Positions 1 to 36,363 of a stretch of DNA of 36,363 nucleotides are shown one piece after another. The DNA comes from Patescibacteria group bacterium (GTDB lineage Bacteria > Patescibacteriota > Patescibacteriia > Patescibacteriales > JAQTRU01). Position 1 is the first letter of the stretch, and every line of letters starts with the position of its first letter. The stretch spans positions 1-36,363 of the forward strand of contig JAQTSG010000007.1 in NCBI GenBank assembly GCA_028711415.1, read 5' to 3'. Both the position numbers and the translations under genes were made by a program. The notes under the pieces are model-generated. The model searched no databases. It saw only the letters and a program-made list of their open reading frames with translations, and was not told the DNA's origin.

Positions 1-297
1 AAAGCTAATCCAGCCGATATTTTCGCTCCAGGCATAACCGGAAATATTCCCTGTCGCCGGGTCAACCGCAACTCCATAATCAACCGTAAGGCAGGAATTA
101 TCATTAGAGCAACTAAAACTAATCCAGCCGATATTTTCGCTCCAGGCATAACCGGTAACGTTATTATCGCTGGCCGCCCGGGCTATTTTTTCGCTGCCTT
201 TAAATTCAAAAAAAGTAATTAAAACCGCTAAACTAATGCCGAGTATTAACATAACCGCCAAGATCAACCAGGTTTTTAATCTTAAATAATCTTTCAT
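1..297 (-). CDS. Membrane-anchored/secreted protein with GYAWSENIGWISF repeats (partial, C-terminus beyond window start)
   Basis: My translation of the minus strand from ATG at 297 stays open to base 1 (99 codons): MKDYLRLKTWLILAVMLILGISLAVLITFFEFKGSEKIARAASDNNVTGYAWSENIGWISFSCSNDNSCLTVDYGVAVDPATGNISGYAWSENIGWISF. N-terminal TM/signal plus two repeats. Absent from the ORF track, probably because it is open at the edge. Confidence 0.75.
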   Translation of the reverse strand, partial: MKDYLRLKTWLILAVMLILGISLAVLITFFEFKGSEKIARAASDNNVTGYAWSENIGWISFSCSNDNSCLTVDYGVAVDPATGNISGYAWSENIGWISF

Positions 298-317
298 GAT
301 GTTTATATTTTTATAGC

Positions 318-779
318 TTATTTGCAGCAAAGTACCGCCGTGCCGAAAGAAAGTGAACTCCAATCATAAACCCAGCCCCCCGATGGTGACATATGCTGGC
401 CCGCTGGGCAGCTAACGCCTGCCGGCCGAAAGGTAAGCGGCTGATAATCACTTGCGTCATGTTGACATGCACCAAAGCTTCCGAGCGAAGCCGCCTGCGT
501 AAAACCAGCAACGGAGCAAACCCCGGTATAAGAAATATAACAACCTCCACTCCCGCCTCCGATTGCGTCTACCTTTGTATTCAATCCCAAAAACTCGGAC
601 TGGAGCATATTAGCAAGCTCATTCCAATTTGATTCGGCTAATTGTCCGGAACCGCCTGTTCTGGCAGTATCCCAGGTAGCGTAAACATAGGTCGCGCCAA
701 CCGCCAAAAAGACACCTAAAACTAAATAAAGCAAGCGGGAAGAAATAAATTTTAAGGTTTTTTTAAAAATGTTTTTCAT
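318..779 (-). CDS. Small secreted/membrane-anchored hypothetical protein
   Basis: 153 aa ORF with N-terminal basic stretch and TM segment, Cys-containing C-terminal part; co-oriented with flanking genes. Confidence 0.65.
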   Translation of the reverse strand: MKNIFKKTLKFISSRLLYLVLGVFLAVGATYVYATWDTARTGGSGQLAESNWNELANMLQSEFLGLNTKVDAIGGGSGGCYISYTGVCSVAGFTQAASLGSFGACQHDASDYQPLTFRPAGVSCPAGQHMSPSGGWVYDWSSLSFGTAVLCCK

Positions 780-807
780 AAAATTAAAATTAATTTATAA
801 AATATGA

Positions 808-848
808 TTTAGGGACTTAGTCGCCTCCGTGGCGACTAAGTCCCTAAA
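808..848. repeat. Perfect inverted repeat (18-bp arms, 5-nt loop), REP-like hairpin next to the RAYT gene
   Basis: TTTAGGGACTTAGTCGCC tccgt GGCGACTAAGTCCCTAAA; arms 808-825 and 831-848. No T-tract on the minus side. Confidence 0.85.
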
Positions 849-855
849 CTTAAAA

Positions 856-1527
856 TTATTCTAACAAATATTTCTTCATTTCTTCTTTCCCTTGGCTTGA
901 TTCTTTTATTATAGTATCCACCAAATCTTTATATTCGTCTTTATTTTCAAATTGCGATAAAATTATCTCTTTATTACAAAGTGTCCCTCCCCTCTTTCCC
1001 ATATAATCTAAATAACTTGCCCAAATCCAGTTTTCGGCTCTAGCGATTTTATGGATTTCCGCGTTACCGTTGATATAGCCGGAAAGCCAGAGAAAATAAG
1101 AGTCGGATTTAATGTGGATTGCCTTAAAAGTATTTTCAAATAATGACCCACTCCGTTTATATTCAATATTAAAATAACAGGTGTAACCTCCGGCTAGCTT
1201 CTTCATAAATTCAGAGATTCCCTTATTTAATACTTGCCTTAAAATGAAATGGTAGTGATTAGGATTTAAACAATAACATATAAATTCCACCAAGGGTTTT
1301 CGTAGGGGTTTAGCCCCTCTTAAAGGGGCTAAACTCCTTAGAGTTCCACTTTGATTTTTTAATTTTTTCTTTATATACAAACTCCCAATCGGCTCTAAAT
1401 CATTAAATTCCCGCATACTCCGCAAAAATCTTATGTAATCTTTTTCGTCTAAAAACACCTCTCGCTTGTCCACTCCTCGGTTATAGATATGGTAAAATTC
1501 TCCGGTTTGGAATTCAAATTTACGCAT
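856..1527 (-). CDS. REP-associated tyrosine transposase (RAYT)/Y1_Tnp IS200-like transposase
   Basis: N-terminal 'FYHIYNRGVDKREVFLDEKDYIRFL', 'CYCLNPNHYHFILRQ' (HUH-type motif), 'GGYTCYFNIEYKRSGSLFENTFKAIHI', 'WIWASYLDY': typical of the TnpA_REP/Y1 family. Confidence 0.9.
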   Translation of the reverse strand: MRKFEFQTGEFYHIYNRGVDKREVFLDEKDYIRFLRSMREFNDLEPIGSLYIKKKLKNQSGTLRSLAPLRGAKPLRKPLVEFICYCLNPNHYHFILRQVLNKGISEFMKKLAGGYTCYFNIEYKRSGSLFENTFKAIHIKSDSYFLWLSGYINGNAEIHKIARAENWIWASYLDYMGKRGGTLCNKEIILSQFENKDEYKDLVDTIIKESSQGKEEMKKYLLE

Positions 1528-1583
1528 TTTTAATCTGGTCTATCTGCCAATAGCCTTCACTATTTTCAAGATCAAAAATTAGT

Positions 1584-1937
1584 TTAAAGATAAGGAAGAA
1601 AGACTATCAACCCGACTATTAACGCGATAATTGAAGCAAGCATTACGGCCGCCGCCATTATGTCTTTTATTTCTTTCACATAGTTGTCCAATCTCGGCTT
1701 TAAAACATCGGTTATCCGTTCAATCGCGCTATTTATTATTTCCATTAAAACCACCAGCCCGATAATCAAAATTAAAATCGCCCATTCCCAATTTTTAATT
1801 TTAAAATACCAGCCCAAGATTATGGCTGCCAAACCGGCGATACTCTGAATTTGTAAATTCTGCTCCTCCCGCAGGGTCTTTCCTAAACCCCGGAAAGCGT
1901 AAGTAAAACTTTTATATAACCGCCTAATTCTTATCAT
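1584..1937 (-). CDS. dgkA: Diacylglycerol/undecaprenol kinase family protein
   Basis: 117 aa, three TM segments, 'EEQNLQIQ...ALVVLMEIINSAIERITD'-type DAGK signature; adjacent to ybeY. Confidence 0.85.
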   Translation of the reverse strand: MIRIRRLYKSFTYAFRGLGKTLREEQNLQIQSIAGLAAIILGWYFKIKNWEWAILILIIGLVVLMEIINSAIERITDVLKPRLDNYVKEIKDIMAAAVMLASIIALIVGLIVFLPYL

Positions 1938-1955
1938 AAAAATTATTCCACGTTT

Positions 1956-2384
1956 TTAATTCTTAAATCTCTTTATAAACTCATTCCCTAATTTTTCCAT
2001 CTCTCTTCTGCCTTCCTCCGTTCTGTCATCATAACCTATCAGGTGCAGAAGGCCATGCACCAAAATAAATAGCAACTCATCTTTTAGTTTGTTATTAAAC
2101 TTTTTCGCCTGCCCGCCGAATTGGCGGGCCTGTCTTTTAATCTGGCTATAATCAATTATTATCTCGCCTAAAAATTTTTCTTCGCCAATAAAAGAAAGGA
2201 TGTCCGTCACGCGGTCAATCTCGCGATATTTTTTATTTAATTCCTTAATTCTTTTATCTCCGACAAAAGCGATAGAAAGGTTATAATTATTTTTTTTATA
2301 TGCCCGTAAAAATTTCTCTGCCGCCTTTTTTACCAAGGATAAATTAATCTTATTGTTGGTCCTATTATTTATTTCAACAGACAT
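1956..2384 (-). CDS. ybeY: Endoribonuclease YbeY (rRNA maturation factor)
   Basis: 'DRVTDILSFIGEE' and zinc motif 'HGLLHLIGYDDRTEEGRREM'. Confidence 0.92.
   Translation of the reverse strand: MSVEINNRTNNKINLSLVKKAAEKFLRAYKKNNYNLSIAFVGDKRIKELNKKYREIDRVTDILSFIGEEKFLGEIIIDYSQIKRQARQFGGQAKKFNNKLKDELLFILVHGLLHLIGYDDRTEEGRREMEKLGNEFIKRFKN
2111..2129. repeat. GC-rich palindrome inside ybeY (7-bp arms, 5-nt loop)
   Basis: GCCCGCC gaatt GGCGGGC; encodes part of 'RQARQFGGQAKKF'. Confidence 0.75.
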
Positions 2385-2462
2385 AAAATTTTATTTCCCA
2401 AAAATCATAAATATCCCAATAATCCTAAAAATCTTAAAAATCTCAAGAATTCCACTTTGTCT

Positions 2463-3476
2463 TTATTCCCCGATTACTAAACTTTTAACCATCATGGCAA
2501 AAATATTTTTATAACCCATAATCTCACTCGGACCGGTGTTATATGACAGGACAAAAAGGTAGCTGCGGTTATCGTCAGTTAAATAAATAATTGAACCATC
2601 CTCATTTCTTATGCCTGACCAGCCGTTGCCGCTTATTTCCCGCTCCGGTTCCGTAATTTCCGCCGCGAATTGCTCCTCGTACCAGTCTTTAATAGATTGC
2701 CCATCGGCATTTGGTTGAACAACTATCTGGACAAACTGATTGTCTTCTGACTTAAACATAACTGAATCATCTCCGCCGACGGAAGTTCTCGTCCAATTTA
2801 CAGGATAAAGCACCTTATAACCGAAGGTTCCGTTTACATACTCACCTACCCCGGGGTTATCGGCTATTTTGCCGCTTCCAACCGGATCGTATGAATTTGT
2901 TATTTCCGTATAATCCGAGTAAGTATCTCCGTCGCTATCAACATTCCCATCATTGGTGCCCAACAAAGTTTCTTCTTTGTTGGTTAAACCATCGCCATCC
3001 CCGTCTTCCAAAGAAATTCCTTCAGCCGGCGTGGAAGTAGCTAATAGTTCTTCCTCACCCGAAACGGTGGAAGTAGCAGCTTCCTCTAAATCACCTAAAT
3101 AATCCTCTAAAGTAGCGACTGGCGAGACTTCTTCCTCGCCGACATCTGCCGGCGTTTCGGCCTCGGATCCAGATTCCGGATTATACAATTCTTTTTCCGA
3201 AAGCGGCGCCTGCTCTTCTTCTGGAGCTTTGAAAATAAAAAAATAAAGCAAAAAGGCGACAATGATTATAAATAAAACCCCGCCGACCATCACGAAAATT
3301 CCGACTCTCCTGGCTTTATCCGTCTTTAAATTATCCTGTCTGAATTTTTCCGGCATAGTATGAATAACGATTTCTTCTCCGATCCTTTTTTCCATTTTTT
3401 CTTTTTCTCCGTTTTCTTGAGAACTTTTACTTTCTTCGCTCCTATCTTCTTTTTGTTTTTTAAATAAATTGAACAT
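2463..3476 (-). CDS. Membrane-anchored protein with TSP3-like Ca-binding repeats and a C-terminal extracellular domain
   Basis: TM near residues 57-80; 'DGDGDGLTNKEETLLGTNDGNVDSDGDTYSDYTEI' TSP3-type motifs. Confidence 0.75.
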   Translation of the reverse strand: MFNLFKKQKEDRSEESKSSQENGEKEKMEKRIGEEIVIHTMPEKFRQDNLKTDKARRVGIFVMVGGVLFIIIVAFLLYFFIFKAPEEEQAPLSEKELYNPESGSEAETPADVGEEEVSPVATLEDYLGDLEEAATSTVSGEEELLATSTPAEGISLEDGDGDGLTNKEETLLGTNDGNVDSDGDTYSDYTEITNSYDPVGSGKIADNPGVGEYVNGTFGYKVLYPVNWTRTSVGGDDSVMFKSEDNQFVQIVVQPNADGQSIKDWYEEQFAAEITEPEREISGNGWSGIRNEDGSIIYLTDDNRSYLFVLSYNTGPSEIMGYKNIFAMMVKSLVIGE

Positions 3477-3518
3477 ACTTCTTTTACAAACTATTTTATT
3501 AGTTTATTAGTTTATTAT

Positions 3519-4190
3519 TTAATTTATTTCATACAACCTGCCTTCGCCGACCGGACTATAACCATTTTTAACTTCATCTCCGTCTAAGTATCCGTCGCCA
3601 TCCGTATCGGAAACTAAAGGATCGGTTTTGTAAACTTTTACCTCCTCCCGGTCAAACAAGCCGTCGCTATCACTATCAGTATTATTAATGTTAGTTCCGA
3701 GGGTTTCCTCTTCCTCATCGGTTAAGCCGTCCTGATCACTATCAACCGGTTCAGGCACTTCCGGAGGAAAAAACATGCTCTCGCTTGGAGAAGGCGATTC
3801 TTCGTCTGCCTGCTCCGGCATCGGAGTTTGGTCTTCTTCAGGAATTTCCGAAACTTCTTCCTCGCTTCCCAAACTTTCTTCCTGTTTCTCGCTGCCGCCG
3901 GTTTCCTTATTTAAAGAAGGATTGACCCTTTTTAATAACCAAAAAATACCAAAAACAACCAAAGCTACCACTATAACCAGTATAACAAAAACAAAAATTT
4001 TTTTCACCTTTTCCTTTTTTTCTTCTCCGTTTCCTCCTCCGGCCATGGCCGTAATAGAAGGGGAAGGCGAAGCTGGAACAGCCGGCGCCGTCGGCCTTAA
4101 AATATCCGGTTTGACCGTTGTTTCGGCGCCGGAAAAAATGTCTTCCACTTTATTGGTTTTTTGCTCTAAATTGTCAAACATATTACTCAA
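3519..4190 (-). CDS. Membrane-anchored TSP3-repeat protein
   Basis: TM 'IFVFVILVIVVALVVFGIFWLL'; 'DSDQDGLTDEEEETLGTNINNTDSDSDGLFDREEVKVYKTDPLVSDTDGDGYLDGDEVKNGYSPVGEGRL'. Confidence 0.75.
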   Translation of the reverse strand: MSNMFDNLEQKTNKVEDIFSGAETTVKPDILRPTAPAVPASPSPSITAMAGGGNGEEKKEKVKKIFVFVILVIVVALVVFGIFWLLKRVNPSLNKETGGSEKQEESLGSEEEVSEIPEEDQTPMPEQADEESPSPSESMFFPPEVPEPVDSDQDGLTDEEEETLGTNINNTDSDSDGLFDREEVKVYKTDPLVSDTDGDGYLDGDEVKNGYSPVGEGRLYEIN

Positions 4191-4198
4191 AATTTTTA

Positions 4199-4290
4199 AA
4201 AATAAAATAATAAAATAATATAAAAACTGGCTTGCTTTTTTATGTTATTCAATTATTTTGTTATTTTATTTTTATATTATTTAGTTATTT
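4199..4290. repeat. AT-only intergenic element with inverted arms, related to 18717-18853
   Basis: Left 'aataaaataataaaataatataaaaa' and right 'ttattttatttttatattattt' are approximately inverted copies. Confidence 0.5.
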
Positions 4291-4291
4291 C

Positions 4292-4343
4292 CCCGCCACA
4301 TTATTTTATTTATTATAGGCGCGATCTCGCCTCGGCGGTGATG
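4292..4343. repeat. 52-bp intergenic repeat, copy 1 (partner at 23591-23642)
   Basis: CCCGCCACATTATTTTATTTATTATAGGCGCGATCTCGCCTCGGCGGTGATG; 44/52 identical to copy 2 by manual alignment. Confidence 0.8.
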
Positions 4344-4354
4344 TTATTTTAATT

Positions 4355-4936
4355 TTATTCCAATTTTCCCTCGCCAACCGGACTATATCCTTTTTTCACT
4401 TCATCCCCGTCTAAGTAGCCGTCGCCGTCCGTATCGTCCTCTTTCGGGTCAGTTCCATATACTTTTAATTCTTCTATGTCGGTTAGGCCATCATTGTCGC
4501 TGTCAGTTTCTTCAGTAATCGCCGGCGTCGGCTCAAAAGCGCCTTCCGGCAGATAAATTCTCGGCAAAGGTCCGACCGAATTTTCTCCGCCTTCTGTCAT
4601 TTCTATCGGTACTGGTTCCTTAGTTTCCACTCCATATCGCGCCTTTTCTTCGTCGGTCATAAAATGGACACGATTTTCCGAAATAATATTATGTTGTTCT
4701 TTTTCCTCTAAAGTTAAAATCGACACCTCCGCCTTATCGCTTATGCCAAAAAGTTGTTTTTCTTCATCGGATAAAACCAAACCGCTTTTCGTTTCCTGAT
4801 CCTTATCTTCTGGCTGGTTAAGACCGGAAATAATTTTTTCCCCGGCCCCTCTATTTTTAACCATAAAAATCCCGCCGCTTATTAAAATAAGCGCGAACAA
4901 TATCCCGATAATAATTATTGACTTTTTTTTGTCCAT
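4355..4936 (-). CDS. Membrane-anchored TSP3-repeat protein (C-terminal paralog of the 3519-4190 product)
   Basis: TM at N-terminus; 'DSDNDGLTDIEELKVYGTDPKEDDTDGDGYLDGDEVKKGYSPVGEGKLE'. Confidence 0.75.
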   Translation of the reverse strand: MDKKKSIIIIGILFALILISGGIFMVKNRGAGEKIISGLNQPEDKDQETKSGLVLSDEEKQLFGISDKAEVSILTLEEKEQHNIISENRVHFMTDEEKARYGVETKEPVPIEMTEGGENSVGPLPRIYLPEGAFEPTPAITEETDSDNDGLTDIEELKVYGTDPKEDDTDGDGYLDGDEVKKGYSPVGEGKLE

Positions 4937-4940
4937 ATAG

Positions 4941-7604
4941 TTATGGCGCGTTATCTTGATAAGTATCTCTGTCCGTTATTCTACCCCCTTGATCCATATC
5001 AAAAACATACCAAAAACAATTGCCCGTACGGGCGGAAGTATATTCTTTAACTTTTACGCCGCCGGAATTGTAAATTTCAATTTTCGCCCCGTTAAAGCTG
5101 GCGTTGTCGCAATTATATTGGCTGGAAAAATCATGAATAAAATATTTATATGTCTGTCCGGCATTCAAAGTCTCTATCCTTATATTTTCCGGCCCCTGGC
5201 CGTCCCTATCATCTCTGTCCAAGGAAACGCCGTTTTCTTCTTTATTCAGAAAAGATATATGCGTCCCGCCGAATCTTAAATGAGAGTCTAAGTCGGCTGG
5301 CGAACTTCCCCAGGTTAACTGGAATCTGGCCGCCCCCTGCAATCCGGCTCCGGCCAGATTAAAATTAAATTCTCTATCTTTATCTAAAGTGAAAACTCCC
5401 GAATTGCCATTGGTATATCCGGTTCTTGAAACAATAATATTATAATTATCTGAAGCCGGCACGTCTGCCAATAAATAATTGCCATCCGCGCCGGTAATAG
5501 CAGATTTTATAACATTGCCGCTTTCATCTCTTGCTTCCACTGTTGCTCCGGCCAAAGGAGAAGCGGTCATATAATCCTTTACGTTGCCGGTTATTTTAAA
5601 AGTATAAACACATTGACTATTATCAAACTTGCAAGTGCTGCTGCAACCCAGAGTTCCGCCGGTAAACTGGCTTGGATAAGCGGTTTTACAGTCTTTGCCG
5701 GCTCGGTCGCTTCCGTCGCATTCTTCGCTTCCTCTTTCTCCGTTTATCGCCTGCCAAACTCCGTCTCCGCAATAAGTATTAACGGCTAAAACAAAACTTT
5801 CTTCTCTGCTTTCGGCGTTATATTGGTCTTTAGCTTTAACTTTTACGGTATAACTGCCGGCAACCGTCGGCGTGCCGGAAATCGCGCCGGTTGAAGTATC
5901 GCCGGTTATTCCGGCGGGTAATCCGCTAAAAATATAGGAAATATTGTGCCCATCCGGATCAGTAGCGGCAAGAGAACAACTATAAGAATTATTTATTCTC
6001 ACCGCGGTATTACAAGTTAATGGTTTAACAACCACCGGCTTATGATTAATCACTTTAAAATTAAAAGATTGAGAGGGAGAAGAAACGCCGGTTGAATTAA
6101 CGGCACTTATCGAAATAACATAATTGTTATACATATTATCTCCGCCGTCTTCGGTAAGGGAAAAAGTATTGCCGACTAAGCTCTGGACGCGACAGTCATG
6201 GCCGTTAGTGACATTACAACTTATTAAGGAAGGGTTAAAGCTAAAAGCCAAAGGATAATTTCCGGTTGGGTCAGTGGCGTAAATCATAAAATCCAGAGTC
6301 TTGCCGATAATTATCTCTTTGTCAGCTATGGGATTAACAACCGGTCCGGTTGAACTAATATTTATAACGCAGGTTTTTGTCGTTTGTCCTCCGGTTTTTC
6401 CGTCATTAACCGTCACGGAAAAATTATAATTGCCATTATTCCCGGCGGTGCCAGAAATTTCCTTCTGGTTAGAATTAGCTGTATTTCCTAAAGCGGGATT
6501 AAGCCAAGATGCGCCGGCAGTATTTAATGTCCAGGTAAGATTATCCCTGTCAGGGTCATTCGCGCTCACATATCCTTTAAATGCCTTATTGGGAAAACCA
6601 GCTAAACTGCCGCAAGTAATTATCGGGGCTCGGTTTCCGGCCGTTCCGCTATGCTCGACAGCGGCGCTTTCAGCGCAAGCCCCTGCTTCTAAAGTCGTTA
6701 TTAATCCGGATTCCATAACCGCGCAAATATGATAACTTGAGCCGTCAGCCACGGCCGTGTAAACAAAAACATTACTGCCAGCTGGTAAATTAAGTTCGTC
6801 GTTAGCCGGCGTCGGATCGGCAAATGATTTATCCGCTTCTTTCCAGCAGGTGGTAGAGTCGTAACCCGAACAGGCGCCTAACTTATTTATCGGGTCAGTC
6901 GGCAAACCCAGGCCTAATTCTTTAGCGAGTGTCTGCTGCCAGCTTGGCCAGGTGGAAATGGTTTTACCCGCTAAGTAAGTGCCGGCGGCCAGCTTCGGGT
7001 AGTAGCCCCTGGTCTTTTTATAATTTTCCGCCGCCATTTTTATTTCCGCCAGTCTTGATAATCTCCTGGTATCTCTGGTAATTTCCGCTTTCCGGCTCCG
7101 GCAATATTCGCTTTGAGGGCAATCAGCATCAATTAAGCAGACTATCCCTTCTGTCTGACTGCATTGCCCGTCTTCAGCGATATTAGCATTAAATTTCCAA
7201 TGGGAAATAATCTGTTCCAAAATGCTTTTAGTCGCGGCTTCCGCTTCCTGATTATAGGAGATGAGATAAATATTGGTGTAAAGGTTTCCGCCTTCCACAT
7301 TCGCGGCGTTAACGTAAACTGTGCGGCCTTCACGTAGGGCTTCATAACCATCAATCGTTAAACTTTGCGGCGAACCGGTAAAACCCTGTTCGCTGTACCA
7401 GCGGGAAATGCCTAAATGGTTAGGATTAGGAATAACCCTAATGGCAATGGCGTCTGCGCTATTTGTCTCTCCCGACTGCGCCAAGACATAAGGAGATTTA
7501 GTGTCTTTAAAAACGCCAAAGGCAAAAAAACTGAAAATAACAATACCCAGTAAAATAGTTAAAGTCTTGCTTATTTTTAGTTTATTTCTTAAAAACATCA
7601 ACAT
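4941..7604 (-). CDS. Large secreted multi-domain protein (pilin-like segment, Ig/cadherin-like domains, Cys-rich CGDG..EECDG motif, carboxypeptidase-regulatory-like domain, YfaP/DUF2135-like C-terminus)
   Basis: 887 aa with signal peptide; 'RDTRRLSRLAEIKMAAENYKKTRGYYP' (pseudopilin-like), 'CGDGVWQAINGERGSEECDGSD', 'ITGNVKDYMTASPLAGATVEARDESGN', 'FQLTWGSSPADLDSHLRF'. Confidence 0.8.
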   Translation of the reverse strand: MLMFLRNKLKISKTLTILLGIVIFSFFAFGVFKDTKSPYVLAQSGETNSADAIAIRVIPNPNHLGISRWYSEQGFTGSPQSLTIDGYEALREGRTVYVNAANVEGGNLYTNIYLISYNQEAEAATKSILEQIISHWKFNANIAEDGQCSQTEGIVCLIDADCPQSEYCRSRKAEITRDTRRLSRLAEIKMAAENYKKTRGYYPKLAAGTYLAGKTISTWPSWQQTLAKELGLGLPTDPINKLGACSGYDSTTCWKEADKSFADPTPANDELNLPAGSNVFVYTAVADGSSYHICAVMESGLITTLEAGACAESAAVEHSGTAGNRAPIITCGSLAGFPNKAFKGYVSANDPDRDNLTWTLNTAGASWLNPALGNTANSNQKEISGTAGNNGNYNFSVTVNDGKTGGQTTKTCVINISSTGPVVNPIADKEIIIGKTLDFMIYATDPTGNYPLAFSFNPSLISCNVTNGHDCRVQSLVGNTFSLTEDGGDNMYNNYVISISAVNSTGVSSPSQSFNFKVINHKPVVVKPLTCNTAVRINNSYSCSLAATDPDGHNISYIFSGLPAGITGDTSTGAISGTPTVAGSYTVKVKAKDQYNAESREESFVLAVNTYCGDGVWQAINGERGSEECDGSDRAGKDCKTAYPSQFTGGTLGCSSTCKFDNSQCVYTFKITGNVKDYMTASPLAGATVEARDESGNVIKSAITGADGNYLLADVPASDNYNIIVSRTGYTNGNSGVFTLDKDREFNFNLAGAGLQGAARFQLTWGSSPADLDSHLRFGGTHISFLNKEENGVSLDRDDRDGQGPENIRIETLNAGQTYKYFIHDFSSQYNCDNASFNGAKIEIYNSGGVKVKEYTSARTGNCFWYVFDMDQGGRITDRDTYQDNAP

Positions 7605-7617
7605 AATTATTTTAAAA

Positions 7618-10600
7618 TTATGGCGTTACCGCCCTGGGCGTTGCTGACACCTCATTTGAATACGCGCTCTCTGAACCATCGGCATTAACGGATTTAACCG
7701 CGAAATAATAAGTTGTCCCATTAACTAAACTGCCAACAAATGAATGACTTGTTCCGTCTTCAGTAATGGAAGTACTATAAGAACCAGAGGCTTCCCCGCG
7801 ATAAACTTTATAACCCGCCGCCCCCGCCGCCGCCTCCCAGGTTAAGTCAATCTGCATATCGCCGGCCCTGGCGGAAAGATTAGCGGGCGCGGTAAAAGGA
7901 ATAGCCGAATCAATAGCCTTCTCACTCGCGTTATTCTCCGCGTCATAAGCCACCAAACCAAAACAATATTCTACACCGTTACTTAGATTAAGAATGGTTG
8001 CCGGACTATCCTTTGCCGCTTGCGAACTACCAAAATTTGTTTCCGCGCCGCAATCCGAAGTTGCTTTATAATAAACCCTAAAATTAACCGCTTCGCCGCT
8101 CGCGTCAACCCAGTTTATAATCGCTCGCCTATTCCCCGGCGCTATTGAAGTTATAACCGGAGCCTCTAACGCTTCCGTATCTCTCGGGGTAGCCGAAACT
8201 TCATTGGAATAACCGCTTACTGCTCCGCTCGCGTACTCGGCAACAATAGAAAAATAGTAAGTCTGGTTATTATTTAAATTATCAACCGTGAAAGAAGTCG
8301 CCATGCCCGCATCTATATTTTCCGCGTATCGCCCACTGTTAGTTCCGTAATAAACTATATAGCCAGCCAACTCCTCATCCGCCGGCGCTAAAATCGGCGA
8401 CCAGCTTAAACTCACTATTCCGCCTTCAATTGGGATACCAACTACATTTAAATTAACTTCAGAAACATCAGGCAGAGTTTCCCTGAAAAAATAAGCTTCT
8501 TTTAAAATCCCCTGGATGTTGGATTTTCCTCTAATAATCGTATCCTCGGATAAAATCGCCGGCAAATCATCAACCGAACCGACCGCCCCCTTATCACGGC
8601 AGTAATAAAATTCATAATTGGTATTAGCGCACTCGCCGGTGTTGGATAAGCAACTCATCCCTTGCGAAGAATCTTTCCAGGTTTCCCAGGTGCCGTCGGC
8701 TTTAATCGGCGGCCAGGGATTCTCGCACAAAAATACATATACTTCCGCCTGACCGGTTTTAGTTTGCCCGACAGTGCTTGTCTTTGAAACCGTATCTTCG
8801 GTGATAGTAGCGATTGCTTTTATAAATGTTTTCCCGTCTTTCACGTTTTTCGCCGTTACTGCCTGAATGGGATTGTTAGAATTACTGGTTTCGGCAACTC
8901 GGCTATTAACAGAACTCCAATCCCATTCCCAATTATAACTGCCGGGTATAGCCGTTATAACCTGTCCGTTAGCCGAACGTGGCTCGGCTTGGAAAGACTG
9001 GGGTTCTCCGGCAGTTTTAAATAAATAACTCGCCGGATTAATCGTTATGTTATCCAACTGGCAGACATTATTGCCGGTGGTAAATGACCAAATTTTTGCT
9101 CGGGTAAAGGTTTGGCCGCCAAAAGTGGCTGTATCCGGACCGTTCATCCCGATTTTTTGAGCAGAAAGAACTCCCTTATCGCTATTAAGATCCTCATCTC
9201 CTTTTATTACTACATAATAAGTCCGATTCTTATCTAAGATTTTATTAAGACTAAAAGTTAAATCGGTTTTTCCGTCCGCTTTATTAATCCCGCTCACGAT
9301 GCCGGTAAGAGCGCAATAATTATGATTTGGGTCGGGCGGGCCGGCCAAAACTTTTCCGCCAAATAATGGTCGCGCCGCCTTAGCTAAAATTGAAGAAATT
9401 TTTTGATAAAAATTAGCAGCCACATTTCTTTTTTTATTGATCACTTCGCCCAAAGCTAAATACTGGGTGCCGGCCGGACAAACACTATTTTCATAATCTC
9501 CTGCCACAATTACATTGCCGGGAAAACTCGCGATATCCATTTTCTCATTAAAAGTGGCGGAAATTAGAGAGTTAAGGCAAACGCCAGCGGTATTATCAGC
9601 CGGATAAGTAACCGAAATTTCCGGCCTTTCCCGGCAACAGGTATCAGAAGCGCAGCCAACCCTATCCACCGAGCCGCAGTCCTGGTCTTCTTCGCAACCG
9701 CAATAAAGTCCGCGACTAGCGCCATCGCAAGGCGATTTATCCGCTACGCATTGCAAACCGTTAGTATTGATTTGTGGTATGGTTGGATCGCAGCAGCAGG
9801 TACCGCAAGTGTCAGTTTCCGTATTGCGGCAGCTATAATCCGCACCGCAATTAAAAGCGGAGTTGCAAACTAATTGCGGGGCGGTCGTCGCCACGCATCT
9901 TTCACCCGGCCGGCTGGCTATCGGGCATTTACCTCCGACGCAGGCAGTTATTCCCGAAACGCAACATTCACCGCCGCAGGTAACTCGCGGGGCGGAGCAA
10001 ACTACATTTTCACAACTCCCTGTCTTGGTGTCTAAACAATTAGAACCAGGATTGCAACAGGAAGAGCCACAAACTGTTTGATCCCCGCTGCATTGGCTTA
10101 TTGGGCATCGTCCTCCAACACAGGCGGTTACTCCGACCGCGCAACAATTATCGCCGCAGGTAATTCGCGGACTGGCACAATTAATATTAGCGCAAGTGCT
10201 GGAAGCGGGATTTAAACAATTAACGCCGGAATTACAGCAGGAAGAACCGCAAACTATTTGGCCCGGAGCGCAATTACCGCTAAAGCTGCCGGTAGAAAAT
10301 TCCCATTCATAAACCGAGCTGACAACACGAACATAGCATTCTTCTTTACTGGCTTTGCAGCGGCCGGCTTCGCTGCTATTTGCCGGACAGCAGACCTGAC
10401 TGCCGCAGTCAGTATCTTTAGCACAACTGCCAACTTTAAAATTTAAGCCGTTGCCAGCCAGCCCATTTTGCGCAATTTTCACCGGGCCGGTTATCGCTTG
10501 CTGATGAACCGTGGTTGTTATCTTTTGGGCTTCATCTTCATCTCCCCAAAAACTTATCGCCGCTCCGGCCTGGTCTTTATTCGAACTAAATCTTACTAAG

Positions 10601-12252
10601 CCGGTCGCCTGGTCGCCGAAATTTTCCCCCCATAAATTTATGGGCGTATTATTCGGTCCCATTGTCGGGTCAATTTTACATAAACTCGGAACCGGAGGTA
10701 AACCATTATTAACTTTAAAAAGACTTTCGGAATTTATTGTCTGGCCACTTATTTCCATACTTATCGTATAATCTCCATTAGCCATTCCCTCCGGCACTTT
10801 CACGATAATTTGATTATCACTCCAGACGGTTTCCGCGCAAATTTCCGGGAATTGGTAATTGGCTTCCATTTGGGTTGCCGCCTTAAAATAAACATGGTTT
10901 GTCGCCCCTCTTATCCGGCCAAAGCCACGGCCGTAAATCGTCACATATTGCCCGCCCGGACCGCCGGTTGGTTCAAAAGAAGTAATGGCCGGACCAATAT
11001 AAGGTTCCTTGTTTTTTGTAAATTCCAAATAATTGCTGGCAATACCCTTGTTTAAAACAAAAGTGGTGGTTTCCCCGGTCTGGATATTAGGCACTTTAGC
11101 CGCGCCCTGCTTATCAGTATTAAAAACGGAGCCTTGGGCTATGACCCTATCTTCTTCGTCGCCATAAAAAGCTGTTCCGCCGGACAGGCCAAGGCCATAA
11201 TAAGTAACGCTGTTATCCATTATTCCTTCGGCCGGAGTTATTTTGCAAAGTCCGGGACGAACAATATCATTAACCACAAAATCATCAAGATTAGGGCCCC
11301 GGTCATTATCCGTAGTATCTGAACGTGAATCCGCGGCCACGACTCTTATCGGGCCAGTCATCGCTCCTTCTGGCACGATGACAATTATCTGGTTATCCTT
11401 CCAGTTGTTATCGCAATTTGGATTATTGCTATTAGGAAAACTAGCCGGTACAGTCGGCGTGCCGGTCGGATCGGCAAAATATACCTGGCCAGGGGTAGAT
11501 GTGCCAAAATATCTCCCGCTGATAGTGACTAAACTTCCGGCCGCTCCGTCAGCCGGACTAACCCGCTCAATTACCGGCGCGCCCAGGCAGGTACAAGTTC
11601 CAGTGTCGCAAGCTAAATAAGCCGAACATAAATTATTATCCGCCTCGCAGGTATCCGGCCCGGCCATACTGTCGCAGGACTCGCCGAATCCCCCGCCGGC
11701 TTGGCAGGCGCAACTATCGGTTTCACAATAAAAACCTTCGGGGCATAGAGTTGCGTCGGCGTCGCAAACTCCGCCGGCCGTCTGGTCGCAGGAAATTACT
11801 TCATCGCCATCACCATCGCCGGGTGTAATTCCCGGCCCTCCCGGTCCGCCTCCGCCAGGTTCTTCGGTTCCGGCTCCGGGCCCGGTGGCTATAAGAAGCC
11901 GATTTAAAACAAAACTGGCAATGGCGAAAGCGGATAAAATTATAATTAAACCAATAACCGCGCCGGTCAAAATCTTTTTTGCCTTCTCAATTTTATCCTC
12001 CTCGCCAGCCGCGGTCATATAGAGCCAGCCGGCGTAAATAATCAGGCCAACCGCGATAATTCCTAAAAATCCTAAAGCGATTCTGATTACATTGGCCGCT
12101 ATTACTCTTGGATCTTCGCTACTTAGCCCTATCTGCTCACCGTATTCCAACCCGACATCAGCGCCTTGCGCCAAAGCAAAATTAGCTACCGCAAAACCGG
12201 CCATAATTAGAAGCACTATCACTATTAAATTTTTCCTAAATTTAAATACCAT
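7618..12252 (-). CDS. Giant surface protein: VirB2/TrbC-like two-TM N-terminus + IPT/TIG, Cys-rich tandem repeats, Ig-like and Fn3 domains
   Basis: 1544 aa; N-terminus 'AANVIRIALGFLGIIAVGLIIYAGWLYMTAAGEEDKIEKAKKILTGAVIGLIIILSAFAIASFVLN' resembles T4SS pilin-like proteins; IPT-like 'PVIERVSPADGAAGSLVTISGRYFG'; C-terminal Fn3 'ATPRD..' repeats. Confidence 0.85.
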   Translation of the reverse strand: MVFKFRKNLIVIVLLIMAGFAVANFALAQGADVGLEYGEQIGLSSEDPRVIAANVIRIALGFLGIIAVGLIIYAGWLYMTAAGEEDKIEKAKKILTGAVIGLIIILSAFAIASFVLNRLLIATGPGAGTEEPGGGGPGGPGITPGDGDGDEVISCDQTAGGVCDADATLCPEGFYCETDSCACQAGGGFGESCDSMAGPDTCEADNNLCSAYLACDTGTCTCLGAPVIERVSPADGAAGSLVTISGRYFGTSTPGQVYFADPTGTPTVPASFPNSNNPNCDNNWKDNQIIVIVPEGAMTGPIRVVAADSRSDTTDNDRGPNLDDFVVNDIVRPGLCKITPAEGIMDNSVTYYGLGLSGGTAFYGDEEDRVIAQGSVFNTDKQGAAKVPNIQTGETTTFVLNKGIASNYLEFTKNKEPYIGPAITSFEPTGGPGGQYVTIYGRGFGRIRGATNHVYFKAATQMEANYQFPEICAETVWSDNQIIVKVPEGMANGDYTISMEISGQTINSESLFKVNNGLPPVPSLCKIDPTMGPNNTPINLWGENFGDQATGLVRFSSNKDQAGAAISFWGDEDEAQKITTTVHQQAITGPVKIAQNGLAGNGLNFKVGSCAKDTDCGSQVCCPANSSEAGRCKASKEECYVRVVSSVYEWEFSTGSFSGNCAPGQIVCGSSCCNSGVNCLNPASSTCANINCASPRITCGDNCCAVGVTACVGGRCPISQCSGDQTVCGSSCCNPGSNCLDTKTGSCENVVCSAPRVTCGGECCVSGITACVGGKCPIASRPGERCVATTAPQLVCNSAFNCGADYSCRNTETDTCGTCCCDPTIPQINTNGLQCVADKSPCDGASRGLYCGCEEDQDCGSVDRVGCASDTCCRERPEISVTYPADNTAGVCLNSLISATFNEKMDIASFPGNVIVAGDYENSVCPAGTQYLALGEVINKKRNVAANFYQKISSILAKAARPLFGGKVLAGPPDPNHNYCALTGIVSGINKADGKTDLTFSLNKILDKNRTYYVVIKGDEDLNSDKGVLSAQKIGMNGPDTATFGGQTFTRAKIWSFTTGNNVCQLDNITINPASYLFKTAGEPQSFQAEPRSANGQVITAIPGSYNWEWDWSSVNSRVAETSNSNNPIQAVTAKNVKDGKTFIKAIATITEDTVSKTSTVGQTKTGQAEVYVFLCENPWPPIKADGTWETWKDSSQGMSCLSNTGECANTNYEFYYCRDKGAVGSVDDLPAILSEDTIIRGKSNIQGILKEAYFFRETLPDVSEVNLNVVGIPIEGGIVSLSWSPILAPADEELAGYIVYYGTNSGRYAENIDAGMATSFTVDNLNNNQTYYFSIVAEYASGAVSGYSNEVSATPRDTEALEAPVITSIAPGNRRAIINWVDASGEAVNFRVYYKATSDCGAETNFGSSQAAKDSPATILNLSNGVEYCFGLVAYDAENNASEKAIDSAIPFTAPANLSARAGDMQIDLTWEAAAGAAGYKVYRGEASGSYSTSITEDGTSHSFVGSLVNGTTYYFAVKSVNADGSESAYSNEVSATPRAVTP
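9905..10270. repeat. Two tandem coding repeats of a CC-rich module inside the giant surface protein
   Basis: 'VCGSSCCNSGVNCLNPASSTCANINCASPRITCGDNCCAVGVTACVGGRCPIS' followed by 'VCGSSCCNPGSNCLDTKTGSCENVVCSAPRVTCGGECCVSGITACVGGKCPIA'. Boundaries approximate. Confidence 0.75.
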
Positions 12253-12311
12253 TCTTAGAATTCCTAATTTCTAATTTAAACGTAATTAACGCAATTTCAT
12301 AATCGGCTATT

Positions 12312-12345
12312 CGGCAGAATCCGACCTCCGGTCGAGATTCTGCCG
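12312..12345. repeat. Intergenic inverted repeat (15-bp arms, one bulge)
   Basis: CGGCAGAATC-CGACC-tcc-GGTCG-a-GATTCTGCCG, between two surface-protein genes; not followed by a clear T-tract. Confidence 0.75.
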
Positions 12346-12383
12346 CACACAAAATTTTTATTTTTTATTTTTTATTTTTTAAT

Positions 12384-14336
12384 TTATTGTGGGCACTCGC
12401 TCCCGGCGGTTGGCGCTCCGGCGCAGCAGGAAGGATTGCCGGCGCAGCCCGGCCCGGAACTTGGCTTAAAGCAATTCTGATTAATATCTTTTACTCCCGA
12501 ACCGACTTGAACCCGATAATTAGTTGAATCGCCAAACATTGAATGCCTTACTTCCACTCTCGTTCTGTCCGTTTCGCCATCACCATTACTGTCAATATTG
12601 TCTTTTGCCACCCAATATCCGGGAGACGAGGTCGCGGAGATTAAATTAATTAGTTTATGCTCAACCTTGTCTTTGCCGTTATTTATTATTAAACTACCAG
12701 TTTTTAAGCTGGAAGACATCATCGCTTTATCAAAATCTATTAAAATCGGACTGGCTAAATTAGCGCCGGTAGCCCCCTGATTAAGGGGCTGCTCCACTCC
12801 GGAAGCGTTTTTCTGGGAAGTAGCCGTAATTTTTGGCGGGTTCAAATCAATTACCTCGCTAACCAGAAAAGACCATTGGTAATTATCGCCGCTTCCGGCA
12901 ATTGGAGTATTTTCATTATAAAAAGTAACTGGGCCATCCGCGTCCGCGTCCCGATTTCCGTCTAAAGAATTAAGGGCCATATCAACCACCCCGGCTAAAG
13001 GAAGCAAGGATAAAGGATAATTTTTTGTTGCCGCATCCCTGCAATGGCCGCCGGAACAGCTATTATAAGGGCTGCGGCTAGCGCAATTGTCTGACCCGCA
13101 ATCAGTCAAAACGGCTGCTTGCAATTCCACCCTTATCTGGCTGCTACCGGGCAGACAATAAATTTTTTCCCCGCAGCCGTTAACCCCGCATTGCTTGTCG
13201 CTTAAAAATTCAATTGTCTGATATTGATTAGAGACGATAAATTTACCTTGCAAAAAATCCCCTTCGCACTGAAGCGCGCTGCAATTAAAAGAAGCACAAT
13301 CAGTATCTTTAACGCAAGGCTGGCCGCCGTTGGCAGAAACGGCCGCGTTTACTATTCTAATATAATCTTTTACGTCTCCCGCGCTGCCGGAGACCGTTAT
13401 CGGATTAATGGCTTCATTAAAATTAATTTGAATAATAGAATTTTTCGGTTTAGTGCTTCCTGGCTTAGGGGAAATTCCTCCGTCATTTACCGCTTTCACC
13501 TGCGGCGGAGTTAAATCAAGCTTTTCGCTTACCTGAAATTGCCACTCTAAATAATCTCGGCTGCAAGTTTTAAAAATATTTTCTCCGTCAGTCTTTTTTA
13601 TGTCATTACTTAGGTAAACCGTATACCAGACGCTTTCCGATGGAGAACCTAAATAAGCGGCGGGAGTAAAAATAAAGGTTTTATTATCCGTGGTCGCTAC
13701 TTTAACTTCTTTAATAAAGTTAGTTTCTTCCTCACTGGTTTTGTAAATTTTAATTCTTCCGTCTGTTAAAATATTACCGGAGGCGTCCCTTAAAGTAGAA
13801 ACGTCTATTTCCTCTCTAAAACTTATTATAAAAGAAGTATTTCTCGGCACTTCTTTCTGGTTGGCTTCCGGATAAACGCTTTCGACGGTGCAGGAACCCA
13901 AAACGCCGATACCACCGCCGGTACCGCCGCCCGGGCCGCCATTTCCTCCGCCTCCTCCGCCGTTATTTACCTCCACCAATCTGTTTAAAATAAAACTGGC
14001 AATGCCAAAAGAGGATAAAATAATTACTAAACCGATAATCGCATTCTTTAAAATACTCTTGGCTTTTTCAATTTTATCTTCACTGCCCTCGGAAGTCATC
14101 CATAAAAAGCCGGCGTATATAATTAAAACCACTGCTATAATCCCGAGAAATCCCAAAGCAACCTGAATGACCCTGGCAACGGTAATCCGCGGATCCTGAT
14201 CAGATAATCCCATCTGCTCTCCATATTCTGTATTCATTCCCAAATCTACTTGGGCAAAAACAAAATTAGCTACTACAAAACTAGCTAAAATTAAAAATAT
14301 TATGACTATTAAATTTTTATTAAATTTAGTCATCAT
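12384..14336 (-). CDS. Surface protein with VirB2/TrbC-like N-terminus and Ig-like (Big_5-like) domains; N-terminal paralog of the 7618-12252 product
   Basis: 'VARVIQVALGFLGIIAVVLIIYAGFLWMTSEGSEDKIEKAKSILKNAIIGLVIILSSFGIASFILNRL', Gly-rich linker, then 'EVPRNTSFIISFREEID..'. Confidence 0.85.
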   Translation of the reverse strand: MMTKFNKNLIVIIFLILASFVVANFVFAQVDLGMNTEYGEQMGLSDQDPRITVARVIQVALGFLGIIAVVLIIYAGFLWMTSEGSEDKIEKAKSILKNAIIGLVIILSSFGIASFILNRLVEVNNGGGGGGNGGPGGGTGGGIGVLGSCTVESVYPEANQKEVPRNTSFIISFREEIDVSTLRDASGNILTDGRIKIYKTSEEETNFIKEVKVATTDNKTFIFTPAAYLGSPSESVWYTVYLSNDIKKTDGENIFKTCSRDYLEWQFQVSEKLDLTPPQVKAVNDGGISPKPGSTKPKNSIIQINFNEAINPITVSGSAGDVKDYIRIVNAAVSANGGQPCVKDTDCASFNCSALQCEGDFLQGKFIVSNQYQTIEFLSDKQCGVNGCGEKIYCLPGSSQIRVELQAAVLTDCGSDNCASRSPYNSCSGGHCRDAATKNYPLSLLPLAGVVDMALNSLDGNRDADADGPVTFYNENTPIAGSGDNYQWSFLVSEVIDLNPPKITATSQKNASGVEQPLNQGATGANLASPILIDFDKAMMSSSLKTGSLIINNGKDKVEHKLINLISATSSPGYWVAKDNIDSNGDGETDRTRVEVRHSMFGDSTNYRVQVGSGVKDINQNCFKPSSGPGCAGNPSCCAGAPTAGSECPQ

Positions 14337-14352
14337 TTTTTAAAATTATTTG

Positions 14353-14384
14353 TTTTTTTGCTTTCTTGTTTTTTTGCTTTCTTG
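14353..14384. repeat. Exact tandem duplication of a 16-mer (TTTTTTTGCTTTCTTG x2)
   Basis: 14353-14368 and 14369-14384; the same 16-mer recurs inside uvrD at 25243-25258. Confidence 0.85.
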
Positions 14385-14449
14385 CTAGGTTAGATTGACT
14401 ATTCCACAGTTTTGTTATTTAATGATATTATAACATAAATAAAAGCTAA

Positions 14450-15919
14450 ATGGCAAACAAAATGACGATTGAGCAAATAATAAAAAAAACAAAGGAGAAC
14501 AACCCAAAAGCGGATATGGATATGCTAAAATTAGCTTACGATTTTGCCGTCAAAGCCCATGGCGAGCAAAAGCGAAGAACCGGAGAACTCTATATCCAGC
14601 ATTGTCTGCATACGGCTTTTGTTTTAGCGCAAATTAAGGCGGATTTAAATACGATTATCGCCGGTATTCTCCACGATATTCCGGAAGATACTGAATACAC
14701 TTTGGCTGACATCAAAAAAAATTTCGGCGAGGAGATCGCCTATCTGGTTGAAGGTATCACTAAATTAAGTAAAATTAAATACCGCGGCATTGAGAGATAT
14801 AGGGAAAGCCTAAGAAAAATGTTTCTGGCTATGGCGAGCGACTTGAGAATTATTATAATTAAGTTCGCCGACCGCCTTCATAATTTAAGAACCCTGGAAG
14901 CCCTGTCGCCGGAAAAACGTTTGCGGATTGCCAAAGAAACTTTGGAAATCTACGCCCCGATTGCCGGACTCCTGGGAATCTGGAGCTTAAAATGGCAGAT
15001 GGAGGATATCTGTTTTAAATATCTTTATCCGGAAGAATATAGAAAATTAGAATATAAATATGAAGTGGAGAAAAAGGTGGAACGGCACCAATATATTCAA
15101 AGGGTAAAAAATGTCCTAAAGAAAAAATTGGATGAGGCGGGTATTAAATTTGAAATAGAGAGCCGTTTTAAGCATCTTTATAGTATTTACCAGAAAATGC
15201 AGAATAAAGACCGGCAATTCAATGAAATTTATGATGTTTTTGCCCTTCGCATCATTGTCCCGACTGTTAATGATTGTTATAAAGTTTTAGGAATTATTCA
15301 TACTCTCTGGAAGCCGAAAACCAATCGCTTTAAAGATTATATCGCTTCGCCGAAACCAAACGGCTACAAAAGTCTTCATACCACCGTCTTCGGCCCCGAA
15401 GGCAAAGCGACGGAGTTTCAGATCAGAACCAAAGAAATGAATGATGAAGCCCTCTACGGAATTGCCGCCCATTGGCATTATAAACAAAAAAGGGGCGGAA
15501 AAGATGAAAAGCAACCTTATTGGATAAAAGAAATTTTAGATATCCAGCGGGAAGCCGAGGATACCAGCGATTTTATAAAAAAAATAAAATTTGACGTTTT
15601 CGGCAACCGGATTTTTGTTTTTTCGCCTAAAGGCGACGTCTTTGAGCTTCCGGAAAAATCCACCCCGGTTGATTATGCTTACGCGGTCCATTCCGAAGTG
15701 GGCAATAAGGCGGTTGGAGCTATAGTTAATGATAAAATCGCCGGGCTAGACCAGGAATTAAAAAACGGCGATGTGGTGGAGATTATTATAGAAAAAAATC
15801 GCAAGGGGCCGAACCGAGGCTGGCTTAAATTCGTTAAAACCACTAACGCCCGCAATAAAATAAAACATTATTCCGGTAATCCTTTAGAAAATCTTAAAAA
15901 TCTTTTCCCGAAATTCTAA
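14450..15919 (+). CDS. rel: RelA/SpoT-family (p)ppGpp synthetase/hydrolase (HD + synthetase + TGS; no C-terminal ACT region)
   Basis: 'GILHDIPEDTEYTLADIKKNFGEEIAYLVEGITKL', 'KFADRLHNLRTL', 'YDVFALRIIVPTVNDCYKVLGIIHTLWKPKTNRFKDYIASPKPNGYKSLHTTVFGPEG', TGS 'VFSPKGDVFELPEKSTPVDYAYAVHSEVG'. Confidence 0.93.
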   Translation: MANKMTIEQIIKKTKENNPKADMDMLKLAYDFAVKAHGEQKRRTGELYIQHCLHTAFVLAQIKADLNTIIAGILHDIPEDTEYTLADIKKNFGEEIAYLVEGITKLSKIKYRGIERYRESLRKMFLAMASDLRIIIIKFADRLHNLRTLEALSPEKRLRIAKETLEIYAPIAGLLGIWSLKWQMEDICFKYLYPEEYRKLEYKYEVEKKVERHQYIQRVKNVLKKKLDEAGIKFEIESRFKHLYSIYQKMQNKDRQFNEIYDVFALRIIVPTVNDCYKVLGIIHTLWKPKTNRFKDYIASPKPNGYKSLHTTVFGPEGKATEFQIRTKEMNDEALYGIAAHWHYKQKRGGKDEKQPYWIKEILDIQREAEDTSDFIKKIKFDVFGNRIFVFSPKGDVFELPEKSTPVDYAYAVHSEVGNKAVGAIVNDKIAGLDQELKNGDVVEIIIEKNRKGPNRGWLKFVKTTNARNKIKHYSGNPLENLKNLFPKF

Positions 15920-15924
15920 ATAAC

Positions 15925-15965
15925 ATAAAACCCCGCCTTTCGCAAAGGGCGGGGTTTTATTTTTA
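15925..15965 (+). terminator. Intrinsic terminator of rel (possibly shared with convergent yqeY)
   Basis: ATAAAACCCCGCC tttcgcaaag GGCGGGGTTTTAT followed by TTTTT. Confidence 0.85.
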
Positions 15966-15973
15966 AATCAAAA

Positions 15974-16441
15974 TTATTTTTTTTCCGCTAAAATTTTCTT
16001 AACTGCTCCGCTTACTTTATCTCCGTCGGCCTGACCTTTAACTTTACCCATCACCTGGCCCATCACCTTCCCAAAATCCTTTTCGCTTACTTCCCCGATT
16101 GAGATAATTATTTCTCTTATTGTTTTTTCCAGCTCTTCCTCGCCCATCTGCGGCGGCAGATACGCTTCCAGTAATTTTTCTTCCTCCTCCTCTTTCTCAA
16201 CTAAATCAAGCCGACCGCCCGCTCTATAGGCTTCAACCGAATCTTTTCGTTTCTTAATCTCTGATTTTATAACTTCAATAATCTGCTCATCATTAAGTTC
16301 TCCCCTTTCACCCTGACGCAGGGATATTTCTTTATTCTGAATAGCGCTAATAAGCAGACGCAAAACAGAAACAATTAGTTCGTCTTTTTCCTGCATCGCC
16401 TTCTTCAAGTTCTCCTTGATTTTTTCCATTAAGTTAGGCAT
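15974..16441 (-). CDS. yqeY: GatB/YqeY domain-containing protein
   Basis: 'MEKIKENLKKAMQEKDELIVSVLRLLISAIQNKEI', 'DFGKVMGQVMGKVKGQADGDKVSGAVKKIL'. Confidence 0.9.
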   Translation of the reverse strand: MPNLMEKIKENLKKAMQEKDELIVSVLRLLISAIQNKEISLRQGERGELNDEQIIEVIKSEIKKRKDSVEAYRAGGRLDLVEKEEEEEKLLEAYLPPQMGEEELEKTIREIIISIGEVSEKDFGKVMGQVMGKVKGQADGDKVSGAVKKILAEKK

Positions 16442-16468
16442 AAACCTAAATAACTCTTCCTAAATAAA

Positions 16469-16708
16469 TTATCCTCTTCTCTTAAAATTATCTTCAACAA
16501 GTTTTCCGGTTTTTCTTAAAAATTCCTTTTCTTTTCGCAGTCGCAGACTTGTCAAAGCGTATTCTTTTTGCTGCCTTTTATTTTTTTTCGGCTCTAAGTG
16601 TTGCTTCTGACGGGCGACGTACAACCTTCCGCTCTGCTTCAGGCCTTTATTAAACCTTCTTAAAAAACCCTCAAAACTCTCGCCTTTTTTTCTATTAAAT
16701 TCAACCAC
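16469..16708 (-). CDS. rpsU: Ribosomal protein bS21
   Basis: 'KKGESFEGFLRRFNKGLKQSGRL...' and basic C-terminus; next to yqeY. Confidence 0.75.
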   Translation of the reverse strand: MVEFNRKKGESFEGFLRRFNKGLKQSGRLYVARQKQHLEPKKNKRQQKEYALTSLRLRKEKEFLRKTGKLVEDNFKRRG

Positions 16709-16726
16709 CTTACACCTCCGTTCTAG

Positions 16727-16750
16727 TCCCGCCTCTCGCGAGATACGGGA
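16727..16750. repeat. Small intergenic palindrome
   Basis: TCCCG cc TCTCGCGAGA ta CGGGA between rpsU and hisS. Confidence 0.55.
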
Positions 16751-16772
16751 TTAATCCTTTCGTTAAATATTA

Positions 16773-18140
16773 TTATTTCCCTTTATTTAAATTTAATTTT
16801 TTTTCAATTTCCTCTTTTACTTTTTTTTGATTAACAATTTCCTGAATCCCGGAGTCCATATCCCTGAATAGAATGGTTCCATCCATTACCTCTTTCTGGC
16901 CTAAAATCAGACTGAATTTTGCTCCGATTCGGTTGGCTTCTTCTAACTGGGCTTTTAAGCTATCTTTAGTGAAAGCCTGCCTTACTTTAAAGCCGGCCCG
17001 GCGCAATTCTTCAAATAAAACAAAAGCTTTCCGCCTGGCCTGCTCTCCTAACTGGGCTAAAAATATTAAATCGCCTTCTTCGTTTTTTAAAGGAATATTT
17101 TTCTCTCTTATTTTCGTAATCGTTCTCTCTAATCCCACGGCGAATCCGCAGGCCGGTGTCGGCCGGCCGCCCATGTATTTTACCAGGCCATCATATCGGC
17201 CGCCGCCGCCTAAAGCCAGCCGATTTTGCGCTCCTCCTTCTTCTTCAACCGCCCAAATTTCAAAGACCGTCCGATTATAGTAATCCAGCCCCCTTACTAA
17301 ATAAGGATTTAGATTATAACTAACATCCAGTTCATCCAGATATTCCAAAACTTTAATAAAATGCTCTCGGCAGCTATCGCATAAATAGTCCACTATCTGC
17401 GGCGCCTCTTCGCGAGCTTCTAAGCATTTTTCTTCTTTGCAATCCAGGAGACGTAAAGGATTTTTTATTATTCTCTTTTTGCAATCGCCGCACAGTTTAG
17501 ACCTTCTCCCCCTTTCTTTATAGAATTCAAGAAGTTTTGCCAAATACTCTTTTCGGCATTCTTCGCAACCGATGCTGTTAATCTGAATCTGGACATTAAC
17601 TTGCAGTTCGCAAAAAAAATTATAAGCGAGTAAAATTAACAGAACATCGGCGACCGGCGCTTCTTCGCCGAATATCTCAAGATCGAATTGAGTTGACTGT
17701 CGATAACGACCGGCCTGCGGTTTTTCGTGCCGGAAAATCGGGCCAAGCCAAAACATCTTAACCGGCTGGGGCAGATTAAACATGCCATGTTCAATATAAG
17801 CTCTTACCAGACTAGGGGTAGCTTCTGGCCGCAGAGAAATTCTTTCTCCGTTTTTGTCAATAAAAGTGTACATTTCTTTAGTGACGATATCGCTTCCTTT
17901 GCCGGTTGATCTTTCGTATAATTTTGTGTCTTCTAAAATCGGCGTCTCAATTCTCCGGAAACCGTAAGCCCGCGCCAGTTCCGTCGCCTTTTTTAAAACC
18001 AAATCCCAATATTTATATTCATCAAATAGAATATCTTTCATTCCCTTTAGCCGAGAAAATAAAATATTGGTCCTCTTTTCTCTTTCTTCCAGCTCTTTAA
18101 TTTTTGGTTTTCTAATTTTTGTGTTTTTTCTTTTAAACAT
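16773..18140 (-). CDS. hisS: Histidyl-tRNA synthetase
   Basis: 'RLKGMKDILFDEYKYWD', 'RIETPILEDTKLYERSTGKGSDIVTKEMYTF', 'SLRPEATPSLVRAYIEHG', 'LVRGLDYYNRTVFEIW', 'ALGGGGRYDGLVKYMGG'. Confidence 0.96.
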   Translation of the reverse strand: MFKRKNTKIRKPKIKELEEREKRTNILFSRLKGMKDILFDEYKYWDLVLKKATELARAYGFRRIETPILEDTKLYERSTGKGSDIVTKEMYTFIDKNGERISLRPEATPSLVRAYIEHGMFNLPQPVKMFWLGPIFRHEKPQAGRYRQSTQFDLEIFGEEAPVADVLLILLAYNFFCELQVNVQIQINSIGCEECRKEYLAKLLEFYKERGRRSKLCGDCKKRIIKNPLRLLDCKEEKCLEAREEAPQIVDYLCDSCREHFIKVLEYLDELDVSYNLNPYLVRGLDYYNRTVFEIWAVEEEGGAQNRLALGGGGRYDGLVKYMGGRPTPACGFAVGLERTITKIREKNIPLKNEEGDLIFLAQLGEQARRKAFVLFEELRRAGFKVRQAFTKDSLKAQLEEANRIGAKFSLILGQKEVMDGTILFRDMDSGIQEIVNQKKVKEEIEKKLNLNKGK

Positions 18141-18141
18141 A

Positions 18142-18705
18142 TTAATATTGATATTCGGGTAATCTAAATAAACTAATCCGGCTAAAAGGCCAGCCGCGGA
18201 GTACTACCTGACCGGTTATAAAGCTTCGGTTGACCGGTCCGAAACTGCGGGAATCTTTTGAAGAATTGCGGTTGTCGCCCAGGACAAAATATTCCTCTTC
18301 ACCCAAACTGATAATATCTTCCGCGAGACTATAAGTCTTAGTGCCGCTTTCTAAATATGATTCGTCTAGGATAAAGCCGTCTGAAACTTCATTCTTAAAA
18401 ATATAAACCTGACCTTCCTTTATCTGAATTCTCTCTCCGGGCAGACCAATAATCCTTTTTATAAAATATTCCTGCGGATTTTTCGGATAGCGAAAAACGA
18501 TGATATCGCCCCTCTCCGGATCCCCAAATCTATAACTTATTTCATCAATAATCAGATACTCATGGTCATAAAAATTTGGCTCCATCGAAGCGCCTTTAAC
18601 GTAAAATGGCTGAACTAAAAAATACCTGATTGGAATTATAATTACCAAGGAGATAACGATGATTTTAACTAATTCAAAGACGAAACTAAAAAAACCTTTT
18701 AACAT
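18142..18705 (-). CDS. lepB: Signal peptidase I
   Basis: 'VKGASMEPNF' (catalytic Ser), 'RGDIIVFRYP...YFIKRIIGLPGE' (catalytic Lys), 'LGDNRNSSKDSRSFGPV'. Confidence 0.95.
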   Translation of the reverse strand: MLKGFFSFVFELVKIIVISLVIIIPIRYFLVQPFYVKGASMEPNFYDHEYLIIDEISYRFGDPERGDIIVFRYPKNPQEYFIKRIIGLPGERIQIKEGQVYIFKNEVSDGFILDESYLESGTKTYSLAEDIISLGEEEYFVLGDNRNSSKDSRSFGPVNRSFITGQVVLRGWPFSRISLFRLPEYQY

Positions 18706-18716
18706 GGGAATTTAAA

Positions 18717-18853
18717 AATAAAATAAAAAAATAATTAAATAATAAAATAATATAAAAATCAGGAAATAATTCAAATTATTCGGTAAATCATCAATTTTCC
18801 GAATTATTTTATTTTATTATTTTATTATTTTATTTTTATGTTATTTTATAGCT
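18717..18853. repeat. AT-rich intergenic element related to 4199-4290
   Basis: Shares 'aataataaaataatataaaaa' on the left and 'ttattttatttttat' on the right with the 4199-4290 element. Confidence 0.5.
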
Positions 18854-18909
18854 AAAACAACTATAACATTTACCGCAAAAAAAATCAAATCTGTCCTAAA
18901 CGCCCCATC

Positions 18910-20088
18910 CTAGTAAATAAACATCGCGTCCCCATAGCTGTAAAAGCGGTATTTCTTCTTTATCGCCTCTCGATAAGCCGTATCAATATTTTTCTTGCTG
19001 GCCAAAGCCGAAACCAGCATCAGGAGAGTGGATTTAGGCAGATGAAAATTAGTAATTAGGCCGCTAACGACTTTAAACTTATATCCCGGATAAATGAAAA
19101 TATCCGTCCAACCGGAATAATCGCTTAACGCATCCTGAAATTTATTTGCGATGTGCGATTTGCGATGTGCGATTTGCGAGAAAATTGTTTCCAACGTTCT
19201 CGCGCTAGTCGTCCCAACCGCAATCACCCTTCGCCCCTCACCTTTGGCTAAACATATTCGAGAAATTGTTCCCTTGTCCGCTTCCACCCACTCGGCGTGC
19301 ATCTTGTGTTTGGTAATATCATCCACTTTAACTGGCGCAAAAGTACCTAATCCGACATGCAAAGTCACATACTCTAATTGTACGCCCCGGCTCTCTAATT
19401 TCTTTAGCAAAGCCGGGGTAAAATGAAACCCAGCGGTCGGCGCAGCAACGGAACCGATTTTTTTATCATCAGCATAAACCGTCTGGTAATCCAGATTATC
19501 GGCTCGGCACCTCGCGTTTCTTTTTATGTAAGGCGGCAAAGGTGTTAATCCGATTTTTTCCACTACCTTCATTAATTTTTTTCCACCTTTATTGAATTTA
19601 ACTTCCCATGTTCCATCTTTATTATCCTTAATAATTTTTCCGGCCAGACCTTGGTCAAACTTAATTTCCAGCCCTTCTTTTCTCCCCTTGCCGCCCAAAA
19701 GGCATCGCCAAATAGCTTCCCCTTGATAAAGGCCCGTCTCGCTCGCCTTGCTGGAGCTTTGGCCATCCTCGCCAGCTCGTCTAGACGGACGAAGCGGGCT
19801 GAAGGCTTGCCGAGGCGGAGGGGCGGGGGGATTTTTCCTTAATAAAAAAACTTCAAATTTCCCACCGGTTTCTTTCTTCCCAATCAGCCGGGCCGGCATT
19901 ACTTTAGAATTATTTAAAACCAAAACATCGCCCGGTTTTAAATAATCAATAATATCATAAAAATGTTTATGATTTATCTTACCGGTTTTCTTAGCCAGTA
20001 ATAAAAGCCGCGAATGGTCTCGCGGTCTAATTGGTTTCTGGGCAATTAAATTTTTCGGCAAATAGTAATCAAAATCTTTTAATCTCAT
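18910..20088 (-). CDS. queA: S-adenosylmethionine:tRNA ribosyltransferase-isomerase
   Basis: 'PKNLIAQKPIRPRDHSRLL', 'GDVLVLNNSKVMPARL', 'VAAPTAGFHFTPALL', 'VTLHVGLGTFAPV', 'TNFHLPKSTLLMLVSALA', 'YRFYSYGDAMFIY'. Contains apparent in-frame insertions. Confidence 0.95.
   Translation of the reverse strand: MRLKDFDYYLPKNLIAQKPIRPRDHSRLLLLAKKTGKINHKHFYDIIDYLKPGDVLVLNNSKVMPARLIGKKETGGKFEVFLLRKNPPAPPPRQAFSPLRPSRRAGEDGQSSSKASETGLYQGEAIWRCLLGGKGRKEGLEIKFDQGLAGKIIKDNKDGTWEVKFNKGGKKLMKVVEKIGLTPLPPYIKRNARCRADNLDYQTVYADDKKIGSVAAPTAGFHFTPALLKKLESRGVQLEYVTLHVGLGTFAPVKVDDITKHKMHAEWVEADKGTISRICLAKGEGRRVIAVGTTSARTLETIFSQIAHRKSHIANKFQDALSDYSGWTDIFIYPGYKFKVVSGLITNFHLPKSTLLMLVSALASKKNIDTAYREAIKKKYRFYSYGDAMFIY
19145..19179. 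repeat. 14-bp tandem repeat (2.5 copies) inside queA
   Basis: TTTGCGATGTGCGA at 19145-19158 and 19159-19172, then TTTGCGA at 19173-19179. Confidence 0.85.
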
Positions 20089-20089
20089 A

Positions 20090-20632
20090 TTAAGAGTGAT
20101 GAGCGGCCTTGCTTCTTTCCACTAATTTTATGATAATATCCCTTACCTGGTCCGGATTAGGAATTTCCTGGAAAAAAAATCTTTCTTTAGCGCCGGCCGT
20201 TTGCACATAAACATTGCCATACTTAAGAACGGTCGGAAAAAACCCTTTTGTTTCGCTGGTAACGTCCTGAACCCGGTAAAATCTTTGCTCGGAAATTGTC
20301 CGGGCAAAATACCCTTCCTGCTCTATATTAATAATCCTTTCATCGGTTATTATCCAGATATCCAGATAATAGTCAATAAAAGAAAAAAAGAAAAACACCC
20401 AAAGAAAAAGATAATAAAAGCTTACCACCAGGAGAAACAAAGGATAGGAAATTTCGCCGTAAAGAATATCGGGATAGATAGAAGCGACCGTTAAATAAAA
20501 AAGTATCAGCGGTAAAATCAGAAGCAAAAGAAAAAGTAAAATTTTTTTAATCAGAATAAAAACATCCCGCCTTAACACTTTTATAATTTTTTCACCGGAG
20601 ATATGACCCGGTAAACGATAAAGGTAAAGCAT
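20090..20632 (-). CDS. Bacterial PH-domain membrane protein
   Basis: Two TM segments then 'DIWIITDERIINIEQEGYFARTISEQRFYRVQDVTSETKGFFPTVLKYGNVYVQTAG' (bPH_2-like). Confidence 0.75.
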   Translation of the reverse strand: MLYLYRLPGHISGEKIIKVLRRDVFILIKKILLFLLLLILPLILFYLTVASIYPDILYGEISYPLFLLVVSFYYLFLWVFFFFSFIDYYLDIWIITDERIINIEQEGYFARTISEQRFYRVQDVTSETKGFFPTVLKYGNVYVQTAGAKERFFFQEIPNPDQVRDIIIKLVERSKAAHHS

Positions 20633-20751
20633 AAAATTTTTAGAAGGAAGCCTCTAAATTAAGCAAATCTCGCGCCTTTTTAACAATGTATTAATTTTCA
20701 CTCCAAAAATTTAATCTTTTTTAAAACCTCTCCACAAACAGATGAAATATT

Positions 20752-20997
20752 CTAAAAGGTGCTGGATAAATCTCCGAAAATAGTGACGTTCATCAGCCAA
20801 TCAATCTGGATTAAATATTTATAGGAAACGGCCAGCATCAGAAAAGAAATGGCGATATAAATAAAAACTGTAAAAAAAGTGGTAAAATTCAAAAAGCCGA
20901 ATTTTATCATATGATAAATGCCAATAAAACTAAATATCAGCCAAACCAATAAAAAGACGAGGTAGATTATTAAAAAGATGTAGAGAGGGAAAGTCAT
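20752..20997 (-). CDS. Small membrane protein, unknown
   Basis: 81 aa, two or more predicted TM helices; sits in the ruvB-queA block. Confidence 0.55.
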   Translation of the reverse strand: MTFPLYIFLIIYLVFLLVWLIFSFIGIYHMIKFGFLNFTTFFTVFIYIAISFLMLAVSYKYLIQIDWLMNVTIFGDLSSTF

Positions 20998-21032
20998 GGA
21001 AAATTAAAAATGAAAAAATAAAAAATAAAAAA

Positions 21033-22058
21033 TTATACTAGCTTTTCTTGCTCCGATTTTTTCCGTCCCAAGTGCTTATAGCCGATGTCGGTGACGATCC
21101 GGCCGCGGGGAGAACGGTCAATAAAACCTAATTGCATTAAATACGGCTCATAAATTTCCTCAATCGTCGCCATTTCTTCTCCTGTGGTTGCGGCAATGGC
21201 ATTTAAGCCAGCCGGCCCGCCGTTAAATTTATCAACAATCGTCTCTAAAATCTTCCGGTCAATCCAGTCCAGCCCTAATTCATCAACGTCTAAAATTTTA
21301 AAAGCTTCCTCGCAAATTTTGTTTTCCACCTCTCCATTTCCTTTAACCTGGCAATAATCCCTTACCCTTTTTAACAACCGGTTGGCGATGCGGGGAGTGC
21401 GGCGGGAGCGCCCGGCAATGATGGCCGCGGCTTCCGGCTTTATTTTCACTCCTAAAATATTAGCGCTCCGGCTGATAATTTTATTAATATCTTCCAGGCC
21501 GTAAAAATCAAGGCGATAAGTAAGGCCGAACCGGTCGCGCAAGGGAGAAGATAATAAACTTACTTTAGTGGTCGCGCCGATTATAGTAAAACGCGGCAGG
21601 TCAAGGCGCAAGGTCCGGGCGGACGGCCCTTTGCCGATTATGATATCCAGAGCGTAGTCTTCCATGGCCGGATATAAAATTTCTTCAATGGTTTTATTTA
21701 AACGGTGGATTTCATCAATAAATAAAATATCGCCTTCGCCTAAGTTGGTTAAAATGGCCGCCAGGTCTCCGCTTTTTTCAATGGCCGGCCCGGAAGTAAT
21801 CCTGATATTGGCGCCTAATTCATTGGAAATGACGTGCGCCAAAGTGGTTTTACCTAAACCGGCCGGGCCATGCAGGAGCACATGCTCAATCGGCTCGCCC
21901 CGACCTTGGGCCGCGGCCATAGTGATTTTTAAGCTTTCCTTAATTTTATCCTGACCCACGTATTCGCCCAATCTTTTTGGCCGCAAAGTCAAATCCAGAG
22001 CTTTATCCCCGTTGGTCTCTTTGCCGGTTATTATTCTGTCTTTATTGATATTACCCAT
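21033..22058 (-). CDS. ruvB: Holliday junction branch migration helicase RuvB
   Basis: '[19 protein letters not shown]', '[20 protein letters not shown]', '[54 protein letters not shown]'. Confidence 0.97.
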
Positions 22059-22144
22059 ATCTATATTTTACCCTACTTTTAAAAGGTTAACAAATCTAAC
22101 ATGGACTCATACAGACTAAATGGAAATGAGGATTGAGGAAGATT

Positions 22145-22172
22145 AAAAAACCTCTCGCACGAGCGAAAGGCT
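22145..22172 (-). terminator. Intrinsic terminator for the small 22206-22911 unit
   Basis: On minus strand CCTTTCGC TCGT GCGAGAGG then TTTTTT. Confidence 0.7.
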
Positions 22173-22205
22173 TTCCAAAATCCTATTGAGTATTCCCCTC
22201 CCCTC

Positions 22206-22439
22206 TTAATTTCTTACAGTGTAACCTTTCATAGCTTCCCCTGCATCAGAGTTAAAAAAACAAACATACTTGTCATTAAGGTATCCGAGAGTAGTTTCTT
22301 GTGAATAGTTTCCAATACACTCGAAAAAACCATCTTCCGGATCATAAGTTACGGTTATGCCAAGCGAGCTTGAAAGTAATCTGGCAATATCTTCTCCGGT
22401 CATTGCGGGATTAATAAGTTCATAAGCAACTAATGCCAT
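22206..22439 (-). CDS. Small hypothetical protein
   Basis: 77 aa ORF preceded by GGAGGAAA SD, followed by a terminator hairpin. Confidence 0.65.
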   Translation of the reverse strand: MALVAYELINPAMTGEDIARLLSSSLGITVTYDPEDGFFECIGNYSQETTLGYLNDKYVCFFNSDAGEAMKGYTVRN

Positions 22440-22452
22440 GTTTTCCTCCGAA

Positions 22453-22911
22453 TCATATCGCGAGTGGAACCAAAAAAATTATTACGGAATCCAAGCCGGC
22501 AGAAACGATTGCTATTGCGAATTGAATGCGAAAAGATTCCAGTTCTTTTACAATTACATAATACAAAGACACTGCACTTAAAACCGGAATAAAAGAAATT
22601 GAAATTACCCTAATCCATAATGTGTCGATTTTCAAAGTTAAATAGCTTAAAACCATAACAAACATTGCCAGCAAGAATGAAATAAGCAATACATGAAAAT
22701 TACGAGTGCTGATTTTTAAAAAAATAGCGACCAACTCAAGCAAACTAGCTCCTCCAACAACCATGCCGGCCAGCAAACCAGCATAAGCAATTCCCGTAAT
22801 TATCTCGGCAATTTGCTCGCGAATAGGGCCGGGTGTGGCATTTGCAACAACAGAACATAGAGAGACGAAAATAGCTGTTTCGATAGCAAAATAAATCAAG
22901 AGTTTTTTCAT
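22453..22911 (-). CDS. Hypothetical multi-TM membrane protein (start reassigned from 22950 to 22911)
   Basis: ATG at 22911 (MKKLLIYFAIETAIF) preceded by AAGGAGA SD; promoter-like TTGACT-16-TAAAAT upstream (23007..22980). Confidence 0.65.
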   Translation of the reverse strand: MKKLLIYFAIETAIFVSLCSVVANATPGPIREQIAEIITGIAYAGLLAGMVVGGASLLELVAIFLKISTRNFHVLLISFLLAMFVMVLSYLTLKIDTLWIRVISISFIPVLSAVSLYYVIVKELESFRIQFAIAIVSAGLDSVIIFLVPLAI

Positions 22912-23003
22912 GATTAATTCTCCTTTGATATGAAATTGTGAAAGAAGCAAAGATAATGTGCGTTATTTAAATTTTCTTCATTTTAGGACAAAATAAGAAA
23001 AAG

Positions 23004-23543
23004 TCAAGAAATATTCTTCTTGATTAAACTTGCAATTTTATTTACAGTTTCATAAATATTTTCTCTTTTTTCTAATTCATCTTTTTCTAAAGCTTTAAAA
23101 TAAAAATTGTCAATTATTTTTAATTCATGCCCGTCAGCAAAATATTTTAAGGCCTGCTCGCCAATTCGTCTGGAATTTCTAACTTTTCCCCCTCCTACTA
23201 CAATAAAAATAATTTCTTTGCCTTTTAATAAATCTGTTTGATAAAATGGATTAGTCCTGTCAATAAAATCTTTTAAAATTCCTGGCACATTGTCAAAATA
23301 ATTAGGGGTACCAAGAACTATAATATCTGAATCTATTAAATCTTTTCTGATTTGTTCCATGTCGTCTTTAATGATGCACTCCTTTATTTTACCGCAAACT
23401 AAACAACCGGAGCAATGTTTAATGTTTTTAGCACGCAAAAGTATCATTTTCTTTCGTACTTTAATTCTTTTGTAAACTTCATTTAAAACAAACTCCGTAT
23501 TTCCTTTTCTCGGGCTTCCGGAAATAAATAAAACTCTTTTCAT
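23004..23543 (-). CDS. NAD(P)H-dependent FMN reductase/flavodoxin-family protein
   Basis: 'VLFISGSPRKGNTEFVL', 'CSGCLVCGKIKECIIKDDM', 'IIVLGTPNYFDNVPGILKDFIDRTNPF'. Confidence 0.85.
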   Translation of the reverse strand: MKRVLFISGSPRKGNTEFVLNEVYKRIKVRKKMILLRAKNIKHCSGCLVCGKIKECIIKDDMEQIRKDLIDSDIIVLGTPNYFDNVPGILKDFIDRTNPFYQTDLLKGKEIIFIVVGGGKVRNSRRIGEQALKYFADGHELKIIDNFYFKALEKDELEKRENIYETVNKIASLIKKNIS

Positions 23544-23590
23544 AAGACCAAATCTACTCCTTTATTTGTGTTATTTGTGATAATATTTGT

Positions 23591-23642
23591 CCCGCCACTT
23601 TGTTGAATTTATTGTAGGCGGGATCCCGCCTAGGCGGTGATG
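23591..23642. repeat. 52-bp intergenic repeat, copy 2 (partner 4292-4343)
   Basis: CCCGCCACTTTGTTGAATTTATTGTAGGCGGGATCCCGCCTAGGCGGTGATG; contains perfect palindrome GGCGGGATCCCGCC. Confidence 0.8.
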
Positions 23643-23652
23643 AATTTGTAAT

Positions 23653-24120
23653 CTAAAAATAAAACACCAGATACAAAAACAGCAAAACCGCGTAATTAAA
23701 AAGCATAAACCATTTATTAGACCAGTTTGTGCCGGAAAAATGAAAACGGGAAAAGGGCCAAAGGATCGGCGTGGGGAAAAAAGCGGTGGTATGGGTAAAA
23801 ATATCCATGAGAATATGCAACCCCCAGGCGTAATAAATAATTAGCCACCAGGAATAACCAAAAATTTTTAAAATTAAAAATATCGCCAGCCAAACAACTA
23901 AACTATGAGTAATGTCGTAAAGTTTAAAAACATACCCGGGCATGGTCGTTAGAAGCGGAGCCTTGAAATGAAGAGTTTTTTTAATAAAATTCCTTACAGT
24001 TAAAGAAGAAAAACTGATAAAATCAGGCAGCAGTCCGAATAAAATCGCCAGGCCTCTTTGCTCAAGCGGCAGTTCTTTAAAAATTAAGTTTGTCCACAAA
24101 GCGTGGGAAATTATATCCAT
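23653..24120 (-). CDS. YdjM-like/DUF457-type membrane protein (putative metal-dependent hydrolase)
   Basis: 'MDIISHALWTNLIF', 'YDITHSLVVW', 'WGLHILMDIFTHTTAFFPTPILWPFSRF'. Confidence 0.7.
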   Translation of the reverse strand: MDIISHALWTNLIFKELPLEQRGLAILFGLLPDFISFSSLTVRNFIKKTLHFKAPLLTTMPGYVFKLYDITHSLVVWLAIFLILKIFGYSWWLIIYYAWGLHILMDIFTHTTAFFPTPILWPFSRFHFSGTNWSNKWFMLFNYAVLLFLYLVFYF

Positions 24121-24154
24121 AGTTCAAAGAGTTTTATTTGTTTACTAAGTTTAG

Positions 24155-24197
24155 GTGAACCCCGTTAGAAAGTACGGGGCTTTCTAACGGGGTGAAC
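24155..24197. repeat. Strong inverted repeat (14-bp perfect arms plus outer stem across a 2x2 mismatch)
   Basis: GGT ga ACCCCGTTAGAAAG tacgggg CTTTCTAACGGGGT ga ACC; core arms 24159-24172 and 24180-24193. Confidence 0.8.
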
Positions 24198-24239
24198 CAT
24201 TAATTCAAATCCTATTTTGCTTATCTCGACGGACGTCGC

Positions 24240-24309
24240 CATAATGCGAATCTACAAATTGCGAATATAACTTATTTGCATAATTCGTAATTCGTAGATT
24301 TGCATTATG
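24240..24309. repeat. Imperfect inverted repeat (27-nt arms, 3 mismatches) overlapping the uvrD stop codon
   Basis: CATAATGCGAATCTACAAATTGCGAAT (24240-24266) versus ATTCGTAATTCGTAGATTTGCATTATG (24283-24309). Confidence 0.75.
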
Positions 24310-27300
24310 TCTTCCTAAATTCGCAAATATCAAAAAAATCGCAAAATGGGCAAAGCGCCGACGGGTTGGGAGGAAAGTCCCCCTTCTTTATAGCCGCAAT
24401 CGTATTAACAATTTTTTCTTTTGTTTTTTCCAACTCTTCCCGGCTGCCTAAAAATTTAACCTCGGTATTATTGTCCAGATAATAGAAAGCCAAAGAGTCT
24501 ATTTCTTGGCGAAAAAGTTCTTCGGCCGCTAACTGATAAATTAAGAGCTGGTATTTTTCTTCAAAAACTAATTTATCCTTGGGACCGCCGGTTTTATAAT
24601 CAATAATTTTTATCTTGCCTGCCCCGCCTTGGCGGTGGCCATTTGCTTCATCAATTCTATCCATTACCCCCCGCACTGTATATAATTCGTTGCCAACTTT
24701 AACCTTAGTATTAAAACCCTTTTCCAAAAAAATAGCTTTTGGCCAATCATCCTTATGTTTCTCATAAAAATCTTTTAAAATCTCTTTACCTTTTTTCTTA
24801 TACTTCTCTTTCTCTATTTTATCCTTATACCAGTCATCAATCCAGCTCTGCTCATATAATTTTAAGATCTCTTCTAGACTAATTTTAATATCTTTTTTAT
24901 CTGCTTGGGCTAAACCTGCCGAAGCGCCGAATAAATCCGTCTGCTCCTTACTCTTTTTCTCTTCAATCAAGCTGAATAATTTCTGTAAAGTTGAGTGCAT
25001 AGTTTTGCCAAAAGAAAAAATATATTTTCCTCGGATTGGAACTCTTAAAATATGGGCAAAGCGGTATTGGTAAGGGCAATTAGAAAATGCCGCCAATTGC
25101 GTATAGGAAAAATAAGAAGGAATGGAAAAATTTACGGTTTTATTTTCGGCCGCCACGGTCGGTTTTTTTATTAAAACATTTTTACCTAAAATTTTGTTTT
25201 CTTGATTTTTTGCTTGCCCCTCGAAGCCTTGGCGTAGTGGGGTTTTTTTGCTTTCTTGAATAAGCCCACATTCTTCTAAAAATCGCGATGGTTTTTTAAG
25301 CCGGGCGCCGCCATAATCAGCCGCCCAGGAAAAATATAAATCATTTTTTGCCCGAGTCATAGCGACATAAAACAACCGCCTTTCTTCTTCCAAATGGATA
25401 TCGCCTTCCGGTAAAATTTCTTTAACTAAAGCGTCCGGAATGGCAATTTGTTCGCTTCTTTCAATCGTGGGAAAACGCTTGTCCACTAAACCGGCGATAA
25501 AAACATATTTAAATTCCAGACCCTTAGCCCCATGGACTGTCATTACTTTAATCGCTTCCGGACCGGCCTCGGGGTCAACCGGCATCGTTCCTTCTTCCCC
25601 TGCGTCAATTTCCATCTGCAATTCGTTTAAAAACGCTTTAACGCTTTTATCATCACTGCCTTTTTCAAATTTTTCCACCCTTTTCATAAACTGGTTAAGG
25701 TAGCCGGCAACTTCCCGGCTTTTTTGCTCATCTTGCGCTAATAAATATTTTAAATAGCCGCTGTCGTTTAGAAAAGCTAAAATAATTTCACTGGCATTTT
25801 TATCCCTGGTTAGACCGGTATGTTTAGCAATTATTGATAAAACCGCCTCCGCTTTTTTCCTCACCTCCATCCCCAAGTTTAGGGCAGAAACGTTCTGCAT
25901 AACTTCATAAAGCGACCAAGCCTTTTTATTAGCCCAATAATTAAAATTAACCAGCTCTTTGTAAGTAAAATTGAAAATCGGCAAATTTAAAACGCGGTAA
26001 GCAGCTATGCTTTCATGATAATCATCCAATAATTTTAAATAAGCGATTACGTCCATTATCACCGGCTTGGTGTAAAGGCCGCGGGACGATAAAAATTGGT
26101 AAGGCAATTCGGCCGCGGCTAAAAAGGAGCAAATTTCCTTAGCGCTCTCATTGGCTCGGACTAAAATCGCGAAATCGTCCCAGGTAGCATTTTTATCTTT
26201 AATCTTTAAGTCCGCGATTTTTTCAATTATTAATTTTATCTCCTCGTTCAAATCTTTGCCTTCTATAACCTCTATCACCCCCTCGCCTTTATTATCAGCC
26301 ACCAACCTTTTATTTAATTCTGTTTTTGCTTGCCCCTCGAATCCGCCAGCTGGCCGGAGCAGTGGGGTGTTTTTGTGTTTTTGTGTCTTTGTGTTCAGTT
26401 GATACTCCAGCCGGTTCGGGTCATTCTGCTTTATAAACTTATAAGACAAATCTAAAATATTCTGCTTATTGCGATAATTGTTTACCAGAAAAATCTGTTC
26501 GGCCTGCGGATAATCTTTCTTAAACTGCAAAATATTGGAAACTGACGCCCCCCGGAATTTATAAATTGACTGGTCGTCATCGCCAACGACTACCAAATTA
26601 TTTTTCGGGCTGGCGATCATTTTTATAAGTTCATACTGCGCCCAGTTAGTGTCCTGAAACTCGTCTAATAAAATATATTTGAATTGCTTTCGGTATTTTT
26701 CTAAAATCGCCGGTCTCTGCCTAAATAACTTTAGGCAATAATTTATTAAATCCCCAAAATCCAAAGCGCTGTTGTCTAAAAGCAACTGCTGATAAACGTG
26801 ATAAGCGTTCGCCACCTCATTTATCCTCGCCACTTCTTGGGTTGCAATTTCTGAATTAATTTCACTATCATTATTTTGAAAATTAGTAATATTTTGAATT
26901 TTGAATTTTGAATTTTGAATTTGTTTAGGATTTAGGATTTTGGATTTAGGATTTTTTCTTTTATTCCCGCCTAACATTCCATCCAAGTTTTCCTTAAGTT
27001 CTGTGGCATATTCAAGATACTGGGCCGGGCTGATGTCTTCGTCTTTGGCCCTAGAAAAATGTTTTATTAAAGCGTGAATAAATTTTGTCGGATTGCCCAT
27101 CGGCCGGTAATAATCCAAATCAAATTTATCCAGATTTTTCTTTACCAAAGAGTATTGTTCAAATTCATTCAGCAGTTTAGAATTATCAGGCAGTCCGATA
27201 TCCAGTCCGTGCTCTTTTAAAATCCGTTCGCCAAAACTATGAAAAGTGGAAATCCATAAATCCAAATAGCCCATGGGCAATAACCGGTCAACCCGCTCTT

Positions 27301-27505
27301 CCATTTCCCCGGCCGCTTTTTCCGTAAAAGTTAAAGCTAAAATTTCATCGGATTTTGCCCAACCCTGCTCAATAATATAAGCGATTCTTTGCGTAATAAC
27401 CGTGGTTTTGCCTGTACCAGCTCCGGCCACAATCAAAAGCGGCCCGTCTTTATGAAGGACGGCTTTTAGCTGTTCTTTATTTAAATTTTCCATTAAATTT
27501 TCCAT
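24305..27505 (-). CDS. UvrD/PcrA-type superfamily I helicase with C-terminal PD-(D/E)XK (AddB/RecB-like) nuclease domain
   Basis: 'LLIVAGAGTGKTTVITQRIAYII', 'VGDDDQSIYKFRGA', 'VMTVHGAKGLEFKYVFI', 'EERRLFYVAMTRAKNDLY'; nuclease 'KIIDYKTGG...YQLLIYQLAAEELF'; Cys cluster 'NCPYQYRF...CPFCDFFDIC'. Confidence 0.9.
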   Translation of the reverse strand: MENLMENLNKEQLKAVLHKDGPLLIVAGAGTGKTTVITQRIAYIIEQGWAKSDEILALTFTEKAAGEMEERVDRLLPMGYLDLWISTFHSFGERILKEHGLDIGLPDNSKLLNEFEQYSLVKKNLDKFDLDYYRPMGNPTKFIHALIKHFSRAKDEDISPAQYLEYATELKENLDGMLGGNKRKNPKSKILNPKQIQNSKFKIQNITNFQNNDSEINSEIATQEVARINEVANAYHVYQQLLLDNSALDFGDLINYCLKLFRQRPAILEKYRKQFKYILLDEFQDTNWAQYELIKMIASPKNNLVVVGDDDQSIYKFRGASVSNILQFKKDYPQAEQIFLVNNYRNKQNILDLSYKFIKQNDPNRLEYQLNTKTQKHKNTPLLRPAGGFEGQAKTELNKRLVADNKGEGVIEVIEGKDLNEEIKLIIEKIADLKIKDKNATWDDFAILVRANESAKEICSFLAAAELPYQFLSSRGLYTKPVIMDVIAYLKLLDDYHESIAAYRVLNLPIFNFTYKELVNFNYWANKKAWSLYEVMQNVSALNLGMEVRKKAEAVLSIIAKHTGLTRDKNASEIILAFLNDSGYLKYLLAQDEQKSREVAGYLNQFMKRVEKFEKGSDDKSVKAFLNELQMEIDAGEEGTMPVDPEAGPEAIKVMTVHGAKGLEFKYVFIAGLVDKRFPTIERSEQIAIPDALVKEILPEGDIHLEEERRLFYVAMTRAKNDLYFSWAADYGGARLKKPSRFLEECGLIQESKKTPLRQGFEGQAKNQENKILGKNVLIKKPTVAAENKTVNFSIPSYFSYTQLAAFSNCPYQYRFAHILRVPIRGKYIFSFGKTMHSTLQKLFSLIEEKKSKEQTDLFGASAGLAQADKKDIKISLEEILKLYEQSWIDDWYKDKIEKEKYKKKGKEILKDFYEKHKDDWPKAIFLEKGFNTKVKVGNELYTVRGVMDRIDEANGHRQGGAGKIKIIDYKTGGPKDKLVFEEKYQLLIYQLAAEELFRQEIDSLAFYYLDNNTEVKFLGSREELEKTKEKIVNTIAAIKKGDFPPNPSALCPFCDFFDICEFRKT

Positions 27506-27549
27506 ACTATAATCATAGCTAATAATCCCTAAATCAGCAAATAAAAAAT

Positions 27550-27578
27550 TTGACTAATCTCTTTAATTTTTCTATAAT
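27550..27578 (+). promoter_or_regulatory. Predicted sigma70-type promoter of the orphan plus-strand RNA
   Basis: TTGACT (27550-27555), 17-nt spacer, TATAAT (27573-27578). Confidence 0.75.
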
Positions 27579-27705
27579 AAAAATGCTTCCTTAAATAAGT
27601 GGGAAGCAGGCGTCAAAAAAACGGCACGAGGGGTTGTCCCTCCAAAAACGTTTCTTCGGCGCGAGAGTCGCAAATGCTTCAAATGCTTCAAAAAAGGAGC
27701 TTCTT

Positions 27706-27741
27706 ATGAATCGCTCCATGTCGACCAGCAACTCGTCGTAA
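27706..27741 (+). CDS. 11-aa small ORF (MNRSMSTSNSS) within the candidate RNA
   Basis: AAGGAG SD at 27694-27699, about 6 nt before ATG; SD GGAGC (27696-27700) can pair with GCTCC (27713-27717). Too short for composition tests. Confidence 0.4.
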   Translation: MNRSMSTSNSS

Positions 27742-27850
27742 ATCCAGATGCCGCTTTTTGGGTCCTGAGAGGGGTCTCCCTACCTAAAAAGCTGGAGGGC
27801 ATAACGGGAGAACGACAGAAGAGTTGTTGGCGAAAGCATCAATGGTGTGG

Positions 27851-27886
27851 GCCGGGCTTTTTAAAAGTCCGGCTCTATTTTTTTAT
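27851..27886 (+). terminator. Intrinsic terminator of the orphan plus-strand unit
   Basis: GCCGGGCTTT tta AAAGTCCGGC (one G-U) then CTATTTTTTTATT. Confidence 0.8.
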
Positions 27887-27894
27887 TAAAAATG

Positions 27895-27928
27895 AAGGCG
27901 AGATTCGCTAATCTCGCCTTTTTTATTT
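27895..27928. terminator. Bidirectional-type terminator between the candidate RNA and ackA
   Basis: AAGGCGAGATT cgct AATCTCGCCTT (perfect 11-bp arms) followed by TTTTATTTT on plus strand; T-rich on minus strand too. Confidence 0.8.
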
Positions 27929-27944
27929 TGACTCTTTATTCCTC

Positions 27945-29132
27945 CTATAATCCGTTAACCACTTTGGCCGTTTCCCTGGCCACGATAATTTCTTCGTTGG
28001 TTTCCAGAACCAGTGCGGCTATTTCCGAACCAGGAGCATGAATCTGCTCTTCATTTTTTTTGTTCGCCTCCTCATCAAGGATGAACCCCAGGAATCCCAG
28101 AGAGGAAAGCACTTCGGCCCGAAGTTCTGCGTCTCCCTGCCCAGTGCCACCGGAAAAGCAGATTGCATCCACCCCGCCCATGAGCAGAATATAGGCGCCC
28201 ATGTAGAACTTGATATCGTAGATGAACTTGGCGCGGGCGAGCTTGCACTGTTCGGCCAGCGGACCACCAGCCGCTATTTCCGCCAGAATATCCCGCATAT
28301 CTCCGGACTTTCCGGAAATCCCTTTGAGGCCGCCGTTGGTGCTCAACTGGCGAAATACCTCTCCCATGGTCAAACCGGTTTTCTCCATAATGAAGGGAAT
28401 GGCAAAAGCGTCAATATCGCCAACGCGATTACTTTGAAGAAGGCCGGATTGCGGAGTAAGGCCCATGGAAGTATCAATCGCCACGCCGTTTTTGAATGCG
28501 CAGACTGACGAAGACCCACCCAGATGGCAGGCGATGATTTTGTGGTTTTTGGGGTCAAGCCCGAGAATCCGGATGGTTTCGCCAGTCACGTACCGGAATG
28601 AAGCGCCATGATACCCGTACTTGCGGACACCAAGCTTAATCCACTCATACGGCACGCCATACACCTGGGCATAATCAGGTCTGTTGATATGAAATCCCGG
28701 CTCAAAAACCCCGACTAAGGGCTTGTCCGGCAAAAGTTCACGGAACATCTTGATCGCTTGAAGATAGGGCGGATTGTGAGCCGGAGCTAAAGGAGCATAC
28801 TCCTTCATAGCCGCAAGAACATCGTCAGTTAAAAGCACTGACCCATTCTTTTCTCCAGCCTGCACCGTCTTAAAACCAACCGCATCAATTAGGGAATTGA
28901 GTATCATCGTAGAAAGAAAAGTAAGGCAGATCTTCACGGCCTCGCCCTGACTGGCAACTAGCCGCTCCTCATCAACCTTAAGAATGTTTGTTCCGAGATA
29001 GAAACGAATCCACGCATTTTCTGACCCGACCCGATCAATACCTCCCCGAGCAAGAACCTTCTCCTCGTCGCCCATATCAATAACTTGGAATTTGAACGAC
29101 GTTGACCCGATGTTGCAGACCAAAACTATCAT
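27945..29132 (-). CDS. ackA: Acetate kinase
   Basis: 'VCNIGSTSFKFQVID', 'PYEWIKLGVRKYGYHGASFRYVT', 'IACHLGGSSSVCAFKNGVAIDTSMGLTPQSGLLQSNRVGDIDAF', 'CFSGGTGQGDAELRAEVL'. Confidence 0.93.
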   Translation of the reverse strand: MIVLVCNIGSTSFKFQVIDMGDEEKVLARGGIDRVGSENAWIRFYLGTNILKVDEERLVASQGEAVKICLTFLSTMILNSLIDAVGFKTVQAGEKNGSVLLTDDVLAAMKEYAPLAPAHNPPYLQAIKMFRELLPDKPLVGVFEPGFHINRPDYAQVYGVPYEWIKLGVRKYGYHGASFRYVTGETIRILGLDPKNHKIIACHLGGSSSVCAFKNGVAIDTSMGLTPQSGLLQSNRVGDIDAFAIPFIMEKTGLTMGEVFRQLSTNGGLKGISGKSGDMRDILAEIAAGGPLAEQCKLARAKFIYDIKFYMGAYILLMGGVDAICFSGGTGQGDAELRAEVLSSLGFLGFILDEEANKKNEEQIHAPGSEIAALVLETNEEIIVARETAKVVNGL

Positions 29133-29195
29133 GGCCCCCTCCTAGAAAAAATATGGATTGTAAGGTACCTAGAATATAAAAAACAACTTCAAGAA

Positions 29196-29224
29196 ATAAT
29201 ATAATCAAATAGCATTAATGTCAA
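29196..29224 (-). promoter_or_regulatory. Predicted sigma70-type promoter of ackA
   Basis: On minus strand TTGACA (29224-29219), 17-nt spacer, TATTAT (29201-29196); AGGAGGGGG SD precedes the ATG. Confidence 0.75.
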
Positions 29225-29267
29225 CATGATTCGTTTTATTCGTTCGGTTTCGTCTCGTTAGTATATA

Positions 29268-30530
29268 TTAAAACTTTAAAATCTTCTCAAACTTCTTTTT
29301 ATCCTTAAACGGCCCGATGATAGCTAAATTCAAGCTCTTATTTTCAAAAATATTTTTAGCCACTCTCTTTAAATCCGAAGCTCTTACCCGATTAATTTTC
29401 TTAAAAAAATCTTCAGGCGTTAAAATCCTGTCGCCTAAAATCATCCGCTCCGCGTACCAGCCGGCCATATCGTCAGACGCTTCCAATTTTATAACCGAAC
29501 GGCCGCGGATTAAATCTTTGGTCCTTTTTAATTCTTTTTCGGGCACTAAAATATTTTTTAATTTTTTGTATTCAGCTAAAATTATTTTTATGGCTTCTTC
29601 TATTTTACTAACCGGCACGCCGGCCTGCGTGGTTAAATAGCCGGTGTCCGTATAAAACTCGGCCTGGGTCCTGACGTAGTAAGCGAGGCCTTTTCTTTCC
29701 CTTAATTCCGTAAAAAGCCGGGAGCTCATTGACCCGCCCAGAATAATGGATAAAACTTTTAAAATAAATTCGTCCTTATGGCCGGTCGGAATTCCTCTTA
29801 CGCCTAAGGAAATATTGGCCTGACCGGTTTTTTTATAATAAATCTTAACTTGCGGTTTTACCTGATTTTCTTTTATTTTTACCTTATCTTTAAAATCGGT
29901 TTTTCCTAAACGGGAAAAATAACGGCTGATTAGTTTTTCGCTGTCGCCCTTAATATTGCCAGCTAAGCAGATAGCCACTCTGTCCGCCCCGTATTGTGAT
30001 TTTAAATAATTAATTAAATCCTCCCGTCCCAGTTTTGAAACGGTTTCTTTCTCGCCGATTACTTCCCAGCCGGCCGGGCTGTCCCCATAAAGGCCTTCTT
30101 CAAAAATATCTTCAATATGAATCATCGGATTGTCATGGCGCATATTTATTTCTTCAATAATCACTCCCTTTTCCCGATCAATCTCTTTTTGTTCAAATTT
30201 AGAATTAAGAAGCATATCGCTTACAATATCAACCGCTAATTCTATTTTTGTGCTGTCAACTTTTACGAAGTAACCCGTATATTCTTTCGAAGTAAAGGCG
30301 TTAAATTCCGCTCCGACTTTATCAAGTTCTCCGGCAATCGCTAAAGTCGTCGGCCGTTTTTTCGTTCCTTTAAAAAACATATGCTCTAAAAAATGGGAAA
30401 TGCCGTTATTGGTTTTAGTTTTATATTTTGAACCGGTCCTAACCATTACTAAAATCGTTATCGTTTTCGTCCCGGTCATGGGCGCCGTTATCAATTTCAG
30501 CCCGTTTTTTAAGATCTTTTGTTTATACAT
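29268..30530 (-). CDS. M16-family (pitrilysin/insulinase-like) zinc peptidase
   Basis: Inverted zinc motif 'HFLEHMFFKGTKKRPT'; 'RELRERKGLAYYVRTQAEFYTDTGYLTTQAGV'-type second half (observed 'FTELRERKGLAYYV'). Confidence 0.93.
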   Translation of the reverse strand: MYKQKILKNGLKLITAPMTGTKTITILVMVRTGSKYKTKTNNGISHFLEHMFFKGTKKRPTTLAIAGELDKVGAEFNAFTSKEYTGYFVKVDSTKIELAVDIVSDMLLNSKFEQKEIDREKGVIIEEINMRHDNPMIHIEDIFEEGLYGDSPAGWEVIGEKETVSKLGREDLINYLKSQYGADRVAICLAGNIKGDSEKLISRYFSRLGKTDFKDKVKIKENQVKPQVKIYYKKTGQANISLGVRGIPTGHKDEFILKVLSIILGGSMSSRLFTELRERKGLAYYVRTQAEFYTDTGYLTTQAGVPVSKIEEAIKIILAEYKKLKNILVPEKELKRTKDLIRGRSVIKLEASDDMAGWYAERMILGDRILTPEDFFKKINRVRASDLKRVAKNIFENKSLNLAIIGPFKDKKKFEKILKF

Positions 30531-30581
30531 GAAAATAATTTTAAATTTTATAATTTTTAATTTTTAAATAATGCGACCTTT

Positions 30582-30649
30582 GAAAAATTGCGTTAAGAAT
30601 TTTTCAACGAGAGCGCTTTTTTGCGTCGCTTTTTTCTAAAAAAAGCGAC
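30582..30649. repeat. Two adjacent perfect hairpins upstream of the M16 gene
   Basis: GAAAAATT gcgttaag AATTTTTC (30582-30605) and GTCGCTTTTTT cta AAAAAAGCGAC (30625-30649). Confidence 0.7.
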
Positions 30650-30733
30650 CCTACGGAGCAAAACCAAATCTACCTAAATTGTGACCGAACAAATTCGTCT
30701 ACGCAACATATGGAATATTTTTTTAGCATAGAT

Positions 30734-32110
30734 TTAAATAGAATTATCTAATCTATACCAATTATTGGCTAAAATTAACCCAGCAACCAGCCAAAACCAC
30801 AAAACCCCAAAATGCAAGCTCCAATACCAATGGTCAACCATCATCATTATAACTAAAGCCATTAGAATAGACAAACCGAAATATTTTCCCTTTTTTATTA
30901 AATCCCACCCTAAGAATCCTAAGAGTCCCAAAAATCCTAATAATCCTAACACCCCCACCTCCGTCCAAACTAATAAAAACACATTATGGACCGGCTGATA
31001 ATTCCAGCTTTCCATCCCGGGATTTTTCTCTGCCAAGACACGAGTATAATTGCCCAAACCGACACCAAACAGCCAATTATCTTTTATCATCGTTTTGGCA
31101 TCAGCCAAAGACTGGATTCTTTCCGTGTTTGATTTAATTTCCAGTCTCGTATCTTTTGATAGCCGCGTTAAAACCAAATCGCCGTAAAAATTAAACAAGA
31201 CAAAAATTAAAATTCCGGCCGCCAAAATTATTTTTAGCAGTTCTCTTTGCTTTAAAAAATCTTTTTTAGCTAAAAATATAAAAAGCATCAGTAAAACTCC
31301 GGCTATCAAGCCAGCCCACGCCCCGCGGGAAAAAGTGAAAAACAGCGCTAACAAAAATAATAAAATAATAAAATAATAAAATAATTTGGATTTTAAAATT
31401 CGTTTAGCAATTGATAATTTGTAATTCGTAATTGATAATTCGGCAATAAAATATCCAACCAAAAGCAAAACACCCACCGCCAAAATTCCTCCCAACATAT
31501 TCGGATGATCTAGCCCCCCGTAAGCCCTAAGCCATCTTTCCCCGATTCCATCCGCGCCAATTGTTTCTACAACTGACACGCCAAGTTCAGCCGGGTTATG
31601 CAGGGCCATTCCCAGCCATTTTGACGCGAAACTTCCCTGGGTTAAAAATTGATAAATTCCTAGGCCGGCCTGTAAAAAAATTCCTGCGAGCATTGCCCAA
31701 ATCAATTTCATCTTATTATAACTCGCGCTCGTTATAAGCCAAAACAATCCCACTCCCAATAAAAACCACCCATATTTATAAAGAGCCAGCCCTTTATCAG
31801 AAGCAAAAAAAATAGAAATAAAAACAAATAAATCTAAGAAAGCTATAAACCACCAAATTTTTGGTATCTGCCCATTAGCTGGCAAATTGGGATTTTGGAT
31901 TTGGGATTTTGTTTGACATTTGACATTTGACATTTGACATTTCAAAACTACAAACAACAACAAAACCACAAATAAAATAATATCTGTCCCATATAAACTG
32001 TACGTCGTATATTCCATCTCCCTCGCCCCGATAATCCATCTCGTCTGCCAGGGCAATAGAAAAACCAATAAATACAACCCATATTCAATTATCTTATCCA
32101 AATATCTCAT
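30734..32110 (-). CDS. O-antigen ligase-like (Wzy_C family) polytopic membrane protein
   Basis: Many TM segments; 'GGLDHPNMLGGILAVGVLLL', 'FTFSRGAWAGLIAGV', 'GVGLGNYTRVLAEKNPGMESWNYQPVHNVFLLVWTEVGVLG'. Confidence 0.85.
   Translation of the reverse strand: MRYLDKIIEYGLYLLVFLLPWQTRWIIGAREMEYTTYSLYGTDIILFVVLLLFVVLKCQMSNVKCQTKSQIQNPNLPANGQIPKIWWFIAFLDLFVFISIFFASDKGLALYKYGWFLLGVGLFWLITSASYNKMKLIWAMLAGIFLQAGLGIYQFLTQGSFASKWLGMALHNPAELGVSVVETIGADGIGERWLRAYGGLDHPNMLGGILAVGVLLLVGYFIAELSITNYKLSIAKRILKSKLFYYFIILLFLLALFFTFSRGAWAGLIAGVLLMLFIFLAKKDFLKQRELLKIILAAGILIFVLFNFYGDLVLTRLSKDTRLEIKSNTERIQSLADAKTMIKDNWLFGVGLGNYTRVLAEKNPGMESWNYQPVHNVFLLVWTEVGVLGLLGFLGLLGFLGWDLIKKGKYFGLSILMALVIMMMVDHWYWSLHFGVLWFWLVAGLILANNWYRLDNSI
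30909..30952. repeat. 9-bp-period tandem array inside the O-antigen ligase-like gene
   Basis: aatcctaag/aatcctaag/agtcccaaa/aatcctaat/aatcctaac; encodes LLGFLGLLGFLG. Confidence 0.75.
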
Positions 32111-33120
32111 AAGACAGCTTTTAGTTTTTCGCTTTTAGCTTTTAGTTTAATTTTGTATTCTTCTCTCCGGTCATTAACATGAAGTTTTATTATTTTGTCG
32201 CTAGCCACCACCCGGCTGTCCATATTCATAATATCTTTTATTTGCCTCGGCATTATTTCCAATTGAATTTCTTTGATTTTTCTTTCCAGCCCGCCGAAAA
32301 ACATATCAACCACGTCGCGGTAAAATCGGGGAAAACCTTTGCCCGCGTTCCGCCTATAATTTACCTCACCGCGCTCCCAATTAGGCAAATAATTTTTTAG
32401 CCAAATATTAGCTTCTATGAACTTATTATAAATATCATCTCGGTCATAAATTGGCGCCAGTCCGGCCAGCCAATAAATAAAATAGGTATCTTGCCCGCCG
32501 GGTATCATTAAACTTTCCAGATCCATCGCTTCCTCGCTGATAAAAAAGCTTAAACAAATTTTATCCTGCATTTCTCCGGGTTTCGGACGCAACCCCAGTA
32601 TTTTTGTCGCGAGCACGCAAAAAAATCTGGTTAGCCAAACCCGGCGGGCTTCCGTAATAATAAATAAATCTATGTCGCCTCCTCTTTTTAGATTATGCGC
32701 CCCGATTATATTTCCGACCGCAATCATTTTTACCCAGGGGATGAATTTAAAAATTTTAGCGATGAGAACCGCCCGTTTAAATTTCTTATCCGTATAATTA
32801 TATCTCGCCATTCTCTCTTTTATAACTTCCTCCCGGCCAGTTAAAAAATAAAAACCATTCTTTTCCTCAATCTGCCCCCTTTCGTTAAAGGGGGCGGGGG
32901 GGATTTCTTGCCCCCTCTTCTCCACTTGCCCCCCTTGTAAGGGGGGTTTCTTCGTAATATCTTCCAAAATCTCCATTACCTCCGATAACCCACATTTCAC
33001 ACTTATATATTTCCAAATCTCAAACCCGGTTAAAGGATAAGAAAACAAGTCAAAAAAAGCAATTGCCTCCGCAATTGCCTCAACTGTATTTTTATCTGTT
33101 TTTATTTCTTCAAATTCCAT
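32107..33120 (-). CDS. Nucleotidyltransferase-like protein
   Basis: 'FIPWVKMIAVGNIIGAHNLKRGGDIDLFIITEARRVWLTRFF' (NTase-like GS..DxD-type region); overlaps the start of the O-antigen ligase-like gene stop by 4 nt. Confidence 0.7.
   Translation of the reverse strand: MEFEEIKTDKNTVEAIAEAIAFFDLFSYPLTGFEIWKYISVKCGLSEVMEILEDITKKPPLQGGQVEKRGQEIPPAPFNERGQIEEKNGFYFLTGREEVIKERMARYNYTDKKFKRAVLIAKIFKFIPWVKMIAVGNIIGAHNLKRGGDIDLFIITEARRVWLTRFFCVLATKILGLRPKPGEMQDKICLSFFISEEAMDLESLMIPGGQDTYFIYWLAGLAPIYDRDDIYNKFIEANIWLKNYLPNWERGEVNYRRNAGKGFPRFYRDVVDMFFGGLERKIKEIQLEIMPRQIKDIMNMDSRVVASDKIIKLHVNDRREEYKIKLKAKSEKLKAVL
32874..32946. repeat. Two GC-rich perfect hairpins inside the nucleotidyltransferase-like gene
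   Basis: GCCCCCTTT cgtt AAAGGGGGC (32874-32895) and CCCCCCTT gt AAGGGGGG (32929-32946); encode 'KPPLQGGQVEKRGQEIPPAPFNERGQ'. Confidence 0.85.
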
Positions 33121-33178
33121 GCCTTTATATTTAATATTCCGAATAAACTATTTAACTAATCCCTAATTAACTAATTAA

Positions 33179-34270
33179 CTACTCTTCTATTCTCGGTTTA
33201 TCTAATATCATTGGCTCAACTTTTGATTCACCCTCGGTAATTTTTACCACATCTTTATCTAACTTTTTAAATTCTTTGTAGGCATTATTATAATGATTAA
33301 CTGTCGTGGACATGCTAATACCTAACTTTTTCATAAAATCATCATAACTTAATAAATGCCGGCTTAATTTTTCCACATTAGCCCTGATCGTTTTGGCGCT
33401 TTCTTCAATTTGCAAAGCGCGCAAACCCTGAAGCACGGTTTGAAGATATGCTAAAAACGAAGTCGGAGAAACAATTATCACATGCTTTTCTTTAAAAGCA
33501 TATTCAATCAAATCTCTTGTATTAACCTGCACCGCGCCCACTTTATTAATCAGTAAATCATAATAAATCGCCTCGCTTGGAATAAACATAAACGCGAAAT
33601 CCATCGTTTTTTCACCCGGCTTAACGTATTTAGAAGTTTCATCAATCCGATTCTTTAAATCCTGCTTAAATTGCTTTTCCAGTCTTTCCTTTATTTCCGC
33701 GTCCGAGCAATTTATAATCTTTTCGTAATTTTCCAGAGAAAACTTGGAATCAACCGGAATGATTTTATCTTTGACAAAAACCACGGCGTCAACAATTGAG
33801 CCATCTTTAAAAGGATATTGCATCTGATAAGAATTCGGCGGTAAAACATTTTTTAAAGTTTCTTCAAGATAATATTCGCCCAAAACCCCACGCTGTTTCG
33901 GATTTTTTAAAATATCCTGCAAGTTCTGGAGTTGCGCGGAAAAGTTTACCACCTGCTTATTGGTCTCTTCAAGTTTAGTGAGCCCGGCCACCACGTCGGC
34001 AATCTGTTTAGCCGACTGTCCGGTTATTCCCTGCACCGTTCTGATTGTCTGGCTGAATTGCTCCTGCGTCACGCGGTGCGTTTCTGATAACTTGCTGTCC
34101 ATGGCCTGCCGCAATTCCTTGTTTTGCTCCGCCAGTTGCGACAGTCTTTCCATCATAGTTATAAGTTTTTCTTCTCCGCCTCCGGATTTTTTCCGCAACA
34201 AAAGAAGGATAATGGCAATTACCCCAAGAACTAAAATTATTAGCAAAAATGTAATTAATTGGCTCGACAT
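33179..34270 (-). CDS. rmuC: DNA recombination protein RmuC
   Basis: N-terminal TM, coiled coil, 'KQRGVLGEYYLEETLKNVLPPNSYQMQYPFKDGSIVDAVVFVKDKIIPVDSKFSLENYEKI', 'FMFIPSEAIYYDLL', 'VIIVSPTSFLAYLQTVLQGLRALQIEE'. Confidence 0.93.
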   Translation of the reverse strand: MSSQLITFLLIILVLGVIAIILLLLRKKSGGGEEKLITMMERLSQLAEQNKELRQAMDSKLSETHRVTQEQFSQTIRTVQGITGQSAKQIADVVAGLTKLEETNKQVVNFSAQLQNLQDILKNPKQRGVLGEYYLEETLKNVLPPNSYQMQYPFKDGSIVDAVVFVKDKIIPVDSKFSLENYEKIINCSDAEIKERLEKQFKQDLKNRIDETSKYVKPGEKTMDFAFMFIPSEAIYYDLLINKVGAVQVNTRDLIEYAFKEKHVIIVSPTSFLAYLQTVLQGLRALQIEESAKTIRANVEKLSRHLLSYDDFMKKLGISMSTTVNHYNNAYKEFKKLDKDVVKITEGESKVEPMILDKPRIEE

Positions 34271-34273
34271 TCT

Positions 34274-34318
34274 TTAATCTTAAGAATCTTAAGAGTCTTA
34301 AAAATCCCAATAATCTCA
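34274..34318. repeat. 9-bp-period tandem array upstream of rmuC
   Basis: taatcttaagaatcttaagagtcttaaaaatcccaataatctcat. Confidence 0.7.
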
Positions 34319-34356
34319 TTCCCATATTAACAATATTATCTGGGTTCGGCAAGGGT

Positions 34357-34390
34357 AAAAAAAGAAGCCTCCATGAATGCGAAGGCTTCT
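34357..34390 (-). terminator. Intrinsic terminator of 34414-34923
   Basis: AGAAGCCT (34363-34370) / AGGCTTCT (34383-34390); minus-strand T-tract TTTTTTT. Confidence 0.75.
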
Positions 34391-34413
34391 CGTAAATGAA
34401 TCATATTCCTTTA

Positions 34414-34923
34414 TTATTTTCTTTCATTAAAGGGTTTAAAATCCCTAAAGAACATTTCGATTAATAAACGGGGACCGAATGGCACCTTTCCGAAATGCCG
34501 TATTTTGCCGTCCGGCGCGCGAAAATTAATTCCGGTCGGAAAAAATTGCACTGGCCAAACGAAAAATACGACCTCAACTACGTCCGCCTGCTCGAAAATT
34601 AATGAAGTGCCATGATAAATATTACCGGCTGACGGAGTAATTTCCGGCGAAGAACTAACGAACACTTTATTCCGAGCGCTAATCTGTTTGAGCTTTTCTT
34701 CCGTGAAAAAAGCCCAATAAATTTTTTTATCGCGCACCCTAAATTCCCATTTTGCCATTCCATCCAGAAAAGGAACAGCTATCGCCGAATCCACCGGGCA
34801 AAAAACAACATCGGACAAATCCGCCGCCACGGCCACGGGCATTTCGTCTTCTCCAAAAACTGTATTGGAAAATGAAACGCAAAACGCGGCCAAAATCACG
34901 AGTCGAACCAAATTTTCTTTCAT
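34414..34923 (-). CDS. Small secreted hypothetical protein
   Basis: 169 aa with signal peptide 'MKENLVRLVILAAFCVSFSNTVFG'; GAGGGC SD; own terminator. Confidence 0.65.
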   Translation of the reverse strand: MKENLVRLVILAAFCVSFSNTVFGEDEMPVAVAADLSDVVFCPVDSAIAVPFLDGMAKWEFRVRDKKIYWAFFTEEKLKQISARNKVFVSSSPEITPSAGNIYHGTSLIFEQADVVEVVFFVWPVQFFPTGINFRAPDGKIRHFGKVPFGPRLLIEMFFRDFKPFNERK

Positions 34924-35047
34924 TGGAATGCCCTCTAAATTAGAGTGAGATTTTTAAACATAGGAAAGATCAACTCTACTTATTATCACTTTTTTTTGCC
35001 TTTGTCAATGACTTTTTATAATTATTACATTGTATTGGCCAAAAAAT

Positions 35048-35072
35048 AAGAGAGCGCTTTCTTCGCTCTCTT
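35048..35072 (-). terminator. Intrinsic terminator of 35094-35609
   Basis: AAGAGAGCG ctttctt CGCTCTCTT (perfect 9-bp arms); minus-strand continuation ATTTTTT. Confidence 0.8.
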
Positions 35073-35093
35073 TTCTTGATTTCCCCTTACATA

Positions 35094-35609
35094 TTATAAA
35101 TCTTTTGCTGCCCATGCCGCCTCTTTAGTTAACACGAGTTCACAATGGAAATAAGTGATTTCTCCCTTTACCCTCGCAACATTATACTTACCGGGAAAAG
35201 TAAATCCCATAGGAATGACTTCTGCGATATTGTCGTTCGCTTTTATAACACAACAGACCGGAAAGCGAATGGGATCATAATAAGGAACTTTCTTTTTTAC
35301 TTCGTTAAAATTAAATTCATTCTCATGAACGAGTAAAAATACAATCGCGACCATTGGCGATTCTTTCCAATTAGCGCTGGGAAAAGCCAAGACATAAGAA
35401 TCCTCACTCTGCGAACCTTCAATATGAAGAATAATTTCAGGAACAATTTTGCCTTTCTGGTCAAACCCCAGCCAGACATCTACCTTCACTGTGTCCAAAA
35501 CTGATTCCGACGATAATCCTGATGAAATCGCATCTTGCCCAAAAGTAAGATCTGAAAAGAGCATCGCGGCCAAAAAGCAAGCCGCCAAAACCGCAAATTT
35601 TTTTGCCAT
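35094..35609 (-). CDS. Small secreted hypothetical protein (start reassigned from 35651 to 35609)
   Basis: MAKKFAVLAACFLAAMLFSDLTFGQ signal peptide starts at 35609, preceded by AGAGGGGGCA SD; own terminator. Confidence 0.65.
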   Translation of the reverse strand: MAKKFAVLAACFLAAMLFSDLTFGQDAISSGLSSESVLDTVKVDVWLGFDQKGKIVPEIILHIEGSQSEDSYVLAFPSANWKESPMVAIVFLLVHENEFNFNEVKKKVPYYDPIRFPVCCVIKANDNIAEVIPMGFTFPGKYNVARVKGEITYFHCELVLTKEAAWAAKDL

Positions 35610-35686
35610 CAGACTGCCCCCTCTGTTTAGACAGTTAACCGCGAAAATCAAATGAGAATATAAAAATTTGTCTAAATATTTTATTC

Positions 35687-35728
35687 ATCCTAACAATCCC
35701 AAAAATCCCAAGAGTCTTAATAATCACA
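35687..35728. repeat. 9-bp-period tandem array downstream of gyrA
   Basis: atcctaacaatcccaaaaatcccaagagtcttaataatcac. Confidence 0.65.
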
Positions 35729-35733
35729 ACGCC

Positions 35734-36363
35734 CTACACCCATGTCACGCAAGCCACCTTATCGCTTGCTTCTTTAAATCGCATTAATCTTACGCCCTGC
35801 GTATCGCGGCCTAATTGGTTAACGGATTTAAACGGCAGGCGGATAACCTGGCCTTTTTCCGAAATCACGATTAAATCTTTTTCCGCCATAGATTCGGTAT
35901 TAACGATAAAAGCGTTCACCAGCTTACCGGTCTTGCTTGTTACCTTGGCGGTCTTAATTCCGGATCCGCCCCGGCCCTGAACTTTATAAAATCCTAAAGC
36001 GGTCCGTTTGCCAAAGCCCTGTTCCATAATCGTTAGGACCTGATATTTTTTCATTTTTTCTTTATCGCCCTTAATAATTCCCATACCAATCATAATATCA
36101 TCTTTCTTTAACCGGATCCCCCGCACCCCGGCGGCATTGCGGCCCATATCGCGGACATCGGATTCTTTAAAGCGCACCGACTGGCCGCCGGCCGTAATTA
36201 GCTGAATTTGGTCATTGCCGCTGGTCGGCTTAGCCCAGATTAACTTATCTTCGCCCTTTATTTTAATGGCAATCAGGCCGGACCGGCGGACGTTAGCGAA
36301 GGCCTCTAACTTCACTTTTTTTACCAGGCCCCTTTCCGTCGCGAAGAATAAAAATTTACTGTT
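35734..36363 (-). CDS. gyrA: DNA gyrase subunit A, C-terminal beta-propeller (partial, 5' end beyond window end)
   Basis: Reading frame continues upstream of the called GTG to the window edge (NSKFLFFATERGLVKKVKLEAF...); 'GQVIRLPFKSVNQLGRDTQGVRLMRF' blade motif. Confidence 0.85.
   Translation of the reverse strand, partial: NSKFLFFATERGLVKKVKLEAFANVRRSGLIAIKIKGEDKLIWAKPTSGNDQIQLITAGGQSVRFKESDVRDMGRNAAGVRGIRLKKDDIMIGMGIIKGDKEKMKKYQVLTIMEQGFGKRTALGFYKVQGRGGSGIKTAKVTSKTGKLVNAFIVNTESMAEKDLIVISEKGQVIRLPFKSVNQLGRDTQGVRLMRFKEASDKVACVTWV

Follow-up and report, generated by a model that had tools for sequence, protein, structure and literature searches.

The window analyzed here, a stretch of 36,363 nucleotides from contig JAQTSG010000007.1 of a Patescibacteria group bacterium, carries a promoter, a series of hairpins and a terminator on its plus strand, between two minus-strand genes, one for a uvrD/PD-(D/E)XK helicase (24305-27505) and one for acetate kinase (ackA, 27945-29132). 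The question is what kind of RNA this locus would produce, and why a short open reading frame (ORF) lies inside it. The original prediction was of a free-standing RNA gene of ~300 nt, devoid of long ORFs, in a region where all else is on the minus strand. The absence of a long ORF was borne out, and the orientation holds for all large ORFs between 16.7 and 36.3 kb, although a 489-aa ORF lies on the plus strand at 14450-15919. Among the minus-strand ORFs, those of 77 aa (22206-22439), 165 aa (22453-22950) and 337 aa (32107-33120) had no Pfam match. The limits of the putative transcription unit are as follows.

27550 to 27578, plus strand: sigma-70-type promoter TTGACT-17 nt-TATAAT, a consensus match whose 17-nt spacing is kept in both homologs (G001 and G002, see below)
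27585 to 27884, plus strand: predicted transcript, from sequence and promoter geometry, starting ~7 nt past the -10 element and ending at the U-tract of the terminator
27849 to 27884, plus strand: intrinsic terminator, a 12-bp hairpin plus a T7 tract, with compensatory changes

The promoter, already pointed out in the original prediction, matches 11 of the 12 consensus positions and is the best promoter match within 2.5 kb; its counterparts are TTGAAT/TATAAT in G001 and CTGACT/TATTAT in G002, both with the 17-nt spacing. The expected G-C-rich terminator with a T7 tract was also present, and positions 27585 to 27884 would thus be transcribed as a unit judging from these signals. No plus-strand gene lies downstream; in each of the three genomes ackA is oriented toward the RNA from the minus strand, and in the window and G002 the terminator is followed by a second one. 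A palindromic terminator-like hairpin, AAGGCGAGATTCGCTAATCTCGCCTT, is found at 27895-27920 of the window. Copies that match at up to 100% over ~30 nt occur at many sites, on both strands, of the window's own genome (G000) and of G002, G006 and G007, so it is a repeated element present in more than one family. It is missing from the RNA locus of G001, where the gap between the RNA terminator and ackA measures ~390 nt (L002 1870-2000), compared to ~60 in the window, and takes the place of the palindromic terminator.

Searched with a BLAST-type method, 98 related genomes yielded a single long match (71% identity), in a genome of the same genus, G001 (contig JAQUPG010000005.1, “Patescibacteria group bacterium isolate STD1_219”). 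Only fragments were retrieved from G002 by this search, and a full copy was recognized once the locus was read. Apart from the window's own genome, the genus is represented in the sample by G001 and G002 alone. The search for homologs proposed with the original prediction recovered a copy in both, always in the same position (uvrD-RNA-ackA).

The minimum free energy of positions 27586-27885 is -112.6 kcal/mol, compared to a mean of -86.8 for shuffled sequences (z of -4.93), and none of 200 dinucleotide shuffles was as low. Folding and three-way comparison gave the following elements.

27584 to 27608, plus strand: 5′ hairpin H1 (UGCUUCC...GGGAAGCA), from the fold, with a hairpin of other sequence in G001 and G002
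27610 to 27662, plus strand: 5′ domain H2, with outer helix GCGUC/GGCGC, middle helix AAACG/CGUUU and inner hairpin GAGGG/CCCUC (27628-27642)
27694 to 27699, plus strand: Shine-Dalgarno sequence (SD) AAGGAG, paired according to the predicted pairing probability
27706 to 27741, plus strand: mini-ORF of 11 codons (MNRSMSTSNSS-stop in the window), a length kept in the three genomes
27725 to 27734, plus strand: 5′ strand of P1, CCAGCAACUC, within the mini-ORF, from the three-way comparison
27735 to 27739, plus strand: 5′ strand of P2, GUCGU, which ends on the U of the UAA stop, from the three-way comparison
27748 to 27802, plus strand: P3/P4 arm, with AUGCC/GGCAU and GCUUUUUGGGU/ACCUAAAAAGC (27753-27763 and 27782-27792)
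27775 to 27780, plus strand: 5′ strand of the pseudoknot, UCUCCC, in the loop of P4, with 100% of cells paired and a U-A to C-G compensatory change
27806 to 27811, plus strand: 3′ strand of the pseudoknot, GGGAGA, adjoining the 3′ strand of P2, from the three-way comparison
27812 to 27816, plus strand: 3′ strand of P2, ACGAC, with a C-G to G-C compensatory change
27821 to 27830, plus strand: 3′ strand of P1, GAGUUGUUGG, identical in the three genomes

Several of these helices had been anticipated: the GCTTCC...GGAAGC hairpin at the 5′ end, GAGGG/CCCTC (27628-27642) inside H2, and the long stem-loop at 27748-27802. Two other proposed pairings had to be discarded. GCGA/TCGC (27661-27671) shares positions with a helix that has better support (27610-27614/27658-27662) and lacks conservation in the homologs, while instead of AACGAC/GTTGTT the comparison gives GUCGU/ACGAC (P2) and CCAGCAACUC/GAGUUGUUGG (P1). 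The pseudoknot between the P4 loop and the downstream strand was absent from the earlier list of structures and emerged only from the comparison.

The core alignment is hand-guided and consists of three rows, all from one genus, with the window row padded with N where its RNA lacks hairpin P5. In this three-row alignment, 96.8% of the cells in P1 to P5 and the pseudoknot are paired, and six pairs changed on both sides, compared to a shuffle mean of 2.3 (none of 500 shuffles was as high). When the partners were slid by 1 to 3 columns, pairing was 38 to 48%, with 0 or 1 double-changed pairs. Compensatory changes were found in most helices, including the three sub-helices of H2 and the terminator hairpin, both compared in a hand alignment of the three genomes. 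Two positions of P4 each show three different Watson-Crick pairs, and the pseudoknot is UCUCCC/GGGAGA or UCUCUC/GAGAGA depending on the copy; P3 takes another form in the window than in the homologs. P1 hardly varies among the three genomes, and its support comes from complementarity and conservation rather than covariation. The 3′ strand of the pseudoknot abuts that of P2, which suggests that the two are coaxially stacked. With homologs, covariation and no matching Rfam family, the free-standing RNA gene finds support, and we are confident that a conserved structured RNA gene exists at this locus.

To explore its distribution, a core covariance model (R1) was built from the three copies (alignment A3), so that matches within the genus are by construction and negatives outside it are informative only to the model's sensitivity. 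With this reservation, 111 genomes of the order gave only the three genus copies and one chance-level match, at class and phylum level (381 and 380 genomes) only the window's own copy was recovered, and laxer filters applied to 40 relatives gave nothing convincing. Weak model matches in G090, G006 and G027 were discarded as A-rich/SD stretches or simple hairpins without the core. BLASTN of the RNA against phages and plasmids returned no match. A degenerate P1 pattern was also searched in genome_contigs and viral_contigs, and its matches were rechecked by covariance model; the one true match, in genome_contigs, was G001 (JAQUPG010000005.1), and one Acidimicrobiaceae stretch from genome_contigs and seven stretches from viral_contigs were not confirmed. 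Nothing convincing was found in the flanks of ackA in 21 other genomes with filters off, and no similar RNA was seen next to uvrD in the regions read from other families. In many of these families, among the flanks listed, the M16 peptidase gene or other genes directly follow uvrD, and for this reason the RNA together with ackA looks like an insertion in the genus. The RNA would seem to be genus restricted and lineage specific as far as these sequences go. The acetate kinase gene lies between uvrD and the M16 peptidase gene, which are adjacent to each other in several other families, and the acetate kinase of the genus (27945-29132 in the window) is only ~30 to 41% identical to other AckA proteins of its order; this gene may have been acquired separately, together with the RNA.

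The SD-sequestered ORF of the original prediction was found in all three copies, which keep AAGGAG, a spacer of 6 to 8 nt, AUG, exactly 11 codons and UAA. Folding predicts a paired SD in each copy, with probabilities at 37°C of 1.00 (window), 0.74 (G001) and 1.00 (G002), but its predicted partner is codons 3 to 5 in both the window and G002 and the spacer in G001, a difference that points to the SD itself as the conserved feature. The mini-ORF aligns without gaps, compared to nine gap runs for the 5′ domain, and the lack of indels over 36 nt is weak evidence for translation. The second half of the mini-ORF doubles as the 5′ strand of P1 and P2, the closing helices; in all three copies P1 starts 19 nt past the A of AUG and the UAA stop falls at the end of P2. 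This distance corresponds approximately to the leading edge of the footprint of an initiating ribosome. The homologous peptides are MKRYRTSNNSS (G001) and MKRSFATNNSS (G002). The C-terminal (N/S)NSS is common to all but falls within P1/P2, where the nucleotides are constrained, and outside the helix there is no residue conservation. As codons 4 to 7 change amino acids freely, what is kept would be translation as such and not the peptide. A frameshift product was also considered and rejected, as the homologs lack the open +2 frame of the window.

These features lead us to a reading that we prefer at somewhat less than an even chance, that of a genus-restricted RNA gene of ~300 nt with a knotted core that a ribosome opens while translating the mini-ORF. 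The core would be a stack of helices (P1-P2 plus the pseudoknot) with the 11-codon mini-ORF threaded in. In the resting state, the SD would be paired and P1, P2 and the pseudoknot would keep the core closed. A 30S subunit that won the SD could occupy the AUG with P1 intact, since P1 starts 19 nt downstream. Elongation over the 11 codons would then strip the entire 5′ strand of P1 and P2, with termination at the end of P2, and leave the pseudoknot and the 3′ strand of P1 free for another partner or fold. Because elongation would open the core, the RNA would report or respond to translation status. Opening by translation is the mechanism that would best explain the geometry seen in the three sequences. 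Ribosome binding would also explain the conservation of the SD more easily than a fixed helix, given the different SD partners. A more specific version, a stand-alone translation-gated RNA in which the ORF is the strand peeled by the ribosome and ribosome availability switches the fold of a trans-acting RNA with some putative target, seems rather doubtful to us.

Nearly as likely as the translation-gate mechanism is a purely non-coding structured RNA, acting in trans or as a protein-binding scaffold, in which the short frame goes untranslated and, like the SD-like GGAG, is a by-product of structural constraint. Structure and covariation do without translation, every copy has an SD that is predicted to be paired, and the peptide lacks conservation beyond the helix; what such an RNA would leave unexplained is that AAAAAGGAG, the AUG and the 11-codon frame are kept despite the changed SD partner, with 6 to 8 nt between SD and AUG in each copy. 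If the peptide itself were the product, the locus would encode an 11-residue peptide with a leader or signalling role, followed by an elaborate 3′ UTR. The preserved SD, AUG and stop and the shared (N/S)NSS would agree with this, but we consider it improbable, as the common C-terminus lies in the constrained P1/P2 strand and codons 4 to 7 vary freely. The peptide is also hydrophilic, unlike type I toxins, and a toxin of this kind was ruled out.

Even less probable is that the RNA belongs to a known family (tmRNA, 6S, RNase P, SRP or riboswitch) and has diverged beyond the reach of the Rfam models. tmRNA also has a mini-ORF near pseudoknots, and a 6S RNA covariance model gave no match at an E value of ≤1 in 13 genomes (the window's and 12 relatives); both points would speak for this reading. 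Against this, and in agreement with the lack of tmRNA, SRP RNA, RNase P or riboswitch signatures noted originally, there were no Rfam matches at gathering score in the window, SRP RNA and riboswitches included. Permissive thresholds, applied to the window, sub-regions and homolog loci, gave only chance-level matches, mostly on terminator hairpins, and RAGATH-28 (E value of ~5) was rejected because it rests on CAUAAC, missing from the homologs. Neither ARAGORN (no genes in the window) nor RF00023 (no match in the RNA region) detected a tRNA-like domain. Both tmRNA and RNase P RNA are found elsewhere in the genome, the former above the RF00023 cut-off at G000:C56:15212-15600 and the latter at G000:C2:2550-3103 (RF00010, with no match in the window). 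This tmRNA (L042 1501-1889) scored 127 bits by Rfam, which also detected one in G002, while ARAGORN found neither; the tags of relatives are long, 22 to 28 aa. The RNase P RNA spans ~554 nt compared to a 367-position model, so it carries large insertions, and several relatives have over-long versions too. Finally, a cis-acting leader or attenuator for a downstream gene is the least probable of all and largely refuted by gene orientation: a sequestered mini-ORF followed by a terminator does resemble leader-peptide attenuators, but ackA is convergent, no plus-strand gene follows, so that this is not an ordinary leader, and a second terminator comes next in the window and G002.

We found no description of such an RNA in the open-access literature, and a full-text search gave no paper with RNA genes of Patescibacteria or the candidate phyla radiation as its subject by title, from which the structured RNAs of this group seem little catalogued. 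A lineage-specific RNA gene supported by covariation, with a mini-ORF threaded into its core, is thus a concrete, testable candidate. Among known systems, it resembles 6S RNA (RF00013) in being small, stand-alone and structured, but there is no match to that family and no long rod with a central bubble, and the present RNA has a pseudoknot and an ORF. Leader-peptide attenuators of the trp/tna type couple a short SD-led ORF to alternative RNA structure, as proposed here, but this RNA has no downstream gene on its strand and ends in a constitutive-looking terminator. Another parallel is offered by dual-function sRNAs such as VcdRP (PMC8672173), independent transcripts that have a terminator of their own and contain a small ORF; SgrS/SgrT and RNAIII are further examples. 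The RNA described here likewise appears to have its own promoter and terminator, both consensus matches conserved in the homologs. It differs from dual-function sRNAs in that the ORF has only 11 codons, is a strand of the core helix and encodes a peptide that is apparently not conserved. As in tmRNA (RF00023), a free-standing RNA of ~300 to 400 nt contains a short ORF that ends in a helix with a pseudoknot after it, but here the ORF starts with an SD and AUG, there is neither a tRNA-like domain nor an Rfam match, and a separate tmRNA is present in the same genome. If true, the translation gate would couple ribosome activity to a stand-alone RNA in a way distinct from both tmRNA and leader peptides.
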